Virus record (IMG/VR): IMGVR_UViG_3300044530_000062
Span: 1 to 38,342 of that record
Origin: a virus
Reading direction: 5' to 3' (one strand)
Length of the DNA stretch: 38,342 bases
Shown: positions 1 through 38,342 of the stretch, piece after piece
Numbering within the stretch: position 1 is the first letter of the stretch
How the letters are laid out: each line of letters opens with the position of its first letter
Made by a program: the position numbers and the translations under genes
Notes under the pieces: generated by a model
What the model was told of the DNA's origin: nothing
Databases searched by the model: none
Seen by the model: the letters and a program-made list of their open reading frames with translations, nothing else

Positions 1-632
1 TAGAAGATAACTTGTACGACTCATTGTCTGCTCGTTATACAAAAGCGTTGGCTCGTGCTATGGCATACACCAAACAAGTAAAAGCGGCGGCTGTTTTAAA
101 CAACGGCTTCAACTCTGCTTATACTGGTGGTGACGGTTCAGCATTATTTTCAGCTTCACACTCATTAGTGTCTGGCGGCACAAACTCAAACATCCCATCA
201 ACTCCTGCTGATTTAAACGAAACTTCTTTAGAAGCGGCTGTTATTCAAATTGCACAATGGACTGATGAACGTGGTTTGTTGATTGCTGCTAAACCTAAGA
301 AATTGATTGTTCCACCTGCACTTCAATTCGTTGCAACTCGTTTGCTCGAAACAGAACAACGTGTAGGCACAACCGATAACGACATCAACGCGTTAAAAAA
401 CAACGGCTCTATCCCAGAAGGTTACACTGTTAATAACTTCTTAACAGACACCAATGCGTGGTTCTTAACTACTGATGTACCAAACGGTTTGAAACATTTC
501 GTGCGTCAATCATTGGTAACTTCATCAGATTCTGACTTCGATACAGGCAACATGAGATATAAAGCTCGTGAGCGTTATTCTTTCGGCTGGAGTGACCCGC
601 TCGGAATGTATGGTTCTTCTGGCTCTAACTAA
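1..632 (+). CDS. Major capsid protein, C-terminal part (cut by window edge)
   Basis: The frame is open from base 3 leftwards off the window, so this is the C-terminal ~210 residues of a longer protein. The segments 'FSASHSLVSGG', 'DERGLLIAAKPKKLIVPP', 'LLETEQRVGTTDNDINAL', 'WFLTTDVPNGLKHFVRQ' and 'RERYSFGWSDPLGMYGSSG' match the C-terminal half of HK97-fold capsid proteins of the Mu gpT-like group, the main shell protein of the head. It is followed at once by a strong intrinsic terminator, as expected for the most abundant late product. The upstream residues and true start are outside the window. The family call is from remembered motifs. I am confident it is a major head protein and less sure of the exact subfamily. 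Confidence 0.85.
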   Translation, partial: EDNLYDSLSARYTKALARAMAYTKQVKAAAVLNNGFNSAYTGGDGSALFSASHSLVSGGTNSNIPSTPADLNETSLEAAVIQIAQWTDERGLLIAAKPKKLIVPPALQFVATRLLETEQRVGTTDNDINALKNNGSIPEGYTVNNFLTDTNAWFLTTDVPNGLKHFVRQSLVTSSDSDFDTGNMRYKARERYSFGWSDPLGMYGSSGSN

Positions 633-659
633 GTAAAATCAACTACTTAGGTGGATTAG

Positions 660-687
660 GAAACCCGCTATACGCGGGTTTCTTTTT
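660..687 (+). terminator. Intrinsic terminator after the capsid gene
   Basis: An 8-bp perfect stem (AAACCCGC at 661-668, GCGGGTTT at 674-681) with a 5-nt loop is extended by a G-C pair at 660/682 and followed by CTTTTT. It lies 28 bases after the capsid stop codon and 43 bases before the start of the HNH gene. It should cut or reduce read-through from the highly expressed capsid gene. Confidence 0.9.
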
Positions 688-729
688 GTGTTATGATTCC
701 CCGTGTCAAATCACATATCGGAGAAAATC

Positions 730-1296
730 ATGGAATACCCTGCTACAAGAGAAGAAGCTAAACGTACCGACGCTAAATTTTATTTTACTGGTAAACCTTG
801 TTTGCGTGGGCATATAGCTTTGCGCAAAACAAAAGGCGCGTGCGTAGATTGTATAAAAGAAGATTGGGTTACTGATAATGAGCGTCGTAAACTATTACCT
901 AAATCAGAAGCATCAAAAGCCGCAGGTAGACGATACTATGAACGTAATAAAGAGGCTGTAAAAGCTAGAGCTGATACTAGGCCTACTGAAGAAAAAAGAA
1001 GACATAAAGATAAATACAAGAAAAATAATCCTGAATTAGGCAGAATTATATGTAATGCGCGTAGACGTAGAAACCGTGAAGCTACCCCTGCATGGTTAAC
1101 AAAAGAACAAAAAGATAGTATAAAACAGCTTTATATCGAAGCTCAAAAACTAACAAAACTTACGAGTGTACGGTATGAAGTAGACCATATAATTCCGTTA
1201 ACAAATGACAGCGTGTGTGGCTTACACGTACCTTGGAACTTACAGGTGATTCCAAAAATAGAGAACCTCAAAAAGGCTAATAAAATAGTTGCATAA
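730..1296 (+). CDS. HNH homing-type endonuclease 1
   Basis: A 188-residue free-standing HNH nuclease. An N-terminal zinc site is visible as C24-x3-H28 and C38-x2-C41. The middle is Lys/Arg-rich and probably contacts DNA. The C-terminal HNH core has D152-H153 ('EVDHIIPL'), H166, N170 ('PWNLQVIP') and N179 ('ENLKKANK'). I chose ATG 730 because GGAG at 720-723 sits 6 bases upstream; the longer GTG start at 703 has no ribosome-binding site. The gene sits alone between the capsid terminator and the next head gene, a typical place for a mobile intron-less homing gene. Its N- and C-terminal segments resemble the HNH gene at 18121-18828. Role in virion production is unlikely. Confidence 0.88.
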   Translation: MEYPATREEAKRTDAKFYFTGKPCLRGHIALRKTKGACVDCIKEDWVTDNERRKLLPKSEASKAAGRRYYERNKEAVKARADTRPTEEKRRHKDKYKKNNPELGRIICNARRRRNREATPAWLTKEQKDSIKQLYIEAQKLTKLTSVRYEVDHIIPLTNDSVCGLHVPWNLQVIPKIENLKKANKIVA

Positions 1297-1407
1297 TCAA
1301 CCAATTGGTGTACTATCAGCCTATATCTAGGAACTTAATTATTTGCGCAGATTGACCTAGCAAGCTTTACACAAGACTGCGTATCTTACGTGTATTTGGA
1401 GATTAAA

Positions 1408-1878
1408 ATGGGTTTAGCATCACACTTTGGTCCTTGGAGACTTGGAACCGTACCTAACACAACTGGCACAACTGCTGGTACTATTCGTAACATGGGCGCA
1501 ACTATCGTTGCTCAAACAGCTGACATTGCTTTTGGCACTGCTACGGGCACTGCGGTAGTACTACCTGCAGGCGCTCTTATTACGGCAATTCAGTTTATCA
1601 CTACAGCGGCGTTTTCCTCGGCTGCTACAATTAGGTTAGCTATCGGCGGTACAAACATTACGACTGCGTCTACTGTAACTAATGCAGGGACTAATGCTGT
1701 TGCTATTGACGCTACCACTGCGGCTGCGGCGCTTGTATCTAACGTAGGTTCTACTGACGCAATTGTAACTTATACAGTTGGCGGCACATCACTTACTACA
1801 GGTACTGGCGTTCTTGTTATTGCTTACATGGTTCGCTTATCTGACGGCACATACAACCCAACTGCGTATACCGCGTAA
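1408..1878 (+). CDS. Small Ala/Thr-rich virion protein, possible head decoration protein
   Basis: A 156-residue protein made almost entirely of Ala, Thr, Gly, Val and Ile in alternating beta-strand-like patterns, with no catalytic motif. It starts at ATG 1408 with a TTGGAG ribosome-binding site; a GTG at 1390 in the same frame would lack one. Position just downstream of the capsid gene and its own intrinsic terminator suggest an abundant head component, such as a decoration or head-fibre protein. That role is inferred from context and composition only. I recognise the type from aquatic phages but know no named family for it. Confidence 0.7.
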   Translation: MGLASHFGPWRLGTVPNTTGTTAGTIRNMGATIVAQTADIAFGTATGTAVVLPAGALITAIQFITTAAFSSAATIRLAIGGTNITTASTVTNAGTNAVAIDATTAAAALVSNVGSTDAIVTYTVGGTSLTTGTGVLVIAYMVRLSDGTYNPTAYTA

Positions 1879-1887
1879 TTAGTCTGC

Positions 1888-1911
1888 GGGGGAGTTTACC
1901 TCCCCCCTTTT
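1888..1911 (+). terminator. Intrinsic terminator after the 156-aa head protein
   Basis: The 7-bp stem GGGGGAG (1888-1894) / CTCCCCC (1900-1906) has a TTTAC loop and is followed by CTTTT. It starts 9 bases after the stop codon of the preceding gene and ends just before the ribosome-binding site of the next one, so it probably tunes expression between the two. Confidence 0.85.
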
Positions 1912-1927
1912 AAATAGGAGATTAATT

Positions 1928-2221
1928 ATGAGTATGCAATATGATGTCAAGAGTGCGCACGCGAGTGTTGCTGGTAGTTTATACGGTAGTCGAGTCCGTC
2001 TTAAAGGTTTTGTAGTAACCCCAGCAGCTAGTACAGCGTCTACAATTACCTTTAAAGATGGAAGTTCGTCAGGAACTACCCTATGTGAAATAGATATACC
2101 TTCTAACACAAACCCAATCCCGTTTTATGTAGCTATTCCTCAAGAAGGTATTCTATTTCAAGATGGGGTTTATATGGCTCTTAGCGCGGCTGTAACCGGC
2201 GTGACTATCTTTTACGGGTAA
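1928..2221 (+). CDS. Small beta-rich virion protein
   Basis: A 97-residue protein with a good ribosome-binding site (AGGAG, 7-8 bases before ATG 1928). The segments 'LKGFVVTPAASTASTITFKDG' (written here to its limit), 'IPSNTNPIPFYVAIPQEG' and 'DGVYMAL' give a beta-sandwich-like pattern. No enzyme motif is present. It lies between head-protein genes, so a minor head or decoration role is the best inference. Similar short proteins are common in aquatic tailed phages, where they are left as hypothetical. Confidence 0.65.
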   Translation: MSMQYDVKSAHASVAGSLYGSRVRLKGFVVTPAASTASTITFKDGSSSGTTLCEIDIPSNTNPIPFYVAIPQEGILFQDGVYMALSAAVTGVTIFYG

Positions 2222-2224
2222 GCC

Positions 2225-2458
2225 ATGATGGACGACCAAATTAAACTTGCAGTTCATGAAAACGAGATTAAACACTTGCAAACTGATATGGACAAATTGG
2301 TTAAAGATATGGAAGAACTTAAAGCTTCCGTTGCTGAGATAAGCAAAACTCTTTCAGAAGCTAAAGGCGGATGGCACGTTTTAATGGTTATGGGTGGGCT
2401 AGGTGCAGCGTTTGGTAGCGTTATTGGTTGGGCACTTGAACATTTCTCAGGTAAATAA
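2225..2458 (+). CDS. Coiled-coil protein with one C-terminal membrane segment (XhlA-like)
   Basis: A 77-residue protein. Residues 5-45 form a heptad-patterned coiled coil ('NEIKHLQTDMDKLVKDMEEL'). Residues about 50-70 ('WHVLMVMGGLGAAFGSVIGW') form one hydrophobic, Gly-rich membrane span with a short soluble tail. This layout is that of the hemolysin XhlA/holin-accessory type. It may help lysis, but the gene lies among head genes about 10 kb from the main holin-endolysin pair, so a membrane or connector role is also possible. Two starts, ATG 2225 and 2228, are adjacent and cannot be told apart. The start is 3 bases after the previous stop. Confidence 0.65.
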   Translation: MMDDQIKLAVHENEIKHLQTDMDKLVKDMEELKASVAEISKTLSEAKGGWHVLMVMGGLGAAFGSVIGWALEHFSGK

Positions 2459-2459
2459 T

Positions 2460-2735
2460 ATGGCAAAGAAAGCTCCAGTATTAGCAGTAGGTAGAGGGGA
2501 GAAGCTCCCCGTCTCTAAGGGCGCAGGTCTTACAGAAAAAGGCCGCAAGAAATATAATGCGGCTACTGGCTCTAATTTAAAAGCTCCAGCACCTAACCCT
2601 AAAACCAAAAAAGATGCAGGGAGACGTAAATCTTTCTGTGCCCGTATGAGTGGTATGCCTGGTCCTATGAAAGATGAAAATGGTAAGCCTACACGCAAAG
2701 CAGCCTCTTTAAAACGGTGGAACTGCGGTGCCTAG
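2460..2735 (+). CDS. DUF6321-type small basic protein
   Basis: A 91-residue Lys/Arg-rich protein with the segments 'VGRGEKLPVSKGAGLTEKGR', 'YNAATGSNLKAPAPNPKTK', 'RKSFCARMSGMPGPMKDENG' and 'PTRKAASLKRWNCG'. I recognise these as the DUF6321 family, present in many tailed phages and of unknown function. I chose ATG 2460, one base after the stop of the previous gene, rather than upstream in-frame codons inside that gene. Its end overlaps the start of the next gene by 8 bases. High basic charge and location suggest DNA or virion binding, but this is inference. Confidence 0.8.
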   Translation: MAKKAPVLAVGRGEKLPVSKGAGLTEKGRKKYNAATGSNLKAPAPNPKTKKDAGRRKSFCARMSGMPGPMKDENGKPTRKAASLKRWNCGA

Positions 2736-3123
2736 TACATCACTCAAACAGAAAAAATTTATGACAGCTGCCTCTCACAACCCTAGCTTTGCAAAGAAAG
2801 CGGGTATACCAGTAAGTGTAGCTAAAGAGTTTAATCAAGCCGACAAAGGCAAAAAATTTAAAGAAGGTGGCAACGTGGCTAATCTAAAAAAGATGTTTAA
2901 AGGTAAAGAGACCTATAGCGAAGAGCTTAAAGAAGGCAAAGCTATTAAGTCCGGCAAACTTACTCCTCAGCAATATGCTAAAGGTGAAAAGATGGAAGAC
3001 TCTAAAAAGATGAAATCTGACGATAAGAAGATGAAATCTGGCGGCTCTTGCTATGCTAAAGGTGGTGTTACTCGTGCAGACGGTGTAGCAACTAAAGGTC
3101 ACACTAAAGGTAAAATGGTTTAG
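2728..3123 (+). CDS. Lys-rich small phage protein with GG motifs and C-terminal ATKGHTKGK tag
   Basis: A 131-residue, strongly basic protein. Its N-terminus ('SLKQKKFMTAASHNPSFAKK') belongs to a conserved phage family: QKKFM...A..NP.FAKK.G......EF..ADKG. It starts at GTG 2728, overlapping the previous gene by 8 bases, which fits translational coupling. Residues 44-50 (FKEGGNV) and 109-115 (YAKGGVT) carry the Gly-Gly motif seen in other virion genes here. The last residues, 'RADGVATKGHTKGKMV', match the end of the next protein. The middle is low-complexity Lys/Glu/Ser and probably disordered. Function unknown; a DNA-binding internal protein is plausible. Confidence 0.72.
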   Translation: MPSTSLKQKKFMTAASHNPSFAKKAGIPVSVAKEFNQADKGKKFKEGGNVANLKKMFKGKETYSEELKEGKAIKSGKLTPQQYAKGEKMEDSKKMKSDDKKMKSGGSCYAKGGVTRADGVATKGHTKGKMV

Positions 3124-3132
3124 GAGACTGTC

Positions 3133-3855
3133 ATGGTTAAGAAAATAGATGCTGAGTCTGTAGCTAGGGAAGATATGCCTTCTTACAAAGATAGAGGATT
3201 AATGTCACGAATTAAAAAAGCTATTGATGAAGGCCACGACCCTAAAAAACTCCCTGAAATGATGCGTAGAAAAACTGCAGCTGAAACAGATGCAGGGAAG
3301 GGTGAAGGTATTCTTCAAAAGTTAATTAGTCCTTATAAAACTAGTTCAGACTCTGAGTACAGTAAACGTAATTCGTTAAAACAGAAACAAGCTGAAGATG
3401 AGTATAAAAATACCAAGTCTGACATGGCTGCTAGTGCTCTTGGTATAAAAAGCAAACCTTCAGTGAAGGTAGATACTCGTGACATGGATTACGGTAATAG
3501 ACCTAACGATGTTCCCGATGCTGTAATTAAAAAAACTGAAATTGTAAAAACTGCACCAGTAGTTTCAAAATCTAAAGGCCTTACTGAAGGCCAAAAAGCT
3601 AGAGACCAGATAGCGCGAATGCGTGATATTTATAATAGCGACCCTGAGTTTACAGGTGATAAAGATTTACCTAAACCTTCAGAACTTAAAGATTCAGACT
3701 TTAAAAAAGGCGGCATGACTAAACGTCCACCTAAACCTGCTAAGAAAGTACCAGCTAGAAAGTTTGCATCAGGCGGAAATGTATCACGTACATCGGCTTC
3801 TAAACGTGGTGATGGTTGTGCAACTAAAGGTCATACAAAGGGTAAATACCTATGA
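3133..3855 (+). CDS. Basic disordered phage protein with GG motifs and C-terminal ATKGHTKGK tag
   Basis: A 240-residue, Lys-rich, mostly polar protein with no recognised enzyme motif. Residues 190-196 (FKKGGMT) and 211-217 (FASGGNV) carry the Gly-Gly motif. The C-terminus 'GDGCATKGHTKGKYL' repeats the tail of the preceding protein. ATG 3133 has an upstream AGGAGA ribosome-binding site. The stop codon overlaps the next start as ATGA. It is probably made with its neighbours as one translationally coupled set before the head-tail adaptor. Function unknown. Confidence 0.7.
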   Translation: MVKKIDAESVAREDMPSYKDRGLMSRIKKAIDEGHDPKKLPEMMRRKTAAETDAGKGEGILQKLISPYKTSSDSEYSKRNSLKQKQAEDEYKNTKSDMAASALGIKSKPSVKVDTRDMDYGNRPNDVPDAVIKKTEIVKTAPVVSKSKGLTEGQKARDQIARMRDIYNSDPEFTGDKDLPKPSELKDSDFKKGGMTKRPPKPAKKVPARKFASGGNVSRTSASKRGDGCATKGHTKGKYL

Positions 3856-3920
3856 GACCCTGTAGAGGTATGGGAGCAGTTAATCCTAAAAAACTCCCTG
3901 GACGAAAAGGTAAAAAATAA
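3852..3920 (+). CDS. 22-residue basic peptide gene
   Basis: A very short reading frame encoding M-R-P-C-R-G-M-G-A-V-N-P-K-K-L-P then GRKGKK. It starts inside the stop of the previous gene (ATGA at 3852-3855) and its TAA overlaps the ATG of the next (TAATG at 3918-3922). A perfect fit between two overlapping neighbours, plus the 'RPCRGMGA..P.K.P' pattern that I recall from tiny proteins at the same place in related phages, supports a real gene. The peptide is highly basic and has one cysteine. Function unknown. Confidence 0.6.
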   Translation: MRPCRGMGAVNPKKLPGRKGKK

Positions 3921-4660
3921 TGACTACATCGGGTACAGCAAACTTTAACCTTGATTTAGGTGACCTCGTAGAAGAGGCGTTTGAGCGCTGCGGACAAGAG
4001 CTTCGCAGTGGTTATGATATGCGCACAGCTAGACGTTCTCTAAACTTACTCTTAGTAGAGTTTGCAAACAGAGGTATTAATTTATGGACAATTGAACAGT
4101 GTGCTGTACCCATTTCGCTTATACCGGGTCAAATTGCTTATGACCTACCTATAGACACTGTTGATTTACTTGACCATGTAGTACGTACAGGCACAGGGCA
4201 AAATCAAGTAGATATTAATATTTCTCGTATCTCTGAATCGACTTACTCTACAATCCCTAATAAGAATGCACGGGGCAGACCGATTCAAGTATGGATTAAC
4301 CGCCGCACAGGAGCAACTTACCCTGACGGTGCAACTACAGTTACTAAAGCTCCACAGATTAATATATGGCCTACACCAGACCAAGGCACAGCCGAAGCAC
4401 CTTATTATTACTTTGTCTACTGGCGACTACGCAGGATGCAAGATGCTGGAAATGCAGTAAACACACAAGATATCCCGTTCCGTTTATTGAATGCGATGGT
4501 AGCAGGATTAGCTTTTTATCTTAGTATGAAGCTTGCTGGCGTAGACCCTACGCGTATCCAAATGCTTAAAGGGGAGTATGAGCAACAGTTAGACTTGGCA
4601 CTTTCAGAAGACAGAGAGAAAGCGAGTAATCGGTTTGTTCCACGGATTATGCACGTTTAG
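3920..4660 (+). CDS. Head-tail adaptor, P22 gp4 / T7 gp11 type
   Basis: A 246-residue protein. The helical N-terminus ('LVEEAFERCGQELRSGYDMR', 'ARRSLNLLLVEFANRGINLW') is followed by a beta part ('IPGQIAYDLPIDTVDLLDHV', 'INIWPTPDQ', 'YYYFVYWRLRRMQD') and C-terminal helices ('PFRLLNAMVAGLAFYLSMKL', 'LKGEYEQQLDLALSEDREKA'). This order, with the G-Q-x-x-Y-x-L-P signature, is that of the adaptor proteins that sit under the portal in short-tailed phages (P22 gp4 and T7 gp11 are the classic examples). The gene is TAATG-coupled to the preceding micro-gene and lies in the connector block. The role is inferred from family features. Confidence 0.75.
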   Translation: MTTSGTANFNLDLGDLVEEAFERCGQELRSGYDMRTARRSLNLLLVEFANRGINLWTIEQCAVPISLIPGQIAYDLPIDTVDLLDHVVRTGTGQNQVDINISRISESTYSTIPNKNARGRPIQVWINRRTGATYPDGATTVTKAPQINIWPTPDQGTAEAPYYYFVYWRLRRMQDAGNAVNTQDIPFRLLNAMVAGLAFYLSMKLAGVDPTRIQMLKGEYEQQLDLALSEDREKASNRFVPRIMHV

Positions 4661-4662
4661 TT

Positions 4663-5049
4663 ATGTCAGTTAAATACTCGTCAGGTAAATGGGCACATGG
4701 TTTCTGCGATAGATGCGGACAACGCTATCAACTCAAAGAACTTAAAAAACTAACGATTAAAACAAAGATAACGAACATTCTATGTTGTCCGTCTTGTTGG
4801 GACCCCGACCAACCACAGTTACTTCTTGGGCTTTATCCTGTGTATGACCCACAGGCATTGCGTAACCCGCGCCCTGATACAAGTTATTATCAATCGGGCT
4901 TAAATACGTTACAATACCCAGAAGACGGAAGTCGTGTATTTCAGTGGGGTTGGGCACCAGTTGGTGGCGCTTCACAGTTTGATGCAGTACTTACACCTAA
5001 TTACCTTGTTGCCATCGCGTCTGTTGGCACTGTTACAATCACAACTTAG
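4663..5049 (+). CDS. Zinc-ribbon virion-module protein
   Basis: A 128-residue protein with a clear four-cysteine zinc ribbon: C15-x2-C18 ('GFCDRCGQRY') and C42-x2-C45 ('CCPSCWDPDQPQ'), the latter followed by the typical D-P-D-Q-P-Q. The C-terminal half ('YPEDGSRVFQWGWAPVGG') is Gly/Pro rich. The family is common between the two adaptor genes of aquatic short-tailed phages and has no known function. It begins 2 bases after the previous stop. A structural role in the neck is the natural guess from position. A regulatory role is possible given the zinc ribbon. Confidence 0.72.
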   Translation: MSVKYSSGKWAHGFCDRCGQRYQLKELKKLTIKTKITNILCCPSCWDPDQPQLLLGLYPVYDPQALRNPRPDTSYYQSGLNTLQYPEDGSRVFQWGWAPVGGASQFDAVLTPNYLVAIASVGTVTITT

Positions 5050-5058
5050 AGAACGACT

Positions 5059-5196
5059 ATGTCAGGCAAAATTAAAACAGAACCTACCCCTAAAGTAGCA
5101 GGCTATCCACAGACAGGCATTAAAACGTCTGGTATTAAAACTCGTGGTAATGGTGCAGCTACGAAAGGTAAAATCGCACGCGGACCGATGGCATAA
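5059..5196 (+). CDS. 45-residue basic peptide gene with C-terminal ATKG..ARG tag
   Basis: A short reading frame from ATG 5059 (AGAGAA upstream) to TAA 5194-5196, three bases before the next gene. The sequence runs 'MSGKIKTEPTPKVAGYPQTG', 'IKTSGIKTRGNGAATKGKIA', 'RGPMA'. The internal T-G-I-K-T-x-G-I-K-T-R-G is a small repeat, and the ending 'NGAATKGKIARGPMA' matches a tail type seen in many phage small proteins and is related to the ATKGHTKGK tails at 3123 and 3855. It fills the gap between two genes exactly. Function unknown. Confidence 0.72.
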   Translation: MSGKIKTEPTPKVAGYPQTGIKTSGIKTRGNGAATKGKIARGPMA

Positions 5197-5199
5197 GCT

Positions 5200-5862
5200 A
5201 TGACTTACGCAGAACTGGCAGCAGCAATTCAAGACTATGTGGAGAATACGTTCTCCACAACGCAGATTGATGTCTTTATTAAAGAGGCGGAGCAGCGTAT
5301 TTACAATTCAATACAGCTTCCAGACCTGCGTAAAAACGTCACGGGTATAGTTACCCTGCAAAATAAATACCTGCAATGCCCAAGTGACTTTCTATCGGCT
5401 TACTCTATTGCGGTTATTCACCCTACATCCGGTGAGTACACCTACCTTTTAAATAAAGACGTTAACTTTATTCGTGAAGCTTACCCAAGCCCAATAAGTT
5501 ATGGTACACCTAAGTATTACGCTATTTTTGGACCACAGTCTAACGATATAAATGAGCTTACCTTTATTTTAGGTCCTACACCTGATGTGCAATACACTAC
5601 AGAACTTCACTACTTCTACTACCCGCCTTCTATTACAAGTGAAGCGTCTGGTGGTAATACATGGTTAGGTGAAAACTTTGACTCTGCGTTGCTGTATGGC
5701 TCTATATTAGAAGCGTACACGTTCCTTAAAGGGGACGTCGAGATTATGACTCAATACCGTCAACGCTACGAAGAAGCTATGAACTTACTCAATACATTAG
5801 CTACGGGCAAAGACAGAGGTGATGCGTACCGTAACGGTCAAGCAAGGATACCTGTTAGATGA
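5200..5862 (+). CDS. Phage SU10-type adaptor / tail tube adaptor protein
   Basis: A 220-residue protein with N-terminal helices ('LAAAIQDYVENTF', 'IDVFIKEAEQRIYNSIQLPD'), a central beta part ('YLQCPSDFLSAYSIAV', 'YYAIFGP', 'ELTFILGPTPD', 'TELHYFYYPPSI') and C-terminal helices ('WLGENFDSALLYGSILEAYT', 'YRQRYEEAMNLLNTLA'). This is the phage SU10 adaptor family, which forms a ring below the portal. With 3920-4660 it makes two adaptor-like proteins in this neck block. It ends in an ATGA overlap with the next gene. Confidence 0.82.
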   Translation: MTYAELAAAIQDYVENTFSTTQIDVFIKEAEQRIYNSIQLPDLRKNVTGIVTLQNKYLQCPSDFLSAYSIAVIHPTSGEYTYLLNKDVNFIREAYPSPISYGTPKYYAIFGPQSNDINELTFILGPTPDVQYTTELHYFYYPPSITSEASGGNTWLGENFDSALLYGSILEAYTFLKGDVEIMTQYRQRYEEAMNLLNTLATGKDRGDAYRNGQARIPVR

Positions 5863-6305
5863 TAGTACAAGGCCAAACAACTAGCTTTAAAGAAGAGCTT
5901 TACGAGGCTATCCATAATTTCACTACGGATACGTTTAAAATTGCTCTGTACACAGCTAATGCCACGCTTAATCAAAACACCACTGAATACACTGATGCAG
6001 ACGAAGTACCTGAGACGGTGCTTATTAATGGAGTGTCTACTTCTACTGGTTATACAGCAGGTGGTAAAACCCTAGTAAACCCAACAGTAAACGCCTCTTA
6101 TGGAACTGCGTACATTAGTTTTGACAACCCTTTATGGACATCAGCTAGTTTCACAGCACGCGGCGCTTTAATATATAATAGCTCTCAAGATGATAGGTCT
6201 GTAGCTGTACTGGACTTTGGTAGCGATAAGGTTACAACCTCAACTTTTACAATAACTTTTCCAGCGAATACAAGCACTTCAGCTATTATTCGCTCATCTA
6301 ATTAG
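5859..6305 (+). CDS. Conserved virion protein (FKIALYT family)
   Basis: A 148-residue protein starting in an ATGA overlap with the adaptor gene. Its N-terminus ('SFKEELYEAIHNF' then 'DTFKIALYTANATLNQ') and 'GYTAGGKTLVNP' define a family found in very many tailed phages, always among structural genes. The rest is Thr/Ser-rich beta structure ('ARGALIYNSS', 'AVLDFGSD'). It is probably a small tail or capsid accessory protein. No enzymatic residues are seen. Exact location in the particle is unknown. Confidence 0.72.
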   Translation: MIVQGQTTSFKEELYEAIHNFTTDTFKIALYTANATLNQNTTEYTDADEVPETVLINGVSTSTGYTAGGKTLVNPTVNASYGTAYISFDNPLWTSASFTARGALIYNSSQDDRSVAVLDFGSDKVTTSTFTITFPANTSTSAIIRSSN

Positions 6306-6314
6306 GTAAACAAT

Positions 6315-6923
6315 ATGCACACAGAAAAAGTAGATGCGCAAGACTCCACAGGCGTAACCCTCATTAGAGGTGGAGAAGCTAATGAACAAATTCAAATTAC
6401 AGGTCACTATGACGTTAAATGTTTAGATGTTGACGGTAATGTAAAGTGGGAAGACATTATTAAAAATTTAGTAGTGACTGTAGGTAAAAACGATTTGCTT
6501 GATAAGTATTTTTCTGGTTCTGCTTACTCTGCTACTTGGTATATGGGTCTTGTAGACAATGCTTCTTTCCTTAACTATTCTGCAACTGATACATTAGCGT
6601 CTCACGCAGGGAATGGTACAACTACTGGATGGATTGAATTTTTATCGTATTCTATTAGTGGCGGAAACACTACAAACAGGCCGTCCCCTACATGGCTTGC
6701 GGCAGGGGCTACTACAGCGGGAAGTAAATCTACACAAGCAGTAACATTCACTATTACGGCTAGTGGTAACGTACAAGGCGCTTTAATGTGTACAACCCAA
6801 GCAAAAGGTACAGCTACAAATGGTGGTGCAGGTATTTTATATTCCGCAGGCACTTTTGCTGGTAGCAACCGTGCAGTAGCTTCTGGTGATTCACTTATTG
6901 TAACTTATACAGCGTCAGTTTAG
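6315..6923 (+). CDS. Conserved virion protein (GHYDVKCLDVDGNVKW family)
   Basis: A 202-residue protein. The N-terminal part 'GHYDVKCLDVDGNVKWED' and 'NLVVTVGKNDLLDKYFSGS', then 'ATWYMGLVDN', are the signature of a widespread phage structural family. The C-terminal part is Gly/Thr-rich beta structure ('STQAVTFTITASGNVQG', 'LIVTYTASV'). It lies directly after the FKIALYT-type gene, as the two usually do in related phages. The role is a virion component of unknown position. Confidence 0.7.
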   Translation: MHTEKVDAQDSTGVTLIRGGEANEQIQITGHYDVKCLDVDGNVKWEDIIKNLVVTVGKNDLLDKYFSGSAYSATWYMGLVDNASFLNYSATDTLASHAGNGTTTGWIEFLSYSISGGNTTNRPSPTWLAAGATTAGSKSTQAVTFTITASGNVQGALMCTTQAKGTATNGGAGILYSAGTFAGSNRAVASGDSLIVTYTASV

Positions 6924-6932
6924 GGGTGATGT

Positions 6933-7286
6933 ATGGCTTTAGTTTTAGCGGATAGAGTTAAAGAAACAACAACATCCACAGGCACTACCGCTATTACTTT
7001 AGCTGGTGCTGTTACAGGGTATCAGACGTTTTCCTCAGCAATAGGTAATGCAAATACTACTTACTATACGATTGCTGACCAAGCGGGTGCTAACTGGGAA
7101 GTAGGTATTGGTACCTACACAACCTCTGGAAACACGCTAAGTCGCGATACCGTTTTAGCGTCTAGTAACGCAGGTGCCTTAGTTACGTTTACTTCTGGCA
7201 CTAAAGATGTATTTGTTACCTACCCTGCTGAAAAAGCCACACCTTCTGGTAGATCAATCGCTTATACTTTAATCCTAGGAGGATAA
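6933..7286 (+). CDS. Conserved virion protein (LADRVKETT family)
   Basis: A 117-residue protein with 'LADRVKETTTSTGTTAITLA', 'VTGYQTFSSAIGNANTTYY', 'WEVGIGTYTTSGNTLSRDTV', 'LASSNAGALVTFTSGTKDVF' and 'VTYPAEKA'. I know this pattern from a very common small protein, also found as an N-terminal module of tail fibres, in marine and freshwater phages. It probably belongs to the tail or fibre base. It starts at ATG 6933 after GGGGTGATGT and ends one base before the next gene. Confidence 0.75.
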   Translation: MALVLADRVKETTTSTGTTAITLAGAVTGYQTFSSAIGNANTTYYTIADQAGANWEVGIGTYTTSGNTLSRDTVLASSNAGALVTFTSGTKDVFVTYPAEKATPSGRSIAYTLILGG

Positions 7287-7287
7287 A

Positions 7288-7683
7288 ATGGCAGCTCCAA
7301 ATATAGTCAATATTACATCTTTAATTGGTAAGACAACCTACCTTACCCCAGCAGTAACGACAGCAGTTGTTCTTTTACCTAATGCAGCATCAAGCGGTAA
7401 AGTTTTTAAAATAAATCAGATTCTAGCAGCTAATGTTGACGGAACTAATTCTATTAATGCAACTGTATCAATTTATACTAACGGTGCAGTAGCTCAAGGC
7501 TCTGCTCCTTCTGGCGGTACAGCTTACCCCATTATTTTTACAGTAGCAGTTCCAGCAGGTGCGACTTTGAACGTACTTGATAAGTCTACTGCTGTTTATC
7601 TTGAAGAAGGTACATCTATTACTGTAACTTCGGGAACAGCTAGTAAAATTACATTCACTTTAAGTTATGAAGACATTTCATAA
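7288..7683 (+). CDS. Small beta-rich virion protein
   Basis: A 131-residue protein preceded by the strong ribosome-binding site AGGAGG (in 'CCTAGGAGGATAAA'). It is made of regular beta strands ('SGKVFKINQILAANVDGTNS', 'INATVSIYTNG', 'YPIIFTVAVPAGATLNVLDK', 'VYLEEGTSITVTSG') and ends 'SYEDIS'. This is the look of a small virion protein known from cyanophages and related aquatic phages. Function unknown; fibre or head accessory are the options. Confidence 0.68.
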   Translation: MAAPNIVNITSLIGKTTYLTPAVTTAVVLLPNAASSGKVFKINQILAANVDGTNSINATVSIYTNGAVAQGSAPSGGTAYPIIFTVAVPAGATLNVLDKSTAVYLEEGTSITVTSGTASKITFTLSYEDIS

Positions 7684-7694
7684 GGAGCTTTCTA

Positions 7695-8720
7695 ATGGCT
7701 AATCGTTGGAAAGGTAATTTAGTTGCTAATGCGGCTACTTCTAGTGGTACGGACTATACTGGAAAAGCTAATGGTGCTTGGGGATTAAATAGTCAACTGC
7801 AACAAAAGCAAGGTGGGTTATGGGCTAAAGGTCAGACCGTACCTAATGCTCCTACTGGGGCATCTGCTGTAAATGGTGACGCATTGGCTATTATATCTTT
7901 TACAGCTCCGACAGATACTGGTGGTTTACCTATTACTAGTTACATTGTAACAAGCTCTCCTAGTAATATAACTGCCACAGGTTCAACATCACCAATTACT
8001 ATAACTGGGTTAACTAATGGAACGACATATACGTTTACCGTAACAGCCACAAATGCAGCTGGGGCAAGCGTACCATCTTCAACCACTAATAGTGTTACGC
8101 CAAGCGCAGTGCCCACAATAGGTCAAGCATTAGGGGGTGGTTTTTATGCAGGGTCAATTTCAACTTCTGGTAATGGTGTAGCAACTCATTATTTAATTGT
8201 ATCTCCTAAAGCCACAGGAGAATACTCAGATGGCAGTGGATGGGGCACTGCAAACACCACAACAGGTATTACTTCTGTAATAAACGGACCTACTAACAGT
8301 GCATCATTAGCTGCATTGGGTACGGATTATGGACCAGCTAGATTCTGCGAGAATCTAACTATCGGAGGTTATTCTGATTGGTATTTGCCCTCTAAAAACG
8401 AATTAGAAGTTTTATATTATTTTTTAAGAGCTTATACAACGGCTACTGTAGTAAACGATACAACTACAGGTGCAAACCCTAATGCAGTGTCACCTGAACC
8501 TATAAATACAAATTACACTACTACTAATCCTGGACAAACAACAGCGTCTAATTTTTATTCGACGACAGGTTCAGAAAGATTTATTGGTGGACCATATTGG
8601 ACATCCAGCGAGAGCGAAAGTAATTTTACTTGGGCGCAACACTTCTATGGAGGACTTCAATCTTCTCGACAAAAAAATAGCACTACTAATGTTAGAGCAG
8701 TTCGTAGAATACCAGTATAG
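7695..8720 (+). CDS. Adhesin-like virion protein: fibronectin III + DUF1566 (Lcl-like) domain
   Basis: A 341-residue two-domain protein. Residues 50-138 form a fibronectin type III domain ('APTGASAVNG', 'ISFTAPTDTGGLPITSYIVT', 'ITGLTNGTTYTFTVTATNAA'). Residues ~145-341 are a DUF1566/Lcl C-terminal domain with the signatures 'GGYSDWYLPSKNELEVLYY' (225 on) and 'YWTSSESESNFTWAQHFY' (301 on) ending 'NVRAVRRI'. DUF1566 is related to C-type-lectin/FGE-like folds used for ligand binding. With the FN3 spacer this suggests a host-surface binding tip. The N-terminal ~45 residues ('MANRWKGNLVANAA') probably attach it to the tail. Ribosome-binding site AAGGAG precedes ATG 7695. Confidence 0.8.
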   Translation: MANRWKGNLVANAATSSGTDYTGKANGAWGLNSQLQQKQGGLWAKGQTVPNAPTGASAVNGDALAIISFTAPTDTGGLPITSYIVTSSPSNITATGSTSPITITGLTNGTTYTFTVTATNAAGASVPSSTTNSVTPSAVPTIGQALGGGFYAGSISTSGNGVATHYLIVSPKATGEYSDGSGWGTANTTTGITSVINGPTNSASLAALGTDYGPARFCENLTIGGYSDWYLPSKNELEVLYYFLRAYTTATVVNDTTTGANPNAVSPEPINTNYTTTNPGQTTASNFYSTTGSERFIGGPYWTSSESESNFTWAQHFYGGLQSSRQKNSTTNVRAVRRIPV

Positions 8721-8729
8721 GAAAATAAA

Positions 8730-9155
8730 ATGTATATACAACTAACAAACATAGATGCAGGTACTAAAATACTCTGCACACAAGAACCGATGAGAACTGG
8801 ACCTACTTTGCCAGACGTGAAAGGTTTTCAATATAGTTTTGCTAATGAGTCAGATTATCCAATAGCTTTAAATGCTGACGGTAGTTATGCTGAAATGCCA
8901 CTGTATTACGGTACTTGTGACGATGACGCTGATACTTCTCTAACAGGAGTAGTTAAAGTGCTTACCGAAGCAGAGTTTAATGCAGATAAACAAGCAGAAC
9001 ATCAAGCTAGAAAGCCTTATCCTTCTTGGGTAGGTGACTTAGCTACTATGAGCTGGAACCCTCCAGTACCTTATCCGCAAGATGGAAATTTCTATCAGTG
9101 GGATGAGCCAACTGTGTCTTGGGTATTAGTTAATGCTCAATCTGCTACTGCATAA
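8730..9155 (+). CDS. Fibre-associated protein with WNPPVPYP C-terminal motif (possible fibre chaperone)
   Basis: A 141-residue protein. The C-terminal segment 'RKPYPSWVGDLATMSWNPPV' continuing 'PYPQDGNFYQWDE' and 'SWVLV' is a repeated W-x-P-P-x-P/Y-x-W-D pattern, conserved in cyanophage and other aquatic phage proteins that lie beside adhesin genes. It directly follows the FN3-DUF1566 adhesin gene, 9 bases after its stop. Such pairs are often fibre plus assembly helper, so a chaperone or attached tail accessory is the likely role. The assignment is by context. Confidence 0.6.
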   Translation: MYIQLTNIDAGTKILCTQEPMRTGPTLPDVKGFQYSFANESDYPIALNADGSYAEMPLYYGTCDDDADTSLTGVVKVLTEAEFNADKQAEHQARKPYPSWVGDLATMSWNPPVPYPQDGNFYQWDEPTVSWVLVNAQSATA

Positions 9156-9162
9156 TTAGATT

Positions 9163-9756
9163 ATGTTTGGCTTCTCTGCATTTGCTGATACACCATTTGC
9201 TTCGCTTTCTTCGGCAGGGGGAGTGTATTTTGTCGACTTAACTGAGAGCGTAAGCGCAACTGACTATGTATTGTACAACCCACCAGTAGGAACATGGGGG
9301 TATGGTGGTTGGGGGGAAGGTGCTTGGAGTGGAAGTTTACCTGATTTAATCACTGAGTCTGTAACTGTTTCTGATGCGCAAAATGCTTATATAGTTTATT
9401 CAGCGGTTATAGAAGAAAACCTGTCAGCAAGTGATAGTGTAACTTACGGACTTGAATTAAATGTAGCAGTCACCGAGATACTAACCGCTTCTGACACACA
9501 AACAGCTACGCTAACTATTACGCAAGACATATTAGAATCATTAAATGCAGTAGATAGCCAAAGTGGAGGGATGTCGTATTTATGCGCTATTCTAGAAGTT
9601 GGTGATGCTATATCTGTTACTACATGTGGACTATCTTATTCTGTTACAATAAACGAAACCGTTTACGCGATTGACTCTGTTACTGCTCGTGATTTGTGGG
9701 TGATAATAGATGATACGCAAAATGCAAATTGGACACCCATTAACACATTAGGTTAA
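9163..9756 (+). CDS. Repeat protein of the tail module (E-x-hydrophobic-x-A-x-D repeats)
   Basis: A 197-residue protein starting 'MFGFSAFADTPFASLSSAGG', a start type shared by many aquatic phage tail proteins. After a 'WGYGGWGEGAWSG' Trp-Gly segment come about six copies of an E-[SN]-[VL]-x-A-x-D-[STYA] motif, for example ESVSATD, ESVTVSD, ENLSASD, EILTASD, ESLNAVD and ETVYAID, spaced roughly 22-40 residues apart and each probably a beta-strand turn. Its end 'NANWTPINTLG' lies 5 bases before the fibre gene. It is probably a tail or fibre-base protein. No enzyme motif. Confidence 0.65.
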   Translation: MFGFSAFADTPFASLSSAGGVYFVDLTESVSATDYVLYNPPVGTWGYGGWGEGAWSGSLPDLITESVTVSDAQNAYIVYSAVIEENLSASDSVTYGLELNVAVTEILTASDTQTATLTITQDILESLNAVDSQSGGMSYLCAILEVGDAISVTTCGLSYSVTINETVYAIDSVTARDLWVIIDDTQNANWTPINTLG

Positions 9757-9760
9757 AAAC

Positions 9761-11179
9761 ATGACAGTTAATTACACGACACTTTTAGGGTTAGCTAAAC
9801 CCGTTTCAGGTACAGAATCTGGTACATGGGGCGATACAGTTAATAATAACCTCACTGATTATTTAGACTCTGCTGTTGCAGGAGCACAGATTATTAGTGG
9901 CACTCAAACAGCCGTTACATTAAGTAAAACAACAGGTGCAAGTTTAAGTCAGGCAGGGTTATCAGGCATTACAGGCTCTTCGCAATATCAGATTATTCGA
10001 TGCACAGGTAACCCTGCAAGCTTGTTGACTATTACAGCGCCAGCAGCAGATAAAACATATGTAGTTATTAACGCAACATCTACATCTCAGTCAGTAAAAA
10101 TTGTAGGTGTAGGTCCAACAACTACAGGAGTTACTATTGCTTCTGGTAAAACAGCTCTAGTTGCTTGGAGCGTATCAGACTTTATTGAGATTACGCCCTC
10201 TACTATTTCAGGTATTCTTCCCGTTGCTAATGGTGGTACGGGTGCAACAACACTTACAGGTGTTTTAAAAGGTAATGGTACAAGTGCATTTACAGCGGCT
10301 ACTTCTGGTACAGATTACAGCGCAGGTACTTCTGCTTTAGCTACGGGTATTTTAAAAAGCACGACATCGACAGGCGCGTTGACTATTGCAGTAGCTGGTG
10401 ATTTCCCAACACTTAATCAAAATACCACAGGTACAGCCGCAGGTCTTTCTGCTACCTTGGCTATTACATCGGGCGGTACAGGGTCTACATCAACAACATA
10501 TTGTTCGTTAGCTACTAATGTAACAGGTACGCTTCCTGTCGCTAATGGCGGTACAGGAACAACAACTCCTGCGTTAGTTGCGGGAACAAACGTCACTATT
10601 AGCGGAACATGGCCAAACCAAACTATTAATGCGTCTGGTGGTGGTGGTGGCACAGTAACTTCTGTAAGCGGTACAGCTCCTATTTCATCGAGCGGAGGTA
10701 CAGCTCCAGAAATTAGTATTGCGCAAGCTACTACATCTACCAACGGTTATTTAAGCTCGTCAGACTGGAATACGTTTAATGGTAAATACTCAACAGGAGG
10801 TGCGCTTGGTACGCCTTCTAGCGGTACGCTGTCATCTTGTACGGCTGATGGGACAAATGGCGTTGGGTATAGGAATATTCCGCAGACTGGTAGTGATAAA
10901 ACTACTGCTTATACTTTAGTTACTGGGGATGTTGGTAAATATGTGGGCGTTGGGTCAAGTGGCTCTATTGTCGTCCCGACTTCTACATTTGCAAATGGTG
11001 ATGCAATTTCTGTTTATAACAACACGACAGGGAATATTACTATCACGACCAGTGCGCCTACAGCTTATATTGCTGGAACAAACACTGTTAAAACGTCTAT
11101 CACTTTAGCTACTCGCGGTATTGCTACGATTCTATTTGTTAGTGCAACAGTCTGTGTGGTGACAGGTAACGTGTCATGA
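9761..11179 (+). CDS. Tail fibre protein
   Basis: A 472-residue Thr/Ser/Gly-rich protein. The N-terminus 'TTLLGLAKPVSGTESGTWGD' then 'TVNNNLTDYLDSAVAG' is the usual attachment segment of aquatic phage fibres. The shaft shows the repeated ILPVANGGTG motif (152-161), a degenerate 'ITSGGTG' and LPVANGGTG (258-266), typical of trimeric beta-helical tail fibres. A 'GGGGG' linker near residue 292 leads to 'ISIAQATTSTNGYLSSSDW' and 'WNTFNGKYS', common in fibre C-terminal parts, and then a beta-sandwich-like end. It is ATGA-coupled to the following propeller gene. It probably contacts the host surface. Confidence 0.82.
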   Translation: MTVNYTTLLGLAKPVSGTESGTWGDTVNNNLTDYLDSAVAGAQIISGTQTAVTLSKTTGASLSQAGLSGITGSSQYQIIRCTGNPASLLTITAPAADKTYVVINATSTSQSVKIVGVGPTTTGVTIASGKTALVAWSVSDFIEITPSTISGILPVANGGTGATTLTGVLKGNGTSAFTAATSGTDYSAGTSALATGILKSTTSTGALTIAVAGDFPTLNQNTTGTAAGLSATLAITSGGTGSTSTTYCSLATNVTGTLPVANGGTGTTTPALVAGTNVTISGTWPNQTINASGGGGGTVTSVSGTAPISSSGGTAPEISIAQATTSTNGYLSSSDWNTFNGKYSTGGALGTPSSGTLSSCTADGTNGVGYRNIPQTGSDKTTAYTLVTGDVGKYVGVGSSGSIVVPTSTFANGDAISVYNNTTGNITITTSAPTAYIAGTNTVKTSITLATRGIATILFVSATVCVVTGNVS

Positions 11180-12450
11180 GCGGTATTATGCAGATGTTTT
11201 TTAATTCTGGAGCTAAAGATAATAATTTTATTGGTGTATTAGGTGCGTCAGTACAAACTTATGGACAATCAGTATCAGTAGATACAGACGGTAATATTTA
11301 TGTTTGTGGGTATTCTGGCAGCGGACCAGATATCCAATTAGCTAAGTATAACTCTAGCGGAGCTATACAATGGCAAGAAACTTTAAGTGATAGTGGAAAT
11401 AGTTACGGTATAGCTGTTGATTCAAGTAATAATGTGTATGTTTGCGGCCTCTCTTACGCTAGTGGAAATGCTGATATTCAAATAGTTAAATGCAATTCTA
11501 GTGGTGTTATTCAGTGGCAAAGACAGTTAGGTAACGCTGGGTATTCAGATGCAGGTTATGGTATAGCGGTTGATTCAAGTAGTAATGTTTATGTTTGTGG
11601 ATCAAGTGACCTCAATATTTTAATAGTTAAGTATAACTCTAGCGGAGCTATACAATGGCAAAGAAAACTATCTAGTGCTACAAACAGTAATGCTGGAAGA
11701 AGTGTTAGCGTGGATACAAGTGGTAATGTTTATGTTTGCGGCTTCTCTAACGCAACTGGCGCGTATTTATTTATAATCGCAAAATACGATTCTAGTGGTG
11801 TTATTCAGTGGCAGAGAAGGTTTGGGAATGGCGGGGCGACGCAATTTGGATATGGGGTATCAATAGACTCAAGTAATAATGTGTATGTTTGCGGCTCCTC
11901 TGACTTTGTTAGTGGAACTCAAGATATTATAATCGCAAAATACGATTCTAGTGGTGTTATTCAGTGGCAGAGAAGATTAGCAAGTTCGGGTAATGACTAC
12001 GGATATGGGGTATCAATAGACTCAAGTAATAATGTGTATGTTTGCGGAATTGCGCAAGGTACTAGTGCTGTTATGGTGCAAATAGTTAAATATGACGCTA
12101 GTGGTGTTATTCAGTGGCAAAGACAGTTAGGTAACGCTAATGGGAATAACGGATATGGGATAGCTATAGATACGAAAGGACATATATATGTTTGTGGAAA
12201 CACCATACCTAATGGTTCGTATAGAAATCTACTCATTGCTAAACTTCCTTCAGACGGGACATTAACAGGTACTTATACCGTTGGCGGGTATTCATTTACT
12301 TATTCTGCATCTTCATTAACTGATGCGTCAACCTCTTTAACTGAAGCCGCTGCAACATTAACTGATTCTGCTTCTACTTTAACTGACTCTGCTTCTGCAT
12401 TAACAGCAACAGCATCTTCGTTAACGTCTTCAATAAAAATAATCCCATGA
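11176..12450 (+). CDS. Beta-propeller (SBBP-repeat) protein of the fibre region with a heptad-repeat tail
   Basis: A 424-residue protein. Residues ~20-360 hold about seven to eight copies of an SBBP-like blade, each with D-[ST]-[SD]-[GN]-N-[VI]-Y-V-C-G and K-Y-[NDS]-x-S-G-[AV]-I-Q-W-Q (42-52 residues per copy). This predicts a beta-propeller. Residues ~380-420 are six heptads of the type S-x-L-T-D-S-A. The start overlaps the fibre stop (ATGA), and the end overlaps the next start by 4 bases. The cassette position suggests a distal fibre or receptor-contact subunit. Several blades are near-identical in DNA, which points to recent duplication. SBBP proteins are otherwise bacterial surface proteins, so acquisition from a host is possible. 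Confidence 0.75.
   Translation: MSGIMQMFFNSGAKDNNFIGVLGASVQTYGQSVSVDTDGNIYVCGYSGSGPDIQLAKYNSSGAIQWQETLSDSGNSYGIAVDSSNNVYVCGLSYASGNADIQIVKCNSSGVIQWQRQLGNAGYSDAGYGIAVDSSSNVYVCGSSDLNILIVKYNSSGAIQWQRKLSSATNSNAGRSVSVDTSGNVYVCGFSNATGAYLFIIAKYDSSGVIQWQRRFGNGGATQFGYGVSIDSSNNVYVCGSSDFVSGTQDIIIAKYDSSGVIQWQRRLASSGNDYGYGVSIDSSNNVYVCGIAQGTSAVMVQIVKYDASGVIQWQRQLGNANGNNGYGIAIDTKGHIYVCGNTIPNGSYRNLLIAKLPSDGTLTGTYTVGGYSFTYSASSLTDASTSLTEAAATLTDSASTLTDSASALTATASSLTSSIKIIP
11771..12047 (+). repeat. Long exact direct repeats within the propeller gene
   Basis: Bases 11771-11819 (49 bp) recur exactly at 11927-11975, 156 bases later. Bases 11848-11894 (47 bp) recur exactly at 12001-12047, 153 bases later. Both spacings are whole codons (52 and 51), so copies stay in frame. 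The repeats encode propeller blade cores and suggest recent duplication or gene conversion. Confidence 0.9.
12310..12430 (+). repeat. 21-bp / 7-residue repeats encoding SLTDSA heptads
   Basis: Six consecutive 21-base units, each encoding a Leu-Thr core: SSLTDAS, TSLTEAA, ATLTDSA, STLTDSA, SALTATA, SSLTSSI. The third and fourth units are nearly identical in DNA ('TTAACTGATTCTGCTTCT' against 'TTAACTGACTCTGCTTCT'). They form the C-terminus of the propeller protein. Confidence 0.85.
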
Positions 12451-12710
12451 CAAATACTTATATAAAAATATCAACACAAGAATATCCGCGCCATAAAGGT
12501 GATATCAAAATTGATTCTGTCGAGCAAAAAGATTACGCTATTGTTGAATGGGTTGATATGCCTGTATTTGACAGACAAACTCAACGATGTTATGAGGGGG
12601 TACCAGAAGAAATTGAGGGTGTGTGGTATATGACATGGATTGTTCGTGATGCAACGCAAGAAGAAATTGACTTTGCTAATAAACCTATTGACGAGAGGTT
12701 TCCAAAATGA
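12447..12710 (+). CDS. Small protein after the fibre genes, possible fibre assembly helper
   Basis: An 87-residue acidic protein starting in a 4-base overlap with the propeller gene and overlapping the holin start by 4 bases. Segments 'YAIVEWVDMPVFDRQTQRCY' and 'GVWYMTWIVRDATQEEID' give a small alpha/beta protein with many aromatic residues. No family is recognised with certainty. Location right after an adhesin gene is typical for fibre chaperones. Confidence in the gene is good, in the function low. Confidence 0.62.
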   Translation: MTNTYIKISTQEYPRHKGDIKIDSVEQKDYAIVEWVDMPVFDRQTQRCYEGVPEEIEGVWYMTWIVRDATQEEIDFANKPIDERFPK

Positions 12711-12895
12711 ACAAAATACTTAAAGCATGGAATTACTTAATGGCTCGGCTGAAAGAGCCGTCTACACACGCGAGTGTGGCAGCCTTAGCAACGATGGCGG
12801 GTATGAATATCGAGGCTGGTCCTATCCATGATGGGTTAACTGCGGCTGGCGTTGTGTTTGGTATGATTGGATTGTTTGTATCAGAAGGTAAATAA
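12707..12895 (+). CDS. Holin
   Basis: A 62-residue protein. After a short charged start ('MNKILKAWNYLMARLKEPST'), residues ~24-36 are Ala-rich ('ASVAALATMAG') and residues ~45-58 are strongly hydrophobic ('LTAAGVVFGMIGLFV'), ending 'SEGK'. Size and one to two membrane segments match small phage holins, which make pores in the inner membrane to release endolysin. It overlaps the previous gene by 4 bases, and the endolysin ATG comes one base after its stop, giving a classic holin-endolysin pair. Confidence 0.75.
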   Translation: MNKILKAWNYLMARLKEPSTHASVAALATMAGMNIEAGPIHDGLTAAGVVFGMIGLFVSEGK

Positions 12896-12896
12896 T

Positions 12897-13250
12897 ATGA
12901 GCAAATACTTCAAACCAGAAGAATTTGAGTGTCACTGCGGGTGTGGAGAGAAAGACGTTAATCCAAAACTTGTTGAGCTACTTAATCGCATCCGTGAGTC
13001 TTTTGGTAAGCCAATTACCATTATGAGCGGTAGAAGATGTGAAGCACACAACACGAAAGTGGGTGGTGCAAAGCATAGCCAACACGTTATTGGCAACGCA
13101 GCCGATATTAAAGTAAAAGACGTACCGCCCAAAGAAGTGCAAGAATATCTCATGAAACATTTTGATGGCGACTGCAAAGGTCTTGGACGCTACAAATCTT
13201 TTACCCATATTGATGTTCGTGATGGTAAAATCGCACGTTGGAATGGATAA
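12897..13250 (+). CDS. Endolysin, M15 family D-Ala-D-Ala peptidase type
   Basis: A 117-residue zinc peptidase of the M15_3 group, which cuts peptide bonds in peptidoglycan. The signature S-x-H-x2-G-x-A-x-D is present as S61-H63-G66-A68-D70 in 'KHSQHVIGNAADIKV', and the third zinc ligand is H104 in 'SFTHIDVRDG'. N-terminal 'EFECHCGCGE' is also typical. I set the start at ATG 12897, one base after the holin stop; a longer in-frame start would lie inside the holin gene. No signal peptide is seen, so export depends on the holin. Confidence 0.9.
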   Translation: MSKYFKPEEFECHCGCGEKDVNPKLVELLNRIRESFGKPITIMSGRRCEAHNTKVGGAKHSQHVIGNAADIKVKDVPPKEVQEYLMKHFDGDCKGLGRYKSFTHIDVRDGKIARWNG

Positions 13251-13263
13251 ACAGGATTAAATT

Positions 13264-15369
13264 ATGCCATCAATCGGTCTTAAAAAACTTGTATTTAAGT
13301 CGGGAGTTAACCGAGAGAATACCCGCTATTACACAGAAGGCGGATGGTATGACTGCGATAAAATTCGTTTTCGTCAAGGCTCACCTCAAAAAATAGGAGG
13401 CTGGAATCGCATCTCTAGTGCTACCTTTAATGGAGTATGCCGCTCACTATGGGCTTGGCAAACACTTGCTCAAATACCGCTTATTGGCGTGGGAACAAAT
13501 ACAAAGTTTTACATCTCTCGTGGTGGGTATTACTACGATATCACTCCTATTCGCACAGCAACTAACTTAACTACTCCATTTACAGCAACTAATGGCTCTA
13601 CTGTTATTACAGTATCAGCGCCTTCTCATGGCGCTATTAACGGAGACTACGTTACATTTAATGGTGCAACGGGTTTAGGCGGAGCCATTACAGCGGCAAT
13701 CCTCAATACTGAGTATCAAATTACTTATGTTAACGCAAACTCTTATACAATCTCAGTTAGTATAGCGGCAACCAGTGGAGACACTGGGAACGGCGGCACA
13801 GTGCGAGCTGTATACCAGATGAATAGTGGCCCTGCATATCAAACAGCTGTTACAGGTTGGGGTGCTGGCGGTTGGGGTCTCGGTACATGGGGTACAGGCG
13901 TTGCGACTACGGACTCTCTTCGTGTTTGGTCTCAGAGTAATTATGGGGAAGACCTTGTGTTTGGTCCACGCACGGGGGCGATGTATTACTACTATGCGGG
14001 TAGAGGGGTTTCGTCTACCACAGCAACTATCCCAGTAGCATCCCCAGCAGTTATCACTACTACAAATCAGTATACAGAAGGCGCACCAATAGTCTTTGAG
14101 ACAACAGGCACACTTCCTACAGGGCTTAGTACAGGTACGACTTACTATATCCGCAACTATGCCACTGGTGTATTTAATGTCTCAGCTACGCCATCAGGTG
14201 CTCTAATCAACGCTACTGTAGCAGGGTCAGGTACGCAATCTATTTCAGCACGCGCAGTAAATTTAAATACTATTGCTGGAGCTTCAGATGTCCCCGTTAT
14301 TCAGAACTACATTACAGTATCCGATACTTTCCGCTTTGTATTTGCTTTTGGCGCTAATGACTACGGTGTATCTGCTCAAAGCCCACTGTTAATTCGCTGG
14401 TCTGACCAAGAGAACGCCGCTGACTGGACACCATCTACTACTAACCAAGCAGGGTCACTGACTTTAACTCGTGGGTCTCAGATTATTACTGCGCTTCAAA
14501 CACGCCAAGAGATTGTAGTATGGACGGATTCTACGCTCTACTCCATGCAGTACTTAGGTTATCCGCTGGTGTGGAGTGCACAGCTTCTTGGGGATAATAT
14601 CTCTATCGTAGGCGAGAACGCAGCTGCTTTGGCTTCGGGTGTTGTGTACTGGATGGGGCGAGATAAATTTTATAAGTACGATGGGCGTGTGCAAACACAG
14701 AACTGCGACTTACGGGAGTACATATTCAATGACTTCAATGCACAACAAACAGAGCAAGTCTTTGCCAGTACCAACGAAGGGTTTAACGAAGTCTGGTGGT
14801 TCTACTGCTCTGCCGGTAGCACTGTGGTGGACAAATATGCAATCTATAATTACGCTGAAGATATATGGTATTACGGCACGATGGGTCGTACCGCTTGGCT
14901 TGACTCTGGGATTTTAGAATTTCCTCTCGCTGCAACGTATGTTAATAACTTAGTTAACCACGAAAGTGGTCTTGATAATAACGAAACAGCTACGCCCACG
15001 GCTATTGAGTCTTACATTACAAGTTCTGAAACTGATATTGATGACGGGCACAACTTTGTGTTTATTCGCAGAATCCTGCCTGATATGACGTTTAGGGGTT
15101 CTACAACAGAGAACCCAACAGCAACACTTTCTATTATTCCTTTGATGAATGCAGGGAGTGGTTATACAGACCCAGCGTCTGTTGGTGGAACAAATGAAGC
15201 GGCAGTAACGCGCACAGCGACTGTGCCTATTGAGAAGTTTACAGGACAAGTATTTATTCGTGTACGCGGTAGACAGTTTTCTTTTAAAGTATATAACAAT
15301 CAGTTAGGGTCTATGTGGCAGTTGGGTGCTATGCGACTCGAAATTAAGCAAGACGGGCAGAGAGGATGA
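13264..15369 (+). CDS. Tail nozzle protein (T7 gp12 / P22 gp10-like role)
   Basis: A 701-residue, beta-rich protein. The N-terminus 'GLKKLVFKSGVNRENTRYYT' and 'GGWYDCDKIRFRQGSPQKIG' with 'SLWAWQTL' is the signature of the large nozzle or stabilisation protein of short-tailed aquatic phages. A 'GWGAGGWGLGTWGTG' segment lies near residue 198. Further on, 'DTFRFVFAFGAND', 'LLIRWSDQENAADWTPS', 'LGDNISIVGENAAALASGVV' and 'YWMGRDKFYKYDG' give the repeated blade-like pattern of a propeller. It follows the lysis pair by 13 bases and is ATGA-coupled to the next tail gene. The analogy with T7 gp12/P22 gp10 is by size, family pattern and position. Confidence 0.75.
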   Translation: MPSIGLKKLVFKSGVNRENTRYYTEGGWYDCDKIRFRQGSPQKIGGWNRISSATFNGVCRSLWAWQTLAQIPLIGVGTNTKFYISRGGYYYDITPIRTATNLTTPFTATNGSTVITVSAPSHGAINGDYVTFNGATGLGGAITAAILNTEYQITYVNANSYTISVSIAATSGDTGNGGTVRAVYQMNSGPAYQTAVTGWGAGGWGLGTWGTGVATTDSLRVWSQSNYGEDLVFGPRTGAMYYYYAGRGVSSTTATIPVASPAVITTTNQYTEGAPIVFETTGTLPTGLSTGTTYYIRNYATGVFNVSATPSGALINATVAGSGTQSISARAVNLNTIAGASDVPVIQNYITVSDTFRFVFAFGANDYGVSAQSPLLIRWSDQENAADWTPSTTNQAGSLTLTRGSQIITALQTRQEIVVWTDSTLYSMQYLGYPLVWSAQLLGDNISIVGENAAALASGVVYWMGRDKFYKYDGRVQTQNCDLREYIFNDFNAQQTEQVFASTNEGFNEVWWFYCSAGSTVVDKYAIYNYAEDIWYYGTMGRTAWLDSGILEFPLAATYVNNLVNHESGLDNNETATPTAIESYITSSETDIDDGHNFVFIRRILPDMTFRGSTTENPTATLSIIPLMNAGSGYTDPASVGGTNEAAVTRTATVPIEKFTGQVFIRVRGRQFSFKVYNNQLGSMWQLGAMRLEIKQDGQRG

Positions 15370-15995
15370 GTAATACAGTCCAAACCCCTAAAGCACCAAG
15401 TTTACCTTTCGCTGAGGTGCAGTATAGCCGTAACTACCTTGACCAATTAAACAACGTACTGCGCTTATACTTCAATCAACTTGATAACACGTTCCAATCC
15501 CTGCTGAGTATTGCAGGGGGAGCTACTTTTAAATTTCCTGTTGGTAGTTTTTATTTGACTACGCAGCAGACGATACCTGTTATAAATACAGCTTATGCCA
15601 TACCGTTTAACAATACAGCCGTATCAAACCAAGTTGCTATTGGAACAACGACCTCTCACATCGTAACAGATGTAGCGGGATATTATAACTTTCAATTCTC
15701 TGCGCAGCTGGCTAAGACTTCAGGTAGTGCGATGTCTGCGTGGGTGTGGCCTAGAGTAAATGGGGTAGATATTCCTGACTCTAATACTAAGCTTCAGCTA
15801 ACGGGGTCTAGTAGCTCTGAGATGGTAGCTGCATGGAATTTTGTGCTTCCAATGAACGCTGGAGATTACTTTGAGCTTTACTGGGCAGCTGACCATGTGG
15901 GCGTTATAATAAAAGCAGAAGCGGCTAATTCATTCTCCCCTGCGATACCGCCGGTTCTTCTATCGGCTACGTTTGTTTCAGCACTATACTCATGA
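15366..15995 (+). CDS. Tail protein with C1q/TNF-like C-terminal domain
   Basis: A 209-residue protein coupled by ATGA to the nozzle gene. The N-terminal helix 'YSRNYLDQLNNVLRLYFNQL' is a conserved attachment segment in aquatic phage tail proteins. Residues ~70-209 look like a jelly-roll of the C1q/TNF type ('VTDVAGYYNFQFSAQLAKTS', 'SAWVWPRVNGVDIPDS', 'WNFVLPMNAGDYFELYWAAD'). Such domains are trimeric and often bind sugars or receptors. It is a likely tail-tip or head-fibre protein. Confidence 0.72.
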   Translation: MSNTVQTPKAPSLPFAEVQYSRNYLDQLNNVLRLYFNQLDNTFQSLLSIAGGATFKFPVGSFYLTTQQTIPVINTAYAIPFNNTAVSNQVAIGTTTSHIVTDVAGYYNFQFSAQLAKTSGSAMSAWVWPRVNGVDIPDSNTKLQLTGSSSSEMVAAWNFVLPMNAGDYFELYWAADHVGVIIKAEAANSFSPAIPPVLLSATFVSALYS

Positions 15996-16022
15996 TATTA
16001 TTAGCTAAACTTTGGAGGTATC

Positions 16023-16451
16023 GTGAGCGAGTTAGCAACCCTTGGCAATATGCCAAAAATCTTAGAATTAGAAGCCCTTATGCGGACTATGCCGCAAGTA
16101 GATTCGCCAGCGGAGCATTATCATTTGAGTGGTGTTTATTGTCGCTCGCTTTTTATACCTAAAGGCTGTTTGCTTACAGGTAAGATTCACAACCACGAAA
16201 GCATTGGTATTCTAGCTCAGGGTACACTTCGCATCACAAACGGTGAAACGTCTACAGTCGTTACCGCACCTTACATCACAGTGGATAAGCCCGGTATTAA
16301 ACGCCTAGGCTACGCTGAAACAGATTGCACATTTATCACAGTTCATCGTTCAGATAAAAAGACTATGGAAGAGCTTGAAGACGAGCTTGTTTCTAATACT
16401 TTTGACGAGTATGAACAGAAAACACAACAGTTACTTGGGGAAATATTATGA
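16023..16451 (+). CDS. Cupin-like small protein
   Basis: A 142-residue protein starting at GTG 16023 with an ideal ribosome-binding site (TTTGGAGGTATC). The core 'GKIHNHESIGILAQGTLRIT' has the cupin pattern with H56, H58 and E59 as possible metal ligands and a further H108 in 'FITVHRS'. The C-terminal helix is acidic. This family recurs next to ejection or tail genes in aquatic phages. Enzymatic role is unknown; it might modify or stabilise a virion part. It overlaps the next gene by 4 bases (ATGA). Confidence 0.7.
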   Translation: MSELATLGNMPKILELEALMRTMPQVDSPAEHYHLSGVYCRSLFIPKGCLLTGKIHNHESIGILAQGTLRITNGETSTVVTAPYITVDKPGIKRLGYAETDCTFITVHRSDKKTMEELEDELVSNTFDEYEQKTQQLLGEIL

Positions 16452-18124
16452 GTTGGATTGCGGTTATGGTTGGCGCCGGTGTTGGTGCTACTGCTGGGGG
16501 TGTTTCTGCTGGACTTAACGGTGGAGATGCTGGAGACATATTAAAGTCTATGGCTATCGGCGGTGCTATGGGTGGTGCTGGCGGGGGTATTGGCGGTGCT
16601 GTATTTGGTCCAGCGGCGGGTGTTGCTTCTGGTGCTGGAGGCGGTGCTGCTACTGGTGGAACTACTGGAGCTTTATCAGGCTCTGCCACCGGAACATTAG
16701 GGGCAGCAGGGAACGCTGCCGCAACATCTGCCATTACGCCTGTTTTTAGTAGTGCTACTACGGGAGCTATTGGCGGGGGTACTGGTGGAGGAGCTATTGG
16801 CGGGGGTACTGGTGGAGCAGGGTTTGCAGGGTTGAGTGGAGGTTCTGGACTTCTTGCTGGCGGTACTGGAGGGGCTGCTGGCGGTGCCAGTAGTGGAGGT
16901 ATTGGCAGTTTAGGTGCATCAGGTAATCAAGCCGCTGTTAATGCGTTGAACCCTCAGTCTGCTATGATTAGTCCTGGAACACTCCCTCCTCAACCTGGAA
17001 GTCCTGATTTTATTGGAGCCACTGCAACTCCAGATCAAATAGCCAATGCTTCAGCTTACACAGATGCCAATATAGGAACTCGCTTTCTTGCTGATTTAAC
17101 AGGGCAACAAGGGAATATAGTAGGTAACACAGGTCTTAAAATGGCGGGTGGGGCACTGCAAGGTGGTGTTATGAATGCAGGTATTAACGGTTTAGTTGCT
17201 GGCGCACAAGGTCAAGATGTTGGTGAGGCTATGGGTAAAGGTGCACTTACTGGTGCTGTAGGTGGCGCTGCGGGTGCTGGTCTTGCTTCTATGGCTGGTT
17301 CTGGGGGTACGTTAGGGAGTATCGGTAACTTTGCTGCTAAACATGATGTGCTTGTTCCGGCTGCACTTAGTATGGGTTCAGGTATGGCTTTAGACTCTGC
17401 CTTGGCATCTGACCCTACGATGCCAGAAGAAAAAGGTATTCGTAGTAACTATAAGTGGAACCCTAACGTATATAAGCCTTATGGACCTCAGTTTGCAGCA
17501 GGTGGGATTACCGATTTAGATAACTACGACCAAGCACCGCAGATGCAAAGCCCTGGAACACTTGATATCCCGAGCCGCAACGAAGTGTCAAACAATCAAG
17601 GTTATATGGGTGACTCTGTGCAACTGATGGCACATGGTGGTGTTACGGAGGAGTCTTTTATGTTGGAGGGGGTAGGTGGTAAAAACCTACATAGAGAGGC
17701 TTCGCAAGACTTGAGAGAGTTCTTAGAAGGTACACCAGATTCCGAATTAACAACAGCTCAACAACGTCAAAAACAAATCCTATTTGCTAAAAAGATGGCG
17801 ATGGGTGGGATGGCATATAATCACGGCGGTATTTCTGATTTAGGAGGGTATTCTGATGGCGGACGATTACTTAAAGGTCCTGGTACGGGGGTTAGTGATG
17901 ATATACCCGCAACCATTGAAGGAAAACAGCCAGCAAGATTGGCGGCAAATGAATTTGTGGTGCCCGCAAGAATTGTATCTGAAATTGGTAACGGGTCTAC
18001 TGATGCAGGTGCTAAAGCCCTATATGCTATGATGGATAGAGTGCAGAAAGATAGAAAAAAATCTATGGGTAAAGGTAAGTTTGCGGTTGATTCAAAAGCG
18101 TCTAGACATTTGGATGCGCTATGA
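16448..18124 (+). CDS. Gly-rich ejection-type internal virion protein
   Basis: A 558-residue protein. Residues 1-330 are Gly/Ala-rich with repeated G-x3-G glycine zippers ('MAIGGAMGGAGGGIGGAVFG'), typical of proteins that insert into membranes. Residues 349-355 (FAAGGIT), 394-400 (MAHGGVT), 450-456 (MAMGGMA) and 457-463 (YNHGGIS) carry the Gly-Gly motif. Residues 472-535 form a conserved phage module: 'GRLLKGPGTGVSDDIPATIE', 'GKQPARLAANEFVVPARIV', 'GNGSTDAGAKALYAMMDRVQ'. The gene opens the ejection block and is coupled at both ends by ATGA, the downstream partner being the HNH gene. I infer a role in DNA ejection across the cell envelope. Confidence 0.72.
   Translation: MSWIAVMVGAGVGATAGGVSAGLNGGDAGDILKSMAIGGAMGGAGGGIGGAVFGPAAGVASGAGGGAATGGTTGALSGSATGTLGAAGNAAATSAITPVFSSATTGAIGGGTGGGAIGGGTGGAGFAGLSGGSGLLAGGTGGAAGGASSGGIGSLGASGNQAAVNALNPQSAMISPGTLPPQPGSPDFIGATATPDQIANASAYTDANIGTRFLADLTGQQGNIVGNTGLKMAGGALQGGVMNAGINGLVAGAQGQDVGEAMGKGALTGAVGGAAGAGLASMAGSGGTLGSIGNFAAKHDVLVPAALSMGSGMALDSALASDPTMPEEKGIRSNYKWNPNVYKPYGPQFAAGGITDLDNYDQAPQMQSPGTLDIPSRNEVSNNQGYMGDSVQLMAHGGVTEESFMLEGVGGKNLHREASQDLREFLEGTPDSELTTAQQRQKQILFAKKMAMGGMAYNHGGISDLGGYSDGGRLLKGPGTGVSDDIPATIEGKQPARLAANEFVVPARIVSEIGNGSTDAGAKALYAMMDRVQKDRKKSMGKGKFAVDSKASRHLDAL
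16763..16816 (+). repeat. 27-bp tandem repeat, two copies
   Basis: Bases 16763-16789 and 16790-16816 are identical, encoding G-A-I-G-G-G-T-G-G twice inside the Gly-rich zone of the ejection-type protein. A recent slippage duplication is the simplest explanation. Confidence 0.9.
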
Positions 18125-18828
18125 TACCTGACGATTTATCAACTCTACCTACCACCCCTAAAGAAGCTAAACAGGTAGGGAGCAATATATATTTTACTGG
18201 TCTCTCATGCAAACACGGTCATATAACTTATAGATATACCTATGACAAGATATGCTCCACCTGTGCTAAATTAAAATCTAAATTAGCGGCAACAGTAAAA
18301 GGCGGTAACGCTAGACGGTGGGCAGCAAAAACTCCCGAGCAGTTACAAGGGATATATGCAAAACGGAAAGGCTATTATTACCGTACACATGAAGACCGCC
18401 TATTAGAAAAAAAGAAATCTTATGGTAAGTTAAAAGCTATTTCGGGGTGGTTAGAAAGCCGCCGATTAAAAGTAAATCAATACAGATTGATGCATGGTAG
18501 ACCTATAGAAAAGACTAACCCGCTAGTCAAGAAAAAATATAGAATGTCTGATAAAGGTCGTATAAGTAGCACGGTTAACGATGCTAAGAGACGCTCTGCT
18601 CAACTAAAACGTACCCCAACATGGTTAACAGAGAATGACCGTTGGATGATTGAGCAAGCGTATGAGCTTTCAGTATTACGCACAAAACTATTTGGGTTCT
18701 CATGGCACGTTGACCACGTAATACCTTTGCAGGGTAAGTATGTTTCTGGGCTTCATGTACCGACAAACCTTCAAGTAATTCCAGCCACGGAAAATCTCCG
18801 CAAGGCTAATAAACACCTGCCAGCTTAG
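18121..18828 (+). CDS. HNH homing-type endonuclease 2
   Basis: A 235-residue HNH nuclease. The N-terminal zinc site is C30-x3-H34 and C45-x2-C48 ('LSCKHGHITY', 'KICSTCAKL'). The Lys/Arg-rich middle is longer than in the first HNH protein. The catalytic core has D198-H199 ('HVDHVIPLQG'), H212, N216 ('PTNLQVIP') and 'ENLRKANKH'. The start codon is inside the stop of the ejection-type gene (ATGA), so it is translated by coupling although its product is not a virion part. N- and C-terminal segments match the HNH gene at 730-1296. It is probably a mobile homing gene. Confidence 0.88.
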   Translation: MIPDDLSTLPTTPKEAKQVGSNIYFTGLSCKHGHITYRYTYDKICSTCAKLKSKLAATVKGGNARRWAAKTPEQLQGIYAKRKGYYYRTHEDRLLEKKKSYGKLKAISGWLESRRLKVNQYRLMHGRPIEKTNPLVKKKYRMSDKGRISSTVNDAKRRSAQLKRTPTWLTENDRWMIEQAYELSVLRTKLFGFSWHVDHVIPLQGKYVSGLHVPTNLQVIPATENLRKANKHLPA

Positions 18829-18837
18829 GAGACATAG

Positions 18838-20886
18838 ATGGATATTTTACCAGCATCAACAAAATCAGATTGGTGGACAGTACTCACTGACAATAATCCT
18901 ATTAAAGGTCGTAACTTAAAAGATAATATTAATCTTCCTGCGTTTGAAACACTTCAAGCGCAACTAGCTAAAGCTAAAACAGTACCCGAGCAAATTGGAT
19001 TATGGCAAGCGTTTTTAAAAAACCCTGCAAACATAAACGAGGCAGGGATGCCTATTGCCAAAAAAGCGCTTAATACGTGGATGACTGACGGTAAAATGCC
19101 GTCTAATGTACAAGCTGCTTTATCTAAAAACCCTTTTGCTACATTACCTCCGTTAGCTCAAGCTCAGTTAACTTATGATAAGACTGACCCTGCATCAGTT
19201 AAAAACTATGCAACTGCGTTAAAAGACACTTATGGTAATTTAAAAAAAGCAGATGGTACGCCAGAGTTTACGCCAGCCTATTTAGAAAGTGTAGCAGCAG
19301 GGACTATCCCCCAAGATACATTTGATACGCGCATAAATAATATTGCAGTCAAGGCGGCTACTGCTGACTTAAAGGCTCAAGGTATTAGTCTTGCTGATGT
19401 AGGTGGCGCGGAAGGTCTTGCGAGTAGCGGTAAGTTAGCTGAATATCTAAACGACTCGACTAAATTAGCCTCAGCCTATACTTCAACTCCTACAGCAGGT
19501 TCTACGGTAACGGGTGGAGCGGGTAATGATACTGTACCAAATGAAGGGATTACTGCGCTTGGACCTTATACTGGTAGTATCAGTGAGGTAAACACGCCAG
19601 CAAAAATGAAGCAAGTCGTAGATAACTACGACCCTAACAAAGGGGTATACCGTGCACCGTCATTAGATGCTTCTGGTAACTTAGTTGCTAACTCTACATC
19701 GCCATACTCAAACATCTTAAACGGGATGTTATCAGGGCATAAAAATCCTTATGCGGCGGGTTATACAAATCAGCTAACTATGCCTGAAACGCCTGATTTA
19801 ACCAATATCAAAAAATCGTTTGAGAACAACCCCACGTCTAAAGACTTATTAAAATTAGCTAACTCTGCTGGTCAGCCTTACGACCCCAATGCAATAACAA
19901 GCTTATCCCCTGCACTGTCAAAGATGTATCAGCCTAGTATTACTAACTCAGCAGGGAAAGCAACTAAACCAGGTGCGCCTGATACAACGAAAACAACACT
20001 TCCTGTAGTGCCTAATACTGTTGTTAATCCTAATACTGTTGTTAATCCTAATACTGTTGTTAATCCTAATACTGTTGTTAATCCTAATACTGTTGTTAAG
20101 CCACCTGTAAAAACAACCGCTGAGTTAGCAGCAGAGAAATTTGCAGCAGATAAAGCCGCTGCTATGAATTCGTTTACTGCAGGGGATTATATAGAACCCT
20201 CTACTAGAACACGGGCGGATTTACAGACTGTCGCAACAACAGACCCTAAAATGGCGGCTCAATTGGATTGGTCTGCAACACAAGATGCAACTAGAGCACA
20301 AAATGTTAAACCTATAGTAACGCCACTGGTAACTAAACCTGAATTTACAGTAACCCCTCAAACATCATATAGTTCGGCTGACTATTCACCTGAATTAAAA
20401 GCAGCATTAGCTACACGAGCTATTACAGATACACAAAATGCTACTGTAGGTGACACAATCACAGCCAACGATAATTTAGCTAGGGGAATAGTAACCCCTA
20501 ATATAAATACTAATGTATCTACAGGTAATATGAACACCTATGCAACGGGCCCCAATGGTGAGTCTGGTATACCCTCTGCATTAACTACAACCCCTCAATT
20601 TACATCAGGAGATTATATACCTCCTGCTAATAGAACAATGTCTACAGTTGCAAATAACCCAGCATTAGCAAATCAAGTTGCATGGTCTGCAACACAAGAT
20701 GCTGCGCAAGCAAAACAAGCGGCGCCCGCTGTAGGTATAAACACTTTACCTAATAACACAGGTGCGACTGGGACTACCTCCCCTGCACCTTTTACTGTGA
20801 ACTCAACAACATCATATAGTCCGAATGACTATTCACCTGAATTAAAAGCAGCTTTAGCTGCACGTGCAGCGTCTATGAGTCAGTAA
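18838..20886 (+). CDS. Large internal/ejection-block protein with repeats
   Basis: A 682-residue protein with helical N-terminal ~230 residues ('FETLQAQLAKAKTVPEQIGL', 'LKAQGISLADVGGAEGLASS'), then a Pro/Asn/Thr-rich, probably disordered part. Five tandem copies of P-N-T-V-V-N lie at residues ~392-421. After this, a two-part module occurs twice: FT[AS]GDYI...WSATQDA, then SY[SP]...DYSPELKAALA.RA. ATG 18838 has TAGGAGACATAG upstream. The gene follows the HNH gene by 9 bases. No known family; position within the ejection block suggests a virion protein delivered with the DNA. Confidence 0.68.
   Translation: MDILPASTKSDWWTVLTDNNPIKGRNLKDNINLPAFETLQAQLAKAKTVPEQIGLWQAFLKNPANINEAGMPIAKKALNTWMTDGKMPSNVQAALSKNPFATLPPLAQAQLTYDKTDPASVKNYATALKDTYGNLKKADGTPEFTPAYLESVAAGTIPQDTFDTRINNIAVKAATADLKAQGISLADVGGAEGLASSGKLAEYLNDSTKLASAYTSTPTAGSTVTGGAGNDTVPNEGITALGPYTGSISEVNTPAKMKQVVDNYDPNKGVYRAPSLDASGNLVANSTSPYSNILNGMLSGHKNPYAAGYTNQLTMPETPDLTNIKKSFENNPTSKDLLKLANSAGQPYDPNAITSLSPALSKMYQPSITNSAGKATKPGAPDTTKTTLPVVPNTVVNPNTVVNPNTVVNPNTVVNPNTVVKPPVKTTAELAAEKFAADKAAAMNSFTAGDYIEPSTRTRADLQTVATTDPKMAAQLDWSATQDATRAQNVKPIVTPLVTKPEFTVTPQTSYSSADYSPELKAALATRAITDTQNATVGDTITANDNLARGIVTPNINTNVSTGNMNTYATGPNGESGIPSALTTTPQFTSGDYIPPANRTMSTVANNPALANQVAWSATQDAAQAKQAAPAVGINTLPNNTGATGTTSPAPFTVNSTTSYSPNDYSPELKAALAARAASMSQ
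20011..20100 (+). repeat. 18-bp tandem repeat, five copies (PNTVVN)
   Basis: The unit CCTAATACTGTTGTTAAT occurs four times exactly at 20011-20082, with a fifth copy ending in AAG at 20083-20100. It keeps the reading frame and encodes P-N-T-V-V-N four times then P-N-T-V-V-K. Perfect identity indicates recent slippage expansion, so copy number may vary between relatives. Confidence 0.95.
20359..20870 (+). repeat. Diverged direct duplication of the DYSPELKAALA segment
   Basis: The DNA at ~20359-20417 (encoding TSYSSADYSPELKAALATRA) recurs at ~20807-20870 (TSYSPNDYSPELKAALAARA). A stretch of identical bases covers 'GACTATTCACCTGAATTA' and the following AAAGCAGC. The adjacent FT[AS]GDYI/WSATQDA segment is duplicated in the same order, at ~20170-20290 and ~20599-20720. 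Confidence 0.8.
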
Positions 20887-20887
20887 T

Positions 20888-21316
20888 ATGATAACGCTAC
20901 ACGCAGTACCTCTTGAGTTTATTCAGCAGACGTGGCCTTTAGCGAGACCGCACATTGTGGCTGGTTTGCAGGAAGGGAGTGGTGAGAATTCACCTAACAT
21001 GACGTATAATGACGACCATGTACTAAGCTATCTTGTTAACGGTAATTGGGAGCTTTTTGTGGCAGTAGATGAGCATAACGTAATGAGAGGTGCTGCAACT
21101 ATCTCGTATATTAATTACCCACTGCATCGAGTTGCATTTATCACAGCGGTAGGCGGTAGGTTGATTGCTACCCAAGATAGTTTTAACCAATTAAAAAATT
21201 TATTTAAAGCACGGGGGGCTACGATGATTCAAGGTTATGGAAGACCTGCTATCATAAGACTCTGGAGACGCTTTGACTTTCAACCCCGCAGTACCTTACT
21301 GGAAGTATCAATATGA
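20888..21316 (+). CDS. GNAT-like protein of the ejection block
   Basis: A 142-residue protein one base after the previous stop. 'NGNWELFVAVDEHNVMRGAA', 'ATISYINYPLHRVAFITAVG' and 'LKNLFKARGATMIQGYGRPA' followed by 'IIRLWRRFDFQPRS' give the strand-helix order of a GNAT acetyltransferase fold with the final 'R...F.' beta-hairpin. A clear Q/R-x-x-G-x-G/A acetyl-CoA loop is not seen, so activity is doubtful. T7 gp13, also in the internal core block, is a GNAT-like relative in role and position. The protein probably helps assembly or is packaged. It overlaps the next gene by 4 bases. Confidence 0.65.
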   Translation: MITLHAVPLEFIQQTWPLARPHIVAGLQEGSGENSPNMTYNDDHVLSYLVNGNWELFVAVDEHNVMRGAATISYINYPLHRVAFITAVGGRLIATQDSFNQLKNLFKARGATMIQGYGRPAIIRLWRRFDFQPRSTLLEVSI

Positions 21317-22929
21317 TTATTAAAAGTTTTAAAAAGTATTTCACAACCTATATCGTACCGACATTTTATGGTGGCGGAAGCGGGGGCGGTCAGAACACAA
21401 CTGTGCAACAGCGTAATATCCCTAAAGAGCTTGCACCGTATTATGAACTGATGCTTAACTCAATGTCAAAACAAGCGTTCACTACTGCAGATAATCCCGG
21501 CAAAGCCGCTCCTGAGATAACAGCTTATCAACCTAAGATGTCGTCCTATGCAAATGGTGGTGAGGTTAAGAAATACGCTGCTGGTGGGGATTTGTCATTA
21601 GCTGCAAAGAATCTTGGTATGGACGTTACTGGGCTAACATCTTATCAACCCTACGGCACTGTTGCCCCAGGGGCATCGTATTTATCAGACCCTACTAAAA
21701 CAAACGAAGGTGCTAAACCTGTAGTAGATTACAGCGCTTATGTCGCTGCGCCTGACGTACTGCAGAATTTGTCCTATAAGTCTGCGGCTCAAATGGGTCT
21801 TCCTGAGCAAAATCAAACAGCGGCTGATTTATCTAATATTGCTGCCGCAGGAGGGCTTAATACAGCAACGTCTGCTCTTGACTATGGTGGTGCAGGGTAT
21901 AAAGCGGGTCTTAACTCGGCGCAATTAGGGAATGCGGCGGCTGATACAGCGGCTCAGAATGCGAATATTCTAGGTAATAGTGCACAGAACTACGGCGGTC
22001 TTGGTGCTGTGATGGGCGCGGCTGGAGCAGGGATTGGTCAGTCTTACGAGAATAAAGCTACTAATGCAGGGACAGTTAACGCCTACATGAACCCTTATCT
22101 GGAAGCGTCACTGAAACCTCAACTTGCGTTGATGGACCAACAGAATGCTATCGCTAACCAGAAATCTAATTCACAAGCAGCGCAAGCTGGGGCGTATGGC
22201 GGTAGTCGTCAGATGGTGCAAAATAACCTCAATGACCAGTCTAATCAATTAGCGCAAGCAAACCTCATCGGTCAAGGCTATAAATCAGCCTACGATACAG
22301 CCCAAGGTAATATTTTGCAGGGCTCACAGCTTGGTCTTCAAGGGTACAACACAGGTATTCAAGGTGCCCAAACAGGACTTCAAGGCGTCACTACGGCTAC
22401 AGGCGCAGGGCAGTATGGTCTATCTGGCGCTCAAACTGGGTTATCTGGACAAGCACAAGCGATGCAAGGTGCGGGTGTTGGTCTGTCAGGTGTCGGTGCA
22501 GCACAGTCTGGGTATGGTATGGCAAGTACAGCAGGGCAACAACTAGCTAGTATCGGTAATCAGCAGTTAGCACAACAGCAATCTATTGCTGGACTACAAA
22601 ACCAATATGGCGCACAACGACAAGCCAATGAACAACAGACTATTAATAACGCCATTGCTGTAAATGACTACCAACAAAAATACCCTTGGGAAATTTTGGG
22701 CGGATACGCTAACGCACTTAACGCTGTGCAAGTAGGTAATATGAGTCAATTTGCTCCAGCACCAAGTTTATTATCACAAGGCGTAGGTCTAGCGGGTACT
22801 GGGTTAGCTGCGTATGGTGCTTCAGGCGGGTTTAAAAATAAGAAAGGCGGTGTCATTAAAGAGCCTAAAGCTAAGAGTGGTGGTATCGGTGACTTAGCGG
22901 TGTATAACGCGATGAAAGGAGGAAAATAA
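21313..22929 (+). CDS. Gln/Ala/Gly-rich ejection-type internal virion protein
   Basis: A 538-residue protein coupled by ATGA to the GNAT-like gene. Residues 79-85 (YANGGEV) and 88-94 (YAAGGDL) carry the Gly-Gly motif. The centre is Ala/Asn/Gln-rich with helical repeats: 'YMNPYLEASLKPQLALMDQQ', 'AGAYGGSRQMVQNNL', then repeated L-x-G-x2-x-G-[ILV]-Q-G-A units ('LQGYNTGIQGAQTGLQG'). The C-terminus has two more GG sites at 507-528 ('FKNKKGGVIKEPKAKSGG'). The 'GA[YF]GGSR' core is shared with pelagiphage-type internal proteins. The low-complexity helical centre suggests a capsid-internal protein that moves with DNA. Confidence 0.7.
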   Translation: MIIKSFKKYFTTYIVPTFYGGGSGGGQNTTVQQRNIPKELAPYYELMLNSMSKQAFTTADNPGKAAPEITAYQPKMSSYANGGEVKKYAAGGDLSLAAKNLGMDVTGLTSYQPYGTVAPGASYLSDPTKTNEGAKPVVDYSAYVAAPDVLQNLSYKSAAQMGLPEQNQTAADLSNIAAAGGLNTATSALDYGGAGYKAGLNSAQLGNAAADTAAQNANILGNSAQNYGGLGAVMGAAGAGIGQSYENKATNAGTVNAYMNPYLEASLKPQLALMDQQNAIANQKSNSQAAQAGAYGGSRQMVQNNLNDQSNQLAQANLIGQGYKSAYDTAQGNILQGSQLGLQGYNTGIQGAQTGLQGVTTATGAGQYGLSGAQTGLSGQAQAMQGAGVGLSGVGAAQSGYGMASTAGQQLASIGNQQLAQQQSIAGLQNQYGAQRQANEQQTINNAIAVNDYQQKYPWEILGGYANALNAVQVGNMSQFAPAPSLLSQGVGLAGTGLAAYGASGGFKNKKGGVIKEPKAKSGGIGDLAVYNAMKGGK

Positions 22930-22930
22930 G

Positions 22931-24202
22931 ATGATGAATACCCCTTCTATGTATTCTGTTGACCAGCTACTTAAAGCTCGCCAAAACGGTGTACCCGACT
23001 ATGTTGTAGTCCCCATGCTACAAAAAGCAATGGCGCAGAAGCAAGCGATGGCGCAGCAACAAGCGCTTCAACAAGGCGCACCTAAACCACCCGTAGCACA
23101 GCAAATCCTAGACGCCGCTCATAATGATGTCATGCAAGAGCACATGGCTCGCCAAGTGGAAGAAGCTCCAGAACCTCGTGGGATTGACTCTCTACCTAGT
23201 GGCATTGATGAAAGTGATTATGCACATGGCGGGATTATTGCGTTTGCTGAGGGCGGTGGTATAAATGACTATCCAGCGTTTGATGCTAGTCCATACGCAG
23301 ACCCGTATTCCCCTAACGAAGTAGACCCTGTAGCTCTTAAAGAGCAGTATAAATCTATGGTAGGTACTGACCCTAATGTCGCAAAACAAGAAGAGCGTAT
23401 TAAGGCCCGTGAAGAAGGACTCAAAAGCGAAGAAGATAGTGCGCCCTGGATGGCTCTAATGCAAGCTGGTTTAGCTACTATGGCAGGTACCTCGCCTAAT
23501 GCACTATCTAATATTGGTGCAGGCGCAACTAAAGGCCTTGAGTCTTATGGTGAGTCTAAGAAAAACTTATCTGCGCGTGCAGATAAACTAGACGACTTGA
23601 GAGGTAAGATTGAGGAGTCTCAACGTGCTGAAGCTTTGGCTGCTGCTAACTACGGTATGAATAGTGCTGAACATAGAAAACAAGCTAATGTCACGGCAAA
23701 ACTAAAAGGCGCAGAAGCTAAAGAATCCCATATTAAAAATGCAATGGGCTACGGTATTGAGAAAGAAAAGGTAGCCGTTGATAGAGAAAGGAATCAAGTA
23801 TCGGCTGGAAACGCCGCTGCATCTTTAGCAGAAACAAAACGATATCATGATTTATTATCAGGCGGTAAAGGGGGTAAAGAAACCCTTAATCAAGAGATTA
23901 ACAATATCGAGGATGATATTAAATACTTAGCTTTACAAGATAAAACCATGCAAGAAGATATAAATAAATCTGATGACGAGAAGGCTCAACACAGTGCGTG
24001 GGTGAGAGGTAAGCAAACGGAGTTGCTTAATAAAAAACGGCAGTTGATGAAGCTAGACCCTTTAGGTGAGTTTACCTATACTGCTCCTCCCGTAGATGAC
24101 CGTCATTTTTGGGAGAAATGGAGCGATACAACTCCTCAACCTAAAAAAACGGCTGTAGGCAACCCTAAAATAGATGCGTTAGTAAGTAAATACTCACAGT
24201 AA
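22931..24202 (+). CDS. Ejection-block protein with GG motifs and coiled coil
   Basis: A 423-residue protein. N-terminal residues 1-60 are helical and Gln-rich ('VPMLQKAMAQKQAMAQQQAL'), then 'PPVAQQILDAAHNDV' and the double motif YAHGGII (97-103) and FAEGGGI (105-111). Residues ~170-200 ('WMALMQAGLATMAGTSPNAL') form a small hydrophobic segment, and residues ~205-370 are long charged helices, probably coiled coil. The pattern 'GI..LPSG.....AHGGIIAFAEGGG' is recurrent in aquatic phage genomes. The start may be ATG 22931 or 22934. A delivered or scaffold-like internal protein is inferred. Confidence 0.7.
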   Translation: MMNTPSMYSVDQLLKARQNGVPDYVVVPMLQKAMAQKQAMAQQQALQQGAPKPPVAQQILDAAHNDVMQEHMARQVEEAPEPRGIDSLPSGIDESDYAHGGIIAFAEGGGINDYPAFDASPYADPYSPNEVDPVALKEQYKSMVGTDPNVAKQEERIKAREEGLKSEEDSAPWMALMQAGLATMAGTSPNALSNIGAGATKGLESYGESKKNLSARADKLDDLRGKIEESQRAEALAAANYGMNSAEHRKQANVTAKLKGAEAKESHIKNAMGYGIEKEKVAVDRERNQVSAGNAAASLAETKRYHDLLSGGKGGKETLNQEINNIEDDIKYLALQDKTMQEDINKSDDEKAQHSAWVRGKQTELLNKKRQLMKLDPLGEFTYTAPPVDDRHFWEKWSDTTPQPKKTAVGNPKIDALVSKYSQ

Positions 24203-24213
24203 CAAGGATTTTT

Positions 24214-27200
24214 ATGGCTACGTTAGAAGAAATTGGTGCGGCTTTAGAGAAGGCTGATGCTGCGGGTAATGTAGAAGATGCTAGAGAATTAGCTAACCAC
24301 TACCGTGAAATGCAGGCACAAATGCAGGAGCCTCAAGAACTTCCTTCTCGTACTGGTGCTGATATCGCTAAAGATATAGGTGTTACTGCAGGTAGAAGTG
24401 CTATTAGTGGGCTTCAACAGGTTGAGGGTTTAGCAGACCTGCTTCCAGGGGTTAATGCAACTAAATATCTTAGTGAGCACGGTGTTGACTTAGGAAAGGC
24501 TAAGGAGTATTTGCAAGAGAACGCATCTCCTCAACAGCAGCAAGCCTATAAAAACCTAACCGAAGCAAAAGGTGCAGGTAATATTCTAAGTGCAGCTATA
24601 GAAAACCCCTCTGCTGTAGCCGAGTTAGTTGGTGAGAATATTATCCCTATACTTACAGGCGGGGCAGAGGCTAAACTACTAACTAAAGGTGTTCCTGCAC
24701 TGGCGAAGTACGCACCGAGTATCGGTGAAGGTCTCGCACAGATGGGGCAAGAAGCCCAGAAACTTACCGCAGAAGCTCCAGATAAAGAACTCTCAGGTAA
24801 AGGAGAGCTCGCCGCTATTGGGTCAGGTGCACTAGATGCAGTTATTGGACGGTTTGCAGGTAAGCTTGTATCTAAAGCTGGCGGTACTAACGTAGAAGAT
24901 ACTCTATACGGTACACTTGCTAGAGATATGGGTGAAGAGGCTGCACGCAACCCCAGTGTTGTTAAACGAGTCCTTGTATCTACGTTAGGTGAAGGTGCAG
25001 AAGAAGCACTTCAATCAGGGCAAGAGCGTATCTGGGACAACTATGCAAAAGGTGCTACTAACTTACCTACACTTCTTGAAGGAGCTGTTGACGATGCAAC
25101 ACTAGGTTCTATCTTAGGTACTGTTATGGGTGGCGGTGCATCTGTAATGAGCGGCTCAGGTGAGCAACAAGCACCAGAACAACCCGCAGTAGAACCAGTG
25201 CAACCTACGCAACCACAAGGGTTCTCAGAAAGAGATCGTAAAGTAGACATGGAGAACGGGCTTGAGCTTGCGGGTGTAACTCCTGAAGACCATCCAGAGC
25301 TTTATGCAGAATTATCGGACCCTAAGCATTATCAATCAGAAGAGTCTATCAATGCACTCGATGAGCGTCTAAAACGCTATAAGTCTGAAGAAGGTGAAGA
25401 AGGTGAAGAAGGGATAGACTTTGCCTCTGCTCTACCTAAAGAATTTGATGACACTGCATGGGAAGCTCACTTAGAAAAACAACGCGAGTATGCGCGGCAG
25501 ACAGCACCAGCGGCAGAACAGCCGCAGGCTGAGAATGTAGCGCCAGAAGTAACAGAACCAGAAGTAACAGAACCTACACTTAATGAAGAAGGCGGCTCAT
25601 TCACTATCAATGGGCAGACAGCTACTTATACTAAAACAGGAGAACTAGAAGCCGGTGTACCACTGTACACAGTAGAGTATCCGATGCCCGATAATACTGT
25701 GGGTAAGCAAACTAATGTCACGATGGCTGACATTACTAAGATGTTTAAGCAAGGGTCTCAAACTACAGAACAAGTAGCACCAGAAACAGAACAAGAGGTA
25801 CCCGAACCTAAACCTTCCGTATCAATATCAGATGCTATAACGGAGCATAACGTAGAGTCGTTGCAACCTCACCTCACACCAGAAATGAGACGCCTTGTAG
25901 TTAGTGGTAAGTTAACGCTTCACGATAGTATGGACACATTGCCAGGTGAAGGACATCCAGAAAACGTACAAGGGCTTACAACACCCCAAGGTGAAGTGCA
26001 TTTAGTAGCTAATAAGCTTACCCCAGAGACGCTACCTAGAGTGGCGATGCATGAGATGGGTGTACACGTTGGTATGAGAGGTATGGTGGGTGATAAAGTC
26101 TGGGGGGATTTAACCTCTCAAGCTCTGACTACTAAAGGAGATGCGTTTGACCGTGCACGTCAGTCTGTCCCTGAAAATACCCCAGAGCATTTAAAAGGCG
26201 AAGAAACCTTAGCATACTTAGTTGAGAATGCGCCTAATCTACCTATTGTAAAACGTGCAATATCAGCGGTTAAAAACTGGGTGCGCACCACATTTGGTGC
26301 AAGACTTAGCATTACCGAGTCAGATATCCGCCACCTTGCAGCGAAAGCACTAAGTAGAGAATCTAAAACTTCTGAGCGTTCTGTACGTGAAGGTACGGCG
26401 TTTTCTTATACTGGACAAAAAGCTGCAAGCATAGATAAACAATTATATTTATCTAAAGAACGTATGGATCGATTATTGAAAGAATACGCATACACTAATG
26501 ATGATAGTAGAACAAAGGCGTTTGTTGCATATGTATCCCCCAAAGACTTTTTAGCAGCGACTACTACAAAAGAGTTTTTAAAAAGAATTGAAAAAGAAGC
26601 AACCCCTTTAAATATAAAAGCAATGGCTGATGAAACTCAACCAATAACATTATATGGTACTTTAAAAGGCGACACGTTTGAAATCGATAGTCATGAAGGT
26701 CGTCATAGAATGGTCGCACTTAGAAATGATGGTGTGACAAAGGTGCCTGTTGTGTTCAACATTGGACAAGGTAAATCATTAGAATTCATGGATAAGCTTT
26801 CAATTAAAGGTCAAGATTTTGAAAGTGAAAAAGGGTCTGATTTTAACATTAGTCATGCCACACCTATTAGTTATGATTATGCTGAAAATGGTGGATTACG
26901 ACATGAATATCAGCCTGAAAAAGAATCTGATATCCGGTACTCAGTAACCCCAAACTCAAAACTCCAAGAGCAAGTAGAGAAAGACCGTCAGGGTATGCGT
27001 CCTGCTGCGGTTAAAAAGAAGAAAGGGCTTAAAGAGAGATTTAGTAAGTCTGGGGAAAATCTACAACGTGCAGCAGATGTGTATGAAACGCAATTCTTCA
27101 GTCATGATGCAGGCTTTATTAACACTGTGCGTAGAACACTAGAGGGTATGAAGCTCGACCCTAATTTAATAGGTAAACTCTTAGATAAAGTTTCTCAAGC

Positions 27201-29721
27201 ACAGACTGTTAGTGACTCATCTATATCAGCAGAAGGGGCGTTATGCGGTAGTTTAGAGTACGATACAAATACCGACTTCTTTGTGGCTGTAGATAAAGCT
27301 GATAACTTAGTTACTATGCGTCAGATTATTGATGATGCAGGTACTGAGTACGGTTGGTCTGAAGAGGAGACTCATAAGTTCTTTACATCTTATATGGTAG
27401 CTGGGCGCTTAAAAGAGAAGTACGAGAAAGCGCGTGCTCTAAAAGTAGAAGCTAACAAACAAACTACGCCCGCTGCAAAGGCTGAACTTTTTAAACAATC
27501 TCGTGAGATTACAGATACTCTTAAGCTGGGTATGACCGAGGAAGAGTGCGATGCTGCAAGAGAAGCCTACGAGTCAGTAGACGGGTTTGTAAAGGCTGAG
27601 AAGATGTGGCATAAAGTCAGAGAGAATACGATTGATGTGCTTGTAAAGTCGGGACTCTACTCGAAAGAAAAAGCGGATGCTTATATGGACGCTGCCTTTT
27701 ATACACCTATGTATCGGGTTATGACAGACAAGACTACGTCAGATGAGCTTGAGGATACGTTTGATGATATGTCTAGTGGAAAGTATAAACCTAATATCTC
27801 GTCATTAATTAAAGGGATGAAGGAGCAGAAGTTCAAAGGCTCTAACCGCGAAGTATTTAATATGATGGATAACATGGAGCATTGGGTTCAGATAAGTTTC
27901 TCTCGTGCAGTACGGGCTAAGAAAGCCACAGACATGATAGACACCGCTAGACGCTATTTACCCGAAGGCGCAGTATCTCGTGTGCAGGGTACTAAGTCCA
28001 ATAAAGACGATACTATAACGTGCTACTTTCATGGTAAAAAACAGTATTGGCGATTCGATGACCCGCTTATGGCAGTGGCTTTCAGAGGCGTACCCGCTGC
28101 ACCGTTTGCCCTTAAATCTATTGGTAAAGTCAGTGACATCATGCGTAGTGGTATCGTATTAACTCCTACGTTTACCTTGTCTCAGCTACCTCAAGATATC
28201 TATGATGCCGCGTTCTCATCAGGGGTTAAGAATCCGTTTAAGTTATTCACCACGATGCTCTCAGAGTTTAAGACAACAGCGTTCTCTAAAGAAGATACAG
28301 AAGCGCATAAAGCCTTGAAAGCTATTGGGGCTGTTGGGGCCAAAGATTCTCTTGGAGATTCCCGCACTCTGCATTTATACGACACCGTACATCATACACA
28401 CCTAAGTAAAGACAAGACTGCATGGCGTAAATTTAAGTCGTCTTTAGAAAAGTTTGCTATGGCCGGTGATAATGCTATTCGCCAAGCGGTATATGTGCGT
28501 ACTATGAAGGAGCTTGAAGGCGACCCTCGTGCTAAGTCTATTGCCTATCAGAGAGCCTTCGATATTATTAACTTCCGTAGACGCGGTGCATCAGCTGTAT
28601 TAGAACAAGTACGTTCAGTTACGCCTTTTATGGGAGCTGCAATCCAAGCGCACCGTGCGGCGTACCAAGTGATAGCTGGGAGAGGTCTTGCATATCAGTC
28701 CAGTGCAGACAGTAAGAGTGCGCATATGCGCCTTGCAACAACATCAACCACTATGGCACTTATGGCGTTTGTCTATAATATGTTGTATGGCGGTTTGCTT
28801 GGAGATGATGAGGATAAAGATAAATTCAACAAAGAAGATACTCGCTTTAAAGATACGCACATCATGTTATTTGGTGGCAATTCGATAATATCTATTCCAA
28901 TACGTCCAAGCGTATTCTCCCTACCGTATATTACGGGGAATCATTTATTCCAATTAGGTATTGCTGAGTCTGAGAACCCACGTCAAACAGCAGATGCTTA
29001 TAGAGAGGCTATTATATCGGCATTCGGTATCCCTATGCTTCCTCCTGTAGTTAGAGAAGGGTTTCAACAGGCAACTAACTATGACTTCTTTACGAACCGT
29101 CCTATTGTTCCAGAGCGCCTGCGTAAGAATGACCCGTCCTATCAGTATGATGACCGTACATCTGCTTTAGGTAAACTCGTGGGTGAGGCGACCTCAGGAC
29201 TTCCAAAAGAAGCTCAGTTATCACCTATTAAGTTTGATCATTTTATGAAAGGTTGGTTTAGTGGCGTGGGTACGGCTATCCTGCAAACGTCTAATATGGT
29301 GGAGGTTGCAGCTTCTGATAATCCGTCTAAAGAACACACCTTTAGAGAAATGGTTAGGATGTTCCCTAGCGTACCAGGTCTTGTTCCAGAGGAGTTTAAG
29401 GAGCAGAGTAAGTCTACTTACTATGATTTGCGTGAGGAGGTTGAAGGAGCGCATAGCACCTATAATCGGTTGAAGAAAGAAGGAAAGCTTGAGGATGCGC
29501 GTAAGTATAAAGAGGCTAATAAAAACCTTTTAAATGAATCTGTGCATCAGAAGATGAACCACTTAAAAACTGAGACTGATAAGATTCATGCAACTACTCG
29601 TAAGATTCTAAGTAACAAGAACTTATCTTCGGAGATAAAAGCGGAGAGAGTACGAGCTCTTGAAGCGAAAGAACGTAGGTTACTGTCACACGTCCAGACT
29701 TTATACGATAAAGTCCATTAA
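24214..29721 (+). CDS. Giant ejection-type polyprotein-like virion protein (1835 aa)
   Basis: The last + strand gene. Residues 8-36 ('ALEKADAAGNVEDARELANH') form a common N-terminal helix motif. Residues ~47-310 are Gly/Ala-rich helices. Residues ~315-470 are acidic low-complexity linker. Residues 613-618 hold HEMGVH (H-E-x3-H) in a peptidase-like context ('LPRVAMHEMGVHVGMRG'). Residues ~735-910 form an inserted, AT-rich domain with 'DSHEGRHRMVALRNDGVTKV' (H827-E828, H831-R832), recalling ParB-type phosphatase/nuclease motifs. Both sides of it carry ESDIR (702-706, 904-908). Residues ~940-1835 are long helices with one hydrophobic stretch near 1508-1530. Size and place match the large ejection protein of short-tailed phages. 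The multidomain mid part resembles polyvalent proteins delivered into the host. Confidence 0.75.
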   Translation: MATLEEIGAALEKADAAGNVEDARELANHYREMQAQMQEPQELPSRTGADIAKDIGVTAGRSAISGLQQVEGLADLLPGVNATKYLSEHGVDLGKAKEYLQENASPQQQQAYKNLTEAKGAGNILSAAIENPSAVAELVGENIIPILTGGAEAKLLTKGVPALAKYAPSIGEGLAQMGQEAQKLTAEAPDKELSGKGELAAIGSGALDAVIGRFAGKLVSKAGGTNVEDTLYGTLARDMGEEAARNPSVVKRVLVSTLGEGAEEALQSGQERIWDNYAKGATNLPTLLEGAVDDATLGSILGTVMGGGASVMSGSGEQQAPEQPAVEPVQPTQPQGFSERDRKVDMENGLELAGVTPEDHPELYAELSDPKHYQSEESINALDERLKRYKSEEGEEGEEGIDFASALPKEFDDTAWEAHLEKQREYARQTAPAAEQPQAENVAPEVTEPEVTEPTLNEEGGSFTINGQTATYTKTGELEAGVPLYTVEYPMPDNTVGKQTNVTMADITKMFKQGSQTTEQVAPETEQEVPEPKPSVSISDAITEHNVESLQPHLTPEMRRLVVSGKLTLHDSMDTLPGEGHPENVQGLTTPQGEVHLVANKLTPETLPRVAMHEMGVHVGMRGMVGDKVWGDLTSQALTTKGDAFDRARQSVPENTPEHLKGEETLAYLVENAPNLPIVKRAISAVKNWVRTTFGARLSITESDIRHLAAKALSRESKTSERSVREGTAFSYTGQKAASIDKQLYLSKERMDRLLKEYAYTNDDSRTKAFVAYVSPKDFLAATTTKEFLKRIEKEATPLNIKAMADETQPITLYGTLKGDTFEIDSHEGRHRMVALRNDGVTKVPVVFNIGQGKSLEFMDKLSIKGQDFESEKGSDFNISHATPISYDYAENGGLRHEYQPEKESDIRYSVTPNSKLQEQVEKDRQGMRPAAVKKKKGLKERFSKSGENLQRAADVYETQFFSHDAGFINTVRRTLEGMKLDPNLIGKLLDKVSQAQTVSDSSISAEGALCGSLEYDTNTDFFVAVDKADNLVTMRQIIDDAGTEYGWSEEETHKFFTSYMVAGRLKEKYEKARALKVEANKQTTPAAKAELFKQSREITDTLKLGMTEEECDAAREAYESVDGFVKAEKMWHKVRENTIDVLVKSGLYSKEKADAYMDAAFYTPMYRVMTDKTTSDELEDTFDDMSSGKYKPNISSLIKGMKEQKFKGSNREVFNMMDNMEHWVQISFSRAVRAKKATDMIDTARRYLPEGAVSRVQGTKSNKDDTITCYFHGKKQYWRFDDPLMAVAFRGVPAAPFALKSIGKVSDIMRSGIVLTPTFTLSQLPQDIYDAAFSSGVKNPFKLFTTMLSEFKTTAFSKEDTEAHKALKAIGAVGAKDSLGDSRTLHLYDTVHHTHLSKDKTAWRKFKSSLEKFAMAGDNAIRQAVYVRTMKELEGDPRAKSIAYQRAFDIINFRRRGASAVLEQVRSVTPFMGAAIQAHRAAYQVIAGRGLAYQSSADSKSAHMRLATTSTTMALMAFVYNMLYGGLLGDDEDKDKFNKEDTRFKDTHIMLFGGNSIISIPIRPSVFSLPYITGNHLFQLGIAESENPRQTADAYREAIISAFGIPMLPPVVREGFQQATNYDFFTNRPIVPERLRKNDPSYQYDDRTSALGKLVGEATSGLPKEAQLSPIKFDHFMKGWFSGVGTAILQTSNMVEVAASDNPSKEHTFREMVRMFPSVPGLVPEEFKEQSKSTYYDLREEVEGAHSTYNRLKKEGKLEDARKYKEANKNLLNESVHQKMNHLKTETDKIHATTRKILSNKNLSSEIKAERVRALEAKERRLLSHVQTLYDKVH

Positions 29722-29727
29722 AAGAGA

Positions 29728-29749
29728 GGGGGCGTTAAGCCCCCTTTTT
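29728..29749. terminator. Terminator at the convergence of the two gene arms
   Basis: The perfect 6-bp stem GGGGGC (29728-29733) / GCCCCC (29739-29744) has a GTTAA loop and TTTTT directly after it on the + strand. It lies 6 bases after the stop of the giant gene. On the - strand the stem is followed by CTCTCTTTTA, a weaker U-tract, so it probably also helps end the opposing primase transcript, whose stop codon begins at 29751. Confidence 0.9.
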
Positions 29750-32538
29750 CACCCCATCTGCGTGGTATCTAAAACCAGTGCAATTACTGCAGGACTATCC
29801 TGCACCGTACCAGCCGACATCCTAACTTTAGTTGTGTCGAGTAGGATACCAATTTTCTTCAAGTCCTCTACTAAGCATTTATACGACAACTGCTTTCTCG
29901 CACACCACGATTTAAACACTGATGCTATGATATAGGCTCTATGCGTATCGGGCTCCCTGCGTATCACAAGCGCACCGCGAGGAGTTTCAATAGGTACACC
30001 AAGTGTCCCTGCAATAGTAGGAGGCTTATTATTTATTACAAGCTGATTCTGCATATGCTCTGACATAAACAACCCTAAGTTAGCTGACGCTTTATCTTCC
30101 TGCACTTTCTCTATCTTTCTTGCGTGTCCTATTTTCTTAGTTAGATAGTCAATCACAGGTTGCATAGGGATATTAATAATACCTAACTCGTTTGCGAGTT
30201 TACCTCCGAAGATAGCAGTTGCAACTAGAGCAGAGTAGTAGCGGTCTCTTTGGAGTAAGTTAGCCTTCACATCGAACTGACGTTGGCACTCAAATAACTC
30301 ATTAACAGATTCATCGTAGTTATCCAAAATAGCTTGTGCAATGATATCCCCTGCATGACCGTAGTTACATATAAGGTCTCTACTAAATAGCTGGTCAGAC
30401 TGTTGCTTAGTTAAGGAGTCAGCGCGTACTACTTCAAGCTCTAGGATACGCAGTATCTCACCCTCTGGGTCAGCCTTTAAAGTTTGCAGTACCTCATGCA
30501 GACTGTTGTTACCAGACGTGATGCAAGGCATAGACCATGTAGTGTTGTTAACTCTTTCAATGTTAGCTGAAGAGCTCATACGGTTTCTACCACGACCATT
30601 TGTAATACCAAACGCTAAGTCACTGATGTCGTCCGCAGGTAAGTTAGTCAGCTCGTCAATGCAGAGAATAAGGTTTTGGATGATACCCATACGCTGATAC
30701 TTAGCGAGAATCTTATCGTCATTAACCAGCATAGTTTTTGTAGGGTGACCCCATACGCTATTAGCTACATATTGGATAGTTGATTTACCCACACCTGATG
30801 ATGCATTAGTTAAGTGGAGCATCGCGCCACCTAGTGAGAACACCTTAAACATGGGTGCACCAAGACTTAGGAATAATGCAAAGGCTCGTACTTCATTTCC
30901 GGGAAGCCCATAAGTATTGACTACGTTAGACCACGCTTCAAGCGACCCTTCTTTAGTGTATACCTTAGCGGCTTCTTGTGTGGTGGCTGAGGGCGGACTG
31001 TATTTAGGGAATGCACCTTTAGTCATTTCTCGTGCTCCGACAACAAACGATGTGTTATCTGAGTTCCATCCAAACTGCACTCTTACGTGCTCTGCCTTCG
31101 TTGTGTTTTGCAAGTGCTTAGTCCACGCTACTAGGTAAGCCATAATCAGTTTCATCTGATTAGTATGAGCCGCGATACCTTTATGAGAAAGAAGCTCACG
31201 GCATTTATCCCCTGCTGTTACCGTTGCAAGAGGAGCAATAAAATCACTCACCCCATCATGCGGACGGATAAGACGCATATGCAGAACCTCACCATCATTT
31301 GGGTCACTACGTCTACCTACTACATAAAAATCGTTTTCGTACACTAATGCTTTATCAGTTTCTTCTCCATCACCGGAATCAAGTACGCTCTTAACGTACA
31401 CACCGCCATTAGGTCCTCTAGTGTATGGATATGGGTATTTGGGAATCTCTATATCTATTGTGCCAAGCTCTTTACTCTCTGCGGTAACGATGTTATCCGA
31501 AGGTGATGCTTCTAGTATGTCTCTACCTAACATCAAGGGTGTTGTTATATTCCCAGTGTGCTTACACCCTACGCACAGTTCTGGATTGATAGTGTTAAAT
31601 GTTTCGCATAAATGTGGACCCTTAATGAGCCACGCCTTTCTTTCAGTCTCAGCAGGACTATATTCATCATGTGCTTGAGATATTTTATGTATCGCTGTTT
31701 CTTTATCTACGCAGAACTGTGCAATAGAAAGCCCTGCTCTCCAGAGAGGTTCAGATATATCGTTTTGATTTAAGTATATATTAGCCATTTGCGCACAACC
31801 ACTACCACTAAGGCTTTTATGCATAACACGAGAGAACTTGTATATGATGTTCCCAAGTAGCGCACGAGTTGTATCGTTGAGCGTTACATTAGAAGCGGCG
31901 AGCTCTGCTTGTGCTAGGGGAGTTAATATATCTTTTGGTGTTAGTACATCTCTGAAATACTGCACGGGGTTTGAAGGAGAGAGTGCTATAAGTTCAACAT
32001 CAACTGCTTCACCACGTTTAAAATTCTTGGTCTGAGGGATACGCAGAATGCGAGCACCGTCAGTTGTTATACCCATATCTTTAACTTGAAACTTCTCAGC
32101 TATCATGCGGTCAACTAATGCAGTAGCTAAGGGTTTCCATTCGTTGTAATCAATCGTAGTATCAAAAGCCCAGTAGATGTGTAAGCCGTAGCCTGATGAT
32201 ACGATGGTTGGTTTGGGAAGGTTAACTGCTTTGCAAAAATCTTTAAGAGCACTGATACCTGTAACCTGTGTTTCATGCGCAGTACCTTTGCCGATATCTA
32301 AATCCACCCATAGCGATTTAAACAAATTAACATTCTTAGCACTTCTACTTATATTTGAATGGTAGGTAGCTAAAGCGAAGTAGGCATCTACTCCAGCCGC
32401 TGTTTGTTCGTCTGCCCAAACCTCTACTTCCTCGAATGTGTTAAAGAATACTTGGGTAGTTCTTTTATTGATTATCCCTACTGCGCAATACAAACCCCCT
32501 TGCGCTACTACTGTATTAAAAAAATCTATCCTGTTCAT
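29749..32538 (-). CDS. Primase-helicase (AEP-type primase fused to an SF3/DUF927-like ATPase)
   Basis: A 929-residue replication protein. N-terminal archaeo-eukaryotic primase motifs are visible: D79-x-D81 in 'LWVDLDIG', the S-x-H-type motif ending at H120 in 'SSGYGLHIYW', and R163-x2-R166 in 'GARILRIPQT'. A zinc or PriCT-like link follows with C311, C322 and C325 ('PELCVGCKHTG'). The C-terminal ATPase has Walker A 'ASSGVGKST' (K585) and Walker B 'LILCIDELTN' (D628-E629), then 'MPCITSGNNSLHEVL' as a sensor region. It would make primers and unwind DNA at the fork. It follows the SSB-like gene across a hairpin terminator, so its expression probably needs read-through. Confidence 0.85.
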   Translation of the reverse strand: MNRIDFFNTVVAQGGLYCAVGIINKRTTQVFFNTFEEVEVWADEQTAAGVDAYFALATYHSNISRSAKNVNLFKSLWVDLDIGKGTAHETQVTGISALKDFCKAVNLPKPTIVSSGYGLHIYWAFDTTIDYNEWKPLATALVDRMIAEKFQVKDMGITTDGARILRIPQTKNFKRGEAVDVELIALSPSNPVQYFRDVLTPKDILTPLAQAELAASNVTLNDTTRALLGNIIYKFSRVMHKSLSGSGCAQMANIYLNQNDISEPLWRAGLSIAQFCVDKETAIHKISQAHDEYSPAETERKAWLIKGPHLCETFNTINPELCVGCKHTGNITTPLMLGRDILEASPSDNIVTAESKELGTIDIEIPKYPYPYTRGPNGGVYVKSVLDSGDGEETDKALVYENDFYVVGRRSDPNDGEVLHMRLIRPHDGVSDFIAPLATVTAGDKCRELLSHKGIAAHTNQMKLIMAYLVAWTKHLQNTTKAEHVRVQFGWNSDNTSFVVGAREMTKGAFPKYSPPSATTQEAAKVYTKEGSLEAWSNVVNTYGLPGNEVRAFALFLSLGAPMFKVFSLGGAMLHLTNASSGVGKSTIQYVANSVWGHPTKTMLVNDDKILAKYQRMGIIQNLILCIDELTNLPADDISDLAFGITNGRGRNRMSSSANIERVNNTTWSMPCITSGNNSLHEVLQTLKADPEGEILRILELEVVRADSLTKQQSDQLFSRDLICNYGHAGDIIAQAILDNYDESVNELFECQRQFDVKANLLQRDRYYSALVATAIFGGKLANELGIINIPMQPVIDYLTKKIGHARKIEKVQEDKASANLGLFMSEHMQNQLVINNKPPTIAGTLGVPIETPRGALVIRREPDTHRAYIIASVFKSWCARKQLSYKCLVEDLKKIGILLDTTKVRMSAGTVQDSPAVIALVLDTTQMG

Positions 32539-32560
32539 GGCTATACCTAAAAATGAGGGT

Positions 32561-32588
32561 AAAAAAAGGGGCGGTGCTATCCGCCCCT
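32561..32588 (-). terminator. Intrinsic terminator between SSB-like and primase genes
   Basis: On the - strand the stem GGGGCGG/CCGCCCC (32581-32587 paired with 32568-32574, six-base loop) is extended by one A-T pair and followed by seven T residues (complement of 32561-32567). It lies 17 bases after the SSB-like stop and 23 bases before the primase ATG. It should make the SSB-like protein more abundant than the primase. Confidence 0.9.
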
Positions 32589-32604
32589 TCTAATGGGGAA
32601 GTGC

Positions 32605-33480
32605 TTAGTCAGCCCATTCAGCCAATGTACTTTCAAGGTCAGTTGGGTTAGCTACTGTAGCTGAGGGCTTCTTCTCTCTTACAACGGGTTCAGCAACGGG
32701 AGCATCTTTGAATAAGCCTTGTGGTGCTGGTTTAGGTGCAGGAGCTGGAGCTTCTTCTTTTTTAGCTGCTGAGAAGCTGGTAGTAATTGCTTGGATTGCT
32801 TCAAGTGAAGTAGCTTTATCTAATACAACCTCAATCTCTTTTTCATCTAACGGACGTACTGCACGGAATACCATCTTAGGTGTTGCAGAATCCGTATCAA
32901 ATCTAAGCTCGGTTACAACGTCAGTAACATTTAAGCCGTGTCCTGCTAGTTGCTTGGCGTATTGGAAGAGAGGCATTTTACCGTTCTCGCCTTTACCAAA
33001 TAAAGAGGTTGCCGCAAGTGATAACTCGTATACGTCACCATGCATATCATTCTCAAGTAATACTGCGAGGCGGTGAGTATATCTGCAAGCTCTACCAGAA
33101 CCTTGACCAGACCCCGCGATGTTCATAGGGCAGGTAGCACAGTTGTGGTTTTTAGGAGTTTCGATAGTTGGACTAGGTACTTCACCATCCGTACTCCAGC
33201 AATCTGGGGAAGAGACTACACCTTCTTGGTATGTGCCTGCGTAATACTGACGTGATGTTTTAGGTGCCGCCGCCGCAATGATAATGTTCATTGCACGGTC
33301 TTCATTCTTAGCAACCTCTTGACCACCAACAGTTAAGCGGAAGATGTTACCTCTTACTGAGATGCGGCGAGCATCAGATGAGCCGCCCATAAGAGCCTTA
33401 GTAGTTTCACTCAACTCCCTTTTTGCAAAGTGTGCTGGAATTGCTGCGCCTGTTGTAAATAAACTCATTTCGTTAGCCAT
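32605..33480 (-). CDS. Zinc-containing single-strand DNA-binding-like protein
   Basis: A 291-residue protein. Residues 36-90 look like a beta-rich core ('ISVRGNIFRLTVGGQEVAKN', 'AMNIIIAAAAPKTSRQYYAG'). Four cysteines C94, C114, C117 and C132 ('HNCATCPMNIAGSGQGSGRA') probably bind zinc. Residues ~240-280 are a Pro/Ala/Lys linker, and the last eleven residues 'DLESTLAEWAD' are acidic with an aromatic residue, as in SSB and T7 gp2.5 tails that bind partner proteins. With the primase next, ssDNA binding is the best inference, not proven. ATG 33480 has CAGGAG 10 bases upstream; the start overlaps the HTH gene by 8 bases. Confidence 0.62.
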   Translation of the reverse strand: MANEMSLFTTGAAIPAHFAKRELSETTKALMGGSSDARRISVRGNIFRLTVGGQEVAKNEDRAMNIIIAAAAPKTSRQYYAGTYQEGVVSSPDCWSTDGEVPSPTIETPKNHNCATCPMNIAGSGQGSGRACRYTHRLAVLLENDMHGDVYELSLAATSLFGKGENGKMPLFQYAKQLAGHGLNVTDVVTELRFDTDSATPKMVFRAVRPLDEKEIEVVLDKATSLEAIQAITTSFSAAKKEEAPAPAPKPAPQGLFKDAPVAEPVVREKKPSATVANPTDLESTLAEWAD

Positions 33481-33691
33481 GTGTATTTGCTCCTGATAAT
33501 TTAACAATAGTAGTTTTTCTAGAGATTAGTGCTTTTACTTCGTTAGCACTTAATAGGTATTCATTACCTCTGCGGTAAGAACTTAATTTACCTGTGTTTC
33601 GTAGTTTGGAAATATACTGCCTAGAGCAGTTTAGTATCCCCATTACTTGTTTAGTTGTCAAAAATACTTCTTCATCATCTTGCGGTTCCAT
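33473..33691 (-). CDS. Small helix-turn-helix DNA-binding protein (MerR/excisionase type)
   Basis: A 72-residue protein. Residues 10-57 ('FLTTKQVMGILNCSRQYISK', 'GKLSSYRRGNEYLLSANEVK') are the winged helix-turn-helix of the HTH_17/excisionase type: L-T-x-K-Q-V/A-x3-L-x-[CV]-S-R-x-[YT]-I..L...GKL...R.G..Y......V. It has a good ribosome-binding site (GAAGGAA). It is the second gene of the promoter-driven operon and may regulate early expression. It might also act in DNA rearrangement, but no integrase is in the window. Confidence 0.75.
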   Translation of the reverse strand: MEPQDDEEVFLTTKQVMGILNCSRQYISKLRNTGKLSSYRRGNEYLLSANEVKALISRKTTIVKLSGANTHG

Positions 33692-33692
33692 A

Positions 33693-34085
33693 TCATTTCC
33701 TTCTAACGGTTATGGCATATCTGCTATCAATATTCATGCCTGGAGGCATGAGGTTAGGGTTTTCTTCTAAAAAGGATTTCATGTTTGTCTGATGCACTCG
33801 TTGCTCAAGTAGCTCAAACGCATCGTTCTCCTTAATAAAGTTTTTCATACTGTTCCAATCGCTTGTCCAGTATCTTGTTTTAACCGTCCGTGTCACTGTA
33901 CCTGCTGAGGTCTTAAGTCCGTCTGTCCCCGTCTCCTTGCAAAGCTCTAGTAGAGCCTGTTGTACTGCATCTTGTTGCTGTTTAATTCTATCGTCTGCTT
34001 CATCAAACTCTCGTTGCAGTTGCTGTCTTGCATCTCTCATTTTTATGTAAGCTTTGACGAGTTGTTCTACATTTACTGTACTCAT
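33693..34085 (-). CDS. Conserved coiled-coil phage protein, first gene of the SSB/primase operon
   Basis: A 130-residue protein. Residues 1-50 are a charged helix ('MRDARQQLQREFDEADDRIK'), followed by 'GTDGLKTSAGTVTRTVKTRY', 'YWTSDWNSMKNFIKENDAF' and 'LLEQRVHQTNMKSFLEENP', ending 'PGMNIDSRYAITVRRK'. This family is frequent in aquatic phages next to replication genes and has no known function. The helix plus Trp-rich core is vaguely like Gam-type nuclease inhibitors, which is only a guess. It is the first gene after a strong promoter; its ribosome-binding site is GGGGAA. Confidence 0.7.
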   Translation of the reverse strand: MSTVNVEQLVKAYIKMRDARQQLQREFDEADDRIKQQQDAVQQALLELCKETGTDGLKTSAGTVTRTVKTRYWTSDWNSMKNFIKENDAFELLEQRVHQTNMKSFLEENPNLMPPGMNIDSRYAITVRRK

Positions 34086-34107
34086 GTGATTCCCCGTGCC
34101 TTTCTTT

Positions 34108-34148
34108 GAAAGAGATTATATTGTACACCCTTGTAACCCTTGTGTCAA
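34108..34148 (-). promoter_or_regulatory. Strong sigma70-type promoter for the SSB/primase operon
   Basis: Read on the - strand, a perfect -35 TTGACA (34148-34143) is followed by 17 bases and TACAAT (34125-34120). A further perfect TATAAT (34120-34115) overlaps it but would give a 22-base spacer. The -35 box overlaps the stop codon of the helicase gene. Transcription would begin near 34108, about 23 bases before the first ATG at 34085. It is the clearest promoter in the window. Confidence 0.75.
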
Positions 34149-35701
34149 CTAATAACGTCTTTATATAAATCTAATAATTTAGTCTGAGCCGCACCTTTAT
34201 CTTCTAATACGTTTAAGACTTTCTTCTCTACGGGTGAGCCTACAAGATGCACCACGCTACATCTATTTACTTGCCCTGCACGGTGAATACGCGCATTGGC
34301 TTGCTTATAGGTTTCCAGTGAAAGCGTTACACCCCACCATACAATCGTATTAGCCGCGTGCAAAGTTACCCCATGCGCCGCCGCTTGCGGTTGGATAACT
34401 AGAATCTGCGGGTTGGGTGAAGTCTGGAATGCGTTGAATAATTCAGAGCGTTTGTTTGCATTAATACCACCATGAATAACTCCCACACTGTAGCCTACAT
34501 CTAATAATATTCTCTCTACTATCTCCATGGTGTGCTTAAACTGCACGAACACAATCGTCTTATGGGATGTTTCAGCTACGATGTCCAGCAGTTCTGCCGC
34601 ACGAGATTTCACATCAAACTCAATCACTTCTCCAGTATCCGAATACACCGCCCCAGATGAAAGTTGCAATAGTTTGTTTAAAGCAACCGCCGCATTAGCC
34701 GCAGTAATCTCTTCACCTGCCGCTTGCATGAGCATCTCTTTCTTGAGCATCTTGTAATACTTCTCTTGTTGCGGAGATAGTGGTACATCTCTTGTCTGAT
34801 ACGTTAGCTCTGGTAGGTCTAGGCATTCTTCTTTAGTAAACCGTATCGCAGGTTGCATGAACCTATGCACTATCTGCTCTGCATCGGGACGATTCTTAAA
34901 TGTAAACTGTGACGTGCGTATCTGTACCATATCTCGGAACGCATTAAACGCTCTGGGTGTTTGCTTAGGGTTAACCAGTTTAATTAGTCCATACGCATCT
35001 ACTGGTGACTGCGCCGCAGGTGTACCCGTTAACATCCAGAGCCATGTGTCTGCAGTGATTAGACGGTTCATTGTTTTCCATCTACGAGTCGATACGTTTT
35101 TTAAATGCGTAGCTTCATCTACTACAATCAAATCAAACCCGCCTTCAGCAATCTCCTTCTCTACTATCTCAACACCATCAAAGTTTATGATGACTATCTC
35201 TGCATTACCCTTAATAATCTGAGCACGCTTCTCTCTACTACCATGTGCAATCTCAACTGACCGATGCATAGCTGTCTTAAACAAATCTTTGCGCCATGCC
35301 GCATCCATAATAGATAGAGGGCAAATCACAAGCATACGGCGTATCACACCGAGTTTCATTAGGTAGTCAGCCGCCCAGATAACAGAGTTAGTTTTTCCCG
35401 TACCCATCTCATTTAAGCAAAAGGCTCTTCGGTTAAGCGTTAAAAACTCTGCTGTCACTCTTTGATGGTCAAAGGGCTTATACATCCCTGTCCACGTATA
35501 CTGTGTGCGAATAGGTGAGGGTACATTTTTAATGCCTATATTGTTTAGGATATGCGCTTCACCTAGCCCAAAGTTTACCCATACATCTGCCGTACCAAAA
35601 TCAATATCTTTAATTTTACTTTTAGGTATTACCCCTGTAATAGCATCGGGGGCAGTGGTCTTGATAGACAAGACCTTATCTTGAATTACTTGTATTTCCA
35701 T
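34145..35701 (-). CDS. SNF2-type DNA helicase/translocase
   Basis: A 518-residue superfamily 2 ATPase. Motif I is 'NEMGTGKTNS' (Walker A, 99-104), motif II 'VVDEATHLKN' (DEAT, 195-198), motif III 'MLTGTPAAQSP' (225-228), motif IV-V 'VIHGGINANKR' and 'VIQPQAAAHGVTLHAANTIV', and motif VI 'NARIHRAGQ' (to 477). These are the SNF2/Rad54-like motifs in order. It may remodel replication or recombination intermediates. I prefer ATG 35701, which has ACGGAG five to six bases upstream. An ATG at 35737 is possible, coupled by ATGA to the previous gene, and would add 12 residues. Confidence 0.88.
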   Translation of the reverse strand: MEIQVIQDKVLSIKTTAPDAITGVIPKSKIKDIDFGTADVWVNFGLGEAHILNNIGIKNVPSPIRTQYTWTGMYKPFDHQRVTAEFLTLNRRAFCLNEMGTGKTNSVIWAADYLMKLGVIRRMLVICPLSIMDAAWRKDLFKTAMHRSVEIAHGSREKRAQIIKGNAEIVIINFDGVEIVEKEIAEGGFDLIVVDEATHLKNVSTRRWKTMNRLITADTWLWMLTGTPAAQSPVDAYGLIKLVNPKQTPRAFNAFRDMVQIRTSQFTFKNRPDAEQIVHRFMQPAIRFTKEECLDLPELTYQTRDVPLSPQQEKYYKMLKKEMLMQAAGEEITAANAAVALNKLLQLSSGAVYSDTGEVIEFDVKSRAAELLDIVAETSHKTIVFVQFKHTMEIVERILLDVGYSVGVIHGGINANKRSELFNAFQTSPNPQILVIQPQAAAHGVTLHAANTIVWWGVTLSLETYKQANARIHRAGQVNRCSVVHLVGSPVEKKVLNVLEDKGAAQTKLLDLYKDVIS

Positions 35702-35715
35702 TGTCGCTCCGTACA

Positions 35716-35730
35716 GCCCCTTAAGGGGGC
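35716..35730. repeat. GC-rich palindrome before the helicase start
   Basis: CCCCTTAAGGGG (35717-35728) is a perfect 12-bp palindrome with flanking G/C extension. It lies between the stop of the 69-residue gene and the helicase ribosome-binding site. It has no U-tract, so it is not a standard terminator. It could fold in mRNA next to the ribosome-binding site or be a protein-binding site. Confidence 0.6.
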
Positions 35731-35733
35731 GAA

Positions 35734-35943
35734 TCATTTATCTTCTAATACTTCAAATAGCTGAGGCTTATTCGTACTTCTATTAAAGTACCATGCTCTT
35801 ACTTTGTTTAGGCACATCTTCCGTTCACTAATACGCGTTCTAAGAGTCATGGTACATAGAGCGTCTATGTGACGCTCTACTAAACTCTCAGGTAAACCAG
35901 ACTCCGTTGCAATAATCTGCACTGACTTTACGGATACTTCCAT
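35734..35943 (-). CDS. Small hypothetical protein in the DNA metabolism operon
   Basis: A 69-residue protein: 'VKSVQIIATESGLPESLVER', 'HIDALCTMTLRTRISERKMC', 'LNKVRAWYFN'. It is mainly helical, basic and has the look of a helix-turn-helix-like or accessory factor, but no family is recognised. It follows the HNH gene by one base and precedes the helicase. Such short proteins in operons are often real, and its tight packing supports it. Confidence 0.55.
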   Translation of the reverse strand: MEVSVKSVQIIATESGLPESLVERHIDALCTMTLRTRISERKMCLNKVRAWYFNRSTNKPQLFEVLEDK

Positions 35944-35944
35944 A

Positions 35945-36241
35945 TTATTTCTTCTTAGGTTTAGCTTTCTTTGGCGGTTCGTTCTTCTTCATAGTGTGGT
36001 CACTGTTGCGTTGGAACGAACGATTTACTTCTGGGTCTCTAAGACGTAGGTTGTCTTTACCGTTACCCGCTTTAACGCCTTTAATATGGTCGATGTCTTT
36101 CCCATCACGGCTAATACCCGCTTTATCATATGCACGGCGAGCACGTTGTCTCTCCATTCTAGCTTCATGCGCCCCAGGGCGAGTCTTCTCTAGTTCATAT
36201 TCTCGTTTAATGTTTCTGTCTTTCTTATCTTTGTAGGGCAT
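35945..36241 (-). CDS. Small HNH-type nuclease-like protein
   Basis: A 98-residue protein, N-terminal two-thirds helical and Arg-rich, with an HNH-like core 'DIDHIKGVKAGNGKDNLRLR' (D51-H52, N64) and 'VNRSFQRNSDHTMKKN' (N73, D81-H82), then a Lys-rich tail. It is TAATG-coupled to the nuclease upstream. It differs from the two homing-type HNH genes and lacks their zinc site. A role in DNA processing with its neighbours is likely. This small HNH family is frequent in tailed phages. Confidence 0.72.
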   Translation of the reverse strand: MPYKDKKDRNIKREYELEKTRPGAHEARMERQRARRAYDKAGISRDGKDIDHIKGVKAGNGKDNLRLRDPEVNRSFQRNSDHTMKKNEPPKKAKPKKK

Positions 36242-36930
36242 TACCCCTCCTTATAGTTACCGTTATGAATGCACCGTGTAGCCTGACACCACTTTTTACA
36301 TAGTCCGTTAGGGATAGGATTAAATACTCCCGTCTCGTAGGCTACTGACCGTTGCGCTAATACAGGTGCTAGTTTATCAAAAATACCCAATCTATTCTCA
36401 TATGTATATTCTTCTTTTACCATCTCGTTAGCTACTACGAATAGTAGCATCCCTTTGATATTCTCAACATACGGGAACTCTAGGAACACCGCCGCCGCTA
36501 GTAGTGCTAGTTGCTTAGTGTCTGCATACTTTGCTGACTTGCCTGTTTTATAATCCACAATATACGCTTTCTTAGCATCTGCGTCTACGATGACAAGGTC
36601 TGCAATGCCTCGCCAGTACCTATTAGGTGCTTCATAATCACAGAACTCATACCCAGTATCTGTCTTCGCCACCGCGAGTTTATACTCGCAAAGCTTTCTG
36701 CCTTTGATGTTATTGATAGTATCAAGGAACTTCTTAACAAATATAAACCGCTCTGGTAATGCCTCACCTTTACCTATGTAGTTCTCAGCCGCAAGATGTA
36801 AGTCTTTTCCATACAGCGTAGCTGAGGTATCTGCGAAGGGTATGTACTTTAAAACATGGTGTGCTTCGTACTGCTTAGGGCAGGTAATAAACCTACTCAG
36901 TGAACTATAAGTAAAACTAGGTACGCTCAT
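36241..36930 (-). CDS. Cas4/RecB-like PD-(D/E)XK nuclease with Fe-S cysteines
   Basis: A 229-residue nuclease. N-terminal 'FTYSSLSRFITCPKQY' carries C17, and 'GKDLHLAAEN' has H45, the RecB-type motif. The core is D111 in 'GIADLVIVD' with D126-Y-K128 in 'AYIVDYKTGKS' and Q140 in 'TKQLALLAAA', the catalytic DEK/Q pattern. Three more cysteines C211, C215 and C220 in 'LCKKWCQATRC' complete a likely [4Fe-4S] set with C17, as in Cas4 and AddB-type nucleases. It probably trims DNA ends during recombination or replication. The start overlaps the 42-aa gene. Confidence 0.85.
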   Translation of the reverse strand: MSVPSFTYSSLSRFITCPKQYEAHHVLKYIPFADTSATLYGKDLHLAAENYIGKGEALPERFIFVKKFLDTINNIKGRKLCEYKLAVAKTDTGYEFCDYEAPNRYWRGIADLVIVDADAKKAYIVDYKTGKSAKYADTKQLALLAAAVFLEFPYVENIKGMLLFVVANEMVKEEYTYENRLGIFDKLAPVLAQRSVAYETGVFNPIPNGLCKKWCQATRCIHNGNYKEG

Positions 36931-37045
36931 TTTTGCATACCCATCTTATGTAAGCCTTCTGAGGCGTTGAAGCAGTACAGGGTATAGACTTCCACTCTGT
37001 GTAGCAGACCCACAAACTACCGGTTTTTCTTAGTTTCGGCTTCAA
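36917..37045 (-). CDS. 42-residue small protein gene overlapping both neighbours
   Basis: A reading frame from TTG 37045 to TAG 36917-36919, read as 'MKPKLRKTGSLWVCYTEWKS' then 'IPCTASTPQKAYIRWVCKNE' and RT. It overlaps the upstream zinc-finger gene by 29 bases and the nuclease start by 14, and it is the main content of the 86-base gap between them. The pattern K-P-K-L-R-K..G.LW.C.......TP..AY..W is one I recall from small phage proteins. TTG has no strong ribosome-binding site, and a start further upstream is not available as ATG. The gene may use translational coupling. Function unknown. Confidence 0.55.
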   Translation of the reverse strand: MKPKLRKTGSLWVCYTEWKSIPCTASTPQKAYIRWVCKNERT

Positions 37046-37235
37046 ATATATCCGCGCATTCTCTATCACACCATCTCCTCTTGTATCCTATAAAGTCACC
37101 GCACGTCCAGCAAAGTCCGGTGGGGTTAGTTGTATCTATTTGTGCAGCTTCTCTGCAAATAACTGCGATAAGTTTATCTCGCATCATCTCCTCATGCAGT
37201 GACGCGAGGTCTGTGTTTCCATCTTCTGTTGCCAT
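37017..37235 (-). CDS. Small zinc-finger protein
   Basis: A 72-residue protein, helical at the N-terminus ('LASLHEEMMRDKLIAVICRE'), with a four-cysteine finger C42-x2-C45 and C56-x3-C60 ('LCWTCGDFIG', 'RRWCDRECAD'). This DksA-like small finger is common in phage early operons. It begins two bases after the DUF3310 stop. A nucleic-acid or RNA-polymerase binding role is plausible, but not shown. Confidence 0.7.
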   Translation of the reverse strand: MATEDGNTDLASLHEEMMRDKLIAVICREAAQIDTTNPTGLCWTCGDFIGYKRRWCDRECADIFEAETKKNR

Positions 37236-37236
37236 G

Positions 37237-37539
37237 TTATTTTTCGTTATGTATAAATACTAATCTAGACAGGTACCATTGCGCTTTCTGCAAGTCTTCA
37301 TGTGCTTTACCTTTGTTTCGGTATCGCCACATATACTTAAAGGCGTTGCCTCGCAGATACCCAATAAACTCTTCGGGCGTAAGCATTGCTTCCATCGCCT
37401 CAATACACTCTATTTTACCATTTTTGTAGTGTGGAGGCTCGTTAACCATGTCTTCTTTTTTAGCTTCGTGTACTGAGTCACCCATGTATAATTGCCCCTG
37501 TGTGTATGCATCGTAAATTGTTTTAGGTTTGTCGTTCAT
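37237..37539 (-). CDS. DUF3310 protein (T7 gp1.7-like)
   Basis: A 100-residue protein with the DUF3310 signature: 'NEPPHYKNGKIECIEAMEAM' (P-x-H-Y near 35-38), 'GYLRGNAFKYMWRYRNKG' (60-77) and 'EDLQKAQWYLSRL' (81-93). T7 gp1.7, a nucleotide kinase that phosphorylates dTMP, carries this domain, so a role in nucleotide supply fits the thymidylate synthase gene nearby. It is coupled by ATGA to the preceding zinc-finger gene. Confidence 0.85.
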   Translation of the reverse strand: MNDKPKTIYDAYTQGQLYMGDSVHEAKKEDMVNEPPHYKNGKIECIEAMEAMLTPEEFIGYLRGNAFKYMWRYRNKGKAHEDLQKAQWYLSRLVFIHNEK

Positions 37540-37751
37540 AGTGTCATCTCCCAGCCTGTCGGCTTTATTAAATGATGTTGTAAAAACTTTCTACACATCT
37601 TGTTGTCTAGTGAACTAACGTCCCTGCGCTTGCGTCTTTGCAAATGGTCTTGCACTCCTGCTACTACTGCACATCTCTTACATATTGTACTATCTGTTTT
37701 AAAGGCTGACTCTTCTTTGATTAAGTTACATACCTCGCATAGCCTATTCAT
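37536..37751 (-). CDS. Small protein with two CxxC knuckles
   Basis: A 71-residue basic protein. C5-x2-C8 and C24-x2-C27 ('LCEVCNLIK', 'TICKRCAVV') form one zinc site, followed by an Arg-rich helix ('DHLQRRKRRDVSSLDNKMC'). I chose ATG 37751, which overlaps the ThyX stop by 8 bases; a longer in-frame start lies inside ThyX. It ends in an ATGA overlap with the DUF3310 gene. A small nucleic-acid-binding protein is likely, function unknown. Confidence 0.65.
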   Translation of the reverse strand: MNRLCEVCNLIKEESAFKTDSTICKRCAVVAGVQDHLQRRKRRDVSSLDNKMCRKFLQHHLIKPTGWEMTL

Positions 37752-38328
37752 GCTCAAGCTCCACAAATACGTTTGGTGCAATTCCATGTAGCTGGCGGTT
37801 AATCTCATGCGCTACTTCTCGTATTTCCCACTGCACTTCTTTACCGCTACGTAGTTTAATGAAGTCATACCACGCTTGGAAGTTACCAACTACTAAAAGC
37901 TCTGTTGTTGTGCCTTGTGGAAGAATGAACCGTGCATCTTCTTTCTTTACGCCTTCGGCAATTAAATTTTTATAGACTTGAGTTAACTCAGCATACACAG
38001 TTTCAACTATTGTCTTATGTTCACCCTTAATTGATGGGGGTATTACACTTTCAACTTCACCTTCATTGCAATACCTCTGACTACGTTGCAAGAAATCTAA
38101 ATGCTTACTGCGAACAAACTGATGTGAGCAAATACGGCTAATGTCTGCAACTAAGAATGTCGCATGAGCAAAGCGCAGTGTAGATAGATGTCCTTTTGTT
38201 ACGCAGTGTTCTGCCCGTTTGATGCACTGCTCTGGTGATTGTTCACCTGTCTTACCGTAGCATATTCCTGCAAGTAACCCGATGTGTTCTTCGGGATTGG
38301 GTGTGCTTTGCACTAGGGTGACTTTCAT
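37744..38328 (-). CDS. thyX: ThyX-type flavin-dependent thymidylate synthase
   Basis: A 194-residue enzyme that makes dTMP from dUMP using FAD and methylene-tetrahydrofolate. 'EHCVTKGHLSTLRFAHATF' is the N-terminal ThyX pattern. The signature region is 'QFVRSKHLDFLQRSQRY': R73-S74-K75 stands where most ThyX proteins have R-H-R, with S83 at the usual seven-residue spacing. Further on, 'ARFILPQGTTTELLVVGNFQ' and 'WEIREVAHEINRQL' are typical. Length is a little under cellular ThyX, as usual in phages. ATG 38328 has TGAGGA 8 bases upstream. The change in the RHR motif is worth checking for function. Confidence 0.85.
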   Translation of the reverse strand: MKVTLVQSTPNPEEHIGLLAGICYGKTGEQSPEQCIKRAEHCVTKGHLSTLRFAHATFLVADISRICSHQFVRSKHLDFLQRSQRYCNEGEVESVIPPSIKGEHKTIVETVYAELTQVYKNLIAEGVKKEDARFILPQGTTTELLVVGNFQAWYDFIKLRSGKEVQWEIREVAHEINRQLHGIAPNVFVELEHE

Positions 38329-38342
38329 TTCGTATCCTCAGT

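Follow-up and report, generated by a model that had tools for sequence, protein, structure and literature searches.

In this study, we found that a phage gene directly downstream of a tail fibre gene is predicted to encode a closed seven-blade SBBP propeller, that close relatives of this gene keep seven blades, and that the gene appears to have moved, together with the end of the fibre gene and a small downstream gene, between otherwise unlike phages. We consider it probable that the product is a virion-attached receptor-contact ring of seven blades, encoded in an exchangeable cassette of leader, ring and small gene, with exchange of blades within the gene and selection for ring closure. The window, i.e. 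the whole stretch of DNA analysed here, is IMG/VR virus record IMGVR_UViG_3300044530_000062 (38,342 nt), and L003 below denotes contig IMGVR_UViG_3300042471_001099, which carries a near copy of the propeller gene. The features concerned are as follows.

9761-11179, + strand: tail fibre gene, 472 aa, named by position and by its L003 homologue
10793-11176, + strand: C-terminal part of the fibre (residues about 345-472), common to other phages with MSG-type propellers
10766-12726, + strand: cassette common with L003, 3 mismatches in 1961 nt, flanks otherwise unlike
11176-12450, + strand: SBBP seven-blade propeller gene, 424 aa, its start overlapping the fibre stop (ATGA at 11176-11179)
11176-11223, + strand: leader, residues 1-16, with residues 1-13 at pLDDT under 50
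11224-11241, + strand: N-terminal strand, residues 17-22, before unit 1, presumed Velcro closure of blade 7
11263-11388, + strand: blade unit 1, by the blade profile, as are units 2 to 7
11404-11532, + strand: blade unit 2
11554-11673, + strand: blade unit 3
11695-11826, + strand: blade unit 4
11848-11979, + strand: blade unit 5
12001-12132, + strand: blade unit 6
12151-12264, + strand: blade unit 7, without its last strand
11771-11819, copy at 11927-11975, + strand: 49-nt exact tract, C-D strands of blades 4 and 5
11848-11894, copy at 12001-12047, + strand: 47-nt exact tract, A-B strands of blades 5 and 6
12265-12447, + strand: C-terminal tail (residues 364-424) of 7-residue repeats, short strands in the model
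12447-12710, + strand: 87-aa partner gene, its start overlapping the propeller stop (ATGA)

The start/stop overlap confirms the coupling of propeller gene and fibre gene noted by the first-pass annotation, and the place of the propeller in a fibre cassette is likewise supported. The fibre protein of the window has no Pfam match and only a weak PHROG match; its L003 homologue matches PHROG families of tail fibres, in a region that overlaps in part. Judging by the position of the propeller gene in a structural gene run and by the annotations of its relatives, the product is presumably part of the virion. In the propeller tail, 21-nt repeats (12291-12404) coincide with short strands predicted about every 7 residues. 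Elsewhere in the window, a gene with fn3 and Lcl_C (7695-8720) followed by a 141-aa gene (8730-9155) forms a second candidate receptor-contact unit, and relatives of both genes adjoin propeller cassettes in L088, with a relative of the Lcl gene also in L102. A perfect 18-bp tandem repeat of 4.9 copies at 20011-20099 encodes PNTVVN repeats, and the proteins of 703-1296 and 18121-18828 are ones that we take to resemble HNH endonucleases.

The 424-aa protein matches Pfam SBBP (PF06739) in 7 stretches (E 1.8e-48, 162.6 bits against a cut-off of 20.5). Structure prediction, which the first-pass annotation had named as a check, gave a seven-blade SBBP propeller: the AlphaFold2 model, made from an alignment of 19 family members, contains strands only and has a pLDDT of 91.2 and a pTM of 0.90. 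Its nearest solved structures are CylK entries (7ron and others), with a Foldseek TM of 0.74 by query length and a VIA-align superposition of Z 47.4 and 1.8 A over 347 residues at 28% identity; next in VIA-align come designed rings of seven blades, and an entry that bears the title 'highly repetitive propeller structure'. Unit 7 ends at profile position 37 of 44 and a strand (residues 17-22) precedes unit 1, from which we infer the usual Velcro closure. By prediction, the protein of 11176-12450 is thus a closed seven-blade propeller.

Blades were counted with a profile seeded from four relatives and iterated, units under 8 bits being dropped, and the family statistics come from the best 80 of 536 loci ranked against the seven-blade query, a sample that leans to close relatives. 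Blade units occur in 86 distinct frames, 5 of which (L015, L028, L029, L030 and L033) reach the end of their contig with the ring still incomplete. Exactly seven units were found in 77 of the 81 uncut frames. The remaining four, two of L031, one of L032 and L076 2916-4574, are diverged; in these, two to four units were detected, or three to five of positive score when a wider profile was used. No frame with five, six, or eight or more units was present among the 81, so that the variation in blade count among close relatives that we looked for was not found, and the changing blade number that had been proposed is not supported. The statistics on homogenisation, partner, loops and leader rest on the 77 seven-unit genes only, which include L002 (gene identical to that of the window), L003, and L042, a gene that runs off its contig end past unit 7.

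A second search used the C-terminal tail alone, which is less tied to the ring, and was counted with the wider profile. It gave seven units in L122, a contig already in the set, and in L132 (where the first profile had placed six above 8 bits), fourteen units as two runs of seven in L134, seven plus four over 8 bits with two more near zero in L133, and six units in L135-L137, which are one protein on three contigs. Judged by eye, L135 may contain a degenerate seventh unit. Close relatives thus keep seven blades, and distant ones are mostly, not always, detected as sevens. A blade count and sequence fixed in all relatives had been named as what would speak against the reading of the first-pass annotation; about half of this is what we found, as the count is nearly fixed and the sequence is not. 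If the favoured reading is true, the propeller family would be a case of repeat homogenisation with little change in repeat number.

The occurrence of SBBP repeats in a phage had been considered unusual, which proved wrong. A scan of viral contigs with the single protein gave 32 loci, a profile scan of IMG/VR found a relative encoded in 536 of 573 pattern stretches, and 40 records of annotated phages match as well, a number in which some phages are entered twice; the idea that the SBBP family is new to phages was rejected on these grounds. The annotated relatives are mostly from Synechococcus phages and cyanophages, and also from Nitratiruptor and Leptospira phages, and they carry names such as tail fiber protein, baseplate wedge subunit, beta-propeller repeat protein and virion structural proteins. 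Bacterial genomes contain 35 relatives, which are more distant (no more than 45% identity in the best-matching segment), and host assignment through them was abandoned since none is close. If the proposed role is true, the propellers would form a candidate family of phage receptor-contact domains present in hundreds of stretches from uncultured viruses.

The propeller gene contains seven 47-nt repeat units with start-to-start distances of 138-153 nt. The exact DNA repeats of 47-49 bp at 51-52-codon spacing reported before were confirmed: the 49-nt tract at 11771 recurs at 11927 (156 nt, 52 codons) and the 47-nt tract at 11848 recurs at 12001 (153 nt, 51 codons). Further maximal exact tracts are one of 41 nt at 11498/12098 (blades 2 and 6), one of 34 nt at 11343/11628 (blades 1 and 3), and those of 27, 26, 25 and 25 nt. 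These go beyond what synonymous codons would give, since in 500 shuffles with protein and codon usage unchanged the longest tract averaged 18.4 nt with a maximum of 33, and tracts of 25 nt or more numbered 0.05 on average and 1 at most, as compared to 8 observed. The description of the blades as near-identical was overstated, because whole-blade identity is 0.50-0.78 in DNA and 0.33-0.74 in amino acids; only one pair of the 47-nt units is exact and the other five are 66-79% identical.

The same tendency is seen across the family. In 69 representatives drawn from the 77 at less than 85% identity, blade DNA identity is 0.643 within a gene, as compared to 0.575 for the same position and 0.571 for different positions between genes, and the same residue is written with the same codon at a frequency of 0.580 within genes versus 0.447 between them. 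Identity within exceeds identity between in 61 of the 69 at the DNA level and in 38 at the amino-acid level (31 of the 69 do not exceed it there), and 37 of the 77 genes have a longest tract above that of every one of 30 codon shuffles, which 40 do not. Since blades resemble those of their own gene more than the equivalent blades elsewhere, blade-to-blade homogenisation at the DNA level is supported by these comparisons. In the window, the A-B half of blade 5 is nearest to blade 6 (0.98) and its C-D half is nearest to blade 4 (0.98). Of 47 exact matches of at least 32 nt between genes less than 80% identical, 37 join blades of unlike position. At blade 5, 161 nt in a row are identical between L022 and L089, whose proteins are 74% identical, as if a single blade had been exchanged. 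Three base differences separate the propeller genes of L003 and the window: two adjacent ones at 11449-11450 and a third at 11827. All are nonsynonymous, and together they alter two residues, both of which fall in variable loops. Read by eye, the change at 11449-11450 makes blade 2 match blade 5 over six more bases, which is suggestive only.

Recent expansion or frequent gene conversion had been proposed as the source of the repeats. The part of this that stands is copying of DNA from blade to blade; conversion would be one mechanism for it. A tandem-repeat (TRF) row at 11771-12067 describes a duplicated 153-nt unit, and a single shifted duplication of about this length, instead of repeated conversion, could have produced both the 49-nt and the 47-nt tract; such a duplication does not account for the 2-6 and 1-3 tracts.

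In four-stranded up-and-down blades, which these should be, the B-C and D-A loops lie on the same face. Column entropy peaks mostly between positions 17 and 27, which follow strand B, and at 42 and 2 (strand D to the next strand A), and strand position 15 is also variable. When 13 close pairs are pooled, pN/pS comes to 0.16 for the framework and to 0.50 and 0.42 for the loops. The loops appear relaxed with a ratio not above 1, and may be merely less constrained; positive selection on them was rejected, as the pooled ratio is below 1 in every class of these pairs. L002 and L003 give no defined ratio, as all three differences between this pair are nonsynonymous. We also considered copying of the framework only, with the loops spared. 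This predicts higher synonymous divergence in the loops, which was not found in the 15 most homogenised genes (0.430 between blades in the framework versus 0.473 in the B-C loop). Where both flanks are at least 0.95 identical, the D-A loop stands at 0.62 in the window and its L003 copy (random pairs, 0.567). Unlike loops between identical flanks are nevertheless not a general rule, since blades 2 and 6 of L042 have identical flanks and an identical B-C loop, and loops average 0.72 in blade pairs with flanks of 0.90-0.95.

A member of the 87-aa protein family lies directly 3' of 49 of the 77 propeller genes, with an exact 4-nt overlap in 44 (the L026 match is weak, at E 2.9e-3, and the L014 start is placed 57 nt too early with the ATGA overlap present). 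It is absent within the searched stretch in 28, several of which stand second in a pair of propeller genes. Consecutive propeller genes with the partner between them were observed in L004, L006, L007, L021, L044, L069, L083 and L092, and long open frames of 1077-1424 aa, with the propeller and extra C-terminal sequence, in L026, L039, L054, L096 and L107. Phage_tail_APC (PF16778) was detected in 5 of 8 chosen partners, which were picked mostly for length, and in 4 of 31 aligned ones, 27 being without it; the long partners of L075 and L026 have no such match, nor does the shorter 87-aa partner of the window in Pfam. A model of the latter (pLDDT 83.6, pTM 0.60) gave no significant match among solved structures or folds. 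Its place and family suggest that the 87-aa protein is a putative chaperone for the ring.

The leaders follow the upstream gene. The fibre C-terminal domain is found upstream of 13 of 14 propellers with the MSG-type leader and of 0 of 63 others, and the 131-aa or partner gene upstream of 34 of 35 with the MS-RY-type leader and of 0 of 42 others, the leader classes having been set after the sequences had been viewed. It is reasonable to hypothesize that this match reflects docking of the leader on the upstream protein, and plain linkage of neighbours could also yield it.

Natural swaps bear on the cassette more directly. L003 and the window have 3 mismatches over 10766-12726, a region with the fibre C-terminus, the propeller and the small gene, and differences rise only past both ends; at the left edge of L003 there are 27 in 10515-10765 and none from 10766 to 11448. 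Outside the cassette, a single small ORF among those listed for L003 matches the window at E 1e-3 (58.6% over 70 aa, window ORF 37237-37539), the tail-region proteins of L003 match other PHROGs or none, and the endolysin is of phrog_7 in L003 versus phrog_894 in the window. Conversely, alignment of L082 with L003 gives 72.7% over 1175 nt for the downstream genes, 85.6% over 376 nt for the DNA of the fibre C-terminus and 72% over 365 nt for the partner region, and no match between the two propellers in DNA at E 1e-10. Against the window propeller, L082 gives at E 1e-3 only short 68-70% matches in the blades and 78% over 55 nt in the tail, its protein being about 47% identical. L003 and L082 thus have related backbones with different rings, one of which is that of the window. 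A ring plus its partner also occurs under different leaders, in L060/L078 (89% over 1561 nt) and L070/L088 (85% over 1502 nt). From these alignments, the cassette has evidently been exchanged between otherwise unlike phages, and the larger finding here is the modularity of leader, ring and small gene. The window and L003 represent one ring on two backbones, and L003 and L082 two rings on related backbones, natural pairs that make the proposal that the ring alone sets host choice directly testable. Separately, L002 equals the window from 5176 to about 13676 and then shows 174 differences in 13264-14590, a break that is either a recombination border or an assembly effect.

In the scenario that we favour, the short leader would hold the closed seven-blade SBBP ring to the fibre encoded upstream, and the small downstream protein would help to fold or cap it. 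Leader, ring and small gene would recombine as a cassette between phages with unlike flanks, and blades would exchange DNA by unequal recombination or gene conversion, keeping the strand framework alike. The B-C and D-A loops, expected on one face, would vary, and ring closure would select against most other blade numbers. The role in receptor contact assigned by the first-pass annotation is plausible from the fibre cassette, and receptor binding is presumably what the ring does. If this holds, leader, ring and putative chaperone are legible from sequence as separate exchangeable parts. We put forward only tentatively a wider version, a scaffolded recognition repertoire, in which the ring framework is continually homogenised, up to 14 loops on one face are free to vary, single blades and whole rings are swapped between phages, and the short leader directs the ring to its fibre partner.

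An alternative to continuing exchange starts from the amplification-differentiation cycle that is known for propellers at large (Pereira and Lupas 2022, PMC9218822). In this view the whole ring was recently re-amplified out of one or two blades and has drifted since, with neither ongoing conversion nor a special role in phages. This would suit the similar synonymous divergence of framework and loops and the rise of loop identity with flank identity, of which the blades 2 and 6 of L042 are the extreme. We regard it as possible and rather doubtful, since the same paper reports a lineage-preferred blade number plus many larger and smaller ones, in contrast to the near constancy of seven seen here with none at five, six or eight, and since the longest tracts of the window link blades 4-5, 5-6, 2-6 and 1-3 and the two halves of blade 5 are closest to different blades. 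It is quite improbable that protein constraint and codon bias explain the similarity within genes and an assembly artefact the sharing of cassettes. SBBP blades are alike by nature, and the contigs are metagenomic, so that L003 could in principle be an assembly chimera; however, the 49-nt tract surpasses the 33-nt maximum of 500 synonymous shuffles, L002 (identical to the window there) and L003 carry different sample numbers, L003 diverges gradually at the left and would need two junctions, and L060/L078 and L070/L088 show the same kind of sharing under different leaders.

Compared with these accounts of its origin, a different function for the favoured ring has also to be considered, namely that of an enzymatic propeller, acting for example on a surface polymer as in some phage tail propellers. 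The closest solved structure is the enzyme CylK, and propellers in phage endosialidases are noted in PMC4901313. We consider this function unlikely, as the CylK sequence match covers the repeats and the most conserved residues (G, D, N, K, W and Q) recur in each blade unit with no single special site. Like the window propeller, CylK belongs to the SBBP repeat family and has seven units that superpose closely, whereas it is a Friedel-Crafts enzyme of Cylindospermum with extra N-terminal residues (the match starts at 251), and the window propeller is encoded by a phage gene in a fibre locus and has a short leader and a tail of 7-residue repeats.

Propellers in phage host-recognition proteins are known. 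According to PMC4901313, the receptor-binding protein Gp45 of Staphylococcus phage phi11 is a multidomain homotrimer with five-bladed propellers, and gp131C of PhiKZ is seven-bladed and lies at the baseplate periphery, receptor binding being only speculated for it. The window propeller would share such a role by inference, and neither protein appeared among its sequence matches in the search that gave CylK. Alteromonas phages A5, V22 and P24 have a fibre and cognate chaperone common to different tail types (PMC10579305). Those modules differ from ours, as the word 'propeller' occurs 0 times in the main text of that paper and the tip in the window is an SBBP ring, and the small genes here mostly encode short proteins related to that of the chaperone family. 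In Pam3 gp25, of the Tfa type, the N-terminal domain is variable and the C-terminal one conserved (PMC9608196). As with Tfa-type chaperones, the small gene lies directly 3' of the gene for the fibre tip and some longer relatives contain PF16778, whereas the 87-aa member in the window is without this part and without a structural match. In the recently amplified propellers described in PMC9218822, too, the blades of one gene resemble each other more than they do those of other genes; the spread of blade numbers is wider there than in the window family, which is nearly fixed at seven, and the mean within-gene identity in the window (0.57) is below the 60% line given there; the main text of that paper makes no mention of phage or SBBP. 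Among the papers listed in literature searches, no title or opening of an abstract describes an SBBP-ring fibre cassette. The kinds of element are thus each known, and what we would call new is their combination: seven nearly fixed and homogenised blades, a leader, a chaperone-like partner, and natural swaps.
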